The notes beneath the pieces are model-generated. The model worked only from the letters and a program-made list of their open reading frames with translations. It was not told the DNA's origin and ran no database searches. Both the position numbers and the translations under genes were made by a program. From contig NZ_JACHWJ010000002.1 of NCBI RefSeq assembly GCF_014191305.1, positions 496,001 to 560,000 of the forward strand: 64,000 nucleotides of DNA, written 5' to 3'. Shown here one piece after another: positions 1-64,000 of the stretch (its first letter is position 1; each line of letters begins with the position of its first letter). This DNA is from Pseudoclavibacter helvolus. GTDB taxonomy: Bacteria > Actinomycetota > Actinomycetes > Actinomycetales > Microbacteriaceae.

Positions 1-1822
1 CCTGCAGCGTGCGGCCGCCTGGGCCCTGCCACGACCCGTCGCCCATAGGGTTGCCAAGCGCGTCGAACCAGCGGCGTCTCGTGCCGTGCTCGCTGAGGGC
101 GTGCCCATGGTTGAAGCTGCTCGGGCGGAGCACCTGGTGTGCGCCGCGCAGTTCGATGAGTCGGCGCGTGTGCGCGAGCTGCGCGAGCTGGATCTCGCTG
201 AGGTCCCAGGAGAACCACGTGAGCGGCGAATCCTGGTTGTACGGGTTGTTGTTCCCCTTCTGCGACCTCGCAACCTCGTCGCCGGCCGTGAGCATGGGAA
301 CGCCCGCGCTCAGGAGCACGGTGCTGAGCAGGTTGCGCATGGTGCGCCTGCGCAGGGTCTCGATGCTGCTGCTGTCGCTCGGCCCCTCGACGCCGAAGTT
401 CCACGAGCGGTTGTCGCCCGTGCCGTCCCGGCCGAGCTCGGCGTTCTGCAAATTGTGCTTGACGTTGTAGGAGACGAGGTCGCGAAGCGTGAAACCGTCG
501 TGGGCCGTCACGAAGTTGACGGAGGCCAGTGGGCCGCGGTCGTCGCTGAACATGTTGGAGGACCCCGCGAAGGAGGTGCTAAAGGCTCCAGCGCCCTCGG
601 GGTGCACGCCGTAGCTGCGCGCCTCCGCGATGTCGCGCACCCAGAACGAGCGGGCGTGGTCACGGAAGCTGTCGTTCCACTCCGACCAGTCCTCGGGGAA
701 ATTGCCCGTCTGCCAGCCGCCCATGCCGACGTCCCACGGCTCGGCGATGAGCTTCGTGTCGGCGAGGCGGTCGTCGTTGACGATGGCCTCGAGGAGGGGG
801 TGGTGCCGCTCGAAGGCGTGGTGCGCGTTGCGGCCGAGCGTGGCCGCGAGGTCGAAGCGGAATCCGTCGATGCGGAACTCCTCGACCCAGTACCTCAGCG
901 AGTCGAGGATGAGCTCGCGCACGACCGCCTCTGACGTGTCGAGCGAGTTGCCGCATCCGGTCTCGTCGACCGGGTTGCCGTGCATGTCGTGGCGGTAGTA
1001 GGTGGCGTTGTCGAGCCCACGGAACATGGAGGTCTCGTCACCGCGGCCGCCCTCGGACGTGTGGTTGTAGACGACGTCCAGGTAGACCTCGATGCCCGCC
1101 GCGTGCAGGTGCTTGACCATGCCCTTGAACTCGCGTGCGACGGCGTGTGGACCAGCGGCGCGGGCGGCGGGGGAGGCGTAGTCGGCGTGCGGCGCGAAGA
1201 AGCCGAGTGTGTTGTAGCCCCAGTAGTTCGCCATGCCCTGGCGGCGCAGGAACGACTCGGAGGCGAAGGCGTGCACGGGCAGCAACTCGACCGCCGTGAC
1301 ACCGACGGACTGCAGGTACGCGATCGTGTCCTCGTGGGCGAGGCCCGCGTAGCTGCCCCGCAGCTCCTCAGGCATGTGAGGGGCGAGCTGCGTGAAGCCC
1401 TTCACGTGCGCCTCGTACACGACGACGTCGCGCAGAGGGAGGAGCGGGGCGCGCACCTGGCCCCAGTCGAAGGGCTCGGTCTCGACGACCTGGGCGGTCC
1501 AGATCGGGACCGCGACGGTGCCGACGTTCGCGACCTGCCTGGCGTACGGCTCGACGAGCAGGCGGTGCTTGTCGAACGCGTTCGTGCCGCTCGAAGGGCC
1601 GTCCGCACGCACGGCGTACCGTTGACCATTCACGAGCTCGGCGCACTCCGCCTGCCAGATGCCGCCTGGCATGCTGGCCATCTCGATGGTGCGGGTGACG
1701 GTGCCGTCCGCATCCACGAGGCAGAGGGTCATCGCCGTAGCGTGCGTTGAGAACACGCGCAGGCGCGCGATCCCCTGGTGGTGGGTGACGCCGAGGTCGG
1801 AGCGGGTCTGTGAATCGAGCAT
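1..1822 (-). CDS. Glycogen debranching enzyme, GlgX/TreX type (3' end cut by window edge)
   Basis: The reading frame starts at an ATG at 1822 and runs leftward without a stop to base 1, giving about 607 residues of a family usually near 700. GH13 isoamylase-type motifs occur in order: VVYEAHVKGFT, YWGYNTLGFFAPHADYAS, DVVYNHTSEG, GFRFDLAA with the catalytic Asp, LIAEPWDVG with the catalytic Glu and TAHDGFTLRDLVSYN with the third acidic residue. By family it hydrolyses alpha-1,6 branches in glycogen in the cytoplasm. It is a clear paralogue of the TreX at 39092-41287, with a shorter, divergent N-terminal domain. It is divergent from the desulfurase gene at 1960. The start rests on the single well-placed ATG; no strong ribosome site is visible. 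Confidence 0.9.
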   Translation of the reverse strand, partial: MLDSQTRSDLGVTHHQGIARLRVFSTHATAMTLCLVDADGTVTRTIEMASMPGGIWQAECAELVNGQRYAVRADGPSSGTNAFDKHRLLVEPYARQVANVGTVAVPIWTAQVVETEPFDWGQVRAPLLPLRDVVVYEAHVKGFTQLAPHMPEELRGSYAGLAHEDTIAYLQSVGVTAVELLPVHAFASESFLRRQGMANYWGYNTLGFFAPHADYASPAARAAGPHAVAREFKGMVKHLHAAGIEVYLDVVYNHTSEGGRGDETSMFRGLDNATYYRHDMHGNPVDETGCGNSLDTSEAVVRELILDSLRYWVEEFRIDGFRFDLAATLGRNAHHAFERHHPLLEAIVNDDRLADTKLIAEPWDVGMGGWQTGNFPEDWSEWNDSFRDHARSFWVRDIAEARSYGVHPEGAGAFSTSFAGSSNMFSDDRGPLASVNFVTAHDGFTLRDLVSYNVKHNLQNAELGRDGTGDNRSWNFGVEGPSDSSSIETLRRRTMRNLLSTVLLSAGVPMLTAGDEVARSQKGNNNPYNQDSPLTWFSWDLSEIQLAQLAHTRRLIELRGAHQVLRPSSFNHGHALSEHGTRRRWFDALGNPMGDGSWQGPGGRTLQ

Positions 1823-1959
1823 GAGGCCTAAACTGTTCGAATTGAGTGGCTGGTGCCGTCGTAGGGCGGCACCGAGCACGTTCGTGCGCCGACTGATGCG
1901 CACAGATCGCGCAATTCTATGTCGAGAGTTAGCAGGTCCCGGGCAGGGCGAGGAGTGAA

Positions 1960-3171
1960 ATGGCCGTTTACCTCGACCACGCGGCGACGACGCCGATGGT
2001 GCGGGAGGCGCGGGAAGCGCTCCTCGCCGGACTCGAGCTGACTGGGAATCCGTCGTCGATCCATGGCCACGGGCAGGCTGCGAAGCGGATGCTCGAAGGC
2101 GCGAGGGAACGCGTCGCGTCTGCGCTCGGCGCTGATCCGATCGAGGTCGTACTCACGTCCGGCGGGACCGAGGCGATCAACCTCGGGGTCAAGGGTCTCT
2201 ACTGGGCCAGGCGCCAGCGGGACCCGGCGCTCACTCGCATCCTGGCCCCTCGCGGGGAACACCACGCGACGGTCGACGCAGTGGAGTGGCTCGCGAACCA
2301 CGAGGGCGCGACCATCGACTGGCTGCCGGTCGATGGGGCCGGACTCGTCGATCTGACGGTTGCTGAACAGCGGATGCGCGAGCACGCCGGTGAGGTCGCC
2401 CTCGTCACCGTCATCCTCGCGAACAACGAGGTCGGTTCCATCCAGCCGGTGCGCGCACTCGCTGCGCTGGCGGCGGAGCACGAGATCCCGGTGCACGTCG
2501 ACGCCGTCGCGGCCTTCGGGCATATCCCGGTGTCGCTGCGGGATCTCGGCGTGGCCGCGCTCAGCGTCTCGGCCCACAAGATCGGCGGGCCAGTCGCGAT
2601 GGGCGCGCTTGCGCTTGCGCGCGCGCACACCGTTGAAGCCCTCATCCACGGAGGTGGGCAGCAGCGAGGCGTGCGCTCAGGCACGCAGGACGTGCCGGCG
2701 GCGCTCGCGTTCGCGGCCGCAACTGACGCGGCGATGTCACGCATGGACGCCGAGGGCGCGCGCCTCGATGCGCTTGCACACCACCTCGCCGACGGGCTCT
2801 CGAAGATCCCGGGCGCGCAGCTCCGGGGCGCGCCCCTGGACGGGACGCTCGACGACGCCGGCGTCGAGGTGCAAGCGCGGGTTCCAGGCAACGTGCACTT
2901 CACCTTCGACGGCTGCCAGGGCGACTCCCTGCTCTTCCTCCTCGACATGGCGGGCTTCTCCGTCTCGACCGGATCCGCCTGCCAGGCTGGCATCGCCGAG
3001 CCGTCGCACGTGCTGCTCGGAATGGGGCTCGACGAGCGCAGCGCGCTCAGCGCGCTGCGTTTCACGCTCGGCGCATCAACGACCGAGGCCGAGATCGACG
3101 CGCTCCTCGGCGTGCTCCCGAAAGTCGTCGAGCAGGCGCGAACGGCCGGGTTCTCCGACCGAGCCGTGTAG
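1960..3171 (+). CDS. Cysteine desulfurase, NifS/IscS family
   Basis: This PLP enzyme of 403 residues takes sulfur from cysteine as an enzyme-bound persulfide for Fe-S clusters and tRNA thiolation. Class V aminotransferase signatures are visible: LTSGGTEAINL, the stacking-His region GEHHATVDAVEW near residue 105, the Schiff-base lysine K207 in SVSAHKIGGP, and the active-site cysteine C341 in STGSACQAG. The start ATG is preceded by a GCGAGGAG ribosome site. Many relatives have mnmA directly downstream; here mnmA lies about 7.4 kb away at 10546, separated by transporters. An IscS-like role as sulfur donor to MnmA is inferred from family and proximity. iscS would be a reasonable symbol, but paralogues cannot be excluded. 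Confidence 0.93.
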   Translation: MAVYLDHAATTPMVREAREALLAGLELTGNPSSIHGHGQAAKRMLEGARERVASALGADPIEVVLTSGGTEAINLGVKGLYWARRQRDPALTRILAPRGEHHATVDAVEWLANHEGATIDWLPVDGAGLVDLTVAEQRMREHAGEVALVTVILANNEVGSIQPVRALAALAAEHEIPVHVDAVAAFGHIPVSLRDLGVAALSVSAHKIGGPVAMGALALARAHTVEALIHGGGQQRGVRSGTQDVPAALAFAAATDAAMSRMDAEGARLDALAHHLADGLSKIPGAQLRGAPLDGTLDDAGVEVQARVPGNVHFTFDGCQGDSLLFLLDMAGFSVSTGSACQAGIAEPSHVLLGMGLDERSALSALRFTLGASTTEAEIDALLGVLPKVVEQARTAGFSDRAV

Positions 3172-3237
3172 CCCGACTCGGGTTCCGCCTGCAGCGCATC
3201 CAGCCCGCACTGACGTCTGAGTGTCGGCGGATGCGCC

Positions 3238-3243
3238 TACGCT
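3238..3243 (+). promoter_or_regulatory. Putative -10 box (TACGCT) of a leaderless promoter
   Basis: TACGCT ends exactly six bases before the ATG at 3250, so transcription would begin at or next to the start codon. No Shine-Dalgarno sequence lies between. The same arrangement recurs at several other genes in this window. Confidence 0.5.
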
Positions 3244-3249
3244 GACCGC

Positions 3250-5139
3250 ATGACGATGCGAGGCGCAGGAGGCGGGCCGTCAGCCGGAGGGCGCGTGCGC
3301 GACGAATCTGTGATCCGTGCGGCGAACGAGCAGGCCCCGGAGATCGATGGCCTGTGGCAGCGCGTGCTCCGCCTGTTCGCGCCCTACCGCGGGAAGATCG
3401 CGATCGCGCTTGTGCTTGTGCTCATCACGGCGGCGATCTCCGTGTTGCCCCCGCTGCTCACCGAGCAGGCCTTCGACGTCGGGCTCTTCCCACCCGGTGG
3501 CACGGGCCCGAATATCGGCGAGCTGTGGAAGATCGTCGGCCTGATGGCGCTGCTCTGGGTCGCATCGAGCGCGCTCGGGGTCGTGCAGACGTACTTCACG
3601 GCGAGCGTCGGCAACTCGGTCATGGGCGATCTTCGAGTGCGCCTGTTCGAGCACCTTCAACGCATGGAACTCGCGTTCTTCACGCGCACCAAGACGGGCG
3701 TCATCCAGTCCCGCCTGCAGAACGACGTGGGCGGCGTCGCGTCGACGCTGCAGTCCATGATCACGAGCGTCGTGGGCAACATCGTGACGGTCCTCGCCGC
3801 AGTCGTGGCGATGGCCCTGCTGTCGTGGCAGCTCACGATCATCGCGTTTGTGCTCATGCCAGCGCTCGTCTGGGCTCAGCGTCGTGTTGGCCAGGTGCGC
3901 GCGCGCATCGCGACGAAGACGCAGGAGTCGCTCTCGGAGATGACGGCGATCACCCAGGAGTCGCTGAGCGTCTCCGGCATCCTGCTCGCGAAATCGTTCG
4001 GCCGCGAGGAAGCAGAGGGCCAGCGGTACCGCGCTGAGAACTTCAGGCAGATCGGTCTGCAGGTGAAGCAGACCATGAGCGGGCAGACCTTCTTCGCCTT
4101 CGTGTCGATCGTCTTCTCGCTTGTACCAGCCGCGGTCTACATCGTCGGCGCCTACCTCATCACGGGAGGCGTCGACCTGACGGCCGGCGCGATCGTCGCG
4201 TTCACGACCGTGCAGACGAGGCTCACGATGCCGCTCATCGGCCTCATGCGCATCGGGCTCGAGGTGCAGACCTCGAAGGCCCTCTTCGCGCGCATCTTCG
4301 AGTACCTCGACATGACCCCGGCCATCACACCGTCCTCTGCTCCCGTGCCGCTCGACGCGTCGAAACTCGGCGAGGTCGAGTTCGACCACGTGTCGTTCCG
4401 GTACCCGGATGCGGAGACCGACTCGGCGCCGACGCTCGACGATGTGTCGTTCACGGTCCGCCCGGGGGAGTTCGTCGCGTTCGTCGGTCCGAGCGGCGCA
4501 GGCAAGACCACGATCGGCTACCTCGTGCCGCGGCTGTACGAGGTCTCAGCTGGTGCCGTGAAGTTCGCAGGCACCGACGTGCGCGACCTCGACCACGACG
4601 CGCTCATCGCCAACACGGGAATCGTGAGCCAGGAGAGCTACCTGTTCCACGCGTCGATCGCCGAGAACCTGCGCTTCGCGAAGCCGGATGCGACCCAGGA
4701 AGAGATCGAGGAAGCCTGCCGGCAGGCGAATATCCACGAAACGATCTCGAAGTTCCCCGACGGCTACGAGACGCTCGTGGGGGAGCGTGGCTACCGCCTC
4801 TCTGGCGGAGAGAAGCAGCGAGTGGCGATCGCCAGAGTGCTCCTCAAGGACCCGGCGGTGCTCGTGCTCGACGAGGCGACGAGCGCACTTGACACACGCT
4901 CCGAGCGGTTCGTGCAGCGCGCCCTCGATGCGGCTTCGAGAGGGCGCACGGTGCTCGCGATCGCGCACCGGCTCTCGACGGTCAAGGACGCCGACCTCAT
5001 CTGCGTCATCGACGAGGGCCGCATCGTTGAGCGAGGGAACCACGCAGAGCTCATGGCCAGGGGCGGTCTCTACGCGGCCCTCCACGCCGAGCAGCACACC
5101 GAGCTCGAGGCGCTGCCAGAGCGAGAGGCGCCGCTGTAG
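3250..5139 (+). CDS. ABC exporter, fused permease and ATPase
   Basis: A half-transporter of 629 residues. An N-terminal six-helix membrane domain (about residues 40-340) is followed by an ATPase domain. Walker A GPSGAGKTT is near 413-421, the signature LSGGEKQRVAIARVLL begins near 517, and Walker B VLVLDEATSALD begins near 537, followed by the H-loop IAHRLSTV. It probably works as a dimer exporting lipids, peptides or drugs; the substrate cannot be read from the sequence. The first roughly 30 residues form a polar extension. It stands alone, 78 bp after the desulfurase gene, with its own likely leaderless promoter. Confidence 0.92.
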   Translation: MTMRGAGGGPSAGGRVRDESVIRAANEQAPEIDGLWQRVLRLFAPYRGKIAIALVLVLITAAISVLPPLLTEQAFDVGLFPPGGTGPNIGELWKIVGLMALLWVASSALGVVQTYFTASVGNSVMGDLRVRLFEHLQRMELAFFTRTKTGVIQSRLQNDVGGVASTLQSMITSVVGNIVTVLAAVVAMALLSWQLTIIAFVLMPALVWAQRRVGQVRARIATKTQESLSEMTAITQESLSVSGILLAKSFGREEAEGQRYRAENFRQIGLQVKQTMSGQTFFAFVSIVFSLVPAAVYIVGAYLITGGVDLTAGAIVAFTTVQTRLTMPLIGLMRIGLEVQTSKALFARIFEYLDMTPAITPSSAPVPLDASKLGEVEFDHVSFRYPDAETDSAPTLDDVSFTVRPGEFVAFVGPSGAGKTTIGYLVPRLYEVSAGAVKFAGTDVRDLDHDALIANTGIVSQESYLFHASIAENLRFAKPDATQEEIEEACRQANIHETISKFPDGYETLVGERGYRLSGGEKQRVAIARVLLKDPAVLVLDEATSALDTRSERFVQRALDAASRGRTVLAIAHRLSTVKDADLICVIDEGRIVERGNHAELMARGGLYAALHAEQHTELEALPEREAPL

Positions 5140-5213
5140 CATTGGGCCTCATGGCAACCGAGCTTGGTGCAGTTGTCCGCACCGCGACCGTGGGCTCTTC
5201 GGGACGCTGAGCC

Positions 5214-5938
5214 GTGGTCGAGACCGCCACCGTGCGCAAGTGGGTGCTTGACTCCAACGACGGCATCATCTCGACGACCGGCATCATCCAGGGCTTCGCT
5301 GGTGCGGGCGCCAGCGACGAGACCGTGCTGTTCGCGGCCGTGACGCTCATGATCACTGGCGGGCTCTCGCTCGGGGGCTCGGCCTATGCCGAGGCGGCTC
5401 AGGACCGAGCCGCGGAACTCGCCATCATCGAGGAGCAGCAACGTCGCCTCGCGATGAGCCCTGACGAAGAACGCGTGGAGCTCCGCGAGCACTACGTCAA
5501 GCGTGGCTCGACCCGCGTCTCGCCGACCAGGTCGCGTCGCAGCTGATGACGCGGGACCCGCTCGGCGCGCAGCTCGAAACGGAGTTCGGCATCCTCGACG
5601 GCGCGAGCCCCGCCACTCAGCCGTTCTGGATCGCGGTCCGCGGCTTCTTCGCCTTCCTCTGCGGCGCGCTGCCCCTCACGGTTGCCGTCGTCTTCGTCGA
5701 CGATGCCTGGCGCCTCGCGGCGTCGTTGCTTGTGGTGGTCCTCTCCCTCACGATCACGGGGCTCGTGTCAGCGAGAGCGGGGACCGGCCACCCGCTGAGG
5801 GCCGTCATCCGGTCGATCGGAGTCGGCCTGTTCATCGCACTGCTTTCGTACCTTGCCGGCAACGTCTTCGAAGTGGTTGACCAGTTCATCCCGCAGATCG
5901 ACGTCGACGGTGACGTGGTGCCGAGCCCCAGTCCCTAG
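5214..5938 (+). pseudogene. VIT1/CCC1-family transporter gene with a one-base frameshift
   Basis: The first frame (GTG at 5214) encodes the typical N-terminus RKWVLDSNDGIISTTGIIQG, TM1, and GGLSLGGSAYAEAAQ of the VIT1/CCC1 iron/manganese transporter family. It breaks down after HYVKRG near 5506. The next frame resumes at 5507 with LDPRLADQVASQLMTRDPLG and carries the remaining membrane segments to 5938. Joining the two with one missing base between 5505 and 5507 gives a normal protein of about 240 residues. Family members move Fe2+ or Mn2+ across membranes. Either the gene is broken or the base is a sequencing error. A TGA codon directly precedes the GTG, so no longer N-terminus exists in this frame. 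Confidence 0.8.
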
Positions 5939-5965
5939 CGCACAGCCGCCTCGAGGGGAGTGTGA

Positions 5966-7234
5966 CTAGCGCGCGAGCTGGATCTCGTCCTCGATCTTCC
6001 ACTTGCCTGCAAGCGCAGGAGCGAGTGGGATGACGGCGAGGGTGAGTACGGCGAGCAGGCCGAGCGAGATCGACCAGTCGCCCGTCGCGGTGGCGAGCAC
6101 GCTGACCGTGAGCGGGGCAAGGGCCGCGAGTGCGTAGCCGACAAGCTGCACGAAGCCGCTCAGGATCGCGGAGCCGCGCTGTCCTGCCGCCCGCAGTCCG
6201 ATGAGCGTGAGGCAGATCGGGAAGATGAGCTGGCCGAATCCGATGAGCACAACCCAGAGGACCGGGGCCCCGGTCGGCGCGAAGATGAGCCCCGCGTAGC
6301 CCACGGCGAAGCCGGTTGCTGCCGAGATGAGCGGCCAGGTCGTGCCGAGGTGTGTGATGACGAGGGGAGTGGCCAGGGAGAGAGGGATACCCATGGCGGC
6401 GAACAACGAGAGGTAGCCGGCGGCCGCCACCGTATCCGCCCCCGCTCGGTCCTGCAGGATCGTTGGCAGCCAGCCGAAGCAGCAGTACGCGTTCATCGAG
6501 GAGATCGCGAACGTCGCGGCCAGCGCCCACGCGCGCTTCGAGCGCCAGATGGATTTCGCGGGCTTGGCGCGCGTGCCATCCGGGAGCGTGATCGCACCGG
6601 TGCTGGGAGCGACGTGGCCCCGTGCGGCGCGTACCTGGGCGCGCACGAGCAGGACTAGCCAGGGCACGGCGGCTGAGGCCGCGACGACGGCCCACATCGA
6701 GAGCGAGGTGCGCCAGCCGGAAGCCAGTGCGACCGGGGCGGCGACGAGCGGCGGAAGCATGGTGCCGAGCGCGACGATGATCGCGTAGGTCGAGGTCATC
6801 AGGGGGATGCGCGACCTGAAGTAGGTGACGACAACCGGTGGCAGGAGGATGTTGCCGATTCCCATGCCGAGCAGCGCGACGACGCTGCCGCCGAGGAGGG
6901 TCGGGATGTTCGGCGCCGCGCCGCGCAGGAGGTGGCCGGCGATGATCGCGGCGAGGGCGACGACGATGAGGAGCTCGAGACGGACTCGTCGCAGCAGCCA
7001 GGGGGTGATGAGCCCGGCGATCGCGAAGGCGACAGGGGGGAGCATCGTCAGCACGCCCGTGGTGGCCCCCTCGAGCGGAAGGTCGGCCGAGATGAGGTCG
7101 AAGATCGATGACGCGTTCGTGACGGCCGTCCGCAGGTTCAGAGCGAGGAGGACAAGCGCGAGGACGGCGACTGCCGTCCAGATCCACGGTGACCGCGCGC
7201 TGTCCGAGGGGCTCTGGGAGGGGAGACATGACAC
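5966..7234 (-). CDS. MFS transporter, CynX/NimT-like
   Basis: A strongly hydrophobic protein of about 420 residues with roughly 12 membrane segments in two halves joined by a charged loop (around PDGTRAKPAKSIWRSKRAW). The motif ALNLRTAVTNASSIF in the first helix and the general pattern match the cyanate/nitroimidazole-type MFS group (CynX/NimT), recalled from family knowledge. The substrate is unknown. The start is uncertain: I chose a GTG at 7234 giving SCLPSQSPSDSARSPWIW, because an upstream GTG at 7291 would place protein code across the operator-like region. The gene is divergent from the TetR gene at 7308, which may control it. Confidence 0.85.
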   Translation of the reverse strand: MSCLPSQSPSDSARSPWIWTAVAVLALVLLALNLRTAVTNASSIFDLISADLPLEGATTGVLTMLPPVAFAIAGLITPWLLRRVRLELLIVVALAAIIAGHLLRGAAPNIPTLLGGSVVALLGMGIGNILLPPVVVTYFRSRIPLMTSTYAIIVALGTMLPPLVAAPVALASGWRTSLSMWAVVAASAAVPWLVLLVRAQVRAARGHVAPSTGAITLPDGTRAKPAKSIWRSKRAWALAATFAISSMNAYCCFGWLPTILQDRAGADTVAAAGYLSLFAAMGIPLSLATPLVITHLGTTWPLISAATGFAVGYAGLIFAPTGAPVLWVVLIGFGQLIFPICLTLIGLRAAGQRGSAILSGFVQLVGYALAALAPLTVSVLATATGDWSISLGLLAVLTLAVIPLAPALAGKWKIEDEIQLAR

Positions 7235-7237
7235 GAG

Positions 7238-7291
7238 GTGCAACTGTACCCAGGACCCCCACAGGAACGTTGCACTTGTGAAAGTTTGCAC
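7238..7291. promoter_or_regulatory. Intergenic operator candidate between MFS and TetR genes
   Basis: The inverted repeat GTGCAAC (7238-7244) and GTTGCAC (7269-7275) is followed by another TTGCAC at 7286-7291. Such repeats between a TetR gene and a divergent transporter usually bind the regulator. A possible promoter for the TetR gene is TTGTGA (7276-7281), a 17-bp gap, then TATTCT (7299-7304). Confidence 0.4.
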
Positions 7292-7307
7292 TCATGCATA
7301 TTCTTGA

Positions 7308-7925
7308 GTGGTGTCGAACCCAGCCCTCTCCCTCCGCGAACGCAACCGCATCGACTGCTGGCACGCCATCCACGACGCGGCTGCCGACCTCACCATCGAG
7401 CGCGGCCTCGACGAGGCGACGATCGACGCCATCAGCGATCGTGCGGGCGTCTCACGCCGGACCTTCTTCAACTACTTCCCGAGCAAGGAAGACGCGGTCC
7501 TCGGGATGCAGGCGCCGACTTTGCCAGAGGGGGCGCTCGACGACTACCGCACAGGCGATGGCGACTCGTTCGGCCGCACGATGCGGCTCATGCTCGCCGT
7601 TCTCGACTCGGCGATCCCCGACCACGACGACTTCCCGAGGCGACGCACGCTCGCCGACCAGCATCCCGTGCTGGAAGAACGACTCAGGCGCCACATCAGC
7701 GCGGCAGAGGACATCGTGCTCGCGATCCTGACGGCGCAGGACGCCGATAGTGAGACCGAGTCCCTCCCGGACGGCATCGAATCAGCCAAGGCGCTCCTGT
7801 CGCTCGCCGCGACCATCCTGCGCTTCACGAGCAGGAACGATCCCCAAGGCATCCTCGTCGACCGGGAAGCCGCCATCAACAACTCCATCGACATCTTCCG
7901 GAAAGCGATCTCAGAATCTCTATGA
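7308..7925 (+). CDS. TetR-family transcriptional regulator
   Basis: A protein of 205 residues with an N-terminal TetR HTH: RNRIDCWHAIHDAAADL, then IERGLDEATIDAISDRAGVSRRTFFNYFPSKEDAVL, which contains the classic recognition helix and the FFNYF signature. The C-terminal ligand domain is not recognisable. It starts with GTG at 7308 (a second GTG follows at 7311). Its stop overlaps the start of the next MFS gene by four bases (ATGA), so the two are translationally coupled and the regulator probably controls that exporter. It may also act on the divergent MFS gene. Confidence 0.9.
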   Translation: MVSNPALSLRERNRIDCWHAIHDAAADLTIERGLDEATIDAISDRAGVSRRTFFNYFPSKEDAVLGMQAPTLPEGALDDYRTGDGDSFGRTMRLMLAVLDSAIPDHDDFPRRRTLADQHPVLEERLRRHISAAEDIVLAILTAQDADSETESLPDGIESAKALLSLAATILRFTSRNDPQGILVDREAAINNSIDIFRKAISESL

Positions 7926-9562
7926 CGACTCCCCCCAGCATCGATTCGCAGGCGCGCACCGACGCAGCGACCACTGCAGAAGCCACGACGACCCCCGATG
8001 CCGGGGCCGTCAAGCCTGCCGCGGTTGCCGATGCTGCTGGCGCCCACAAGCGCAGTATCGTCCCCCTCTTCCTCGGGCTCATGGTCACGATGCTCATGGC
8101 CTCCCTCAACAACACGGTGCTCTCCAGCGCCATGCCGACGATCGTCGGCGAGCTGCACGGCGTCGAGCACATGAGCTGGGTCGTGACGTCGTTCATCCTG
8201 GCCTCGACGGTCATGATGCCCGTCTACGGCAACCTCTCCGACCTCTTCGGCCGCAAGCCGCTGCTGCTCATCGCCATCGGGCTCTTCATCGCGGGATCCG
8301 TCCTGGGCGGGCTCGCCCCGTCGATCGAGCTCCTCATCGGTGCCCGCATCGTGCAGGGGCTCGGCGGTGGCGGCCTCATGATCCTGTCGCAGGCGGCGAT
8401 CGCGGATGTCGTGCCGGCTCGAGAGCGCGGCAAGTACATGGGTGTCATGGGTGCCGTATTCGCGTTCTCGTCCGTGGCGGGGCCGCTACTCGGCGGCTGG
8501 TTCACAGAGGGTCCGGGATGGCGCTGGGTCTTCTGGATCAACCTGCCGCTCGGCGCACTCGCTCTGCTCGCGACGATCTTCCTCCTCCGTCTGCCGAAGC
8601 GGCCCGCCCACGAACGCACCCGCATCGACGTCGGCGGGATGGCTCTCATCTCGCTAGCCACCACGGCTCTTGTGCTCGTCGGCACGTGGGGCGGCTCGCA
8701 GTACGAGTGGACGTCGCCGACGATCCTGCTCCTGGCTGCGCTCGCGGTGGTCTCGGCGACTGGCTTCGTGTTCGTCGAGCGCAGTGCCGCGAACCCGATC
8801 ATGCCGCTCGGCATGTTCCGCGACCGCAACTTCATCTTGACGACGATCGCGAGCCTCTCGACGGGCGTCATCATGTTCGGCACGCTCGGCTACATGCCCA
8901 CGTACCTGCAGATGGTGACGGGGTCCGGCCCGACCGTCTCTGGCCTCCTCATGACCCCGATGATGGGCGCACTGCTCATCACCTCCATCCTGAGCGGTCA
9001 GTACGTCTCGCGCACGGGTCGCTACAAGTGGGTGCCGATCGCCGGTTCCGCTGTGCTTGGCGTCGGCCTAGGGGTGCTCTCGTTCGTGACGGTCGACAGC
9101 CCCGTCTGGCTCATCTGCGTGGCCCTCGGCGTCATGGGCATCGGGCTCGGAGGCAGCATGCAGCTGCTCACACTCATCGTGCAGAACTCGTTCCCCGCAC
9201 GCATCGTGGGCACCGCGACGGCAGCGAACAACTATTTCCGCCAGGTCGGCGCGACCCTCGGCTCCGCTGTCGTGGGGTCGGTCTTCGCCGCGCGACTGAC
9301 GCAGATGGTCGCCGATCGTCTCCCAGCAGGGGCGGCTGCCGAGGACGGCGCAAGCTCGTTCACGCCCGCCGCGATCGCGGAGCTGCCCGACCAACTGCGG
9401 GCCATCATCGTCGGGTCGTACAACGAGGCGCTCATCCCGATCTTCCTCGCACTCGTCCCGCTGACAATCATCTCGATCATCGCGCTGTCGTTCCTCCGCG
9501 AGAAGCCGCTCGCGACAGGCTCAGAGCCAGCCACGACCACCTCGGCAACCCACATCGGCTGA
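7922..9562 (+). CDS. MFS drug exporter, DHA2 (14-TMS) family
   Basis: 546 residues with about 14 membrane segments. Typical DHA2 motifs are visible: LNNTVLSSAMPTIVGELHG in helix 1, GNLSDLFGRKPLLL (motif A), RIVQGLGGGGLMILSQAAIADVVPARERGKYMG and the helix-5 antiporter motif GPLLGGWFTEGPGWRWVFWIN. Such proteins export drugs or organic cations in exchange for protons. A long polar Ala/Thr-rich N-terminal tail of about 45 residues precedes helix 1. The start overlaps the TetR stop, pointing to a regulator-exporter operon. It converges with the gene at 9589. Confidence 0.93.
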   Translation: MTTPPSIDSQARTDAATTAEATTTPDAGAVKPAAVADAAGAHKRSIVPLFLGLMVTMLMASLNNTVLSSAMPTIVGELHGVEHMSWVVTSFILASTVMMPVYGNLSDLFGRKPLLLIAIGLFIAGSVLGGLAPSIELLIGARIVQGLGGGGLMILSQAAIADVVPARERGKYMGVMGAVFAFSSVAGPLLGGWFTEGPGWRWVFWINLPLGALALLATIFLLRLPKRPAHERTRIDVGGMALISLATTALVLVGTWGGSQYEWTSPTILLLAALAVVSATGFVFVERSAANPIMPLGMFRDRNFILTTIASLSTGVIMFGTLGYMPTYLQMVTGSGPTVSGLLMTPMMGALLITSILSGQYVSRTGRYKWVPIAGSAVLGVGLGVLSFVTVDSPVWLICVALGVMGIGLGGSMQLLTLIVQNSFPARIVGTATAANNYFRQVGATLGSAVVGSVFAARLTQMVADRLPAGAAAEDGASSFTPAAIAELPDQLRAIIVGSYNEALIPIFLALVPLTIISIIALSFLREKPLATGSEPATTTSATHIG

Positions 9563-9588
9563 CCCGCGGCTCGGGCTGGGGAGCGTCG

Positions 9589-10434
9589 TCAGATGCAGAG
9601 CTCCGGCCCGAGGTCGATGGTCTCGCCACCGGCCGTCATGGTGGCGAGGCCGCACCAGCGCTCGCTTGTCTCCGGGCTGATCCCGAGGGTCGTGTAGACC
9701 GACTGCACGTCGTGGGCAGACACCGACTGGCCGTGCTCCGAGTCGCGGTCGACGGCCGGGTAGACGGACATCGTGAGCTCGTTGCCTGCTGCCATGCCGT
9801 CGTACCTGGTGACTCGGCCCCAGACGGCCTTGCAGTTTGTGGAGTACATCATCTGCACCTGCGTCTCGCGATCCCGCATCTCGCTTGCGGCGACCACGGC
9901 GTCGTCGCGGCAGATCGTCTGCATAGGGTCCATGCCGTCGGCGATCTCCGCGTACGGGTCCTGCTCGGCGTTGAGCTGTCCGACGCCGAACCAAATGCCG
10001 CTCGTCACGGCAGCCGAGACGAGGGCAGCGGCCAGGGTTGTGGTCACGAGCCTGCGCTTCGAGATACCCGCAGACGGAGGGGGCATGAGGGTGGCGGATG
10101 CACGGAGCGGCAGCTCCGTGGGCGCCCCAGCTTCCGCATCCTCAGGCGCGGATGCGGCCGACGGCTCGGCGAAGGGCGAAGCCTCGGCGCTTGCCAGCGT
10201 CGCGAGCGCGCTCCTGCGCTCGAGCCAGGCGTCTGGCTCGGCGCCGAGCGCCTTGACCAGACGCGCGACGGTTTTCTCCGTCGGCAGGCGGTTTCCAGCG
10301 AAGGCGTCTCCCACGACGCTCTTGGAGATGCCCGTCTCGTTGGCGAGCCTCATGATGGTCGGCTTACCCGCTTGTTCGCGCAGCGCCTGGAGGTCCGAGG
10401 CGAACGAGGAAGGAGAGTCGGGGATGTCGCTCAC
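9589..10434 (-). CDS. XRE-type HTH membrane protein with DUF2690-like domain
   Basis: 281 residues. Residues about 10-70 form a helix-turn-helix (ANETGISKSVVGDAFAGNRLPTEKTVARLVKAL) like XRE regulators. An Ala/Pro-rich linker follows, then one membrane segment (RRLVTTTLAAALVSAAVTSGIWF, near 150-172), then an extracellular domain with two paired-looking cysteines (TICRDDAVV and STNCKAVWGRV). That last pattern matches DUF2690, a domain seen in streptomycete HTH proteins. The architecture suggests a membrane-tethered DNA-binding protein; target and signal are unknown. Its promoter region faces mnmA. Confidence 0.8.
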   Translation of the reverse strand: MSDIPDSPSSFASDLQALREQAGKPTIMRLANETGISKSVVGDAFAGNRLPTEKTVARLVKALGAEPDAWLERRSALATLASAEASPFAEPSAASAPEDAEAGAPTELPLRASATLMPPPSAGISKRRLVTTTLAAALVSAAVTSGIWFGVGQLNAEQDPYAEIADGMDPMQTICRDDAVVAASEMRDRETQVQMMYSTNCKAVWGRVTRYDGMAAGNELTMSVYPAVDRDSEHGQSVSAHDVQSVYTTLGISPETSERWCGLATMTAGGETIDLGPELCI

Positions 10435-10533
10435 GCGTTGCCTGCCTCGGGGTAATCGTCATTCACTGGCGCTGAACATGGTCAAAATACCAGAGTCGGG
10501 AGGCGGCCCAGGGGCGCTGTCGGAGGCCCGACG

Positions 10534-10539
10534 TACACT
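10534..10539 (+). promoter_or_regulatory. Putative -10 box (TACACT) of mnmA, leaderless
   Basis: TACACT ends six bases before the GTG start at 10546, the same spacing seen at 3238, 41415, 47335 and 63962. No ribosome site is visible. Confidence 0.5.
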
Positions 10540-10545
10540 TATGCG

Positions 10546-11738
10546 GTGAAAGTTCTAGCCGCAATGAGCGGCGGGGTCGATTCCGCTGTCGCAGCAGCCC
10601 GAGCCGTCGAGGCCGGGCACGAAGTCATCGGCGTGCACCTCGCCCTCTCCCGAATGCCAGGTACCCTCCGCACGGGGTCGCGGGGGTGCTGCACCATCGA
10701 AGACTCGATGGACGCGCGCCGTGCCGCCGACCTCCTTGGCATCCCCTTCTACGTGTGGGACTTCTCCGAGCGCTTCAAGCTCGACGTCGTCGACGACTTC
10801 ATCGCGGAGTACAGCGCGGGACGCACGCCGAACCCGTGCATGCGCTGTAACGAGAAGATCAAGTTCGCCGCCCTCCTCGAGAAGGCCATCGACCTCGGGT
10901 TCGACGCGGTGTGCACCGGGCACTACGCGACACTCGAGACGGGCGATGACGGGTTGATTGAGCTGCACCGCGCGAGCGCGTGGGCAAAAGACCAGTCGTA
11001 CGTGCTCGGGGTACTCACTCAGCAGCAGCTCGAGCACTGCTACTTCCCATTGGGGGACACCCCCTCGAAGGACCTCATCCGCGCAGAGGCAGCAGAGCGC
11101 GGCATCAGTGTGGCTCAGAAGCCCGACTCGCACGACATCTGCTTCATCCCTGACGGCGATACCAGGGGATGGCTCGGCGACCGCATCGGAACCGCGACCG
11201 GCGAGGTCGTGGACAGCGCGGGCGCGAAGCTCGGCGAGCATGACGGTGCCACGGCCTACACCGTGGGCCAGCGCAAGGGGCTCCGCCTCGGCGTCCCCGC
11301 CCCTGACGGCAAGCCCCGCTTTGTCCTCGAGATCCGTCCGAAGACCAACGAGGTTGTCGTTGGGCCCAAGGAGGCCCTCAACATCGCGGAGATCGCGGGT
11401 CAGCGGATGAGCTGGACGGGCGCCGCGAGGGCAGAGGCCGACGGGGAGTTCCGTTGTGACGTGCAGATCCGTGCGCACGCCGACCCGGTGCCCGCGACTG
11501 CGCGGGTGAGTGCGAGCGCTGAGAGCACGCGAGACGACGCGACGATTCCAGGCGTCGAGTGGAGTGTCATCGTGGATGAGCCGCTCGTCGGCGTCGCCCC
11601 AGGTCAGACTGCCGTTGTCTACGTCGGCACGCGAGTGCTCGGCCAGTTCACGATCGATCGCACGGTCAGCGCGGTTCAGAGCGACGAGACCGTCGCAGGG
11701 GAAGCCAAGGTGCAGAGCGCGGACGGGCAGGAAGCAGC

Positions 11739-11742
<4 letters not shown>
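10546..11742 (+). CDS. mnmA: tRNA 2-thiouridylase MnmA
   Basis: 398 residues. The ATP PP-loop SGGVDSA sits at residues 8-14. The two catalytic cysteines are in PNPCMRCNE (C98) and SHDICFIPD (C199). The C-terminal beta-barrel includes [18 protein letters not shown]. MnmA thiolates U34 of Lys, Glu and Gln tRNAs with sulfur passed from a cysteine desulfurase, presumably the product of the gene at 1960. The protein is slightly long because of an insert near residues 320-330 and an acidic C-terminal tail. The start is GTG. The stop overlaps the next gene by four bases (ATGA). Confidence 0.95.
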
Positions 11743-14590
<2,848 letters not shown>

Positions 14591-14699
14591 GCGCCCCTCT
14601 GGCGTCCACGACCGCGGGCAGGCTCCGAGGATCCGGCACGGTGTCTCGGCTACAGTGTGCAGGCCGTGGCATCGGCTCGCCGCGGGGGAATGGGGAACC

Positions 14700-17027
14700 A
14701 TGCTCAATGTGAGCTTGCAGGAACTGGCAGACGACGCCGCCATCCTTCACTTCGACGCGCAGGCGCAGCTCACCGGGCAGCTCGGCGACGCCGGATGGGA
14801 TGTCGACCTCACCGCACCTTCGATCACCTATCAGACGCAGCCGTCGGCGACGGTGCTCCCAGTGCAGCTCATCGGCAGCGTCGCGCAGAGCGCTGGCACG
14901 TGGATGTGGGGCTGGAACAACGTCAACAACTTCCCGGAGCAGGCCATTGAGCTCGCCGGGCGAGTGCGCTCGTTTGTGATCGACGGAGGGCCCGAGCAGC
15001 TCTCGTCGTCCGTTGTGAAGACCGACGAGACCGCGCCACTGTTGCTCGTCCTGGCTGCCAAGGCGCTCACGAGGTCACGCGACAGCGTCGTGGTCGAGGC
15101 TGCTCCGGGCGTGCAGGTGCACCTCATGGTGCAGGCGGGCCCTGACACCCAGACCTCCGCCGACCGGGCGACGCGCGCCATTCTCGACGCCCTCGACTCC
15201 GGCGTCCTCGGCGACCACGTGCGCGCACTGCACTCCTACGCGGCGCGCAGCGACGCGCGGCTGCAGCGCACAGGGGAATCGAGCTACGAGCTCGTCACGG
15301 GCGACGGAGCGGTCGAGATCACGCTCGACGACGCACAGCGCATCCTCGTTGTGCGGGTTGCGCCGGGCTCCGAGGCCGTCGGAAGCGACACCGAAGTCCC
15401 GCCAGAAGCGGCCCTGGAGCCTGATTCGACCGTGGAGCCTGATTCGACCGTGCGGTCCGAGTTCGAGTCCGTCGCCGAACTAGAGTCTGCTCCCGAGCCC
15501 ATCGCGGAGGCGGAGTCTGCTCCCGTGCCCGTGCCGGTCGCTATCTCACTCGAGAAGGAGCCCCTCCCCGTGGTTCCTGAGGAGCGCGAACCCGCGCCAG
15601 ATCACGCGTCTGAGTCCGAGTCTGCGCCCGCATCCGAGTTTGCGTTCGCATCTGCGTCTGAGCTCCCATCTGCGTCTGCACCTGTGTCCCCGTCGGTATC
15701 GGCGCCGGTCGCCGGGTTGGACCAGGCACCGTCGGATGCACCCCAGGAACCCCTGCACGAGCTCCAGACCTCGGATGTCCAGCCAGCGCCCGTTCCCGTG
15801 GTCCCGCCAGCTGGCCTCGCCGCACCGACACCTCCGGTAGTCCCGGCCTCTGCGCCGTACGTCGAGGCGCCGCGCCGCCCAGAGCGGTCGACGGGAGGGG
15901 CGGTCTCCAGCGACCCCGCACTGCCCTCTGCGCAGTCGCCGGCGCCGGGCGCGCCGTGGCAGCCGTTCGATGCCTCGCCCCGCTGGGAGCGCACGCCTCC
16001 GTCTGCGGTGGCGCCCGCGGGAGGTCCACCTCCAGTGCCAGCGCCCGCACCCGGTGAGGGAGCAGCGCAAGGCTTCCTCCCGCCGTATCTGGCCAACCCG
16101 CCGCAGGCCGCGCCCTCCGCGTCCGGAGCCCCGCCCGCACAGGGCGGGCCGTCCGGTCAGTTCGGTCGTCCAGCCGCCTACGGTCAGCCGTCACAGTTCG
16201 GCCAGCCGGGTCAGCCGCACCCGCAGCAGGGCCAGTTCGGCAATCTGGGGTACCCGAGCAGCCAAGCCCACCAGGGCAACCCGGCGCAGCCCGGCTACCA
16301 GGGCAATCAGGGTCAGTTCGGGAATCAGGGTCAGCCGCCGCAGCAGGGCTGGCCGCAGCAGGCTCCCCAGCAGGGGCAGCCGTGGCCGCAGGGTCAGCCC
16401 CCTCAGCAGGGCCAGCCACCGCTGCAGGGGCGGCCGCCCCAGCAACCCGGCTCGTGGCAGCGGCCTCAGGTGCAGCCGCCCGTCTCAGGATCCGAGTATG
16501 GAAGGGCGCCCCAGCAACAGCGCCAGCCCTATCCCGGTCAACCGCAGGGCGGTCCCCAGCAGGGGCAGCCGTTGCAGGGCCAGCAGGGCGCTGGGAACCA
16601 GTACCCGGGAAACCAGTTCCCCGGTACCCAGTTCCCGGGGCAGCCGGGCGGCTTCGACCCACGGCAGCAGGGCCAGCCACAGCAGTTCCAGCAGTCACAG
16701 CAATTCCCACAGTCGCGTCAATCTCAGACGCGACCGCAGGAGGGCGGCTGGAATGGCCAGCCTCCGTATGGGCAGGCTCCGCAGGGGCAGGTCCCGTTCG
16801 GGCAACCACCACAGGGGCAGCCCCCGTACGGGCAGGCGCCGCAGGGCCAGCCACCCCGCCAAGGGCAGTACCCCCACCAGGCGCCACAGCAGGGCCAGGC
16901 GCCGTATCCCGGGCAGCAGCCCTACCCCGGACAAGCACCGCAGCAGGGACAGCCCGGGTACGACCCCCGCTGGCCAGGCAACGGCCAGCCACCCTTCCCG
17001 CCACACCAGCAGCCACCACGCCAGTAG
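14700..17027 (+). CDS. Large protein with DUF6882-like N-terminus and Pro/Gln/Gly-rich tail
   Basis: 775 residues. The first 220 are folded-looking: LQELADDAAILHFDAQAQL, QLIGSVAQSAGTWMWGWNNVNNFPEQAIELA, and a second half ending DDAQRILVVRVAPG. The tryptophan-rich stretch resembles DUF6882, recalled and not searched. Residues about 230-460 are acidic and Pro/Ala/Ser/Glu-rich. The last 310 are low-complexity repeats of GQP, QQGQP, QPPYGQ and QFGQPGQ. There is no signal peptide or membrane segment, so it is probably cytoplasmic or associates through the disordered tail. Function unknown. It has its own promoter region after ligA, with TACAGT near 14652. The start ATG is preceded by GGGGAA. Confidence 0.85.
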   Translation: MLNVSLQELADDAAILHFDAQAQLTGQLGDAGWDVDLTAPSITYQTQPSATVLPVQLIGSVAQSAGTWMWGWNNVNNFPEQAIELAGRVRSFVIDGGPEQLSSSVVKTDETAPLLLVLAAKALTRSRDSVVVEAAPGVQVHLMVQAGPDTQTSADRATRAILDALDSGVLGDHVRALHSYAARSDARLQRTGESSYELVTGDGAVEITLDDAQRILVVRVAPGSEAVGSDTEVPPEAALEPDSTVEPDSTVRSEFESVAELESAPEPIAEAESAPVPVPVAISLEKEPLPVVPEEREPAPDHASESESAPASEFAFASASELPSASAPVSPSVSAPVAGLDQAPSDAPQEPLHELQTSDVQPAPVPVVPPAGLAAPTPPVVPASAPYVEAPRRPERSTGGAVSSDPALPSAQSPAPGAPWQPFDASPRWERTPPSAVAPAGGPPPVPAPAPGEGAAQGFLPPYLANPPQAAPSASGAPPAQGGPSGQFGRPAAYGQPSQFGQPGQPHPQQGQFGNLGYPSSQAHQGNPAQPGYQGNQGQFGNQGQPPQQGWPQQAPQQGQPWPQGQPPQQGQPPLQGRPPQQPGSWQRPQVQPPVSGSEYGRAPQQQRQPYPGQPQGGPQQGQPLQGQQGAGNQYPGNQFPGTQFPGQPGGFDPRQQGQPQQFQQSQQFPQSRQSQTRPQEGGWNGQPPYGQAPQGQVPFGQPPQGQPPYGQAPQGQPPRQGQYPHQAPQQGQAPYPGQQPYPGQAPQQGQPGYDPRWPGNGQPPFPPHQQPPRQ

Positions 17028-17103
17028 CCAGGCGTCGAGCACGGTCGCGCCTCGTGCGCGGCCTAGACTTGTCCAGCCCTGGCCGACGCACTATCGGAGA
17101 CGA

Positions 17104-17403
17104 ATGACCGACATCACTGCCGCCGACGTTGAGCACCTCGCTCAGCTCGCACGCATCGACCTCGCAGAAGGCGAGATCGAGCGCGTCACCGGCGAACTCA
17201 TCGAGATCCAGCACCTCATCCAGAAAGTGCAGGAGGTGGCAACGCCAGACGTCAAGGTGACAACTCACCCGATCGCCATGCACAACGTGACTCGTGCTGA
17301 CGAGGCCGGCGAGCCGCTGGACCGCGACGCCGCGCTCGCGGGCGCACCGGACAGCGACGGGACCCGATTCCGCGTGACCGCAATCCTGGGGGAAGAGCAG
17401 TGA
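17104..17403 (+). CDS. gatC: Glu-tRNA(Gln) amidotransferase subunit C
   Basis: 99 residues with the GatC pattern: [26 protein letters not shown] near the N-terminus and [20 protein letters not shown] in the second half. GatC wraps around GatA and joins it to GatB in the complex that converts Glu-tRNA(Gln) to Gln-tRNA(Gln). Its stop overlaps the gatA GTG by four bases. First gene of gatC-gatA-gatB. Confidence 0.95.
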
Positions 17404-18926
17404 GCGTCGACATCACGCGCCTGAATGCGACCGACCTGGCCGCAGCGATCGCCGCGGGCAGCATCAGCTCGATCGAAGCGACGACCGCTCACCTTGAGCG
17501 CATCGAGGCCGTCGACGGTGACGTCCACGCGTTCCTCCACGTCGACGCCGACTCTGCGCTTGCCGCAGCGGGACGTGTCGACGCAAAACGCCAGGCAGGC
17601 GAGAAGCTCGCGCCGTTGGCTGGTGTCCCCGTCGCCGTCAAGGACAACATCGCCACGAAGGGCACGCCGACAACCGCCGGCTCGCGCATCCTCGAAGGCT
17701 GGATCCCCCCGTACGACGCCACCGTCGTCGAGCGTCTCCGAGGTGACGACCTCGTCATCATCGGCAAGACCAACCTCGACGAGTTCGCGATGGGCTCCTC
17801 CACGGAGCACTCCGCGTACGGCGCCACGCACAACCCGTGGGACCTCGAGCGCATTCCAGGTGGCTCCGGCGGAGGCTCCGCCGCAGCTGTCGCCGCCTAC
17901 GAGGCGCCACTTGCGCTCGGAACCGACACGGGCGGGTCCATCCGCCAGCCCGCATCCGTCACCGGGACCGTCGGCATGAAGCCCACCTACGGCGGAGTCA
18001 GCCGCTACGGTGCGCTCGCGCTTGGCTCCTCGCTCGACCAGATCGGGCCAGCAGCACGCAACGTGCTCGACACCGCAGCACTCCACGACGTGCTCGCGGG
18101 GCATGACCGCCGCGACTCCACCTCGCTGACGGGAGAGTGGCCGTCGTTCACCGACGCCGCGCTCGCCGGTCGCCAGGTGGACTCCGTTCGTGGTCTTCGC
18201 ATCGGTGTGCCGAAGCAGATCGCTGACGGCGCTGGCTTTGAGCCAGGCGTCACGCAGCGCTTCCAGGAGGCGCTCGCCGCGCTCGAGGAGCGCGGCGCGA
18301 TCATCTCCTGGATCGAGACGCCACACTTCGAGTACGCGGTCGCCGCGTACTACCTGATCATGCCGGCGGAAGCATCGAGCAACCTCGCCCGGTACGACTC
18401 CGTGCGCTTCGGGCTGCGAGTTACCGACGCTTCCGCGACCACCGTCGAGAAGGTCATGTCGGCAACGCGAAGCAAGGGCTTCGGGGCTGAGGCGAAGCGC
18501 CGCATCCTGCTCGGCACCTACGCACTCTCGGCCGGCTACTACGACGCCTTCTACGGCTCGGCGCAGAAGGTTCGCACGCTCGTGCAGCAGGACTTCGCCG
18601 CCGCATTCGCCGAGGTCGACGTGCTCGCCGCGCCCACCTCGCCGACCACGGCGTACAAGCTCGGCGAGAAGGCCGAAGACCCGACCGCGATGTACCTCGC
18701 GGACCTCACGACGATCCCCGCAAACCTCGCGGGTGTCCCCGGCATCTCCGTGCCTGGTGGCCTTGCGCCCGAGAACGGGCTGCCCGTCGGTATCCAGTTC
18801 ATGGCGGCAGCCCGTGACGACGCGCGCCTCTACACGGTGGCCGCGGCACTCGAACAGACTCTCGAAGATCGATGGGGCGGACCCCTGCTCGCGCAGGCCC
18901 CCCAGCTGAAGGCAGGTGCACGCTGA
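17400..18926 (+). CDS. gatA: Glu-tRNA(Gln) amidotransferase subunit A
   Basis: 508 residues of the amidase-signature family. The Ser-cisSer-Lys triad is visible as K81 in [12 protein letters not shown]160 in [10 protein letters not shown] and S180 in [13 protein letters not shown]. GatA releases ammonia from glutamine and channels it to GatB. Length and motif order are normal. It starts with GTG overlapping gatC, and its stop shares one base with the gatB ATG. Confidence 0.96.
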
Positions 18927-20440
18927 TGGCCAAGCCAGAGCTGATGGACTACGACCGCGCGCTCGAACTCTACGAGCCCGTCATCGGTCTCGAGGTGCAC
19001 GTCGAACTCGGCACCAAGACCAAGATGTTCTCCGACACCCCGAACCACTCGGGCAACGAGGTTGGCGGCGAGCCGAACACCAACATCGGACCCGTCGATC
19101 TGGGACTCCCAGGCACGCTGCCCGTCGTCAACGAGCAGGCCGTCCGCTACTCGATCGCGCTCGGGCTGGCGCTCGGCTGCGAGATCGCCGAGGTCTCGGG
19201 CTTCGCTCGAAAGAACTACTTCTACCCGGACAACCCGAAGAACTACCAGATCTCGCAGTACGACGACCCCATCGCGTTCGACGGCGAGGTCGAGGTCGAG
19301 CTCGAAGACGGCACCGTGTTCCACGTGCCGATCGAGCGCGCCCACATGGAAGAGGATGCCGGCAAGCTCACACACGTCGGCGGCTCGACCGGGCGCATCC
19401 AGGGTGCCGAGTACTCGCTTGTCGACTACAACCGCGCCGGTGTGCCGCTCGTCGAGATCGTGACGCGGCCAATCTTCGGCGGCGAGGCCCAGACGCCGCA
19501 GCTCGCGGCGGCCTACGTCTCGACCATCCGCGACATCGTGCGGGCGCTTGGGGTCTCCGAGGCCCGCATGGAGCGCGGCAACCTGCGCTGTGACGCGAAC
19601 GTCTCGCTGCGCCCGCGTGGCGAGGAGAAGCTCGGAACGCGCACGGAGACGAAGAACGTCAACTCGTTCAGGTCGATCGAGCGCGCCGTCCGCTACGAGA
19701 TCCAGCGCCAGGCTGCCCTGCTCGCTGCCGGAGGCAGCATCACGCAGGAGACGCGCCACTGGCACGAGGACACGGGACGCACCTCGTCCGGGCGCCCGAA
19801 GTCGGACGCCGACGACTACCGGTACTTCCCGGAGCCAGACCTCATGCCGCTGCGACCCAGTCGCGAGCTTGTCGAGGAGCTTCGGGCAACGCTCCCAGAA
19901 GCACCCGTGGCGCGTCGCCGCCGCCTCAAGGCGGAGTGGGGCTTCGCCGACCAGGAGTTCCAGGACATCGCGAACGCTGGCCTCCTCGAGGTCGTTGACG
20001 CGACCGTCGCGGCAGGGGCGACGGCGGCTGGCGCGAAGAAGTGGTGGATGGGCGAACTCTCGCGTATCGCCAACGATCGCGGCGTGCAGGCCACAGACCT
20101 GGCGACGCCGGAGCAGATCGCCGAGCTCGACGGCCTCATCACCGCGGGCACAGTCAACGACCGGCTCGCTCGCGACGTGCTCGAGGGAGTGCTCGCAGGT
20201 GAAGGCTCGCCCGCCGAGGTCGTCGAGTCGCGTGGGCTCGCCGTCGTCAGCGACGACGGACCGCTCATCGAAGCGATCGACGCGGCCCTCGCGCAGCAGC
20301 CTGACGTGCTCGCGAAGATCCGCGACGGCAAGGTACAGGCCGCGGGTGCGGTCATCGGCGCCGTCATGAAGGCGATGAAGGGCAAGGCGGACGCAGCGCG
20401 CGTCCGCGAGCTCGTGCTGGAGCGCGCGCAGAACTCATAG
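18926..20440 (+). CDS. gatB: Glu-tRNA(Gln) amidotransferase subunit B
   Basis: 504 residues. Signatures include YEPVIGLEVHVELGTKTKMFSD, SGFARKNYFYPDNPKNYQISQYD, the basic motif ERGNLRCDANVSLRPRG and TKNVNSFRSIERA, then the C-terminal YqeY-like tail (residues about 350-504). GatB phosphorylates the tRNA-bound glutamate and completes the transamidation. The start ATG overlaps the gatA stop (TGATG). An ORF extension upstream is possible, but this start matches family length. It is the last gene of the operon, followed by a strong hairpin at 20490. Confidence 0.96.
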   Translation: MAKPELMDYDRALELYEPVIGLEVHVELGTKTKMFSDTPNHSGNEVGGEPNTNIGPVDLGLPGTLPVVNEQAVRYSIALGLALGCEIAEVSGFARKNYFYPDNPKNYQISQYDDPIAFDGEVEVELEDGTVFHVPIERAHMEEDAGKLTHVGGSTGRIQGAEYSLVDYNRAGVPLVEIVTRPIFGGEAQTPQLAAAYVSTIRDIVRALGVSEARMERGNLRCDANVSLRPRGEEKLGTRTETKNVNSFRSIERAVRYEIQRQAALLAAGGSITQETRHWHEDTGRTSSGRPKSDADDYRYFPEPDLMPLRPSRELVEELRATLPEAPVARRRRLKAEWGFADQEFQDIANAGLLEVVDATVAAGATAAGAKKWWMGELSRIANDRGVQATDLATPEQIAELDGLITAGTVNDRLARDVLEGVLAGEGSPAEVVESRGLAVVSDDGPLIEAIDAALAQQPDVLAKIRDGKVQAAGAVIGAVMKAMKGKADAARVRELVLERAQNS

Positions 20441-20489
20441 GACTCAGACGTCGTACACCGAGGAATTGTCGGGAACGACCTAGGTGCTG

Positions 20490-20521
20490 CTGTGGCTCTG
20501 ACGATAACGTCAGAGCCACAG
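20490..20521. terminator. Perfect 14-bp hairpin after gatCAB
   Basis: CTGTGGCTCTGACG (20490-20503) and CGTCAGAGCCACAG (20508-20521) form a perfect 14-bp stem around a four-base ATAA loop. It lies 50 bp after gatB and 30 bp before the next start. No T-tract follows, so termination is likely but unproven. It could also be a regulatory structure in the leader of the next gene. Confidence 0.6.
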
Positions 20522-20550
20522 TGGCCTCGGTGAACGGAGAAGTGAATCGT

Positions 20551-22089
20551 ATGGGCAAGAAATCTGGAAAGAAATCTCGAGTCGAGCGACCCGACGCCAC
20601 CCAGGGTGGGCCCCGGGCGAAGGTCAAAAAGGAGCGGGTGCAGCCGCCCAAGACGGTGCTGCGTCCTGGCGCCGGTGAAGAGGCTGGAGACCTGACTGTC
20701 GTTGCCCCCGTGGCTGCTGTCGACGCCGCGCCCACGAAGCAGGGAAAGCGCGACAAGAAGTCCAAGTCGGGCAAGAAGGCAACGTCGGCTAAGAGCGACA
20801 AGGTCGAGAAGCAAGAAGAGGCTGATACCTCAGGCAAGAACGACAAGTCAGGCAAGAACGACAAGTCGGGCAAGAACGACAAGTCCGGCAAGAAAGACAA
20901 AGCCGGCAAGAAAGACAGAGCCGGCGGGAAAGCGAAGAAGAGCAAGATCGACCAGCTCGATGCGCCGGAGGTGTCCGAGGGCGAGAAGAATCCTGCGGAC
21001 GCGGAGGCCGCTGCGACAGTGGCCTCGCCCGAGCAACCAGCCGCGAAGCCGGCGAAGCTCTCGAAAGCCCCCAGGGCCAGCAAGCAGTCGAGCGAGCCCT
21101 CGGCGGCGGTGACACCCGGCGAGACCGGGAAGGCTTCGGCGAAGAAGCCAGTCAAGCCCGCCTCGTCGGACGCCAAGAAGTCGAACGTCAAGGCGGATGC
21201 CGGCGACAAGAAGCACACGGTTCGCGTCGCGTCGCTGCTCTCCGAACAGAGCGACGGCGCTCACGGCTTCGCGAGGTTCATCCAGGCCATGCCAGGCATC
21301 GTCGCGCTCGTCGAACAGCATGAGACGCCGGTGCACCGTGCCGTCTTCGACAGCTATGTGACCGCGGTGGTCGAGTTCGGCGTCGACGCTGCTGACCTCG
21401 CGTCGATCGATATCCGAACGTCGGCGCCCGACGCTCTGACGGCTGCGGAGCCGGCTCCGGCTGCGGGCCGGAGCGGCTCGGCGCGTGCCAGCGGGTCCTC
21501 CGCGGGATCGGTCAGGGCCGGACGAACGCGCCGCCCGTCCGGGATCAATAGCGCCCAGCCTGAGGTTGCGCAATCGCCGGATGCCACCAGCGGGCAGAAG
21601 GCGGGCGGTTCTCCGACGGTGGCGAAGCCGGAGCAGGTGCGCAGCCCACGCTCGTCCGTTCGGGCCTCCACCAGGGCCGGCGCGGGCCAGACTCGAGCCT
21701 CGGCCGCCAAGGTCGCCACGGAATCGGCCGCGGGGAGCCGCGCGGGAACGACGCCGATCGCCTCCCGCACGCGGGCCGGTGCTCGCGGCGGCGCCGGGAG
21801 TCGTTCCCGCGCCGCCGCTCGGGTGAAGAGCCTCGAGGAGCTCGCCGCCGAGCTCAAGCCGACGAACAACGGGCAGCGCATCGCTCTTGCCATCGCGTCC
21901 ATCCTGCGCGGCGACGGCGAGGTCTCTGCGTCGTCGATCTCCGGCGAATTCGAGCGCATGACGTGGCGAGTGCCCGTCAACGTTGCCGCGTCGATTCGGC
22001 AGGCGGCACGTGCTGGGCTTGTGGACCTCGAGGGCCCGACCGGCACACGCCTGACACCCGCCGGTGAGCGGTACGTCGCCGGAAGCTGA
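20551..22089 (+). CDS. Lysine-rich repeat protein with possible C-terminal winged helix
   Basis: 512 residues from the ATG at 20551, chosen because GGAGAA lies 9 bases upstream; a GTG at 20521 is in frame but falls on the hairpin. The N-terminal 160 residues are highly basic, with SGKNDK units repeated about four times near residues 93-120 followed by GKKDKAGKKDRAGGK. A compact segment follows (HTVRVASLLSEQSDGAHGFARFI, about 222-300), then an Ala/Ser/Arg-rich linker. The C-terminal 85 residues (SLEELAAELKPTNNGQRIAL to TPAGERYVAG) look like a winged helix. The basic repeats suggest DNA or RNA binding, as in nucleoid proteins; this is inference. No family recognised. Confidence 0.8.
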   Translation: MGKKSGKKSRVERPDATQGGPRAKVKKERVQPPKTVLRPGAGEEAGDLTVVAPVAAVDAAPTKQGKRDKKSKSGKKATSAKSDKVEKQEEADTSGKNDKSGKNDKSGKNDKSGKKDKAGKKDRAGGKAKKSKIDQLDAPEVSEGEKNPADAEAAATVASPEQPAAKPAKLSKAPRASKQSSEPSAAVTPGETGKASAKKPVKPASSDAKKSNVKADAGDKKHTVRVASLLSEQSDGAHGFARFIQAMPGIVALVEQHETPVHRAVFDSYVTAVVEFGVDAADLASIDIRTSAPDALTAAEPAPAAGRSGSARASGSSAGSVRAGRTRRPSGINSAQPEVAQSPDATSGQKAGGSPTVAKPEQVRSPRSSVRASTRAGAGQTRASAAKVATESAAGSRAGTTPIASRTRAGARGGAGSRSRAAARVKSLEELAAELKPTNNGQRIALAIASILRGDGEVSASSISGEFERMTWRVPVNVAASIRQAARAGLVDLEGPTGTRLTPAGERYVAGS

Positions 22090-22111
22090 GCCCGAGCTAC
22101 CCGGCACGCAG

Positions 22112-22142
22112 AGAGCCCGCCCCGCAGGCGGCGGGCTCTTGC
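22112..22142 (+). terminator. Rho-independent-type terminator
   Basis: AGAGCCCGCC (22112-22121) pairs perfectly with GGCGGGCTCT (22130-22139) around an 8-base loop, followed by TGCC. It lies 23 bp after the Lys-rich protein gene. Confidence 0.75.
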
Positions 22143-22154
22143 CTGTTCTCGGCG

Positions 22155-22744
22155 CTAGGGCATGTCTGACAAAGCCTTGGTCCAGGCAATCACCGCGTTC
22201 AGGACGGCGGCTGCGCGGTAGACGAGGGCGAGTTTGTCGTAGCGCGTGGCGAGTCCACGCCATTGCTTGAGGTGACAGAAGCGACGCTCGATGACGTTGC
22301 GACCGCGGTAGTCGTCCCGGTCGTAACCGACGGGGCGACCGCCGCGGGAACCGCGCCGTTTCCGGTTCCCTTGCTGGTCGGCGGGCTCCGGAATCACCGA
22401 CCGGATCCCGCGCTCACGCAGGTGCGCGCGAATCGCCCGCGAGGAGTAGGCCTTGTCGCCTCGGACTGCGTCGGGTCTCGTCCGAGGACGCCCGAGCGGG
22501 CGAGCGGGCGAGCGACGCGCAACTGTTCGAGCAGCGGCAGGAACATCGGGGAATCACCCGCCTGCCCTGGCGTGACCTCGATCACCAACGGCAGCCCGGA
22601 CCCATCCACGAGCTGGTGGATCTTGGTCGAGAGCCCGCCTCTGGAGCGGCCGATCGCGTGATCAGGCGGCTCGACGAGCGGATTCTTGTAATTCGATGAA
22701 GCCCCCTGTGAGACGGGTGACGTTCGTTGCGTGCTGGTGCGCAC
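22155..22744 (-). pseudogene. IS5-family transposase, second frame (orfB), broken by an 8-bp duplication
   Basis: The DDE half of the transposase reads GGLSTKIHQLVDGSGLPLVI, VTPGQAGDSPMFLPLLEQL, then goes out of frame after RVARPLA. The correct frame resumes as LGRPRTRPDAVRGDKAYSS and continues to VIPEPADQQGNRKRRGSRGG, RNVIERRFCHLKQWRGLATRYDK and the stop. The cause is visible: GAGCGGGC is present twice in tandem (22494-22501 and 22502-22509). Removing one copy restores one continuous frame. The TAG stop lies in the CTAG target duplication. The element therefore looks unable to move by itself. Confidence 0.85.
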
Positions 22745-23057
22745 GAGCGATCGTCGAGTCGACCGAGATCGACCAATCGATGACCCCCGCGCTGTCAGCG
22801 GCCGCGGTCAGCTTCGCGAGCACGCGATCCCAGCTCCCATCCGCAGCCATACGACGATGCCAGGTCCACACCGTCTGCCACGGACCGAACACCTCGGGAA
22901 GATCACGCCACGCGATTCCCGTCCGATACCGGTACGCGATTGCCTCGACCATCGTCCGAGCACCAGAAAACTTCCGCCCGGGCCGCCCAGTCGGGGCGGG
23001 CAACAAACCCTCGATCAACGACCACTGCACATCCGAAAGCAACTGAAACCTCGACAC
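22662..23057 (-). CDS. IS5-family transposase, first frame (orfA)
   Basis: 131 residues: FQLLSDVQWSLIEGLLPAP, GRKFSGARTMVEAIAYRYRTGIAWRDLP, FGPWQTVWTWHRRMAADGSWDRVL and the first catalytic-Asp region IDWSISVDSTIARAHQH. This is the DUF4096-type N-terminal half of IS5 (IS427-group) transposases. In such elements a ribosomal frameshift joins it to the second frame. Here the second frame is damaged, so the fused enzyme is probably not made. Confidence 0.88.
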   Translation of the reverse strand: MSRFQLLSDVQWSLIEGLLPAPTGRPGRKFSGARTMVEAIAYRYRTGIAWRDLPEVFGPWQTVWTWHRRMAADGSWDRVLAKLTAAADSAGVIDWSISVDSTIARAHQHATNVTRLTGGFIELQESARRAA

Positions 23058-23103
23058 CCAGCAAGCCTCTCAACGAAGACCCTCAACCTTTGTCAGACAC
23101 GCC

Positions 23104-24177
23104 CTAGTGTCGCGTTTCTGAAGTTGGTTGACGGTTCGCTTTCGCGAGGATCTCGTCGCTGGTCTTGGTCCAGACGAATGGGTGCTTTCGGTCGTTCCAG
23201 CCAGTGATGAACTGCCGGATCTTCGCGTTGAGGTCTTTCACCGAGGTGAAAATCCCGCGACGGATCGCTTGCCGGTCGATGATCCCGAACCACACCTCGA
23301 CCAAGTTCAACCACGACCCGGACGTCGGCGTGAAATGAACGTGGAAGCGGGGTCGTTTCTCGAGCCAGGTCTTGACCTCTGGCGTTTTGTGGGTGGCGTA
23401 GTTGTCCATCACGAGGTGCAGGTCCCGTTCCGGGTAGGCGCGGTCGAGTTGCCGGAGGAACGAGAGGAACTCTTGCCGGCGATGCTTGGGTTTGACCGCT
23501 CCGGTGACGTGTCCGGTCGCGACGTCTAATGCAGCGAACAGTGTGGTCGTGCCGTGGCGCTTGTAATCATGCGTGCGCTTCTCGGTGTCCCCGATCCGCA
23601 TCGGCAGCATGGGTGCGGTCCGGTCAAGGGCCTGGATCTGGGACTTCTCGTCCACGCAGAGCACGATCGCGTTCTCGGGCGGCGCGAGATACAAGCCGAC
23701 AACGTCGGTGACCTTCCCGACGAGCTCCGGGTCGGTCGAGAACTTGAACGTCTCCGACTTCCATGGCTGCACCCCGTACTCCCGCCACGCCCTGGCCACC
23801 GTCGCGTTCCCAACCCCCAGGCGCTGCGCGAGCAGGCGCGAGGACCAATGTGTCACGCCGTACTTCTTCGGCGGGGCCGTCAAGGTCGCTGCCACGATCT
23901 CGGCATGATCGAGATGCTTCGGCCGGCCAGAGCGCGGCGCATCGGAGAGCCCCGCAATTCCGGCCTCGGCATACCGTTTCCGCCACTTCCACACCGAGGT
24001 CGTCGTAGTCCCAACCTCGGCCGCGATCCGCGAGTTCGCGACACCTTCCGAGGCGAGCAGCACGATCCGCGCTCGCATCGACAGGCCCGCACGAATACTC
24101 GTCGACCGAGCCCACGACACCAACTCAACACGATCCACGTCAGGGAGTAGCAGAGCCGCAGCAGGAGAATTCGCCAT
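23104..24177 (-). CDS. IS630-family transposase
   Basis: 357 residues. An N-terminal HTH (ARIVLLASEGVANSRIAAEVGTTTTSVWKWRKRY) is followed by a second DNA-binding region (KKYGVTHWSSRLLAQRLGVGNATV) and the DDE catalytic core: Asp in VLCVDEKSQIQALDR, Asp in LVMDNYATHKTP and Glu in WLNLVEVWFG. Length is normal and the frame is intact, so the enzyme may be active. I chose the ATG at 24177 over an upstream TTG. The TAG stop is supplied by the TA target duplication plus the neighbouring C. Confidence 0.93.
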   Translation of the reverse strand: MANSPAAALLLPDVDRVELVSWARSTSIRAGLSMRARIVLLASEGVANSRIAAEVGTTTTSVWKWRKRYAEAGIAGLSDAPRSGRPKHLDHAEIVAATLTAPPKKYGVTHWSSRLLAQRLGVGNATVARAWREYGVQPWKSETFKFSTDPELVGKVTDVVGLYLAPPENAIVLCVDEKSQIQALDRTAPMLPMRIGDTEKRTHDYKRHGTTTLFAALDVATGHVTGAVKPKHRRQEFLSFLRQLDRAYPERDLHLVMDNYATHKTPEVKTWLEKRPRFHVHFTPTSGSWLNLVEVWFGIIDRQAIRRGIFTSVKDLNAKIRQFITGWNDRKHPFVWTKTSDEILAKANRQPTSETRH

Positions 24178-24227
24178 TCCACATTCTCCCAAACACAAAC
24201 CGTTTAGGAACTAACGACACGCAGCAC
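23107..24227 (-). mobile_element. IS630-family insertion sequence
   Basis: Ends GTGTCGCGTTTC (23107 onward) and, on the other strand, GTGCTGCGTGTC (from 24227) are imperfect inverted repeats, about 15 of 23 aligned positions including the flanking TA. TA dinucleotides flank both ends (23105-23106 and 24228-24229), as expected for IS630 insertion into TA. The left TA belongs to the right CTAG copy of the IS5 element, so this element arrived second. It lies between IS5 and the acyl-CoA ligase gene. Confidence 0.82.
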
Positions 24228-25978
24228 TAGTTCGCTTCCGGGGTGGGGGCCGTCGCGCCCTCGTCATCGTCCGCCGGCGCCGCTGTCGCATTGCGGTTCT
24301 GCTGGAGCGCATCCCGAACCTTCTTGCGCAGCACCTTCCCGATGAGCGACTTCGGGAGTTCCTCCCAGACGACGTATGAGCGGGGAACCTTGTGCTCGGA
24401 GAGCCGTTCGCGGACAAACGCGCGCGCCGCCGCCTCGTCGAAGGTTGCCCCGTCGTCGAGCACAACAACGGCGGTGACAACTTCGGCGCCGCCGCCTCGC
24501 TTGATGCCGACGACAGCAGCCTCGGCGATACCCGGGACCTCGGTGACAACCCGCTCGACCTCGGAGGGCGACACATTGAAGCCGCCCGTGATGATGAGCT
24601 CCTTCTTCCGGTCGACGACGGTCACGAACCCGTCCTCGTCCTGCACGACCAGGTCGCCTGAACGCAACCAGCCGCCCTCGATGAGCACCTCGGCGGTCTC
24701 CTCCGGGCGGTTCCAGTAGCCCTGGAACGTCTGCGGGCCCTTGATGAGCAGTTCGCCGACTTCGCCAAGCTCAACCTCGGTGCTCGGGTCGTTGGGGTCC
24801 GTGACCTTGATGAACGTCGACGGGAAGGGGATGCCGATCGTCCCAGTCTTGCGCTTGTCCGTGAACGGGTTGCCGAGCGCCACGGGGGACGTCTCGGTGA
24901 GGCCGTAGCCTTCGACAAGCTGGCCCCCGGCGACGGCCTCCCAGCGGTGCACGATGGCGTCGTTGAGGGTCATCGCCCCGGAGATGGCGTAGATGACGCC
25001 GGAGAGGTCGAGCTTGCCCTCCTTCGAGACGCGCGCGAGGCGGTCGTACATGGGAGGCACAGCGGGGATGAACGTCGCAGGGGACTTCTTCGACGCCTCG
25101 ATGACCAGCTCCGGGTCGAACGTCGGGAAGAGCACCGCCTTCGCTCCGACGCTCACGGAGTAGATGACCGAGAGCAGCACGCCGAACGCGTGGAACATCG
25201 GCAGGACGCCGTAGATGGTCTCGTTGCCCGCGGTGAACTCTGGCATCCACGCGGCGCCCTGGCGTGCGTTTGACCAGAGGTTGCGGTGCGTGAGCATCGC
25301 ACCCTTGGGGTTGCCGGTTGTGCCGCTCGTGTACTGCAGACTCGCAAGGTCCTGTGGACCGGGGGTCGGGATGCTCGCGTCGAGCCGCTGCTGCTTCGCG
25401 AGCTTCTCGAACGGCACGGTGCCTGGGGCTTTCGCGCTGAGCTTGGCGCGAGACTCCCGCGCCTTGGCAATGGGCAGACGCAGGAGCAGCTGCGTCTTGA
25501 GCGGCATGCCCTTCGTCACGTCGACCGCGATGACGTGGCGGATGCCGAGGCTGTGGGGGAGCGACTGCACCGTCGACGCGGCCTTGTCCCAGGCGATGAC
25601 GATCTCGGCGCCGTGGTCCTCGAACTGCGTGCGCAGCTCGTCGCGCGTGTAGAGCGGGTTGTGCTCGACGACGACAGCGCCGAGGCGCAGGACGGCGTAG
25701 AAGGCGACCACGTGCTGCGGCGCGTTCGGCATGATGAGCGCGACCCTGTCGCCTCGCTTGACGCCGATGCGGCGGAGCCCCTGCGCGAAGCGCAGCACCT
25801 GGTCCTGCAGCTCGGAGAAGGTGGTCTGGGCGCCGAAGAACTCGATCGCGGGCTTGTCTGGGAAGCGTTCGGCGATCTCCGAAAGCATGTCGGGGAGTGA
25901 GCCGTTCGGGACTTCGATGTCCTTCGGGGTTCCGGGTGCGTAGAAGGCGGTCCAGGCGCGAGACTCGTTGAGCTGCAT
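24227..25978 (-). CDS. Long-chain acyl-CoA ligase (FadD type)
   Basis: 583 residues of the AMP-forming adenylate superfamily. Core motifs: LQYTSGTTGNPKGAMLTHRN (P-loop), GYGLTETSPVALGNP (A5), the hinge and A8 region LRSGDLVVQDEDGFVTVVDRKKELIITGGFNVSP, and the C-terminal catalytic lysine in PKSLIGKVLRKKV. It activates fatty acids to acyl-CoA at the membrane. Downstream lies the IS630 element: the TAG stop is made of the TA target plus the terminal base of the IS, and the coding part is undamaged. It is divergent from the polymerase IV gene. Confidence 0.93.
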   Translation of the reverse strand: MQLNESRAWTAFYAPGTPKDIEVPNGSLPDMLSEIAERFPDKPAIEFFGAQTTFSELQDQVLRFAQGLRRIGVKRGDRVALIMPNAPQHVVAFYAVLRLGAVVVEHNPLYTRDELRTQFEDHGAEIVIAWDKAASTVQSLPHSLGIRHVIAVDVTKGMPLKTQLLLRLPIAKARESRAKLSAKAPGTVPFEKLAKQQRLDASIPTPGPQDLASLQYTSGTTGNPKGAMLTHRNLWSNARQGAAWMPEFTAGNETIYGVLPMFHAFGVLLSVIYSVSVGAKAVLFPTFDPELVIEASKKSPATFIPAVPPMYDRLARVSKEGKLDLSGVIYAISGAMTLNDAIVHRWEAVAGGQLVEGYGLTETSPVALGNPFTDKRKTGTIGIPFPSTFIKVTDPNDPSTEVELGEVGELLIKGPQTFQGYWNRPEETAEVLIEGGWLRSGDLVVQDEDGFVTVVDRKKELIITGGFNVSPSEVERVVTEVPGIAEAAVVGIKRGGGAEVVTAVVVLDDGATFDEAAARAFVRERLSEHKVPRSYVVWEELPKSLIGKVLRKKVRDALQQNRNATAAPADDDEGATAPTPEAN

Positions 25979-26061
25979 GCGCAGAGTCTATTCGCGGAGA
26001 GCATCGCGCAGATGACGGACAGCGTCCCGCGGATGTCGGTGGGACATCGCACAATGGATGC

Positions 26062-27357
26062 ATGACGAGGAAAGACATGGGAGTGCGGCAGACGGGTGCG
26101 GCGTCCGAGCGCGACGCGTCCGCGAGCATCCTCCATGTCGACATGGACGCGTTCTTCGTGGCCGTGGAGTTGCTCGAGCGGCCCGACCTCATCGGCAAGC
26201 CCGTCATCGTCGGGGGAACGCGAGAGCGAGGCGTCGTCTCGAGCGCCAGCTACGAGGCGCGCGCAAGGGGCGTCCGCAGCGCGATGCCCATGCATCAGGC
26301 CATCGCGCGCTGCCCGGAGGCGGTCGTACTGCCCGGCAGCATGCACAAGTACCGCGAGGCGTCCCAGCAGGTCATGGAGATCTTCCGGGAGTTCACGCCG
26401 CTCGTCGAGCCGCTCTCGATCGACGAGGCGTTCCTCGACGTGTCCGGCGCTAGCCTGCTGTTCGGCTCACCTGGCGAGATTGCGGCCCGGCTGCGGGAGC
26501 GGGTGAAGGCGCAGACGGGGCTGACGTGCTCGGTGGGCGCCGCATCCACGAAGTTCGTGGCGAAGCTCGCCTCCGGCAAGTGCAAGCCGAACGGCATGCT
26601 CGTCATCCCGCACGAGGAGACGATCCCGTTCCTGCATCACCTGCCGGTCGGTGCCCTCTGGGGCGTCGGCGAGAAGAGCGAGGCGAAGTTGCGGGGGATG
26701 GGCATTCACACGGTCTTCGACCTTGCTCACACGCCCGTGCCTGTCCTCGAGCGGGCGATTGGCAAGGCGGGAGCTGCGAAGCTCAGCGCGCTTGCGTGGG
26801 GCCGAGACGAGCGGGGCGTCGAGGAGGCCCACCGCGAGAAGTCGATCAGCCACGAGCAGACGTTCTTCGAGGATGTTGGCGACTTCGTCTTCCTCGAGCG
26901 GGAGGTGCGGGCACAGGCGGATGCCGTGGCGACGCGCCTGCGCCGCGCTGGCCTGCAAGCCCGCCAGGTCGGCATCAAGCTCCGCTGGTCAGACTTCTCG
27001 ACCATCACGCGCTCGCACACGCTGGCAGAGCCGAGCGACGTCGGTCATTCGCTGTACCTCGAGGCGCGCGAGATGCTGCGCACAGCGCTCGTGCCGCCAA
27101 GGCCCGTGCGCCTCATCGGCGTGCGCGCCGAACGCCTCGTGGAGGCCGGCAGCTCCGGCCAGCTGTCGCTCTTCGGCGCCGAGGAGGACGACGACTGGGA
27201 GGCCGCGGAGCGAGCCGTCGACCAGGCGGTGGCCCGCTTCGGGAAGTTCGCCCTGCGCCCGGCGTCACTGCTCGGCCGCGGCGAGCGAAGCGACGGCACC
27301 GTTGGCCTCAGCGAGCGCGCGAACCGCACGCAGGACGAGGCCCCCGACCGTCACTGA
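26062..27357 (+). CDS. dinB: DNA polymerase IV
   Basis: 431 residues of the Y-family. Catalytic acidic residues are visible in HVDMDAFFVAVE (D27) and SIDEAFLDVSG (D121, E122). The fingers motif YEARARGVRSAMP, the HhH of the thumb (LWGVGEKSEAKLRGMGIHTV) and the little-finger domain follow. The near-C-terminal GQLSLFGAE resembles a beta-clamp binding motif. It copies past damaged bases with low fidelity. A possible -10 lies just before the ATG at 26062. No LexA box was recognised. Confidence 0.94.
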   Translation: MTRKDMGVRQTGAASERDASASILHVDMDAFFVAVELLERPDLIGKPVIVGGTRERGVVSSASYEARARGVRSAMPMHQAIARCPEAVVLPGSMHKYREASQQVMEIFREFTPLVEPLSIDEAFLDVSGASLLFGSPGEIAARLRERVKAQTGLTCSVGAASTKFVAKLASGKCKPNGMLVIPHEETIPFLHHLPVGALWGVGEKSEAKLRGMGIHTVFDLAHTPVPVLERAIGKAGAAKLSALAWGRDERGVEEAHREKSISHEQTFFEDVGDFVFLEREVRAQADAVATRLRRAGLQARQVGIKLRWSDFSTITRSHTLAEPSDVGHSLYLEAREMLRTALVPPRPVRLIGVRAERLVEAGSSGQLSLFGAEEDDDWEAAERAVDQAVARFGKFALRPASLLGRGERSDGTVGLSERANRTQDEAPDRH

Positions 27358-27423
27358 GCCGCGCGCGAGCCCTCGCTCGCGGTGATCGCGCAGTACACCG
27401 CCCTGCGGATGGCTCTGCAGACG

Positions 27424-27711
27424 CTAGGAGGCGGTCTTGGCGGCTTCCCGCGCGGCGATGCGTGCCTGCACCTCTGGCCGGCGCAGCGGAGGCGCGGACT
27501 TTGGGGGCTGGCGTCGCTCTGGCAGGTCCTCGAGGAGGTGCTCGGTGATGTGCGCGATCTCGCGGACGGCCTTCTCGAAGGCCTCGCGAGTGCGCTCCGT
27601 CGGATGCGTGATTCCGGAGACCTTGCGCACGTACTGGCGTGCGGCCGCCTCGATCTCGTTGTCGTTCGCGGCTGGTTCGAGCCCGCGGAGCTCCGTGATG
27701 TTTCTGCACAT
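27424..27711 (-). CDS. DUF2277-family small protein
   Basis: 95 residues starting MCRNITELRGLEPAANDNEIEAA and containing ARQYVRKVSGITHPTERTREAFEKAVREIAHITEHLLEDLP, the full pattern of DUF2277. Function unknown. I chose the ATG at 27711 because the family begins with MCRNI; the frame stays open upstream into the IS3 element, but that part is not conserved. The IS3 insertion ends 13 bp upstream of this start, so its native promoter has been displaced. Confidence 0.85.
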   Translation of the reverse strand: MCRNITELRGLEPAANDNEIEAAARQYVRKVSGITHPTERTREAFEKAVREIAHITEHLLEDLPERRQPPKSAPPLRRPEVQARIAAREAAKTAS

Positions 27712-27807
27712 GCGCGTCAGGGTATGGGCTGACCCCGTTTGGTAGGTCCGGTGGTTGTGTGAGTCGTCCTGTTGCCCGGGGGTCCGGGCAGTGAGACTGG
27801 TCAGATC

Positions 27808-28092
27808 ATGACGAACAGCAGGAAGCGTCACACCTCGGAGCAGGTCGTCCGTAAGCTCGGGCAGGCCGACAGGATGCTCGCGGGCGGTAGCGACATCGCC
27901 GGGGTGTGTCGAGAGCTCGGAGTGTCCGAGCAGACGTACTACCGGTGGCGGAACCAGTACGGCGGGCTGAAGGCCGACGACGCGAAGCGGCTGAAGGAGC
28001 TCGAGAAGCAGAACGCCACGCTCAAGCGGCTGCTCGCCGAGGCAGAGCTCGAGAAGGCCGCGCTCAAGGAGCTGGCTGAGGGAAACTTCTAG
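27808..28092 (+). CDS. IS3-family transposase orfA
   Basis: 94 residues. An HTH (HTSEQVVRKLGQADRMLAGGSDIAGVCRELGVSEQTYYRWRNQYGG) is followed by a leucine-zipper coiled coil (RLKELEKQNATLKRLLAEAELEKAALKELAEG). This is the IS51/IS407-like orfA type. A -1 frameshift near its end would join it to the second frame. Confidence 0.92.
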   Translation: MTNSRKRHTSEQVVRKLGQADRMLAGGSDIAGVCRELGVSEQTYYRWRNQYGGLKADDAKRLKELEKQNATLKRLLAEAELEKAALKELAEGNF

Positions 28093-28142
28093 GCCCGGGC
28101 AGGCGCCGCGCCGCCGTCGACCACCTCAAGCGCAAGCTGCGG

Positions 28143-28958
28143 GTGAGCGAACGAATGGCGTGCCGTCTGGCCGGGCTGAGCAGGTCCGCATACCGTCGCC
28201 CGCTCCAGGGTGAGACGACAGCCGACCCGGACCTGGCGTTGCGGGACTGGCTGCGGGCGTATGCGAAGAAGCACCCGCGGTGGGGATACCGCAGGGCCTA
28301 CCACGATGCCCGCGGCGAGGGGTGGGTCGTGAACCACAAGAAGATCCAACGGCTCTGGCGCGAGGAAGGGCTGCGCGTCCCGCAGCGGCGTCGCCGCAAA
28401 CGCGTTGGGTCTTCGACCGTCGACGCCCCGGCAGCGGTCGCACCGAACCTCGTGTGGGCGGTGGACTTCCAGTTCGACGCGGACGAGCAGGGCCGTCCGA
28501 TCAAGATCTGCTCCATCGTCGACGAGCACACCCGCGAGTGCATCGGCGGGCTCGTCGAACGGTCGATCACCGCGGACCGGCTCACCGCCCACCTCGAGGA
28601 CCTCGTCGCCGTCCGCGGCGCCCCCGCGGTGCTCCGATCCGACAACGGCCACGAGTTCATCAGCGACGCGATGGCCGACTGGGCCGGCACCCGCACCGGC
28701 CTGTTCTACATCCCGCCCGGCTCGCCCTGGCACAACGGGTACGTCGAGTCGTTCAACAGCAGGCTCCGCGACGAGTGCCTGAACATCAACAGCTTCTACT
28801 CGCTGCTCCACGCCCAGGTCGTGATCGGCGACTGGAAGACCGAATACAACCACGACCGCCGGCATTCATCGCTCGGCTACCTCGCACCCGTCGACTACGC
28901 TCGGCAATGCACCCATCAATCGGAAACCGACGACTCGCACAGCGACCGGACCGAATGA
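28143..28958 (+). CDS. IS3-family transposase orfB
   Basis: 271 residues from a GTG. In the same frame, residues RRRAAVDHLKRKLR lie upstream, so the natural product is probably the orfA-orfB fusion. The rve integrase core has Asp in WAVDFQFDADEQGRP, Asp in VLRSDNGHEFIS and Glu in SRLRDECLN, completing DDE. HTREC and GSPWHNGYVESFN are family features. From codon 105 onward the sequence is repeated exactly at 34181-34685. Confidence 0.92.
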   Translation: MSERMACRLAGLSRSAYRRPLQGETTADPDLALRDWLRAYAKKHPRWGYRRAYHDARGEGWVVNHKKIQRLWREEGLRVPQRRRRKRVGSSTVDAPAAVAPNLVWAVDFQFDADEQGRPIKICSIVDEHTRECIGGLVERSITADRLTAHLEDLVAVRGAPAVLRSDNGHEFISDAMADWAGTRTGLFYIPPGSPWHNGYVESFNSRLRDECLNINSFYSLLHAQVVIGDWKTEYNHDRRHSSLGYLAPVDYARQCTHQSETDDSHSDRTE

Positions 28959-28972
28959 AGGGGGCGGCCCAG
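28454..28972 (+). repeat. 519-bp direct repeat, copy 1 (3' half of the IS3 element)
   Basis: Identical over its whole length, as far as I can read in all frames, to 34181-34699 (constant offset 5727). It begins at GTGGGCGGTGG and ends at GGCCCAG. The two copies define a 5727-bp unit. Confidence 0.93.
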
Positions 28973-29248
28973 CCTCCCCCGGCATCTCGGGGGAACGTTC
29001 ACAGTGTTCTCACGCGAAGGGACGCTGCTGCACGACGCGGAGAAGAGGTGCCAGGCCGCCCCGCAACACCGCGCGGGTCCCAGGATCACCGAGAGGCTGC
29101 CGCCGAATTCGATGGCCGGGCCGAGTGATTCGACCCATGAGGGCGCCGGTCCCGGACTCACCCCCGAGGGGCGGAGCCGACATGCGGCGACGGCGCCACC
29201 CTCGCAAGGGTGACGCGTCGCTCGGCCGGGCTCGGCGATGCAGGCCCG
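28973..29248. other. Non-coding stretch after the IS3 element
   Basis: I see no convincing gene here. The reading frames that cross it lack start sites and family likeness. It is the left inner flank of the IS3-bracketed segment. Confidence 0.5.
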
Positions 29249-29289
29249 CCACAGGTGGGCGTGGTGGTGATGGCCACGCCCACCTGTGG
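29249..29289 (-). terminator. Perfect 16-bp hairpin after the Thr/Pro-rich protein gene
   Basis: CCACAGGTGGGCGTGG (29249-29264) pairs with CCACGCCCACCTGTGG (29274-29289) around nine bases. It sits 5 bp beyond the stop of the minus-strand gene at 29294, as a terminator would. Confidence 0.65.
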
Positions 29290-29293
29290 TCGC

Positions 29294-29830
29294 TCAGGAA
29301 CGGGCGAAGAACATCTGGTTGACGGACTTGTTCGCACCCCAGGCGGAGGTGGGGCGGGAGCCCTTGCCGAGCTCCCACGCGATCGTCACCGAGCGACCAC
29401 GCGTGATGGAACGCAGGCGCGAACCGGTGTGCACGTCACCCACACGCGAGGACGTCTTGGCGTTGATCACGGCCATGACCTGCGCCTTGCTCGCGTCGGC
29501 GGGCACCCGCACCGTCACGAACTGCCAGTTGTTCGCGCCCCAGAGGGCGCGGTCCTCGCGGTAACGCAGCACGCCGTCGTCGTCGAGGCGCGCCGCGACC
29601 CGGGCCTGAGCCGCGGTCTTGGGCATGTACCGGTCCACCTGGAAGGTGCGCTGCACCGCCTTCACTGCGGGGACGCTCGGACGGGTCGTCGGGCGCGTGG
29701 TGGGCGTGGTCGTGGGGCGCGTCGTCGGCGCGGGCACCGTAGTCGCGGGCGACGAGGGCCGCGGCGTGATCGCCGGGACCGAGGTCGTCGGCGCCGGGCT
29801 CGTCGGCCGGGGGGCCGTCGTCGGGTACAC
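29294..29830 (-). CDS. Thr/Pro-rich protein of unknown function, probably lacking its N-terminus
   Basis: 178 residues from a GTG at 29830. The first 55 are a Thr/Pro linker (TTAPRPTSPAPTTS, TTRPTTTPTTRPTTRP) of the kind that joins exported domains to a signal peptide or membrane anchor. A compact domain of about 120 residues follows (AVQRTFQVDRYMPKTAAQARV, LWGANNWQFVTVRV, NAKTSSRVGDVHTGSRLRSI, ending GANKSVNQMFFARS). No signal peptide precedes it: the frame is open upstream only to a stop at 29902, without an ATG. Either the start has been lost or a frameshift separates it. The domain is not one I recognise. It belongs to the IS-bracketed segment. Confidence 0.55.
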   Translation of the reverse strand: MYPTTAPRPTSPAPTTSVPAITPRPSSPATTVPAPTTRPTTTPTTRPTTRPSVPAVKAVQRTFQVDRYMPKTAAQARVAARLDDDGVLRYREDRALWGANNWQFVTVRVPADASKAQVMAVINAKTSSRVGDVHTGSRLRSITRGRSVTIAWELGKGSRPTSAWGANKSVNQMFFARS

Positions 29831-30133
29831 GCAGCACCGGAGCGGGGACGCCGTTTCTCCATGTGATGTCCCGTGTCGCCTGTCTGATCGACCCCGGCCT
29901 CACCTTCCTTAGCCGCGATGCCGAGGCCTGGTCCACGTTCTGCGGGCCGTCCGGGCGTGGACGGGCACGCCCGGCGCCGGCACAGAGCGTCCGAAGTGCC
30001 ACGGGGCGGGCCGGCAGGCATGATCCGGGCGGGACGCGGCCCCGTTACCTTCTTCATACCCAGTTCGGGGAGTGATCCTTGGAGGGTGTTGGCCATCCCG
30101 GGCTCGGCATGACTCTGTGCTGGGCTGCCGCTA
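29831..30133. other. Region without a clear gene
   Basis: GC-rich DNA between the Thr/Pro-rich gene and the second IS3 element. I see no ORF with family likeness, no tRNA and no perfect repeat. It may hold the lost 5' part of the Thr/Pro-rich gene in damaged form. Confidence 0.4.
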
Positions 30134-30193
30134 TGTTCTCGGACAGTAGCTCCCCGGTAAATTGGGTAGGGAAGTCGCCGGGAGGGGCAATTC

Positions 30194-30481
30194 ATGTCTC
30201 GTAGAAGATTTACGCAGGAATTTAAGGACGAGCTCTGTCAGGAGGTGATCGCGTCGTCGAAACCGATCAAGGACGTTGCAGCGTCGTATGGTGTGGGCGC
30301 GGAGACTCTCCGGAATTGGCTCGCGAAGTATCGGGCGGACAACCCGGTCACGGAACTCCCTGTGAGTGGATCGGAGCGAGAGCGACTCCGTGAGCTCGAG
30401 AAGGAAGTCCTGGAGCTACGGGCGGAGACCGCGTTCCTGAAAAGAGCTACGGCTTACTTCGCGCGGGAGCAGCGGTGGTGA
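30194..30481 (+). CDS. IS3-family transposase orfA (second element)
   Basis: 95 residues: HTH SRRRFTQEFKDELCQEVI, IKDVAASYGVGAETLRNWLAKYR, then the coiled coil RERLRELEKEVLELRAETAFLKRA. A GGAGGGG ribosome site precedes the ATG. It overlaps orfB by seven bases, as is normal for programmed frameshifting. Confidence 0.92.
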   Translation: MSRRRFTQEFKDELCQEVIASSKPIKDVAASYGVGAETLRNWLAKYRADNPVTELPVSGSERERLRELEKEVLELRAETAFLKRATAYFAREQRW

Positions 30482-31362
30482 GCAAGTATGAATACATTGA
30501 CTCCCTGACCATTGACGCGAGTGTTAATCATTCCGTCACGAAAATGTGCGCTTGGCTTGGTGTTTCGAAATCTGGTTTCTATTCCTGGAGGGACCCGACG
30601 CCAACTCGCACGCAGGAGCGACGAGACGCACTTGTCGAGAAGATCACAATGTTCTTCGAAGCGTCGGACGGGACGTATGGGTATCGGCGAATTCACGCTG
30701 ACCTTGCCGAGGCTGGCACGCACTGTTCCCCGGAGCTCGTTCGCCGCCTGATGGCTGAGCACAAGCTTGTGGCCTGCCAGCCTCGACCGTTCCGAGTCAC
30801 GACAACCACGGATGGCGAGGAGCATGCCCTCCCGGATCTCGTCGAGCGCGACTTCACGGCCACCCGACCGGGTCGGAAATTCGTCGGCGATATCACCTAC
30901 ATTCACACCTGGCAGGGTTTCGTGTATCTCGCGACCGTCATCGATTGCTATTCAAAGAAAGTCGTTGGGTGGGCCATTGAGGACCACATGCGGACCGAGT
31001 TGATCGAGCAGGCGCTCAGAAATGCCGCCGAGAGCACACCGATTGAGGAGGGCGCTGTGTTCCATTCCGATCGCGGAAGTGTCTACACGTCCAGCGATTT
31101 TCGGAAGTCGGTGAAAGATCTCGGAATGCGTTCCTCGATGGGGCGAACTGGTGTATGTTGGGATAACGCGATGGCCGAATCATTCTTCGCTGCCTTGAAA
31201 AATGAGCGAGTGTATCGGACGACGTATCCGAGCAAGAAGCATGCTCGGAAGGATATCGTTCGCTATATCGAGGGGTTCTATAACAGTCGGCGTCGCCATT
31301 CGGGGTTAGGGTATCAAACGCCGAATCAGGTCCATCACGGGCCACTCACGTTGGCAGCATAA
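30475..31362 (+). CDS. IS3-family transposase orfB (second element)
   Basis: 295 residues. HTH_21 region (GTYGYRRIHADLAEAGTHCSP) is followed by the rve core: Asp in FVGDITYIHTWQGF, Asp in VFHSDRGSVYTS and Glu in NAMAESFFAALKNE, with the usual RRRHSGLGYQTPNQV tail. The frame is intact, so the element could be active. Confidence 0.93.
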   Translation: MVSKYEYIDSLTIDASVNHSVTKMCAWLGVSKSGFYSWRDPTPTRTQERRDALVEKITMFFEASDGTYGYRRIHADLAEAGTHCSPELVRRLMAEHKLVACQPRPFRVTTTTDGEEHALPDLVERDFTATRPGRKFVGDITYIHTWQGFVYLATVIDCYSKKVVGWAIEDHMRTELIEQALRNAAESTPIEEGAVFHSDRGSVYTSSDFRKSVKDLGMRSSMGRTGVCWDNAMAESFFAALKNERVYRTTYPSKKHARKDIVRYIEGFYNSRRRHSGLGYQTPNQVHHGPLTLAA

Positions 31363-31399
31363 AAGTCATCGCATTCAGGCTGGGGACAGTCCGAAAACA

Positions 31400-31595
31400 T
31401 CGCGGCAGACCATGCCCCCTGTCGCTGTTCATGATCTGGGGGGTGTTGTCACCGAGTCCCGGTTTGGCGGCTTGTGATCGCTGATAGGGACAGGGCCCGG
31501 ACGTGTTCCGAGTGTCGTTCGTAACGTGGATGTCGAGACTCGCCGCTTCTTGGTTCGGCCAACGCTGGAACCGAAATTTGAGAGGGGAAGGGCTG
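31400..31595 (+). ncRNA. Candidate bridge-RNA region of the IS110 element
   Basis: This non-coding stretch lies 5' of the transposase. In IS110-group elements the 5' non-coding end is known to encode a structured bridge RNA that selects target and donor DNA. Short GC-rich complementary runs are visible here (for example CCCCC near 31414 and GGGGG near 31436). The assignment rests on position, not on a folded model. Confidence 0.3.
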
Positions 31596-32804
31596 ATGGA
31601 AACAAGCATCACCGGACACGACAGCGTCGACGTGTTCATCGGTGTCGATGTCGGCAAAGGCGAGCATCACGCGGTCGCGATCGACCGCACGGGGAAGAAA
31701 CTCTTCGACAAAGCGCTGCCCAACGACGAGAGCAAACTCCGCGCGCTCATCGATGGGTTGAAGGACCACGGGACGCTACTGTTCGTCGTCGATCAGCCTG
31801 CCACGATCGGCGCGCTGCCGATTGCGGTCGCGCAAGCCGCGGGAGTCCTCGTCGGCTACCTGCCGGGGCTCGCGATGCGCCGCATCGCGGACCTCCACGC
31901 GGGCGAAGCGAAAACCGACGCGAGAGACGCGGCCATCATCGCGGAATCCGCCCGGACCCTCCCGCACGCCCTCCGATCGATCCAGCTCGCGGACGAGCAG
32001 GTCGCGGAACTCTCGATGCTCTGCGGCTTCGATGACGACCTCGCGGGACAAGTGACCGCGACGAGCAACCGCATCCGCGGCCTGCTCACGCAGATTCACC
32101 CCGCGCTCGAACGAGTCCTTGGCCCGCACCTCGATCACAAGGCCGTCGTTGATCTCCTCCAGCGTCACCCCGCGCCCGCGGATCTCGCGAAGCTCGGCCC
32201 GACACGGCTAGCCAACCGACTCGTAAAGCTCGCTCCCCGCATGGGCAAACGCCTCGCGGCCGAGATCATGCAGGCGCTCTCCGAGCAGACGGTCGTGGTC
32301 GTCGGCACGAACGCTGCCAGCCTCGTCCTGCCGCGCCTCGCGAAACAACTCGAAGACCTCCGCACCCAACGGGCCGAGATCGCGGTCGAGGTTGAACGGC
32401 TCGTCGATGCGCACCCTCTTCACCCGGTCTTGACGAGCATGCCAGGAGTCGGCGTCAGGACCGCAGCGAGACTCCTCACCGAAGTCGCCGGGAAACAGTT
32501 CGCGACCGCAGGTCACCTCGCGTCCTACGCCGGACTCGCGCCCGTCACGCGACGCTCCGGCTCTTCCATCCGGGGCGAGCACGCCTCCCGACGCGGGAAC
32601 AAGATCCTGAAACGGACTCTGTTCCTCTCCGCGTTCGCGGCACTGAAAGACCCCGTCTCGCGCACCTACTACGACCGGAAACGCGCGCAAGGCAAACGCC
32701 ACAACCAAGCCCTCATCGCACTCGCCAGACGACGCTGCGACGTCCTCTACGCAATGCTCCGAGACGGCACCATCTACCAAACCCCGACACCCCAAAACCC
32801 TTGA
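31596..32804 (+). CDS. IS110-family transposase
   Basis: 402 residues, the normal family length, from the ATG at 31596 preceded by GAGAGGGGAAGGG. The N-terminal RuvC-like DEDD domain begins DVFIGVDVGKGEHHAVAID and has KTDARDAAIIAE. The C-terminal Transposase_20 domain has LTSMPGVGVRTAARLL and the conserved serine region RRSGSSIRGEHASRRGNK. These enzymes recombine DNA with a RuvC-like site and a catalytic serine. The frame is intact. Confidence 0.95.
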   Translation: METSITGHDSVDVFIGVDVGKGEHHAVAIDRTGKKLFDKALPNDESKLRALIDGLKDHGTLLFVVDQPATIGALPIAVAQAAGVLVGYLPGLAMRRIADLHAGEAKTDARDAAIIAESARTLPHALRSIQLADEQVAELSMLCGFDDDLAGQVTATSNRIRGLLTQIHPALERVLGPHLDHKAVVDLLQRHPAPADLAKLGPTRLANRLVKLAPRMGKRLAAEIMQALSEQTVVVVGTNAASLVLPRLAKQLEDLRTQRAEIAVEVERLVDAHPLHPVLTSMPGVGVRTAARLLTEVAGKQFATAGHLASYAGLAPVTRRSGSSIRGEHASRRGNKILKRTLFLSAFAALKDPVSRTYYDRKRAQGKRHNQALIALARRRCDVLYAMLRDGTIYQTPTPQNP

Positions 32805-33039
32805 CAAAACCATAGGGACACCCCCCCCACCGGGGGTGACCCTGCCGGGACGCCGGGTCCGGACCCGGTCACGCGGCTCTCGGGACGGGCTGGGCGCGTA
32901 CCTGCCGCTCTCAGCGCCCGCGACAGGGAGTTCCGCGAGTGGGCGACGGAGGTCGGGGGCCGGACATCCCGTTGTCGGCAGGTACGGTAGGGTCATACCG
33001 TCGAGCTCCCCGCCCGAGGGGCATGACGAGGAGGTCAGC

Positions 33040-33984
33040 ATGGCTCTGCGCGAACTCGAGTTCACGTCGCACAACGGCACCGACACCATCCAGGCCTGGG
33101 TGTACGAACCGGCGGTCACGCCGGTGGCGGTGGTCCAGCTCATCCACGGTCTCGGCGAGCACTCCCGCCGGTACCTGCACGTGACGGCCGCGCTAGTGGA
33201 TGCGGGGTTCGTCGTGGTCGCGGACGATCACGCGGGTCACGGTCGGACGGCGATGCAGTCGGGGACGTGGGGTGACGCCGGTGACGAGTCGGCGACGGTC
33301 ATCGTGCAGGACGAGGTGACGCTGTACCGGAAGGCCAAGGAGCTGTTCCCCGACCTGCCGTACGTGGTGTTCGGCCACAGCCTGGGGTCGATGATCGCGC
33401 GGGCGCTGGTGCTGCAGCCGGGTGTCGAGGTCGACGGGCTCGCGCTGGGCGGTATCGCCGTGGGCATGCGCGGTGTCGAGTCGACGCTGGATCGCGAGGC
33501 CCTGAAGGCTGCCGTGGCGGCCGACGGTTCCGCCCCCGCTGCGGATGCGTTGGTGGGCCAGCTGTTCGACGGCTTCTACGACCGCCTCGGCCCGGACTTC
33601 GGCCCGACGGACTGGGTGGCGCGCAACGCGGACGTCGTCCGTGATCACGGCCGCGACCCCTTCAACAACTTCGGCGCCCCCTTGAGCAACCGGTTCCTGC
33701 AGGGCTTCGTCGACGTGTACGACCAGGCCAACGGCGACGACTTCTTCGACCGCCCTCCGCAGGTTCCCGTCGCGATCTTCGCGGGCGCGGAGGACCCGGT
33801 GACCAACTACGGCGAGGGTGCGCGCGAGGTCGCCCGGCGCCTGGAGGAGAAGGGCCACGACGTCGAACTCCACATCTACCCCGACGTCCGCCACGAGGTT
33901 CACAACGAGCCCGAGACCCGCGCCGAGATGGAGAACTCCCTCATCGAGTTCGTCCACCGCGCCGCCGGGCGGGACGACGCCTGA
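33040..33984 (+). CDS. Alpha/beta hydrolase, monoacylglycerol-lipase-like
   Basis: 314 residues. The catalytic triad is recognisable: nucleophile Ser in VVFGHSLGSMIAR, Asp in IFAGAEDPVTNYG and His in YPDVRHEVHNEPE. VVQLIHGLGEHSRRYLHVTAAL supplies the oxyanion-hole HG motif. This is the Hydrolase_4 pattern of monoglyceride lipases and lysophospholipases; the substrate is not predictable. The ATG follows GAGGAGG. No signal peptide, so cytoplasmic. It is the one metabolic gene in the IS-bracketed segment, with its own terminator at 34025. Confidence 0.9.
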   Translation: MALRELEFTSHNGTDTIQAWVYEPAVTPVAVVQLIHGLGEHSRRYLHVTAALVDAGFVVVADDHAGHGRTAMQSGTWGDAGDESATVIVQDEVTLYRKAKELFPDLPYVVFGHSLGSMIARALVLQPGVEVDGLALGGIAVGMRGVESTLDREALKAAVAADGSAPAADALVGQLFDGFYDRLGPDFGPTDWVARNADVVRDHGRDPFNNFGAPLSNRFLQGFVDVYDQANGDDFFDRPPQVPVAIFAGAEDPVTNYGEGAREVARRLEEKGHDVELHIYPDVRHEVHNEPETRAEMENSLIEFVHRAAGRDDA

Positions 33985-34024
33985 CCCCCGAGGCGCACCC
34001 GGCCGCTCGCGCCCAAGCACCGTG

Positions 34025-34066
34025 ACGGGGCCCTGCCGTGAGGATCGTCTCTCGGCAGGGCCCCGT
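34025..34066 (+). terminator. Strong terminator after the hydrolase gene
   Basis: ACGGGGCCCTGCCG (34025-34038) pairs with CGGCAGGGCCCCGT (34053-34066), a perfect 14-bp stem with a 14-base loop, 40 bp beyond the stop at 33984. Confidence 0.75.
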
Positions 34067-34081
34067 CGGTGATGTGAGGTC

Positions 34082-34180
34082 TCAGGCCATGACGGGACGC
34101 ACGCGTCGCCCAGCGAGGGGCTCGTCCATGGTGACCTCGCGAAGCGGAGGATGTCGCCGGTGGCGCAGCGAGGGCGAGAG
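34082..34180 (-). other. Possible C-terminal remnant of a minus-strand gene
   Basis: A frame ending VTMDEPLAGRRVRPVMA and a stop at 34082 is open rightward until it meets the truncated IS3 copy at 34181. It converges on the hydrolase terminator, as a real gene end would. It is too short to identify and may be chance. Confidence 0.25.
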
Positions 34181-34685
34181 GTGGGCGGTGGACTTCCAGT
34201 TCGACGCGGACGAGCAGGGCCGTCCGATCAAGATCTGCTCCATCGTCGACGAGCACACCCGCGAGTGCATCGGCGGGCTCGTCGAACGGTCGATCACCGC
34301 GGACCGGCTCACCGCCCACCTCGAGGACCTCGTCGCCGTCCGCGGCGCCCCCGCGGTGCTCCGATCCGACAACGGCCACGAGTTCATCAGCGACGCGATG
34401 GCCGACTGGGCCGGCACCCGCACCGGCCTGTTCTACATCCCGCCCGGCTCGCCCTGGCACAACGGGTACGTCGAGTCGTTCAACAGCAGGCTCCGCGACG
34501 AGTGCCTGAACATCAACAGCTTCTACTCGCTGCTCCACGCCCAGGTCGTGATCGGCGACTGGAAGACCGAATACAACCACGACCGCCGGCATTCATCGCT
34601 CGGCTACCTCGCACCCGTCGACTACGCTCGGCAATGCACCCATCAATCGGAAACCGACGACTCGCACAGCGACCGGACCGAATGA
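34181..34685 (+). pseudogene. Truncated IS3-family transposase orfB
   Basis: The last 166 or so residues of the orfB at 28143, from WAVDFQFDADEQGRP to the stop, joined upstream to unrelated sequence. orfA, the left end and the first part of orfB are missing. The right end of the element is intact and is followed by GGTA, the duplication expected for the full copy at 27725. Confidence 0.92.
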
Positions 34686-34699
34686 AGGGGGCGGCCCAG
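34181..34699 (+). repeat. 519-bp direct repeat, copy 2
   Basis: Matches 28454-28972 without a difference I can detect. It stops at the right end of the IS (GGCCCAG), after which the flanks differ. Confidence 0.93.
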
Positions 34700-34770
34700 G
34701 TACGCCGACGCTCTGCGAGCGACAAGCGAGTCTGCCTTCGGGAGCTGGGCTGGGCGCGACCACGCCCACA

Positions 34771-34850
34771 TGTCCAACTTGCGTGATGAACGCGTGGTCT
34801 CGGGGCCACCCGCTGCACCAACTGCCGTCTGAACACGGAAGTTGGTCAGC
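34771..34850 (+). repeat. 80-bp paired-end intergenic element, copy A
   Basis: Begins TGTCCAACTTGCGTGATGAA and ends ACGGAAGTTGGTCAGC. CCAACTT and AAGTTGG are inverted repeats at the two ends. Copy B at 48895 has the same length and end sequences but a different middle. It lies 31 bp beyond the treZ stop. Confidence 0.7.
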
Positions 34851-34880
34851 GGTGGCCGCGGGAACCCGCCGCCCGCCGAG

Positions 34881-36677
34881 TCAGGCGCGGGTGACCCGGA
34901 TGACGGCGGCGCTCTGCGCGGGGAGGCTCAGTGGCACGAGCGGGGTGCCGACGGGCGCACCGGTTGTGGTGCCAGTGGTCTTGCCGAGGGCGACGCGTGC
35001 ATCCGTCGCGAACAGCACCTCGGTGGCGTGCCTGACCGGCAGCTGGCGCTCGTCCGACGAGAAGTTCACGGCGACGACGAGGCTACCTCGCGTGATGACA
35101 AGCGTGCCGTCCTCCGCGGAGACGTCGACGGTGCTCGCGTCGAGCCATGGCGTCGTGATGTCCGCCTCGCGACTGCGGAGCGCGATGAGCTCGCGGTAGA
35201 TCTCGAGGAGCCTCGCGTGCTCTGGCTTGTCGAGCTCGCTCCAGTCGAGTTTCGAGCGGTTGAAGGTCTCCACGTCCTGAGGGTTCGGGACGACGGCCGC
35301 ATCCCAACCCATGCGCGCGAACTCGCCGATGCGTCCCTCGGTTGTCGCCTTCGCAAGCTCGGGCTCCGGGTGCGAGGAGAAGAACTGGAAGGGCGTTGTC
35401 GCACCCCACTCCTCGCCCATGAAGAGCATCGGAGTGAAGGGCGAGGTGAGTTCGAGGGTCGCGGCGATGGCGAGCTGGCCTGGTGAGAGGGATGCCGTGA
35501 GGCGGTCGCCGATGGCGCGGTTGCCGATCTGGTCGTGGTTCTGCGACGACACGACGAGCCGCCAGGCCCGGGTCTGCGCCGGGAGCGGACGCCCGTGGTG
35601 GCGGCCGCGGAACGTGGAGAGCGTGCCGTCGTGGAAGAAGCCCTTCGTGAGCACCTTCGCGAGTGCGTCGAGGCCCGCGAAGTCGCCGTAGTAGCCGCTC
35701 GTCTCGCCGGTTAGGTTGACGTGGACGGCGTGGTGGAAGTCGTCGGACCACTGCGCGTCGAGCCCGTAGCCGCCAGCCTCGTCAGAGGTGATGAGGCGCG
35801 GGTTGTTGAGGTCTGACTCCGCGATCAGGGTCAGCGGCCTGCCGACGTGCGCCTCGAGTTCGTCGACGTCGCGCGCGAACTCCTCGAGGATGTGCACGGC
35901 CCGGTCGTCCACGAGGGCATGCACGGCGTCGAGTCGGAGCCCGTCGACGTGGAAGTCGCGCAGCCACATGGCCACGTTGTCGCGCAGGTAGGCACGCACC
36001 TCGTCGGAGTTCTCGCCGTCGAGGTTGACGGTGTCGCCCCAGGCAGTGGCGTGGTGGTCCGAGAGGTACGGGCCGAACTTGCCGAGGTAGTTGCCGGAAG
36101 GTCCGAGGTGGTTGTAGACGACGTCCTGGATCACGCCGATGCCGCGCTCGTGGCACGCGTCGACGAAGCGCTGGTAGGCGGCAGGCCCGCCGTAGCCTTC
36201 GTGGACGGCGAACCAGTCGACGCCGTCGTAGCCCCAGCCGTGCGTGCCGCTGAACGCGTTGACGGGCATGACCTCGACGAAGTCGACGCCGAGCTCCTGC
36301 AGGTGGCCGAGGCGGTCGATGGCCGAGTCGAGGGTGCCTTCGGGAGTGAACGTGCCGATGTGCACCTCGATGATGACCGAGCCGGCGAGCGGCCTGCCCG
36401 TCCAGTCGCCGTCCACCCACGAGTGCCTTGCCGGGTCGAACGTGCGCGAGAGACCGTGCACGCCCTCCGGCTGCCAGCGGGAGCGGGGGTCTGGGACGGG
36501 GGTCGAGTCGTCGTTGATGAGGTACCCGTAGTCGTGGGTTGTCTCATCGAGCTCGAGCGCCGCATCCGGAACCCACCAGTCGCCGTCGGTGCTCCGCATC
36601 GGCACCTGAGTGCCGTCGAGGAGCAGGGTCAGCGTCTCGGCGTGGGGTGCCCAGACGTCGAAGCGGGAATCGCGCAC
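34881..36677 (-). CDS. treZ: Malto-oligosyltrehalose trehalohydrolase
   Basis: 598 residues of GH13. It starts with a GTG at 36677 chosen because AAGGAG lies six bases upstream. The N-terminal domain reads [17 protein letters not shown]. Catalytic regions are [26 protein letters not shown] and [17 protein letters not shown]. The motif [17 protein letters not shown] is typical of TreZ. It cuts the bond next to the terminal trehalose in maltooligosyl-trehalose and frees trehalose. Last gene of treX-treY-treZ, 46 bp after treY. Confidence 0.95.
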
Positions 36678-36723
36678 GGAGAACTCCTTGATGGAAGGCG
36701 AGGTGTGTGGATGCGGGTGGCGG

Positions 36724-39048
36724 CTAGGACTTGGCCAGGAGCGCCACGGGGTACTGCTGCAGGATCGCGGCGAGCGGCACATCCTTGCCGCCCGTGTAGA
36801 CGGCTGCGGTGAGCTGGTCGATCCACTCGCCCTCTGGCAGTGCGATGGTCGTGCCGATCCAGCCGCCGCCCTGTTCGAGGCCGATGGGCAGGCGAGTGCC
36901 GATCGTGATGGCGCCTCCCCGGGAGAAGGCGAGGGCGTGCTCGGAGGCCGGACCGTTCGCCATGATGCCCTCGTACTCGGTGAAGAGCTCGGGGCGGCCG
37001 CGCCGCAGGCGGAGGCACGCGGCGGTGACGAGGAGCTTGGCTGCTCCGGAGTCGTCGACCTCTGGCACGGCGCCGTGCAGGATCGCGTCGAGCGCCGAGG
37101 TGCGCGACGAGTAGTCCACGGGCTGCCGGTTGTCGGGGTCGACGAGCGTGCGCGCCCAGAGCTCCGTGCCCTGGTAGACGTCGGGGATGCCCGGCATCGT
37201 GAGCTGAACGATCTTCGCGGTGAGCGAGTTCGACCAGCCGGCGGACTGCGTCTCGGCGACGACGTTCTGGACGACGTTGGATGCGACGGGGTTGTCGAAC
37301 ACCGCGTCGACTGCAGAGCGCAGCTGCTCTTCGAACTCCTCGTTCGGGTTGGTCCAGCTTGTGTGCAGGTCGGCTTCGCGAGCCGCCTTCTCGAGGTAGG
37401 CGGTGAGGCGCTCCCTGGAGGCGGGCCAGGCCCCGACGATCGCCTGCCAGGTGAGTTGCGCAAACGCGTTGTCGTCGATGGGGGCGACGTTCTGCAGCTC
37501 CGCCACGCTTTCGGCCCAGAACTCCGGCACCTCGCTGAGGGCCGTGATGCGGGCTCGCGTGTCCTCGCCGCGCTTGGTGTCGTGGGTCGACAGCGTGGTC
37601 ATGGCGTCGGGCCAGTCGCGCGCTCGCGCGGTCTGCAGCTCGTGGAACCGTTCAGGCGTGATGGAGAAGACGTTCGGGTCCCCGCCGACTTCGTTGAGCG
37701 AGGTGAGGCGTGCGTACCGGTAGAAGGACCGATCCTCGACGGCCTTCGCCATGATCATGCCCGTCGTCTGCTGGAGCCGCAGGGCGGCCTCGGCCTCCGG
37801 TGCTTCGAGGAACGGCAGGATGCGCGCGATGGGCTCCGCGAGGTCGGGCCGCTGCTCCTTCGCGGCCAGCGCCGCGTCGGCAAGATGGTGGGCACCGGTG
37901 GGGAGGTAGCTGCGGTAGACGCTGAAGTGGGCGGCGATCTCGGCGACCGAGTCCTCGATGAGGCTGTCCTCGAGGCCGGTCGAGCGCAGCTCGCGGGCGA
38001 TCCTTCGGATCTCAGCGTTGAGGGAGACGTCCGCGACCGCGCGCTTCGCCTCGTGGATGAGCTGCTCCCAGTCGATCGGGCTGCCATCCGCTCCGGCGAG
38101 TTCGTCGAGCGCTTCCTCGGCGTCGGCGTCGACGAGGACACGGTCGATCTGCCCGAGCGCGTCGTAGCCGGTTGTGCCGGCCGTGCGCCAGTCCGCTGGC
38201 AGCGACTCGTCGCCCTCGAGGATCTTCTCGACGAGCACGTAGGCGCCGCGCGTCCGGTCGGCGAGGTGGCGCAGGTAGCCGCCGGGGTCGCGCAGTCCGT
38301 CCGGGTGGTCGATCCGGAGCCCGTCGACGAGGCGGTGCCGCATCCAGTCGAAGATCTCCTCGTGCGCTTCCTCGAACACGTCATCGTCTTCGACCCGGAT
38401 GCCCGCGAGCGACGTGATCGTGAAGAAGCGACGGTAGTTGAGGCGGGTGTCGCCCTGACGCCAGTGGATGAGCTGGTAGTGCTGGTTGTCGAGCACCTCG
38501 CGCACGGAAGCGCCGTCAGGTGCGGACCCCTCGGCGAGCGGGTACTCGGTCGAGTGATAGCGCAGCACGCCGGCCTCAGCATCGACGGTCACGTTGGCGA
38601 TCGCGGCGCCGCGCTCGCGGGGCATGTCGTCGTCGCCGACGGTCGGGATGAGGAGCTTGCCGCCCCCGGCCTCCCAGTCGATGTCGAAGGACTCGGCGTG
38701 CGCCGCGTCCCGGCCGTGCGCGAGCACATCCCACCACCACGGGTTGTCGCGCGGTGTGCCGACCCCCATGTGGTTCGGCACGATGTCGACGAGCACGCCG
38801 AGACCCAGTTCGCGTGCCTTGGCGGAGAACCGCTCGAGCGCCTCTCGGCCCCCCCGCTCGTCGTCGACCCTCGAGGGGTCGACGACGTCGTAGCCGTGTG
38901 TGCTACCCGGCGTCGCCTGCAGGATGGGCGAGAGGTACACCCATCCGACGCCGAGCCGCTCCAGGTAGGGGAGCTGCTCGGCGGCCGCGTCGAGGTCGAA
39001 CTCGGACGTCAGTTGGAATCGGTACGTGCTGGATGGGATGCGCATCAT
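36724..39048 (-). CDS. treY: Malto-oligosyltrehalose synthase
   Basis: 774 residues with the TreY pattern: [40 protein letters not shown] (two contiguous motifs), [37 protein letters not shown] and [15 protein letters not shown]. It turns the reducing-end glucose of maltodextrin into an alpha,alpha-1,1 linkage. Length is normal. It sits between treX and treZ in one transcript. Confidence 0.96.
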
Positions 39049-39091
39049 GGTCTCCGTCGCGCGAGGTGCTTCTGAGTTGGGACAGGCCTGG

Positions 39092-41287
<2,196 letters not shown>

Positions 41288-41414
41288 GCACGCTCCTATT
41301 GCTTCATCGAAGAACATCGCGTGTGGATGCAGGCCCTAAAGCTACCAAAGGGTGGGAGGGGCCTTGCCCACCAGCACACAGGACTTCTCCTGGTTGGCAG
41401 GCATGTCGACGACC

Positions 41415-41420
41415 TACGCT
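41415..41420 (+). promoter_or_regulatory. Putative -10 box (TACGCT), leaderless
   Basis: TACGCT ends six bases before the ATG at 41427 in the sequence TACGCTGGCCGCATG, nearly the same as the TACGCTGACCGCATG at 3238. Confidence 0.5.
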
Positions 41421-41426
41421 GGCCGC

Positions 41427-41759
41427 ATGACGAACCTCACACAGAACCTCACCGACTCCGTCAAGAAGCTCGGCGTCACGCTCGCCTACGGCGAGAAGGT
41501 GGAACTCGGCAAGTCCACCATCCTTCCAGTCGCCCTCGTGTCGTACGGCTACGGCGGCGGCGAGAGCACCGAGGAGGGGCAGGAGAACTCGTCGGGCGCT
41601 GGCGGCGGCGGCATGGCGATCCCGGTCGGCGCGTACGTTGACGACGAGTTCGGCACGAGCTTCCGTCCGAACATCATCGCCCTGATCGCGGTCTCGATTC
41701 CGCTGGTATGGACGGTCGGCCATGCGCTTCCTCGCCTCATCAAGGCGCTCAAGAAGTAG
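41427..41759 (+). CDS. GerW/YtfJ-like protein with C-terminal membrane segment
   Basis: 110 residues. YGEKVELGKSTILPVALVSYGYGGG followed by a Gly/Ser/Glu loop and GAGGGGMAIPVGAYVDDEFG matches the GerW (YtfJ) sporulation-protein family. One membrane segment follows (PNIIALIAVSIPLVWTVGHAL). In Bacillus the protein affects spore germination; actinobacteria of this type do not form endospores, so the role here is unknown. It is divergent from treX and 30 bp ahead of the riboswitch region. Confidence 0.75.
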   Translation: MTNLTQNLTDSVKKLGVTLAYGEKVELGKSTILPVALVSYGYGGGESTEEGQENSSGAGGGGMAIPVGAYVDDEFGTSFRPNIIALIAVSIPLVWTVGHALPRLIKALKK

Positions 41760-41788
41760 CTCGGGTCGCGATTCGACCTATACTCGAG

Positions 41789-41880
41789 GTGTTCACGGGA
41801 GTCCGGTAGTCCGGGCTGAGAGGAAGGCACAAGCCTTCGACCGTCAAACCTGATCTGGGTAATGCCAGCGCAGGGAGGCA
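41789..41880 (+). promoter_or_regulatory. TPP (THI-box) riboswitch
   Basis: The conserved TPP aptamer words are present in order: GGGAGTCCGG, GGGCTGAGAGGAAGG, CGACCGTCAAACCTGATC, and GGGTAATGCCAGCGCAGGGA. TPP binding to such RNAs normally shuts off the downstream genes. The switch lies about 65 bp before ykoE and so marks ykoE-ykoD-ykoC and probably the following kinase-like gene as thiamine-regulated. Confidence 0.96.
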
Positions 41881-41944
41881 CATCTCCGAGCAGAGCCACC
41901 CCAGGCTCTGCGCCCGTGCACTTTCACTCGAAAGGGCACACAGC

Positions 41945-42598
41945 ATGACAACTTCTTCATCACCATCCCCGACGTCGGCCGTGCAGTCAGAGGCTCCGGC
42001 GAAGCAGCCGAAGAGCCGCTTCCGCTGGCGCGTCATCGACATCGTCACCGCCGCCGTCCTCGGCGTCGCCACCGGGCTCATCTTCATCGTCTGGAACAGC
42101 GTCGGCTACCTCTGGTTCACAGCCATGGATGCGGTCACGCCGGGAGTCGGCGGCATCGCGGTCGGCATCTGGCTGCTCGGCGGGGTGCTCGGCGGGCTCA
42201 TCATCCGCAAGCCTGGCGCCGCGCTCTTCGTGGAGGTGCTCGCCGCCTCCGTCTCCATGCTGCTTGGCAGTCAGTGGTCGATTGAGACCGTCTACTCCGG
42301 GATCGCCCAGGGGCTCGGCGCCGAGCTCATCTTCGCGTTGTTCTTCTACAAGCGCTTCGGCCTCGGAGTCGCGATGCTTGCTGGCGCTGGTGCCGCCGTC
42401 GCGGCGTGGGTGCTTGAGCTTTTCCTGAGCGCCAACATCGAGATGGGACCAGCGTTCCTCACGATTTACCTGGTGTCGATCGTGCTCTCCGGCGCCGTGC
42501 TCGCGGGTGTGGTCGGCTGGCTCTTGACCCGCGCGCTCGCGGCGACGGGCGCCCTGAACCGCTTCGCCGCTGGCAGAAGCGCGAAGCGAATCGGCTAG
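41945..42598 (+). CDS. ykoE: ECF transporter substrate-binding subunit YkoE
   Basis: 217 residues with five to six membrane segments after a 28-residue polar tail. Family features include RWRVIDIVTAAVLGVATGLIFIVWN and GGIAVGIWLLGGVLGGLIIRKPGAALFVE. YkoE is the S component of a thiamine-precursor (HMP or thiamine) uptake system. It is directly under the TPP riboswitch and five bases before ykoD. Confidence 0.93.
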   Translation: MTTSSSPSPTSAVQSEAPAKQPKSRFRWRVIDIVTAAVLGVATGLIFIVWNSVGYLWFTAMDAVTPGVGGIAVGIWLLGGVLGGLIIRKPGAALFVEVLAASVSMLLGSQWSIETVYSGIAQGLGAELIFALFFYKRFGLGVAMLAGAGAAVAAWVLELFLSANIEMGPAFLTIYLVSIVLSGAVLAGVVGWLLTRALAATGALNRFAAGRSAKRIG

Positions 42599-42603
42599 CT
42601 CGC

Positions 42604-44130
42604 ATGGGCGCGAGAGTTGAGGCGAGGGGGTGGGGCTGGCGCCACGCCGATCGCGCGAAGCTGGCCGTAGCCGGACTCGACCTGACGATCGAGCCCGGCG
42701 AGGCCGTGCTCCTGCTTGGGCCGTCCGGGGCGGGCAAGTCCACGCTCCTGGCGGCCCTGGCGGGAGTCCTCGGCGACCACGAAGACGACGGGCAGGAGCT
42801 CGGCTCGCTGTCGATCGACGGTAAGCATCCTTCGGATGCCCGCGGCGCGGTCGGGCTCGTGCTGCAGGACCCGCAGGCCAACACGGTGCTCGCCCGCATC
42901 GGCGATGACGTCGCGTTCGGCTGCGAGAACCTCGGGGTGCCGCGCGCGGAGACCTGGGTTCGCGTCCGCGAGGCGCTCGACGCCGTGGGACTTCGGATGC
43001 CACTCGATCGCTCGACGGCGCAACTCTCCGGCGGCGAGCGCCAGAGGCTCGCGATCGCTGGTGTGCTCGCGATGCGGCCAGACCTCATCCTGCTCGACGA
43101 GCCGACCGCCAACCTCGACCCTGATGGCGTCGAGGAGGTTCGCGAGGCGGTCGTCCGGGCGGCCGAGGCCAGCGGCGCGACACTCATCGTTATCGAGCAC
43201 CGGGTCGACGTGTGGCGTTCGAGCGTTGACCGCGTTGTTGTGCTCGGCGCCGAGCAGCACCTGCTTGCCGACGGCGACCCAGATCTCGTGCTGGAGCAGC
43301 ACCGCGCGTCACTGCTTGCCGCCGGCGTGTGGATCGGCGGCCACGAGCCCCAGGTTCTTCGGGCCCCGGCGTCGCCTGGCGAGGATCTGCTCGTTGCGGA
43401 TGGGCTGGGCTTCGGGCGTGCCGACCACCCCCTCCACACTCAGTTCGGCGCGACCCTCCGCGCGGGGCAGTCGACAGTGGTCCTTGGCCCGAACGGTGCG
43501 GGCAAGACGACGCTTGCGCTCACGCTTGCGGGCCTGCTGAAGCCCGTCGAGGGTGAAGTGCGCGCCACGCAGGTGCTTCGCGACGCTGGAGACGGAGCGA
43601 CCGAACGAAGGAACGGGTGGGGGCTCGGCCGGATCCGTCCTGCCCAGGCCGCTGGCCCGCATCCCTCCGCCTGGCGTTCTCGCCAACTGCTGACAAGAAT
43701 CGGCACCGTCTTCCAACAGCCAGAGCACCAGTTCGTCGCGGGAACCGTGCGCCGCGAGCTGGAAGTCGGCCCGGATGCGGCGGGACGCGGCAAGCGGGAG
43801 ACGAGCGAACGTGTCGACGAGCTGCTCGCGGCGCTTCGCCTCTCGCACCTCGCGGAGGCGCACCCCTTCACGCTCTCCGGCGGCGAGCAGCGCCGGCTCT
43901 CGGTCGCGACGGTGCTCGCGACGGCGCCGCGTGTCCTCATCTTCGACGAGCCCACCTTCGGGCAGGACCGAAGGACCTGGACGGAGCTCGTCACGATCAT
44001 GGCCGGCCTGGTCGCCGAAGGGCACTCGCTGGTCTCCGTGACCCACGACGAACAGCTCGTGCGCGTGCTCGGCGACCAGTGCATCCGCATCGGCGCCCAC
44101 GACCGTAAGAACGAGAAGGTGCCCGCGTGA
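42604..44130 (+). CDS. ykoD: ECF transporter ATPase YkoD (two ATP-binding domains)
   Basis: 508 residues with two ABC domains in one chain. The first has LGPSGAGKSTLLAAL, LSGGERQRLAIAGVLAMRP and LILLDEPTANLD. The second has LGPNGAGKTTLALTL, LSGGEQRRLSVATVLATAP and VLIFDEPTFGQD. It powers uptake through YkoE and YkoC. Its stop overlaps ykoC by four bases. Confidence 0.94.
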   Translation: MGARVEARGWGWRHADRAKLAVAGLDLTIEPGEAVLLLGPSGAGKSTLLAALAGVLGDHEDDGQELGSLSIDGKHPSDARGAVGLVLQDPQANTVLARIGDDVAFGCENLGVPRAETWVRVREALDAVGLRMPLDRSTAQLSGGERQRLAIAGVLAMRPDLILLDEPTANLDPDGVEEVREAVVRAAEASGATLIVIEHRVDVWRSSVDRVVVLGAEQHLLADGDPDLVLEQHRASLLAAGVWIGGHEPQVLRAPASPGEDLLVADGLGFGRADHPLHTQFGATLRAGQSTVVLGPNGAGKTTLALTLAGLLKPVEGEVRATQVLRDAGDGATERRNGWGLGRIRPAQAAGPHPSAWRSRQLLTRIGTVFQQPEHQFVAGTVRRELEVGPDAAGRGKRETSERVDELLAALRLSHLAEAHPFTLSGGEQRRLSVATVLATAPRVLIFDEPTFGQDRRTWTELVTIMAGLVAEGHSLVSVTHDEQLVRVLGDQCIRIGAHDRKNEKVPA

Positions 44131-44981
44131 GCGGGGGAATCGCCTCGGCTGGCGCTCGGCCGGCAAGGTCGGTTGAGGTCGACGGCGACGGCGTGCCCCT
44201 CGAGGTGATGCCGGTCGGGGCCATGTTCCTCGACCGAGTCAACCCGGTCACTCCGTTCCTCGCCGCCGTGCTCTACTCGATTCCCCTTCTCACGACGCTC
44301 GACGTCGTCTCGGCCGTCGTGGCGCTGGCACTCTCTCTGTTGGCCTTCGGGGTCGCAGGCGTGCGCCCCATGGAGGTCCTGCGCTCGAGCTGGATTCTCC
44401 TCATCGCCGCCCCCGTCTCCGCCATGAGCATGCTGCTCTACGCCAAGCCGGGCGGCACCAGCTACGGGCAGTTCCTGTACGCGAACATCACTGACAACTC
44501 GATCCAGCTGGCCATCGCCGTCGGGCTGCGCGTGCTGGCCATCGGGGTACCGACGCTCGTCGCGCTGAGCCGCATCGATCCCACCCGTCTCGCTGATGGG
44601 CTCGCGCAGGTCGCGCACCTGCCAGCGAGGTTCGTCGTCTCGGCGCTCGCGGGCATCCGCCTCTTCGCCGTGTTCCGTGACGACTGGACGGCCATGAGCC
44701 AGGCCAGGCGCGCTCGCGGACTGGGCGATTCCGGGGCGATCCGGCGCCTCATGACGATGGCCTTCGCGCTGCTGGCACTCGCGATCCGGCGGGCCGGGAC
44801 CCTTGCCACCGTCATGGAGGCTCGCGGTTTCGGGGCGGAGGACGTGGCGCGCACCTGGGCACGGCCCTCGCGCCTCGGCTGGCGTGACCTCGTGCTCGTC
44901 CTTGCCGCCGTCGTCATCGCGGCGGTCGCCGTCGGGGTGGCCATCGCGACGGGGTCGTACCGCCTTGTGGGGAGCGCGTGA
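44127..44981 (+). CDS. ykoC: ECF transporter transmembrane subunit YkoC
   Basis: 284 residues of the EcfT/CbiQ type. Several membrane helices precede the coupling region with the family motif AMSQARRARGLGDSG, and a second Ala-Arg-Gly element follows in VMEARGFGAED. It couples the ATPase YkoD to YkoE. It starts with GTG overlapping ykoD and overlaps the next gene by four bases. Confidence 0.93.
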   Translation: MSGGIASAGARPARSVEVDGDGVPLEVMPVGAMFLDRVNPVTPFLAAVLYSIPLLTTLDVVSAVVALALSLLAFGVAGVRPMEVLRSSWILLIAAPVSAMSMLLYAKPGGTSYGQFLYANITDNSIQLAIAVGLRVLAIGVPTLVALSRIDPTRLADGLAQVAHLPARFVVSALAGIRLFAVFRDDWTAMSQARRARGLGDSGAIRRLMTMAFALLALAIRRAGTLATVMEARGFGAEDVARTWARPSRLGWRDLVLVLAAVVIAAVAVGVAIATGSYRLVGSA

Positions 44982-45538
44982 ACGCGGCGGCGGAGATGCT
45001 CGACCGGGTGCTTGCCGACGTCGAGGCCGACGGCTCGCGGCCCGTGGTCCTCATCGACGGGGGCTCCGGCTCAGGCAAGACGACGCTCGCTGGCGAGTTG
45101 CTCGCCGAGTTCCAAGCTCGCGGCTTCGGCGGCGCGCAGCTCGTGTCGCTCGACGACGCCTACCCGGGCTGGGGAGGTCTTGCCGCCGCCTCCCAGGCCG
45201 TGCACCGCGACATGCTCAGAACGGAGCACCCCGGGTACGAGAGCTGGGACTGGGCGGCGGATGCGCCTGGGCCGTGGCGCGACATCGACGGTTCCGCCCC
45301 GCTCATCATCGAGGGCTGCGGATCACTGTCGCGCGAGAGCGCGCCGCTTGCCACGACGAGTGTGTGGATCGAGCTCGACGAGGCGCACCGGAAGCCTCGC
45401 GCGCTGTCGCGACCTGGTGACGTCGGCGTCTTCGAGGAGTTCTGGGAGATGTGGGCTGCCCAGGAGCGAGAGCATTGGCGACGCAACGCGCCGTTCCTGC
45501 TCGCCGACGTCGTCGTCGAGGTCAGCCCCGACGCCTGA
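44978..45538 (+). CDS. P-loop kinase-like protein in the thiamine operon
   Basis: 186 residues. Walker A GGSGSGKTTLAGELL lies near residues 27-41. SLDDAYPGWGGL is the region where uridine-kinase-like enzymes bind substrate, and IIEGCGSLSRES follows the second strand. The general form is of small nucleoside or metabolite kinases (uridine-kinase/AAA_33-like). It overlaps ykoC by four bases, so it is co-transcribed and probably TPP-controlled. A role in phosphorylating an imported thiamine-related compound is inference; a housekeeping kinase is the alternative. Confidence 0.8.
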   Translation: MNAAAEMLDRVLADVEADGSRPVVLIDGGSGSGKTTLAGELLAEFQARGFGGAQLVSLDDAYPGWGGLAAASQAVHRDMLRTEHPGYESWDWAADAPGPWRDIDGSAPLIIEGCGSLSRESAPLATTSVWIELDEAHRKPRALSRPGDVGVFEEFWEMWAAQEREHWRRNAPFLLADVVVEVSPDA

Positions 45539-45590
45539 AGCCTTGTTCCCAAGCCTGGCTTCGGGGTTCGCTGTCCCTCAGCCCATCCCG

Positions 45591-45686
45591 GTCAATTTAA
45601 GGGCGACTTGGCTCGGGCCGATCTGAATTGGCTTGACGTTCCGGGTCCGATCGGCGAATCAGGGCGCAACTCGCCCTTAAATTGAC
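45591..45686. repeat. 96-bp palindromic (MITE-like) element
   Basis: The ends GTCAATTTAAGGGCGACTTG (45591-45610) and the reverse complement of 45667-45686 match at 19 of 20 bases. The interior is partly self-complementary. It lies in the 216-bp gap between convergent genes ending at 45538 and 45755. It encodes nothing. It may be a miniature transposable element, a REP-like hairpin or a bidirectional terminator. Confidence 0.75.
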
Positions 45687-45754
45687 GCAGCGTCGCGGAG
45701 ACGACGGCACGGTTGAACGTCAGCGAGGCCTCGGTGTCGGTGTCGGCGTGAGGG

Positions 45755-46360
45755 TCAGCGAGGCGTTGCGCCGCGCTTCTTGGCGCTGTGTTGGCGGCGC
45801 GCGCGGACGTAGCTCACGGTGAGGATCGCGGCCAGTACGACGCCGACCTGTGCTGCGAGCAGCCAGACGCCGCCCGTGATGAGGCCGTAGACGGCGTCGC
45901 TGTAGTTGACGCCGGGACCGGCGTCGAAGGAGAGATCCGTGCCGATGCTCTCGGCGACCGGCCGGAACACCGTCCCGGCCAGTGCGCCGATTCCCGTTGC
46001 GAGTGGAATCGCGAGCGCCCAGCCCCAGAGCACGGACCCGAAGGTCGGCCCCGTCGCGATCACAGGTCGCCGCGCGGCCTGCATGCTCTGCACCCCTAGC
46101 AGGATCAGCACGACTAAGCCGGCGCCTGCGGAGATGAACGTCGCCCAGAAGGCGAAGGCTGAGAGCAAGCCTTGGCCGGCTGAGGCAAGGGGCGCGACCG
46201 TTCCGACGGCGTCGACGGTGATATTCGCGGCGGCGAGCGCGGACAGCAGCCCGGTCACGGCCATCCAGATCGCGAAGACCGGGGCTGCGAGGACGAGCGT
46301 GATGCCCCAGAGGAGGCGGCCGACCCGCAGAGGCTCGCGTGCTGGTGCCGATTGCTGCAT
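45755..46360 (-). CDS. Four-helix membrane protein of unknown function
   Basis: 201 residues with four membrane segments, near 14-42, 62-90, 106-130 and 155-184, and a basic C-terminal tail (RARRQHSAKKRGATPR). I recognise no family. The ATG at 46360 is the only good start. It is transcribed alone, divergent from the broken lipoprotein gene. Confidence 0.75.
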   Translation of the reverse strand: MQQSAPAREPLRVGRLLWGITLVLAAPVFAIWMAVTGLLSALAAANITVDAVGTVAPLASAGQGLLSAFAFWATFISAGAGLVVLILLGVQSMQAARRPVIATGPTFGSVLWGWALAIPLATGIGALAGTVFRPVAESIGTDLSFDAGPGVNYSDAVYGLITGGVWLLAAQVGVVLAAILTVSYVRARRQHSAKKRGATPR

Positions 46361-46449
46361 TCAGGAAGCGTACCGGGGCAGGTCAAGCGGGTGGAGGAGG
46401 GGCCCGAAGGCACCTGGCCTGTGGCGGTGGTCGCTGCTAGAAAGGTCGC

Positions 46450-46862
46450 ATGAGAGTTGCTCTGGCGAGTGCAGTGGGTGCATTCCTGCTGGTGACACTG
46501 ACGGCCTGTTCGAGTCCAGCGCCCGAAGCACACCAGGATCTCTGGGTTGCGACGGAATCCAGCGGCGTCAGCGGGCGGCCATCGTGGCCGGAGATCTGAC
46601 TCGTAACGCAGGTGGATGCTTCGGGCTGTCGATGCCCTACGGGCAGCCAGGTGAGTCGGAGTTCTACACCACACAGTTTCCGAAGGGCACCGAAGTGCTC
46701 GAGGATGAATCGGGGGTCGCGCTGCCGAACGGAGATATTGTGATGCTCGGAGAGTTCATCAACGGAGGCGGTGGCTACCTTTCGGAAAGCTCACTCGACG
46801 AGCTCGAAAACTTCCCCGCGAGTTGCCCGTCGGCGGAAGTCGCCGTCCTAGAAGCGCTGTGA
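46450..46862 (+). pseudogene. Lipoprotein gene with a frameshift
   Basis: The first frame starts at ATG 46450 with a lipoprotein signal (VGAFLLVTLTACSSPAP, lipobox LTAC) and ends at a TGA at 46600. The next frame carries a cysteine-bearing domain (AAIVAGDLTRNAGGCFGLSM, TQFPKGTEVLEDESGVALPNGDIVMLGEFINGGGG... in shorter stretches) to 46862, with no signal of its own. One missing base near 46560-46585 explains the split. The joined product would be about 137 residues, an exported lipoprotein of unknown role. Broken gene or sequencing error. Confidence 0.65.
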
Positions 46863-46909
46863 CCTCGAGCCCCTACGAGTAGACAGCCAACCAGAAGCGG
46901 CCCGAGCGT

Positions 46910-47251
46910 CTACGCCCAGCCGAGCTCGTGGAGCTGCGCGTCATCGATGCCGTAGAAGTGCGCGATCTCGTGCACGAGCGTCGTGTGCACCTCGTCGCGA
47001 AGCGTCTCTTCATCGTCGCAGATGGAGAGCAGTGGCTCGCGGAACAGCACGATGCGGTCGGGCAGCTCGCCGAAACCGTACTGACCGCGGTCCGTGAGTG
47101 CGAAGCCCTCGTAGACCCCGAGGAGATCGAGCGAGCCGTCCTCAGGTCGGTCTTCGATGACGAAGATCACGTTGTCGAGGCCATCGACCATCTCGTCAGG
47201 CAGGGCATCCAGCTCGTCGACGACCAGGGCCTCGAAGTCCTCGCGCGACAT
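46910..47251 (-). CDS. Minimal zincin-type metallopeptidase
   Basis: 113 residues. The C-terminal HEIAHFYGIDDAQLHELGW carries the HExxH zinc motif with a downstream acidic residue, as in the short metallopeptidase (DUF1025, zincin_1) family. FGELPDRIVLFREPLL is also typical. Physiological role unknown. I chose the ATG at 47251 because AGGCGG stands six bases upstream; an ATG at 47257 is also possible. Confidence 0.85.
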   Translation of the reverse strand: MSREDFEALVVDELDALPDEMVDGLDNVIFVIEDRPEDGSLDLLGVYEGFALTDRGQYGFGELPDRIVLFREPLLSICDDEETLRDEVHTTLVHEIAHFYGIDDAQLHELGWA

Positions 47252-47334
47252 GTCCATCCGCCTATTGTCCCGCAGGCTCGCTGGGCGAGACCCGCTGTCC
47301 GCTCCGCCCCCGACCACCCCCAGGCCTCGCTCGC

Positions 47335-47340
47335 TAGCCT
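47335..47340 (+). promoter_or_regulatory. Putative -10 box (TAGCCT), leaderless
   Basis: TAGCCT ends six bases before the GTG at 47347, with no ribosome site between. Confidence 0.5.
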
Positions 47341-47346
47341 GGCGAC

Positions 47347-48114
47347 GTGGATGATTCGACGGATGCGCGAGCGTGGCGGGATGCGTACGCCGCATCGCAG
47401 ATGATCGGCTGGGATTTCAGCCGCCTTGATGGGCGGCTCACGGCCGACGAACCCGACTGGGATTTCGACGCGGAATGTCGGGCGGCCCTGACAACCGCAT
47501 CCCGAGTCGTGGACCTCGGAACGGGTGGGGGCGAGCAACTCATCGCGCTGCTCGAAGCCGTCGGCCGTGGCGTCGACGATGGGCTCCAAGTCGCTGCCAC
47601 CGAGGGGTGGGAGCCGAACGTTGCCGTCGCTCGCCGCAACCTCGCGCCTCACGGAGTGAGCGTGCACGGGCACGATGTCGAGGCGGGGGAGCCGCTCCCG
47701 TTCATGGATGACTCCCTTGATCTCGTCATCTCTCGGCACGAGGATTTCAAGGCCCACGAGATCGCTAGAGTGCTGGCCCCCGGCGGACGCTTCCTCACGC
47801 AGCAGGTTGACGGCCGGGAAGCCCACGAGTTCCGAGAGTGGTTCGGTGGCGAGGTGCTGCACGCAGACGTGACGCTGGCCAACTCCGAATCTGAGTTGCG
47901 TGCGGCGGGGCTGCGCATCGAGGTTGCCGAGGAGTGGGCGGGGCGCATGGAGTTCGCCGACGCCCTGACTGTCGTGGAATACCTCGCGCTCGTGCCGTGG
48001 GACGTCCCCGGCTTCAGCGTCGAAGACAATCTCGAGCAGCTCAGGCGCCTCGACGCGGTGCGGCCCATCAGCGTGACACAGCGGCGTTTCCGGCTGATCG
48101 CGGTTCGCGACTGA
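47347..48114 (+). CDS. SAM-dependent methyltransferase
   Basis: 255 residues from a GTG. The class I methyltransferase motif I is RVVDLGTGGGEQLIALL (about 53-69), motif II AATEGWEPNVAVARRNL, and the later MDDSLDLVISRHEDFKAHEIARVLAPGGRFLTQQV holds motifs III and IV. The overall layout resembles UbiE/COQ5-type small-molecule methyltransferases. Substrate unknown. It is probably read from a leaderless transcript. Confidence 0.85.
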   Translation: MDDSTDARAWRDAYAASQMIGWDFSRLDGRLTADEPDWDFDAECRAALTTASRVVDLGTGGGEQLIALLEAVGRGVDDGLQVAATEGWEPNVAVARRNLAPHGVSVHGHDVEAGEPLPFMDDSLDLVISRHEDFKAHEIARVLAPGGRFLTQQVDGREAHEFREWFGGEVLHADVTLANSESELRAAGLRIEVAEEWAGRMEFADALTVVEYLALVPWDVPGFSVEDNLEQLRRLDAVRPISVTQRRFRLIAVRD

Positions 48115-48252
48115 TGCCGTGACGTACGCGCTCATCCGGCGGCCCGACACTCCGCGCGGATCGCACCAGTAGCCTCACCACATGACGCACGCGTGCCCAG
48201 GCCAGGGGTATCCGCTGCGCCGAGCAGTACGCCTCGGGCTGAGGCGAAGGCC

Positions 48253-48258
48253 TAGGAT
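48253..48258 (+). promoter_or_regulatory. Putative -10 box (TAGGAT) of trpF
   Basis: TAGGAT ends seven bases before the GTG at 48266. A second box, TAGCCT at 48170-48175, precedes an ATG at 48182 in the same frame by six bases, so two starts may be used. Confidence 0.4.
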
Positions 48259-48265
48259 TTCTCGC

Positions 48266-48871
48266 GTGTACGTCAAAGTGTGTGGCCTGGATTCTGTCGA
48301 GTCGGCGGCGGTTGCCGTCGAGAGCGGAGCCGACGCCATCGGCATCGTCATGAGTCGCACGAGCCCGCGCCGGCGTACCGTCGACGAGGCGTCCGCGATC
48401 TTCGGGGCCGTGCCCGCGAGCATCGACCGGGTGCTGGTCGTGCACGACACGCCATCGACCGATGCCGCCGAGATCGCGGCCGCGGTCGGCGCGAACGTGC
48501 TCCAGCTCCACGGCTCCTACACGGGCGACGAGGTGCGAGCCGCTGGAGCGATCTTCCCGCGCATCTGGCGCGCCACCTCCCTCGCTGACGATCCTGAGCT
48601 GCGCGTCGGCGCGTTCGGCGAGGAGCTCCTGCTGCTGGATGCGCCCAAGCCCGGGTCGGGCGAGCGCTGGGACCTGTCGGAGCTCGTGCGCCGCAGGCCT
48701 GACGGGCGTTGGCTGCTAGCCGGTGGCCTGCACCCGGGAAACGTGGCGGAAGCGATCGGCGAGGCAGGCCCGTGGGGCGTGGACGTCTCCAGCGGAGTCG
48801 AGTCGGCACCCGGCGTCAAAGACCATGAGCGCATTCGCGCGTTCGTGGCGTCGGCCAAGCGCGCGGGCTGA
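48266..48871 (+). CDS. trpF: Phosphoribosylanthranilate isomerase
   Basis: 201 residues of the TrpF barrel. It begins VYVKVCGLDS with the catalytic Cys, then ESGADAIGIVMSRTSPR, LLLLDAPKPGSGERWDL with the catalytic Asp, WLLAGGLHPGNVAEAI and the phosphate-binding WGVDVSSGVESAPGVKDHERI. It performs the third step of tryptophan synthesis from anthranilate. It stands alone, away from other trp genes. The GTG at 48266 gives the family N-terminus; a longer form from 48182 would add an arginine-rich 28-residue extension. Confidence 0.9.
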   Translation: MYVKVCGLDSVESAAVAVESGADAIGIVMSRTSPRRRTVDEASAIFGAVPASIDRVLVVHDTPSTDAAEIAAAVGANVLQLHGSYTGDEVRAAGAIFPRIWRATSLADDPELRVGAFGEELLLLDAPKPGSGERWDLSELVRRRPDGRWLLAGGLHPGNVAEAIGEAGPWGVDVSSGVESAPGVKDHERIRAFVASAKRAG

Positions 48872-48894
48872 CGGCTCTTCGCCCCAGCTTCAGC

Positions 48895-48974
48895 TGTCTA
48901 ACTTGCGTGACGAAAGCTGCTCCGGACGACGCAACGGGCGTCCATCCGCCGATTGAGCACTGAAGTTGGTCAGG
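48895..48974 (+). repeat. 80-bp paired-end intergenic element, copy B
   Basis: Begins TGTCTAACTTGCGTGACGAA and ends ACTGAAGTTGGTCAGG. Its outer 20-base ends match copy A at 34771 at 18 and about 17 of 20, with identical spacing, while the central 40 bases differ. Its right end contains the stop codon of the LysR gene. Confidence 0.7.
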
Positions 48975-49896
48975 AGCGCTGTGGGTCAGCTTTCGCGAAT
49001 CTCGCCTCGAGGTCCGCGCCCGCTGCCGTGAGATGGTCGAGCACCGTGCGCACAGCGAAGCGTGCGTGACGGTCTGGGCGTGCAAGCGCGACGATGCTCC
49101 GCACCGAGCGGACGCCGTCGAGCGGGCGAAGCACCACCCCTGGCCGCGGGCGCGTCGTGAACCGGGGGAGGAGCGCAAGCCCCGTTCCCATTGCGACGAG
49201 CGCCTCGACGAGTCGGTTGTCCCGGAGCCGCTGCACGCGATCGAGGTTGGTGCTCGTCGCGTTTTCGACTGCGATGAGGATGCTGTCGAACGGGTAGTCG
49301 ACGGGGACGCCCACCCAGGTGGTGCCGACGAGGTCGTCAGGCGCGAGACGCTCGAGTGAGGCAAGCGGATGCTCCGACGGCAGCGCAACGTCGATGGGCT
49401 CGCGCGCGAGGACGCGTGTGTGCAGGTGCTCCGCGCCGCGCGGCACGTCGCCAGTGAGGCTGTGCCCGATGACGATGTCCGCGTCGAGCGTTCGTCCGGC
49501 GTACTCGGACTCGGCGAGGTCGAAATCGTCGAGCTCGAGAGCGATGGCCGATCCGCTGGTTCGCTCCAGCAGACCGGGGTAGAGGGCTTCGCTGGCGCTC
49601 GGCAGGGCACCGATTGAGACGGTGCCGCTCGGTTCGCCGAGGCTCGCTTCGAGCTTCGCTTGCACCTCGGCGAGGGCGCGGCCAACGTCATCGGCGCCAT
49701 CCGCAAGGATCTGCCCCGCTGCGGTGAGTCGAAGGCCGCGCGAGAATGGCTCGACGAGGCGCAGCCCGAGCTCACGCTCGGCGGTCTTCAGCTGCTGCGA
49801 GACGGCGGATGGGGTGCGGTGCGTGGCTTCGGCGACCGCCGCGAGGGTGCCTCGCATCGACAGCTCTCTGAGCAACTCGAGGTGTCGGAACTCCAT
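48970..49896 (-). CDS. LysR-family transcriptional regulator
   Basis: 308 residues. N-terminal winged HTH (EFRHLELLRELSMRGTLAAVAEATHRTPSAVSQQLKTAERELGLRLVEPF) and a periplasmic-binding-like effector domain from about residue 90. It is divergent from the EamA transporter gene at 49945 with only 48 bp between them, the usual layout for a LysR regulator and its target. The effector is unknown. Its stop lies inside repeat copy B. Confidence 0.92.
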   Translation of the reverse strand: MEFRHLELLRELSMRGTLAAVAEATHRTPSAVSQQLKTAERELGLRLVEPFSRGLRLTAAGQILADGADDVGRALAEVQAKLEASLGEPSGTVSIGALPSASEALYPGLLERTSGSAIALELDDFDLAESEYAGRTLDADIVIGHSLTGDVPRGAEHLHTRVLAREPIDVALPSEHPLASLERLAPDDLVGTTWVGVPVDYPFDSILIAVENATSTNLDRVQRLRDNRLVEALVAMGTGLALLPRFTTRPRPGVVLRPLDGVRSVRSIVALARPDRHARFAVRTVLDHLTAAGADLEARFAKADPQRS

Positions 49897-49909
49897 GTAG
49901 GGAGCCTAC

Positions 49910-49937
49910 AGTGACAGGTGACGGATCATCACTAGTG
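49910..49937. promoter_or_regulatory. Candidate LysR operator between the LysR and EamA genes
   Basis: AGTGA (49910-49914) and TCACT (49929-49933) are inverted repeats, and CACTAGTG (49930-49937) is a perfect palindrome. They fill most of the 48-bp divergent gap. Confidence 0.35.
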
Positions 49938-49944
49938 CTTCAGA

Positions 49945-50943
49945 GTGGATGCGCTCCACACTGAGTTCGTGCCCCCTCGTCATATCGCGCTCGCCTGCCT
50001 CGTCGCAGTCCTCTGGGGCGTGAACTTCCTCGCCATCCACGCGTCGCTCGAACAGTTCCCGCCGTTCTTCCTAATCGCGCTGCGCTTCGGTCTACTCGCG
50101 ATCCCGACGATCCTGTTCATCCCGCGCCCCAAGGTGAAGCTGCGCTGGCTCATCGGGTACGGGCTGGGATTCGGCACCCTACAGTTCGTGGGGCTGTACC
50201 TCGGCATGGCGGCAGGCTTCCCGACCGGACTCGCGTCGCTTGTGCTGCAGATGTCGGCACCCTTCACGGTGCTGCTCGGCGCGATCTTCCTGCGGGAAAA
50301 GCTCACGACGCGTCGCGTGATCGGCATCGCGGTTGCAGTGGCCGGCCTGTTGCTCGTTGGCGTAGCCCGCGGCGGCGCCGGCAGCTGGTGGCCCTTCCTG
50401 CTCGTTGTCTTCGGCGCGTTCGGTTGGGCGATCGGCAACATCTCGAGCCGTCTGGCGGAGCCGCCGAAGCCGCTGCACCTGACGATGTGGATGGCCGTCG
50501 TGCCGCCCATCCCGATGCTCGCCGTCTCGCTGCTCGTCGAGGGGCCCGACCAGATCTGGTCGTCTCTCGCGACCGCCTGGACCGCCGCCGCGGTTCCCGC
50601 CTGGGTTGGCCTCGTCTACACGATCGTGCTCGGCACGGTTCTCGGATCCGGCATCTGGGTGTGGCTCATGAAGCGCCACCCGGCCGGCGTCGTGGCGCCC
50701 TTCTCGATGCTCGTGCCGGTCGTCGGTATCTCGACGGCGTGGCTTGTACTGGGGGAGCGGCCAGGTCCGCTGGAGCTCGTCGGCGGCGCGATCGTGCTCT
50801 TCGGGGTGTTGTGGGCGAGCAAGATGCCGGCCGCAGCGCTTGTGCTCGAACCGGAGTCGAGCATCCCGGCCCCACCGTCGGACCCGCCTGCGGACCCGCC
50901 CGTCCCGGACACACCAAAGCTCGAGGCCGCTGCGCCTCGCTAG
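49945..50943 (+). CDS. EamA/DMT-family transporter
   Basis: 332 residues with ten membrane helices arranged as two EamA repeats (first from HIALACLVAVLWGVNFLAI, second from WPFLLVVFGAFGWAIGNISS). The C-terminal tail is Pro-rich and polar. Such proteins export amino acids or other small metabolites (RhaT/YdcZ/RarD superfamily). It starts with GTG at 49945. Control by the divergent LysR protein is likely. Confidence 0.92.
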   Translation: MDALHTEFVPPRHIALACLVAVLWGVNFLAIHASLEQFPPFFLIALRFGLLAIPTILFIPRPKVKLRWLIGYGLGFGTLQFVGLYLGMAAGFPTGLASLVLQMSAPFTVLLGAIFLREKLTTRRVIGIAVAVAGLLLVGVARGGAGSWWPFLLVVFGAFGWAIGNISSRLAEPPKPLHLTMWMAVVPPIPMLAVSLLVEGPDQIWSSLATAWTAAAVPAWVGLVYTIVLGTVLGSGIWVWLMKRHPAGVVAPFSMLVPVVGISTAWLVLGERPGPLELVGGAIVLFGVLWASKMPAAALVLEPESSIPAPPSDPPADPPVPDTPKLEAAAPR

Positions 50944-50946
50944 AAG

Positions 50947-50994
50947 CACACGGGAATGCAGGTTCCCGGCACTGGGAACCTGCATTCCCGTGTG
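50947..50994 (+). terminator. Perfect 21-bp hairpin after the EamA gene
   Basis: The two arms, 50947-50967 and 50974-50994, are perfectly complementary over 21 bases around the loop GGCACT. The arm starts CACACGGGAATGCAGG. It begins four bases after the stop codon. There is no T-tract. Termination or mRNA stabilisation is likely. Confidence 0.6.
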
Positions 50995-51026
50995 GATGCG
51001 GCCGCCGACGACTCGGCCGCACGACG

Positions 51027-51068
51027 AAGGCCCCGACCCCCTTGCAATAGCGAGGGGGTCGGGGCCTT
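51027..51068. terminator. Bidirectional terminator between the EamA gene and tRNA-His
   Basis: AAGGCCCCGACCCCCT (51027-51042) pairs perfectly with AGGGGGTCGGGGCCTT (51053-51068) around ten bases. It lies just beyond the 3' end of the tRNA-His gene on the minus strand. Confidence 0.75.
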
Positions 51069-51073
51069 CAACA

Positions 51074-51150
51074 TGGGGTGAGTAACGGGGCTTGAACCCG
51101 CGGCCTCCTAGACCACAACCAGGCGCTCTACCAGCTGAGCTATACCCACC
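51074..51150 (-). tRNA. tRNA-His (anticodon GTG)
   Basis: Read on the minus strand the acceptor stem is GTGGGTA with TACTCAC, the D arm is GCTCAGCTGGTAGAGC, the anticodon loop is TTGTGGT and the T arm holds GGTTCAAGCCC. An extra G before position 1 faces C73, the hallmark of tRNA-His. CCA is encoded. Confidence 0.95.
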
Positions 51151-51198
51151 ATGTCTGCCGCACGCTTGCTCTCGCTCGCCTGCGACTACGAGAGTCTA

Positions 51199-51828
51199 TT
51201 ACAGATTTTGGGCGAAGTCGTTCACGACTTCGGCTGCGACCTCTCGGAGCTCTTCGCTGGTCGGTCCCGGCTCCGGCACGAGCACCGCCTTGCGGTAGTA
51301 CTTGAGCTCGCGAATGGACTCAAGGATGTCGGCCTTCGCGCGGTGCCCGCCGTCCTTATCGGGGGAGTGGAAGTACACGCGCGGGAACCAGCGACGCGAG
51401 AGCTCCTTCAGCGTGGACACGTCGACGTTGCGGTAGTGCAGGTGCTGGTCGACCTCCGGCATGTACTTCGCGAGGAACATGCGGTCGGTGCCGATCGTGT
51501 TGCCCGCGAGGGGTGCTGTGCGGGGCACGGGCACGTGCTTCTTCAGGTACGCGAGGAGCTGAGCGGTGGCCGCCTCGAGCGTGGCACCGTTCGGGATTTC
51601 CTCAATGAGGCCAGACGTCGTGTGCATCTGCGTCACGAAATCGCCCATGTTGGCCATGGCGGCGTCGCTCGCGGAGATGACGATCTCGAAGCCGTCGTCG
51701 AGGATGTTCAGGTCGCTGTCGGTCACGAAAGCGGCGACCTCGACCAGTTCGTCGATAGACGGGTCGAGGCCTGTCATCTCGCAGTCGATCCAGACGAGAC
51801 GTTCCTGAGCAATAGCCATGAGGGACAT
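51199..51828 (-). CDS. orn: Oligoribonuclease
   Basis: 209 residues of the DEDDh exonuclease family: LVWIDCEMTGLDPSIDELVEVA (first Asp-Glu pair), GNTIGTDRMFLAKYMPEVD, NVDVSTLKELSRRW and HRAKADILESIREL with the late His and Asp. Orn degrades 2-5 base RNA pieces and pGpG in the cytoplasm. The start is 51828 or, nine bases later, the ATG at 51819. It lies between tRNA-His and tRNA-Arg. Confidence 0.95.
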   Translation of the reverse strand: MSLMAIAQERLVWIDCEMTGLDPSIDELVEVAAFVTDSDLNILDDGFEIVISASDAAMANMGDFVTQMHTTSGLIEEIPNGATLEAATAQLLAYLKKHVPVPRTAPLAGNTIGTDRMFLAKYMPEVDQHLHYRNVDVSTLKELSRRWFPRVYFHSPDKDGGHRAKADILESIRELKYYRKAVLVPEPGPTSEELREVAAEVVNDFAQNL

Positions 51829-51898
51829 CGTAGTGATTCCCTGCGTTTCGTGGCGGCCAGTGCAGCGTTTCGAGGCCCGCTATGCTGGCTTGGATCGC

Positions 51899-51971
51899 GC
51901 CCCAGTAGCTCAGTGGATAGAGCAACGGCCTTCTAATCCGTCGGTCGCAGGTTCGAATCCTGCCTGGGGCA
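51899..51971 (+). tRNA. tRNA-Arg (anticodon TCT)
   Basis: Acceptor GCCCCAG pairs with CTGGGGC. The D arm is AGCTCAGTGGATAGAGC, the anticodon arm ACGGCCTTCTAATCCGT has TCT in the loop, and the T arm holds GGTTCGAATCC. The discriminator is A. CCA is not encoded. Confidence 0.94.
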
Positions 51972-52022
51972 CTCTTCTCCGCGGCTCCCCGCCCCGTCGA
52001 CTCCCATTCCGGAGGCATCCAC

Positions 52023-53180
52023 GTGATCGTCACCCAGCTCTCGTCCGAGTTCGTCCGCGGAGCCGCTGAGCTTGAGCAGACCGACAGGGGACTGCGCCCG
52101 CACCGGCTTCCCGAAACCGTTCGGGCTCAGTTCCCGGATCCGCAGCTGCTGCTCGTCGAGAGTCAGCCGTCCGGCGTCCGCGTAGTGGTCGGTACGACCG
52201 CTGCGCGGGTCGAGCTGGAGCTGCTGCCGACCCGGTCGGTCTACACGGGCATCGAACGGCCGCGTGGTCGCGTCGACGTCTTCGTCGACGGCGGGCGCGT
52301 TTCGAGCGACGAGCTGAGCGGCGGAGACGCCGTCGAGGTCAATCTGCAGACGGGCGCGATGTCGCTCCACCCCGGACCGTCGCACGCGACCATCGTCGAT
52401 GGCCTGCCGTCGGGAGAGACGAAGCGCGTCGAGCTCTGGCTGCCTCACAACGAGTCGGTTGAGCTCATCGAGCTGCGTTCGGACGCGCCCCTCGAGCCGG
52501 TCACCGCATCCGCGCCCCTGTGGCTGCACCACGGCAGCTCGATCAGTCACGGCTCGAACGCCACCTCGCCGAGCGACATCTGGCCCGCAGTCGCGGCGCG
52601 TCGCGGCGGGGTCGAGCTCGTGAACCTCGGCCTCGGCGGCAGCGCCATGGTCGATCCGTTCCTTGCCCGTGTCATGCGCGATACGCCGGCGGCCCTGATC
52701 AGCGTGAAGCTCGGCATCAACGTCGTGAACGCCGACGCGATGCGCGTGCGCGCGTTCGTGCCGGCGGTCAACGGGTTCCTCGACACGATTCGGGACGGGC
52801 ACCCCACCACTCCGATCGTGCTCATCTCGCCGATCTTCTGCGGCATCCACGAGCACACGGCGGGCCCAGGCGCGTTCGACCCGGAGTCGTTCGCCACCGG
52901 CCAGGTCAAGTTCATCGCGACGGGTACCCCCGACGACGAGACGCAGGGGCGCCTCTCGCTCAGCGTCATCAGGAGGGAACTCGCGGCCCTGGCCGAGCGG
53001 CGTGCACACGACCCGAACCTGCACTTCCTCGACGGCACCGAACTCTATGGAGAAGCGGATGCGCAGCTCCTGCCGCTCCCGGACGACCTGCACCCGGGGC
53101 CGGAAGCCCACCAGCTGATCGGCACCCGATTCGCTGACTTCGCGTTCGCCCCCGGAGGCCCGTTCCACGCGAGGTCCTAA
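52023..53180 (+). CDS. GDSL/SGNH-family hydrolase with N-terminal beta domain
   Basis: 385 residues. Residues 1-165 look like a beta-sandwich carbohydrate-binding-like domain, as in SsfX3-type esterases. The SGNH blocks follow: HHGSSISHG with the nucleophile serine near 173, VNLGLGGSAM with Gly, VKLGINVVNAD with Asn, and DDLHPGPEAH with Asp355 and His357. By family it is an esterase or acetyl-xylan-type hydrolase. No signal peptide. It begins 51 bp after tRNA-Arg; a GTG/ATG choice near 52023 is not critical. Confidence 0.88.
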   Translation: MIVTQLSSEFVRGAAELEQTDRGLRPHRLPETVRAQFPDPQLLLVESQPSGVRVVVGTTAARVELELLPTRSVYTGIERPRGRVDVFVDGGRVSSDELSGGDAVEVNLQTGAMSLHPGPSHATIVDGLPSGETKRVELWLPHNESVELIELRSDAPLEPVTASAPLWLHHGSSISHGSNATSPSDIWPAVAARRGGVELVNLGLGGSAMVDPFLARVMRDTPAALISVKLGINVVNADAMRVRAFVPAVNGFLDTIRDGHPTTPIVLISPIFCGIHEHTAGPGAFDPESFATGQVKFIATGTPDDETQGRLSLSVIRRELAALAERRAHDPNLHFLDGTELYGEADAQLLPLPDDLHPGPEAHQLIGTRFADFAFAPGGPFHARS

Positions 53181-53242
53181 ACCGCACTGTCGAGGCTTCC
53201 GCGCTGACCCGGCGTCGAGCCGAGCCTGCAACGATGTGGACT

Positions 53243-54418
53243 ATGGCCTCCCGACTCCCGATGATCCTCGACGCGCTTGCCCTCGCTGAGGGCGATCCGC
53301 CCGTCCGGCGGCTGGTCGACGCGTTCGGTCGCGAGCCGGTTGCCGTCGCGGAGCGGAGCTTTGGCGAGCCGGCCACGCACTCCCGTCGCCTGCGATTCGC
53401 GGCGGGTGGCGAGCTCATCCTGCACGACGACATGCTGGTGGCCGTGCTGCTGCACACCGTGCCGACGACGACTGCGACGACTGTGACGTCGGCCATCGAC
53501 CTCTCGGAGTGGCTCGACGGCGCCAGTAACGCCGCAACTCTCGACGACCTCAAGAAGGCCATCGCCGGGCGTCGACGCTTCGCCGGATTCGGGACTCCCT
53601 ACTTCGAACTCGACGGCGGATACGCGCGGGCCGAATTCAAAGACCATCGCGGCTGGAACGACCCAGGCAACCTGGTCGCCCTCGCCTTCACTGTCGAGCA
53701 GCCGGGGCTCACCTGCCGCCCCGAGGACGACGACTGCCCGAGCTGCAGTGAGCTCGTCATGCGCGACGAAGCCGAGGAACTCGACGTCGAAAAGACCGTG
53801 GCGTCGCTGACGCAGGCAGTCGCGGCCGGCAACCTCAAAGAGGACCCCAGCTGGGTCGGCCTCGAGGACCTCCTGGCCATGCACGGGTCGGGCCTCATGG
53901 AGCGAGTCGAAAGCCAGCTGACGTGCCAGACGTGCCGCCGCATCCTCTGCATCGCCCTCGAGAAGGGCCCAAAATCGACCGTCGTGTACCTCGCGCTCAA
54001 CGAAGCAAGGCGGCATCGACTCGGTGCGATCCCACCGGTCGAAGACTGGGGGAGCGCCGAGCGGATCGCCCAGGAGCGGGACGCCATGCACTACGTCGAC
54101 CACGAGCCAGGGCGCTGGTTCCTCGTCGAGCAGGGAGATCAGCTCTACCTCGACGCAAGGTACGTGGTGTCTGACATGGTCGACGACTCCGCACTGATTG
54201 CGCTCGACGACGCGGAGACCGAACGGTACCGCTCAACCGGCCGCACCTTCCTCGCCAGCCTGGCCGAGCGTATCCACAACGGCTCCCCGCACCGGGAGGC
54301 TTCCCCCTTCTTCCCCCGAGACCTCAAGCGCGGGCCGGAAGGCGCCGCCTATCGAGATGCAGTCAGCAAGGCGATCGTGAACCACACGTGGCTGGCCCGG
54401 CAGCGCTCAGAGAGCTGA
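53243..54418 (+). CDS. Uncharacterised protein with cysteine clusters
   Basis: 391 residues from ATG 53243 (an ATG at 53234 adds three residues). I recognise no family. Visible features: a beta-rich N-terminal third, then two cysteine groups, CRPEDDDCPSC (about 158-168) and CQTCRRILC (about 230-238), which together could bind zinc. An acidic middle separates them. ALEKGPKSTVVYLALNEARRHRLG and the C-terminal FFPRDLKRGPEGAAYRDAVSKAI are soluble. No membrane segment. Function unknown; the gene stands alone between unrelated neighbours. Confidence 0.75.
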   Translation: MASRLPMILDALALAEGDPPVRRLVDAFGREPVAVAERSFGEPATHSRRLRFAAGGELILHDDMLVAVLLHTVPTTTATTVTSAIDLSEWLDGASNAATLDDLKKAIAGRRRFAGFGTPYFELDGGYARAEFKDHRGWNDPGNLVALAFTVEQPGLTCRPEDDDCPSCSELVMRDEAEELDVEKTVASLTQAVAAGNLKEDPSWVGLEDLLAMHGSGLMERVESQLTCQTCRRILCIALEKGPKSTVVYLALNEARRHRLGAIPPVEDWGSAERIAQERDAMHYVDHEPGRWFLVEQGDQLYLDARYVVSDMVDDSALIALDDAETERYRSTGRTFLASLAERIHNGSPHREASPFFPRDLKRGPEGAAYRDAVSKAIVNHTWLARQRSES

Positions 54419-54451
54419 TCTTGGTCAGGGAGCAGGTCGTACGCGGTCCGC

Positions 54452-55174
54452 CTACAGCTTGGCCAGCACGGTGGGGATGAGAATCGGCGCGTTGACGAGC
54501 AGGTGCAGGAGCATCGTCGCGACGAGGTTGCGGCGGATGAGAGTGAAGGCCACGAGCGCGAGCGAGCCGACGAGCTGGTGGAAGAGCCAGGTCGGCCCGA
54601 AGAACACGATGTGGGGCGCGATGAAGATCGCCAGGCTGACGGCCGCGCCGATACACCTCGACCGCAGGAGCGACCCGAGGCGCTCCTGCAGGTACCCGCG
54701 GTAGACGAGCTCCTCGGTGACGGCGGCGGTGATGATGAGGAGCACGACGCCGGCGACGCTCATGTTCGAGATGATCGCGACCCCCGCGTTGTCCTCCTGG
54801 GGTGAGATGAGACTCGCGATCCACGACCACGCCATAACCCCGCCGAAGGCGTAGAAGGCCCACTCGATGTCCTTGCCAGAGGGCTTGGTGATCAGGAGCG
54901 ACGCGAGACCGCGTCGTTCGCCCCAGACGACGAGCGCGATGAGCAGGAGGCCTCCGGCCCATTTCCACGGGTTGCTCGAGGCTGGCCCCTCCAATCCCAA
55001 TGTCAGATCGAAGCCACCGATCTCCCGTACGGGAGGTCCGTTGAACACGAACCAGAAAGTCAGGAGGCCGAGGAGGAAGATCCAACCGTCACGCGGCAGA
55101 GCTGTGAACGTTGGTGTGCCGATGCTGGTTCGCTTCTCGGGGGCATCGACAGGCCCAGGCGTTGAATCGGTCAT
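54452..55174 (-). CDS. CPBP-family intramembrane protease-like protein
   Basis: 240 residues with about seven membrane segments. The CPBP (Abi/Rce1-like) motifs are present: TEELVYRGYLQERLG with the paired glutamates, IAPHIVFFGPTW with His, and LLHLLVNAPI with the last His. Members are glutamate-type membrane proteases in some lineages; here the substrate is unknown. It is divergent from the TetR gene at 55242, and the palindromic operator begins six bases upstream of its start. Confidence 0.88.
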   Translation of the reverse strand: MTDSTPGPVDAPEKRTSIGTPTFTALPRDGWIFLLGLLTFWFVFNGPPVREIGGFDLTLGLEGPASSNPWKWAGGLLLIALVVWGERRGLASLLITKPSGKDIEWAFYAFGGVMAWSWIASLISPQEDNAGVAIISNMSVAGVVLLIITAAVTEELVYRGYLQERLGSLLRSRCIGAAVSLAIFIAPHIVFFGPTWLFHQLVGSLALVAFTLIRRNLVATMLLHLLVNAPILIPTVLAKL

Positions 55175-55179
55175 GTTCT

Positions 55180-55207
55180 AGAGTAAGCACTCTAGAGTGA
55201 ATGCTCT
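55180..55207. promoter_or_regulatory. Palindromic TetR operator candidate
   Basis: A perfect 12-bp core palindrome CACTCTAGAGTG (55188-55199) lies inside a longer imperfect one from AGAGTAAG to AATGCTCT. Further TCTAGAG words flank it at 55177-55183 and 55204-55211. It sits between the divergent CPBP and TetR genes and probably serves both. Confidence 0.6.
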
Positions 55208-55241
55208 AGAGGCGATTCCTGGGTCGAGCGGAAGGGGTGCT

Positions 55242-55826
55242 GTGGCAGCACGGACAGGTGACGGGCGCGCGTCCATCGTCGCGGCCGGCTACGCTCTCAT
55301 CTCTGAGCTGGGCTACGCGGGCGCGACCACGGCGCGGATCTGCGCCCGTGCAGGCGTTTCGTCCGGGACCTTCTTTCACTACTTTCCGAAGAAGATCGAC
55401 CTCCTTGTCGGCATCCTCGAAGCGGATGTGCTCGACGCGAACCGTCAAGGGGAGACCCTGGCGTCGCTGGCGTCGGAAAGCCCCCCAGGCGCGCTTCAGG
55501 CCTGGATCGACGAGCTCCTCGATGAGGCGGCTGACCCGCTCCTTGCTGGTTTCGTGACGGCTCTCGGCGCCGCGCCGAGCGACCCGCGCCTGGTGGAGTT
55601 GCTCGCCGACGCCGCCTCGCTTCAAGAGAAGAGGCTCGAAGCGATCATCTCGGCCGGTCAGCGGCAGGGGCTGTGGCGGTCGGATCTCACCGCGGGGCGT
55701 CTCGCCGTCTGGGTGGGTGTGGTCGCCGATGGGCTCCTCTCGCGCAGCGTCGAGGACTCGAACTTCCATCCGCGAGAAGTTGCGGATGGGCTCCGCGACC
55801 TGATCGCCCGCTACCTCGCGCTCTGA
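55242..55826 (+). CDS. TetR-family transcriptional regulator
   Basis: 194 residues. HTH: IVAAGYALISELGYAGATTARICARAGVSSGTFFHYFPKKIDLL, with the typical FFHYF. I chose the GTG at 55242 because GGAAGGGG stands just upstream. A GTG at 55197 is in frame, but it falls inside the palindromic operator. It probably represses itself and the divergent CPBP gene. Ligand unknown. Confidence 0.87.
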   Translation: MAARTGDGRASIVAAGYALISELGYAGATTARICARAGVSSGTFFHYFPKKIDLLVGILEADVLDANRQGETLASLASESPPGALQAWIDELLDEAADPLLAGFVTALGAAPSDPRLVELLADAASLQEKRLEAIISAGQRQGLWRSDLTAGRLAVWVGVVADGLLSRSVEDSNFHPREVADGLRDLIARYLAL

Positions 55827-55880
55827 GGGCGTCCGTCGCAAGTCGTCGCGTGGCTGGGAGGGCGCCCGCACTCTGGAAGA

Positions 55881-58649
55881 ATGGCCAGCGTGACGAGCTT
55901 CGATGCCGCAGGTCTCCACGAATCCGCCCCCACCGCGATCGACGCTGATCGGCGCGCCTTAGGCCAGAGCCTCGAGCGTGACCCTGGCATGCCCACGAGC
56001 ACGTGGCGGCTGCGCAGCGACGCCTGGGAGTACCTGCGCTTCGCAATCAAGCGCCTCGAGTCCGGACACGAGACGGCGAGCATCCTGGATGGTGACGGCG
56101 AGATCGCCCGCAACCTGCGCGCCCTGGAAACTCTTGAGCTGTACTGGGCGGGCTTCGGGCAGCGCTACGTCGCCGAGATCCGCGAGGCCCTCGACAACGG
56201 TGAGTATTCGACGGCTCTTGAGCGCATCGGTCGGGTGGTGAGCCGCCTTCGCGGCACGAGCATCCCGGCAGACCATCGTGACGACCGGCTCGATGAGGCG
56301 GAGCGAGCCGAGCTGCAGGATGACGCTGATCCGCGTCCCCGCTTCGAGGTGCTGCTCGTCGACGAGACGACCACGGCCGATCGCGACGCTCTGCGCGCCG
56401 ATATTCTCAAGCTCCGCAGCGCCGCGGATGCGTTTGTCTACGACTACGTGATCGTGCCGTCTGCTGACGACGCCGTCGCGGCCGTGCTCACGAACCCGAA
56501 CATCCTGGCCGTGATCATTCGGCCTGGCTTCAGCGACCGCAGCCAGCAGCGCTTGAGCCGCGACATGCGCGAGACCATCGACCTCGCGCACGTCGACTCG
56601 TCCGCCGCGCTCGCGACCTCGCGCTCGAGCCTCGCATCGGTGCAGCGGGTGCTCGGTCTTGCGGACACGCTCAACACGCTGCGCCCGGAACTTGACCTGT
56701 ACCTCGTGGCCGGCGCTCACATCGAGGACCTCGCCGGCGTGCTCACGCGTCGTTTCCGTCGCGTGTTCTTGCGTGAGGACCAGCTCGAGCTGCACCTCTC
56801 GCTGCTGCGCCGCGTCTCGCACCTCTACGACACCCCGTTCTTCACGGCCATCCAGGAGCACGCGCGCCGACCCGCTGGCGTGTTCCACGCGCTTCCCATC
56901 TCGCGCGGCGGCTCGGTCGTCACCTCGAAGTGGATCACCGACCTCGTCGACTTCTACGGCCTGAACCTGCTGCTGGCGGAGACGAGCGCCACCTCCGGTG
57001 GGCTCGACTCGCTGCTCGCGCCAGTGGGGGCCATCAAGAAGTCGCAGGAGCTCGCGGCTCGCGCGTTCGGGGCGAAGCACACGTTCTTCGTCACGAATGG
57101 CACCTCGACGGCGAACAAGATCGTGCACCAGGCGCTCGTCTCGCCTGGCGACATCGTGCTCGTCGACCGCAACTGCCACAAGTCGCACCACCACGCGCTC
57201 ATGCTGACGGGCGCCCGTACCGCGTATCTGGAGGCGTACCCGCTCAACGAGTTCGCGTTCTACGGGGCCGTGCCGCTCGACCGCATCAAGCAGCTGCTGC
57301 TCGACTACCGCGCGGCCGGTCGCCTCGACGAGGTGCGCCTCGTGACGCTCACGAACTGCACCTTCGACGGCATCGTCTACGACCCAGAGCGGGTCATGGC
57401 CGAGTGCCTCGCGATCAAGCCCGACCTGGTCTTCCTGTGGGACGAGGCCTGGTTCGCGTTCGCCGCGTTCCACCCCATCACTCGCCGCCGCACGGCGATG
57501 GCGGCGGCCAAGCACCTCGAGGACCGCCTTTCGTCGAGCACCCACGCGGCCGCGTACCAGGAGCAGCGCGCCCGCCTCTTCAACCCAGAGACGGGCGAGC
57601 CCGCAGCCGACGACGTCTGGCTCGCCGAGCGGCTCCTGCCCGCACCGGATGCGCGCATCCGGGTCTACGCGACGCAGTCCACGCACAAGACCCTCACTGC
57701 GCTGCGCCAGGGCTCGATGATCCACGTCTACGACAAGGACTGGTACCGCGAGGCCGAGGAGCCGTTCCACGAGGCGTACATGACGCACACGTCGACGTCG
57801 CCGAACTACCAGATCCTCGCCTCGCTCGACCTCGGCAGGCGCCAGGTCGAGCTCGAGGGCTTCGAGCTCGTGCAGCGACAGCTCGACCTGGCGACGAGCA
57901 TCGCGCAGGCGATCGCGCGCCACCCGCTGCTGCGCCGCACCTTCCGGGTCCTCTCCGGCCACGACCTCATCCCCGCCGAGAACCGGGCCAGCGCGCGTCC
58001 CATGCCCCACCGCGACGGCTTCTCCACGATGTGGCAGGCGTGGGAAGAGGACGAGTTCGTCGTCGACCCGAGCCGCATCACCGTCGAGATCTCGCGAACG
58101 GGCGTCGACGGCGACACGTTCAAGCACGAGCACCTCATGGATCGCTACGGTATCCAGGTCAATAAGACGAGCCGCAACACGGTGCTCTTCATGACCAACA
58201 TCGGCACCTCGCGCAGCTCCGTCGGCTATCTCATCGAGGTGCTCGTGAAGCTCGCCGAGCGCTTCGAGGAGGAGCAGCAGGCACGCGAGATCGACGGCGA
58301 GCGCCCGGCCCCCGCACCGATGCCGCCGCTGCCCGACTTCAGCGCGTTCGCGCCCGACTACGCCTCGGCCGACGGCCTTCCGGACGGCGACCTCCGCACA
58401 GCGTTCTTCCGCGGCCAGCGCCGGGCCAATATCGAGCACCTGAGCCACGCGCAGCTCGCGGAGCGCGTGAAAGGTGGCAGCGAGCCCGTCTCAGCTGGTT
58501 TTGTGACCCCGTACCCGCCCGGATTCCCGGTGCTCGTCCCGGGTCAGCTCGTCACCGACGAGGTGCTCGACTTCATGGCCGTGCTCGACACCCGCGAGAT
58601 CCACGGCTACGACCCGGTGCGCGGCTACCGCATCCTGCGCGAAGACTGA
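55881..58649 (+). CDS. Orn/Lys/Arg decarboxylase, large form
   Basis: 922 residues, fold type I PLP decarboxylase, clearly longer than the 710-760 of enterobacterial forms. An N-terminal wing/regulatory region of about 330 residues precedes the PLP domain: AAPVG-like LLAPVGAIKKSQELAARAFGAKH... in short stretches, FFVTNGTSTANKIVHQAL, NCHKSHHHALMLTGA, LTNCTFDGIVYDP, LWDEAWFAFAAFHP and the Schiff-base lysine K603 in QSTHKTLTALRQGSMIH. The C-terminal domain follows. It removes CO2 from a basic amino acid to give a polyamine or agmatine; which one cannot be told. Acid resistance or polyamine synthesis are the likely roles. Confidence 0.9.
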   Translation: MASVTSFDAAGLHESAPTAIDADRRALGQSLERDPGMPTSTWRLRSDAWEYLRFAIKRLESGHETASILDGDGEIARNLRALETLELYWAGFGQRYVAEIREALDNGEYSTALERIGRVVSRLRGTSIPADHRDDRLDEAERAELQDDADPRPRFEVLLVDETTTADRDALRADILKLRSAADAFVYDYVIVPSADDAVAAVLTNPNILAVIIRPGFSDRSQQRLSRDMRETIDLAHVDSSAALATSRSSLASVQRVLGLADTLNTLRPELDLYLVAGAHIEDLAGVLTRRFRRVFLREDQLELHLSLLRRVSHLYDTPFFTAIQEHARRPAGVFHALPISRGGSVVTSKWITDLVDFYGLNLLLAETSATSGGLDSLLAPVGAIKKSQELAARAFGAKHTFFVTNGTSTANKIVHQALVSPGDIVLVDRNCHKSHHHALMLTGARTAYLEAYPLNEFAFYGAVPLDRIKQLLLDYRAAGRLDEVRLVTLTNCTFDGIVYDPERVMAECLAIKPDLVFLWDEAWFAFAAFHPITRRRTAMAAAKHLEDRLSSSTHAAAYQEQRARLFNPETGEPAADDVWLAERLLPAPDARIRVYATQSTHKTLTALRQGSMIHVYDKDWYREAEEPFHEAYMTHTSTSPNYQILASLDLGRRQVELEGFELVQRQLDLATSIAQAIARHPLLRRTFRVLSGHDLIPAENRASARPMPHRDGFSTMWQAWEEDEFVVDPSRITVEISRTGVDGDTFKHEHLMDRYGIQVNKTSRNTVLFMTNIGTSRSSVGYLIEVLVKLAERFEEEQQAREIDGERPAPAPMPPLPDFSAFAPDYASADGLPDGDLRTAFFRGQRRANIEHLSHAQLAERVKGGSEPVSAGFVTPYPPGFPVLVPGQLVTDEVLDFMAVLDTREIHGYDPVRGYRILRED

Positions 58650-59035
58650 TCCCCGCTCGAGTCGGCGGCGGCGAGCACGTCGTCGGTTCGCTCGTCGAAC
58701 GCATCACGCGAGACGAGCACTTCCTCGATGTGGGCTTCTGCCCAGACTTGAAGGGCGAGCAGCGGGGCTTCGGGGCTCGTCCCCAACGGCGTCAGCGCGT
58801 AGACGCGATGGCCGTCCCTCTCAGCTCGCTCGAGCATCCCGTCGCGCTCGAGTGACCGCAGGGTGTCGACCAGCACCTTCTTCGAGATGCCCTCGATCGT
58901 GCGGTGGAGTTCGCTGAATCGCTTTGGCCCCTGCGAGAGGGTGATGACGATCATCGCCGTCCACTTGTTCGCGATCTGGGCGAGCGACGTGCGCGACGGG
59001 CAGGTCGCGGAGAAGACGTTCCACTTCGGGCTCAC
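58625..59035 (-). CDS. HxlR-family transcriptional regulator
   Basis: 136 residues. The HxlR winged helix is clear: CPSRTSLAQIANKWTAMIVITLSQGPKRFSELHRTIEGISKKVLVDTLRSLERDGMLER (in overlapping motif pieces), including the conserved Cys12 that senses oxidants or electrophiles in some members. It is divergent from the NTF2-like gene at 59149, which it probably controls. Its 3' end overlaps the decarboxylase gene by 25 bases on the opposite strand. Confidence 0.9.
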   Translation of the reverse strand: MSPKWNVFSATCPSRTSLAQIANKWTAMIVITLSQGPKRFSELHRTIEGISKKVLVDTLRSLERDGMLERAERDGHRVYALTPLGTSPEAPLLALQVWAEAHIEEVLVSRDAFDERTDDVLAAADSSGDQSSRRMR

Positions 59036-59148
59036 GGGTGACCTCTTGTCGACGGGATGCTGGCTTGGTTCGGGATGCGGTTGGTCACGGTTAAGTGACC
59101 TGCGCCCGGTGCGTAGAACTGGAGGTACACCGAGAGAGGAACACCATC

Positions 59149-59535
59149 ATGAACGCATTCGAGACCTTCACCAAGTACGACACGAGCCTGGCTGCTGGGG
59201 ACCTGCCCGCCGTCGCCGCCATTCTCGCCCCCGACGTGATCTGGCATCAGCCGGGCAACAACCCGCTGTCGGGTCGAGCTGTCGGGCCGGAGGGTGTGCT
59301 CGCCCACCTCGGCCGTTTCTTCGAGCTCAGCAGCGGAAGCTTCCGCCTTGCGACCAAAACGGCAGCCGCGAACGGCGACCTCGTTGTGGCCACCGTCGAG
59401 TTCTCGGCGCAGCGCGAGGGACGGACGCCGCTGGCGCAGTCGGGCATCGACGTATTCCGGATCGTCGACGGGCACATCGCCGAGGTCTGGCTCTTCAGCG
59501 AGGACCAGGCAGCCGAGGACGAGTTCTGGTCGTGA
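59149..59535 (+). CDS. NTF2/SnoaL-like protein
   Basis: 128 residues: MNAFETFTKYDTSLAAGDL, IWHQPGNNPLSGRAVGPEGVLAHLGRFFELSSG and GIDVFRIVDGHIAEVWLFSEDQ, the standard cone-shaped SnoaL/ketosteroid-isomerase-like pattern. Function ranges from isomerase to binding protein. The ATG follows GAGAGAGGA. Divergence from an HxlR gene suggests induction by a reactive compound. Confidence 0.87.
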   Translation: MNAFETFTKYDTSLAAGDLPAVAAILAPDVIWHQPGNNPLSGRAVGPEGVLAHLGRFFELSSGSFRLATKTAAANGDLVVATVEFSAQREGRTPLAQSGIDVFRIVDGHIAEVWLFSEDQAAEDEFWS

Positions 59536-59558
59536 TGGTTTACCTCCCCTGAGCGGGA

Positions 59559-59610
59559 ATACCTTCTGGGGGTATACGGTTGCATCTGGCGTACATACCC
59601 CCAGGGGGCA
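59559..59610 (+). promoter_or_regulatory. CsoR-type copper operator region
   Basis: Two GC-rich dyads are present: ATACCTTCTGGGGGTAT (59559-59575) and ATACCCCCAGGGGGCA (59595-59610). They resemble known CsoR sites, which have TACCCC and GGGGTA half-sites. They lie just upstream of copZ in an operon that ends with csoR, so autoregulation by Cu(I) is expected. Confidence 0.65.
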
Positions 59611-59633
59611 CTGCCCCGGATAAGGAGACCTCC

Positions 59634-59843
59634 ATGACCAGCACCACGTACCAAGTCACCGGAATGACCTGCGCCCACTGCGAGCGCGCCGTCACCCAGG
59701 AAGTCAGTGACCTGGCAGGTGTGGAACGCGTCGCTGTCTCCGCCGAGACCGGCGAGCTCGTGGTCGAGAGCGCTGCACCGCTCGACGACGCGGCCGTCAT
59801 CGCGGCCGTCGACGAGGCCGGCTACGCAGCGATCCGAGCCTGA
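59634..59843 (+). CDS. copZ: Copper chaperone CopZ
   Basis: 69 residues, a single HMA domain with GMTCAHC (C13 and C16), followed by the usual beta-alpha pattern to AVIAAVDEAGYAAI. It carries Cu(I) to the ATPase CopA. The ATG follows AAGGAG. First gene of copZ - small membrane protein - copA - csoR. Confidence 0.94.
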   Translation: MTSTTYQVTGMTCAHCERAVTQEVSDLAGVERVAVSAETGELVVESAAPLDDAAVIAAVDEAGYAAIRA

Positions 59844-59844
59844 C

Positions 59845-60060
59845 GTGAACGCGCCAGTCAAGCTCAGCCTTTACGCCGCGCTGCTCGCAGCGGTCTTCGG
59901 CGCGGCCTTCTTCACGGCGCAGGTCGTCGCTGAGGCGGACCGGGCTGGCGACTGGCGCCCGCAGCTGCAGCAGACCGCGCAGACTCCGAGTCCAACGGAG
60001 TTGCCGGACAGTGCTGATGAGCACTCGGAGGCGCCACAGCACGGGGAGGGTGAGAAGTGA
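59845..60060 (+). CDS. Small single-pass membrane protein in the copper operon
   Basis: 71 residues from a GTG one base after the copZ stop. One membrane segment ([22 protein letters not shown], about 7-28) is followed by a polar tail of about 40 residues ending [16 protein letters not shown] with His and acidic residues that could bind metal. Its stop overlaps the copA GTG by four bases, so it is co-expressed. Similar small proteins sit between copZ and copA in other actinobacteria; no function is established that I know of. Confidence 0.8.
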
Positions 60061-62339
60061 GCGCAACAACCGATATCGAGCTGGAGATCGGTGGCATGAC
60101 CTGCGCGTCCTGCGCGATGCGCATCGAGAAGAAGCTCAACAAGCTCGAGGGCGTGACCGCGAGTGTCAACTATGCGACGGAGAAAGCGCGTGTTCACGCG
60201 CCAGAGGGCCTCGACCCCCAGTCACTTATCGACGAGGTCGAGAAGACCGGCTACACCGCTGTGCTCCCTGTGCCAGAGCAACACAACGCTGAGGGGACGA
60301 CCGTCGGGGATACGGACCCCGAGCTCACGAGCCTGCGGCAGCGTCTCATCGGCAGCATCGCGCTCGCCGTCCCCGTCATCGTCCTGGCCATGGTGCCGGC
60401 GTTTCAGTTCACGCACTGGCAGTGGGCGTCCCTCGCCCTGGCATCCCCGGTCATCGTCTGGGGTGCCTGGCCGTTCCACCGGGCCGCGTGGCTGAACCTT
60501 CGGCACGGCACCGCCACGATGGACACGCTCATCTCCGTCGGCACGATCGCCGCGTTTGTGTGGTCGCTCTACGCCCTTTTCTTCGGAACGGCCGGTGAGG
60601 CGGGGATGAAGCACCCGTTCGAATTCACGATCGCGCCGTCCGACGGAGCTGCCAACATCTACCTGGAGGTGGCTGCCGGCGTGACGATGTTCGTGCTGGC
60701 GGGCCGCTACTTCGAGAAGCGATCCAAGCGGCAGGCGAGCGCAGCCCTGCGCGCGTTGCTTGAACTCGGAGCGAAAGACGTCGCCGTTCTGCGCGGGGGA
60801 GCAGAACAGCGCATCCCCATCGGCGAACTCGCCGTTGGCGACGAATTCGTGGTGCGCCCTGGCGAGAAGATCGCGACGGACGGCGTCGTCGTCGGAGGTC
60901 GCTCGGCTGTCGATGCGTCCATGCTCACTGGCGAGTCAGTGCCGGTTGAGGTCATCGAAGGAGACCGAGTTGTCGGTGCGACGCTCAACGCAGGCGGGCG
61001 GCTCGTCGTGCGTGCGGCCAAGGTCGGGGGAGATACGCAGCTCGCGCAGATGGCGAAGCTCGTCGAGGACGCCCAGACCGGCAAGGCGGAGGTGCAACGC
61101 CTCGCCGACCGAATCTCGGGCGTCTTTGTGCCGATCGTCATCGCTATCTCGGTCGCGACCCTCGGAGCCTGGCTCGGTGCAGGTTTCCCCGTCGCGGTAG
61201 CCTTCACGGCGGCCGTCGCCGTGCTCATCATCGCGTGCCCGTGCGCGCTTGGCCTCGCGACCCCGACCGCGCTGCTCGTGGGCACGGGCCGGGGCGCGCA
61301 GCTCGGGATCCTCATCAAGGGGCCGGAGGTGCTCGAGTCGACTCGAAGCGTCGACACCATCGTCGTCGACAAGACCGGCACCGTCACGAGCGGCAAAATG
61401 GAGCTCGTGGGAGCCTGGGCGGCCGACGGCGTCGAACGGGGCGAGCTCCTGCGCCTCGCCGGCGCCCTTGAGGCGGCATCGGAGCATCCCATCGCCCGGG
61501 CACTCGCCGCAGGCGCCGCAGCCGAGGTCGGTGCGCTTCCAGAAGTAGAGAATTTCCAGAACCACGAGGGCACTGGCGTGCAGGGCATCGTCGAGGGCCA
61601 CCTGGTTGTCGTCGGGCGCGAGAAGCTGCTCGCCGATTGGGCCATCCCGCTCGACGGAGGACTCGCGGAGCGCAAGCGACACGCAGAGTCCCTCGGACAG
61701 ACCACGGTTATCGTGGCCTGGGATGGCGCGGCTCGCGGCGTGCTCGCGGTCGCCGACACCATCAAGCCGACCAGCGCGCAGGCGATCGCCGAGCTACGGA
61801 GCCTCGGGCTCCGCCCCGTGCTGCTCACCGGCGACAACACGACCGTCGCTGAGCAGGTCGCCGAGGCCGTCGGCATCTCTGAGGTGATCGCGGAGGTGCT
61901 GCCGCAGGAGAAAGTCGACGTGATCCGTCGTCTGCAGGACGAGGGCCACGTCGTCGCAATGGTGGGTGACGGGGTCAACGATGCGGCGGCGCTCGCGCAG
62001 GCCGACCTTGGTCTTGCCATGGGAACCGGCTCGGACATCGCGATCGAGGCGGCCGACGTCACGCTTGTCCGTGACGACTTGTTGGCTGCATTGGATGCGA
62101 TCCGCCTGTCCCGACGCACGCTCGGCACGATCAAGGGCAACCTCTTCTGGGCCTTCGCCTACAACATCGCGGCGATCCCCCTGGCGGCGCTCGGGATGCT
62201 CAACCCCATGCTGGCGGGCGCCGCCATGGCGTTCTCCAGCGTGTTCGTCGTCGGGAACAGCCTCCGACTGCGCGCTTTCCGTGGCGTGAAGAGCACCACG
62301 ACATCTCTCGACAGCAACCCAAGGAAGGCAACGTCATGA
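60057..62339 (+). CDS. copA: Copper-exporting P1B-type ATPase CopA
   Basis: 760 residues. N-terminal HMA domain [16 protein letters not shown] (C16, C19), eight membrane segments, the ion-channel motif CPC (C394 to C396) in [16 protein letters not shown], the phosphorylated Asp438 in [11 protein letters not shown], the nucleotide-binding HP dipeptide in [12 protein letters not shown] and the hinge [18 protein letters not shown]. It pumps Cu(I) out of the cell. It starts with GTG overlapping the small membrane gene and ends overlapping csoR (ATGA). Confidence 0.96.
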
Positions 62340-62650
62340 GCGACACCACCGAGACGGGCGGCCACGCCCACCACGGCTACATCGAAGACAAGAGCAAGTA
62401 CCTCACGCGACTGAAGCGCATCGAGGGCCAGGCGAGGGGCATCCATCGGATGGTCGACGAGGAGCAGTACTGCATCGACATCCTCACGCAAATCTCGGCG
62501 GTCACGTCTGCCCTCGAGAACGTGGCGCTCGGGCTCATGGACGACCACCTCAAGCACTGCGTCGCGGACGCTGTCAAGCTTGGCGGCGCTGAGGGAGAAC
62601 TGAAGCTCAAGGAAGCGTCTGACGCCATCGCGCGCCTCGTGCGCAGCTGA
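62336..62650 (+). CDS. csoR: Copper-sensing repressor CsoR
   Basis: 104 residues. The Cu(I) ligands are present with canonical spacing: C46, H71 and C75 in EEQYCIDIL and [28 protein letters not shown] is the DNA-binding helix of the family. With Cu(I) bound it leaves the operator. A His-containing N-terminal tail (GGHAHHGY) may also touch metal. Last gene of the operon. Confidence 0.95.
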
Positions 62651-62775
62651 GCGACTCTCGCCGCGAGCGCGGTGGCGGTGAGGCTCTTACGGCCTGCAGG
62701 CGCAGGATGCTCGGAGGCAGTACCCGCGAAAATGACTCCCAGCGGAAACAGGTGCTCGCTAGGATCGGTCGCACC

Positions 62776-63597
62776 ATGAGCGCACAACAGGAAATCATCA
62801 CGGCCCTCGGCGTCAAGCCGGTCATCGACCCCGCAGGGGAGGTTCGCGCGCGGATCTCCTTCATGCGGGAGTACCTCGCGGCGACCGGCGCCAAGGGGCT
62901 CGTGCTCGGTATCAGTGGCGGCCAGGACTCTTCGCTGCTCGGCAAGCTCGCACAGCTCGCGGTTGAGCAGGTTCGAGCCGAGGGCGGCGAGGCGACGTTC
63001 GTTGCAGTGCGTCTCCCGCACGGCGTGCAGGCGGACGAAGACGATGCGCAGCTTGCCCTGGAGTTCATCCAGCCGGACGAGCGGATCACCTTCGACATCA
63101 AGCCGGCGACGGACGGCCTGCAGCAGGCCTTCCTCAGCGCCACGGGGCGCGCCATCACGGACTTCAACAAGGGCAACTCGAAGGCTCGGCAGCGCATGAT
63201 CGCGCAGTACGCGATCGCGGGCGAGCGCGGGTTCCTCGTGCTCGGCACAGACCACGCGGCCGAGGCCGTCACGGGCTTCTTCACGAAGTACGGCGACGGC
63301 GGCACCGACCTCAACCCACTTGCTGGCCTGACAAAAGCCCAGGGGCGTCAGCTACTTGAGGAGCTCGGCGCACCGGAGCGCCTCTACGTCAAGGCGCCGA
63401 CGGCCGACCTGCTCGACGAGACACCTGGACAGACCGACGAGGCGAACCTCGGTCTCAGCTACACGCAGATCGACACGTACCTGACCGGCGGCGACGTCGG
63501 CGCGGAGACGTCAGCTCGTATCGAGGCGCTCTACCGGAAGACCGAACACAAGCGGCAGCTTCCCGTGCTGCCCACCGACACGTGGTGGCGTGGCTAG
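62776..63597 (+). CDS. nadE: NH3-dependent NAD synthetase
   Basis: 273 residues, the short ammonia-dependent form. The PP-loop is [21 protein letters not shown] from about S47. ALSA-type [54 protein letters not shown] (in shorter motif parts) and the C-terminal [15 protein letters not shown] confirm the family. It makes NAD from deamido-NAD. I chose the ATG at 62776; TAGGAT at 62760-62765 is a likely -10 box. Its TAG stop shares CTAG with the stop of the convergent gene. Confidence 0.95.
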
Positions 63598-63878
63598 AGG
63601 TATCGAAAGGCCGTGACGGCTTCGGCGAAGTCTGCGAACTCGTCGAGTGTGAGAAACGCGGTGGACGTTCGGCTCATGCGCGTGGCGGCGTAGGCCACGC
63701 CCGTGCCGTGTCGGTGTTCCTCGACGTACCCGCGCACTGCGCCGTTTGGGCCAGTCACCCGCCACCGCGCGGCGTGCACCTGCGTGGCGGTGAGCCCCGC
63801 GAAGCGGCGCGTGAACGGGCCCGTGCGGGGCGTCAGCGTGGGAGCCGGTGTGGACTGAGCGAGCTGTGTCGAGGTCAT
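63594..63878 (-). CDS. Small protein of unknown function
   Basis: 94 residues, soluble, beginning with a Thr/Pro-rich tail, then [44 protein letters not shown] and [20 protein letters not shown] recognise no family. It converges on nadE, the two stops sharing a CTAG. The ATG at 63878 is the only plausible start. Confidence 0.65.
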
Positions 63879-63961
63879 GTCGTCAGGCTAGGTGCGACCA
63901 CCGACGTTCTTCGGGCAGGCGGAGTTCGCGCAGGGCTGAGCCACGACGTCGCCCACCCGCG

Positions 63962-63967
63962 TAGCCT
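63962..63967 (+). promoter_or_regulatory. Putative -10 box (TAGCCT), leaderless
   Basis: TAGCCT ends six bases before the ATG at 63974. Confidence 0.45.
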
Positions 63968-63973
63968 TGGCGC

Positions 63974-64000
63974 ATGACCGAATTCGTGCTTGCAGGTGGC
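63974..64000 (+). CDS. Start of a gene cut by the window edge
   Basis: Nine codons, MTEFVLAGG, run off the right end. The promoter-like TAGCCT at the recurrent six-base distance supports a real start. The glycine-rich beginning would fit a nucleotide-binding fold, but nothing more can be said. Confidence 0.5.

Follow-up and report, generated by a model that had tools for sequence, protein, structure and literature searches.

Pseudoclavibacter helvolus carries an insertion of ~7,000 bases in which two copies of a single insertion sequence (IS), one whole and the other broken, flank a hydrolase gene. Bases 27725-34698 of the window, by which we mean the whole 64,000-nucleotide stretch of DNA that was analysed, are a single insertion with a 4-bp target duplication, irrespective of the mechanism that produced it, because the site is uninterrupted in all four of the same-genus relatives that were aligned. 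We consider it probable, at roughly 80%, that this insertion is a composite transposon of an IS3-family element and that GGTA is its target duplication. The features on which the argument draws are given below.

27721-27724, no strand: left GGTA (target duplication), from the exact 4-base overlap of the flank alignments in L035 and L036 and the empty-site alignment
27725-28971, plus strand: intact IS3-family element, left inverted repeat and source of transposase (ends, flanks, Pfam HTH_Tnp_1 and rve)
27772-28092, plus strand: orfA of this IS (open reading frame, Pfam HTH_Tnp_1)
28143-28958, plus strand: orfB of this IS, with the DDE integrase domain (open reading frame, Pfam rve and rve_3)
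28972-30043, no strand: left cargo segment, matched at ~99% identity in other hosts (BLAST to L098, L101, L103, L113 and L117, whole or in part)
29249-29289, no strand: hairpin (16-nt perfect inverted repeat), probable terminator of the Thr/Pro-rich gene
29294-29830, minus strand: Thr/Pro-rich protein gene (open reading frame, copies in relatives)
30044-30120, plus strand: left non-coding end of an IS110-family element, contiguous with 31413-32826 in four other copies in the same genome
30121-31412, plus strand: second IS3-family element, inside the IS110 (Pfam; TGC at 30118-30120 and 31413-31415)
31413-32822, plus strand: remainder of the IS110-family element, transposase at 31596-32804 (Pfam DEDD_Tnp_IS110 and Transposase_20; other genomic copies)
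33040-33984, plus strand: alpha/beta hydrolase, monoacylglycerol-lipase-like, 314 amino acids (Pfam Hydrolase_4; PDB 6khk; relatives)
34024-34067, no strand: hairpin, probably the terminator of the hydrolase gene (19-nt inverted repeat with 95% complementarity)
34181-34698, plus strand: 5'-truncated copy of the intact IS, right inverted repeat, identical to IS positions 730-1247
34699-34702, no strand: right GGTA (target duplication), from the flank overlap and the empty-site alignments

A search with the right flank (34703-36000) covered 60 genomes, P. helvolus included, and the four best same-genus match regions were compared with the joined flanks. For L035 and L036, the alignments of the two window flanks share exactly 4 bases, GGTA; the sequence at the empty site is GGTA in these two and in L037, and GCTA in L034. 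It had been anticipated that in an empty relative one GGTA or one full IS would connect the DUF2277 side to the other side, named treZ in the prediction; a single GGTA is the arrangement in three of the four relatives aligned. An IS is absent from the site in all four, none of which is a sister strain of the same species. A 4-base match is expected by chance alone about once in 256; as the relatives have precise empty sites, a chance GGTA match is very unlikely here and was ruled out.

The inserted unit begins at 27725 with the left tip of the intact IS and ends at 34698 with the right tip of the truncated copy, and the GGTA repeats stand outside the whole unit and around neither IS alone. The original prediction had placed the intact IS3 at 27725-28971, preceded by GGTA and followed by GCCT, and the truncated copy at 34181-34698, with GGTA immediately after it; the sequence bears out both placements, GCCT being the inner flank of the intact copy. 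The prediction did not weigh the simpler reading in which GGTA at the outer tips of the two IS copies belongs to a composite transposon.

As a rule, IS elements of the IS407 group generate a 4-bp target duplication. The intact IS, which starts TGGGCTGACCCC and ends GGGGGCGGCCCA, has features of the IS3 family and the IS407 group, namely an orfA/orfB arrangement, helix-turn-helix and DDE integrase domains, and an orfB that, from the coordinates of the open reading frames, lies in the -1 frame relative to orfA. Near the end of orfA, at 28080-28086, is a GGGAAAC run, which we take to resemble a -1 frameshift slippery site. A 98% identical counterpart on the Kocuria indica plasmid pCE7 is annotated as one transposase of the ISAar43 family, and it is from this annotation, and not from comparison with an ISfinder entry, that the name is taken. 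PMC5644110 places ISAar43 in the IS407 group of the IS3 family.

The behavior of this IS elsewhere is in keeping with a short duplication, if not a consistently preserved one. A scan of 27 loci yielded 17 distinct full-length copies with both tips aligned; copies not so aligned, including one on contig C1 of P. helvolus and one in L085, were left out. Four of the 17 are the left copies of units of the kind described here, and none of them has a duplication of its own. The solitary full-length copies of this IS and its relatives have a 4-bp duplication in eight cases out of 13 and none in five. Separately from this count, the copy on C1 is flanked by ACTG on both sides, and the flanks of the L085 copy do not match. 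The C1 copy, which is full length and 87% identical, is the sole other match in the 12 contigs of the P. helvolus genome. Among nine other members of the genus, one has full-length copies at 90-92% identity and one has fragments.

A search of genome contigs with the hydrolase protein gave 19 loci, of which seven matched at 99% and 12 at 30-64%. The former are in Microbacterium schleiferi (L098), a Leucobacter metagenome-assembled genome (MAG; L099), a Micrococcus MAG (L100), Nesterenkonia massiliensis (L101), Microbacterium lacticum (L102), Kocuria marina (L103) and Microbacteriaceae bacterium PS02066 (L113); plasmid pCE7 (L117), with ~99% DNA identity, is an eighth record. Five of the eight (L098, L099, L101, L103 and L117) share the same junction to an IS remnant that begins at IS position 1034, the remnant stopping short of the right tip in L099 and being broken by gaps in L101. 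A full left IS with the inner flank GCCT is found in three (L098, L101 and L117), so that these hold the full left IS, the cargo and a remnant of the right IS, which counts in favor of a composite transposon. Two of these three units have matching outer flanks of their own, GAGG/GAGG in M. schleiferi and GGGT/GGGT in Nesterenkonia; the latter is weaker evidence because scaffold gaps and interposed sequence precede the right tip. Matching 4-bp flanks thus occur in three of four units, the window included, for which simple arithmetic gives a chance of about once in a million. Counting against a composite transposon are the unit of pCE7, which has no repeat (GTGT/GGCC), and L100, L102 and L113, where the cargo occurs without this IS adjoining; the L100 record starts within the cargo at a contig end. 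The right flank of the pCE7 unit, GGCC, is also the left flank of another IS copy on pCE7, a coincidence that recombination between IS copies could leave. Mosaic exchange among the pCE7 copies was considered as the cause of the missing duplication; identity along the copies is patchy and not decisive.

The hydrolase was matched in 398 genomes of the family (E up to 1e-30) only by the window genome and one protein at 65%, and in 396 genomes of the order (E up to 1e-200) only by the window genome, both sets being samples from larger groups and free of carriers like the 99% loci. The left flank of the M. schleiferi unit matched 50 of the 398 family genomes, and in the 12 of those 50 that were compared, no match to its right flank was found, and hence no empty site. 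Viral contigs gave no matches to either the window junction or the common junction.

The occurrence of the cargo with no adjoining IS in L100, L102 and L113 would suit a different history, in which the cargo is native to the locus, was lost by the relatives and is bordered by GGTA by chance. We regard this as scarcely credible. All four aligned relatives are contiguous across the site, the cargo is ~99% identical across genera, and the nine other genus members (one of these genomes being 83% complete) have only short matches, to two cargo stretches. A native cargo was rejected on the last of these grounds, and the precise empty sites already contradict it.

A more substantial alternative is that put forward in the original prediction, in which a solitary IS lay at GGTA and a 5727-bp circle, consisting of cargo and a 5'-truncated IS, was joined to it by a homologous crossover or by a transposase-directed translocatable-unit reaction. 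This would yield exactly the observed structure, with the same end structure as a composite transposon, and the two IS copies are indeed identical over 518 bp. The flanks of pCE7 described above also fit such an event, and PMC6350997 describes the insertion of an IS2-like (IS3-family) circle beside a resident IS in Burkholderia thailandensis. Against it, two arrivals of near-identical IS DNA would be needed, whereas the only other genomic copy is 87% identical; no IS is present at the site in any of the four relatives aligned; and closely similar units with their own 4-bp repeats are found in two other hosts, at GAGG in M. schleiferi and, with gaps, at GGGT in Nesterenkonia. Since the host genome lacks any other near-identical IS, there is no sign of a resident copy on which a circle could have landed. 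We therefore prefer the composite transposon, because a near-identical resident IS was not seen (87% in the genome, none at the site in the four relatives aligned, and 90-92% in one of the nine other genus members), and judge the circle unlikely, if still the foremost of the alternatives. What survives of the prediction is the insertion at this site of foreign DNA that includes an IS3-family element; the proposed single crossover between a resident IS and a 5727-bp circle is not favored.

The 518-bp repeat raises the question of an assembly artefact, in which it would have caused a cargo molecule from elsewhere (e.g. a plasmid) to be joined to a chromosomal IS copy. The genome is indeed in 12 contigs, but such a merger is very improbable, given that there is no leftover IS fragment, the IS having three genomic matches, two in the window and one on C1, and that L098 and the complete plasmid pCE7 each have a similarly built unit assembled free of gaps.

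For the composite transposon, a plausible sequence of events can be proposed. The intact IS would have supplied the transposase, with which the unit would have entered beside the DUF2277 gene, duplicating GGTA; for this, the transposase would act on the left end of its own IS together with the distant right end that the remnant provides. A circular copy-out-paste-in intermediate has been described for the IS3 family and is the probable route. Its source may be another actinobacterium, with a plasmid as a possible vehicle. In this lineage the cargo gained the IS110, and that IS110 the second IS3-family element. Once in place, recombination between the 518-bp repeats could release a circle of 5727 bp.

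The right end of the unit has a history of its own. A base-by-base alignment, as had been advised, of the truncated copy with IS positions 730-1247 gave no mismatches over 518 bases, at an offset of 5727. An identity of 519 bases had been predicted at that offset; the offset is correct and 518 of the bases belong to the IS, the extra G being coincidental in both right flanks. Because the right IS copy is 518 bp in the window and not the 214 bp seen in other hosts, the window unit is not simply theirs, which also counts against the composite reading, the right remnant being shorter than that of the window in all three of the other units. In those hosts, the cargo extends ~47 bases further, to GAGAGC, and is followed by IS position 1034. 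In the window, it ends at GAGAGG and is joined to the IS at position 730, the next base being the first of an internal TGGGC. This motif is the sequence of the inverted-repeat tip and is found on the forward strand of the IS at positions 1, 731 and 956, so that a random break exactly at the internal TGGGC is unlikely, though possible. To judge from these junctions, the right IS copy has been remodelled within this lineage. The right end would be accounted for if a second insertion or deletion product had later recombined with the old remnant. An alternative for the whole insertion, in which a transposase-directed IS407-group circle joined a resident IS and the truncated copy arose from the internal TGGGC acting as a surrogate left end, strikes us as decidedly improbable, more so than the circle considered above.

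Composite (or compound) transposons with direct IS copies are well-known, an example being the ISApl1-mcr-1 transposon Tn6330. The present unit resembles Tn6330 in that cargo lies between copies of one IS, and differs in that the IS is of the IS3 family, the duplication is of 4 bp, the right IS is cut to its right end, and a Pfam scan of the cargo proteins revealed no resistance gene. For Tn6330, PMC5821093 describes the loss of one IS copy as common. Another known system is the IS2-like 210-kb composite element of B. thailandensis, for which PMC6350997 describes a translocatable circle that inserted beside a resident IS and produced no new 5-bp duplication; complete IS genes stand at both ends of that element. 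There, as here, IS3-family copies bound the unit, and a circle of IS and cargo can form; here, in contrast, a duplication encloses the entire unit and only a remnant of the right IS is present. The likeness to an IS26 translocatable unit, which PMC6350997 describes and which belongs to the IS6 family, extends to the arrangement after insertion beside a resident copy, but the transposase is of another family and no near-identical resident IS was found here. Given the precedent of an IS3-family composite in B. thailandensis, from which it differs by its duplication and one-sided remnant, the unit appears to be one more case of a familiar type of transposon, mechanistically ordinary, rather than a new mechanism. 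A literature search found no published description of this unit, which is not proof of absence. Its interest lies in an IS3-family element that carries a lipase-like hydrolase among actinobacterial genera at ~99% DNA identity. If confirmed, it would add an IS407-group case to the composite transposons and would suggest that one intact IS and a remnant with the right end alone can suffice.

Residues 1-311 of the 314 of the hydrolase, which is 99% identical in other genera, match PDB 6khk with 447 bits, with monoacylglycerol lipases lower in the list. The Thr/Pro-rich protein has no Pfam match, and on pCE7 the annotation at this gene is of a shorter hypothetical protein. That the cargo is without replication genes, as predicted, agrees with a Pfam scan of its proteins, in which no replication or transfer domain was detected.

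The cargo does contain the IS3 and IS110 elements that had been predicted, though not side by side: the second IS3-family element lies within the IS110, with TGC as its target duplication. Four further IS110 copies in the P. helvolus genome are uninterrupted at this point, where the alignments overlap by the 3 bases TGC; the exact right end of the IS110 is ambiguous within a run of C. In turn, none of the six other cargo copies with alignments to the left and right of this stretch (L098, L099, L101, L103, L113 and L117) contains 30044-32822, the uninterrupted sequence at the IS110 point being displayed for L103 and L117. Three nested insertions can thus be placed in order relative to one another: the unit into its genomic site or earlier, the IS110 into the cargo, and the second IS3-family element into the IS110, with the IS110 step placed relative to the cargo, such that it may precede or follow the arrival of the unit at this site. 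In the M. schleiferi copy, an IS110-like element of 77% identity interrupts the cargo at another position.

Beyond the cargo end GAGAGC, three different contexts are found among the carriers, and all begin at the same point. One is the remnant of the right-hand insertion sequence (IS); a second follows the cargo directly in both the Micrococcus MAG (L100) and Microbacterium lacticum (L102), and the third is that of Microbacteriaceae bacterium PS02066 (L113). Because three contexts start at this one cargo end, the sequence comparison suggests that GAGAGC is a recurrent breakpoint. In L113, the Thr/Pro-rich region of the cargo (7037-7787) also contains an internal stop within its reading frame, and the Thr/Pro-rich protein is therefore not whole in every carrier.

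In Kocuria marina (L103, 6716-9401), the cargo and the right IS remnant interrupt a gene that, from its peptide, we take to be PfpI-like. The left IS is absent beside the cargo at this locus, and a short piece of the interrupted gene seems to be missing, in the pattern left by an adjacent deletion. On the Kocuria indica plasmid pCE7 (L117; 1215-2461 and 11934), the unit is followed on its right by GGCC. The plasmid carries another IS copy with the same four bases on its left, and the two flanks of that copy do not match each other. Judged from these flanks, recombination between IS copies on pCE7 is possible.

To the right of the insertion in the window, conservation is poor across 34703-34880, and the genomes G004 and G001 carry ~0.8 kb of other DNA at the corresponding position.

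Within the cargo, the second IS3-family element splits the non-coding left end of the IS110 element (30044-32822). The left end of IS110 elements encodes the guide (bridge) RNA, and since it is this site that is split, the window copy may be disabled. Four uninterrupted IS110 copies are present elsewhere in the same genome.
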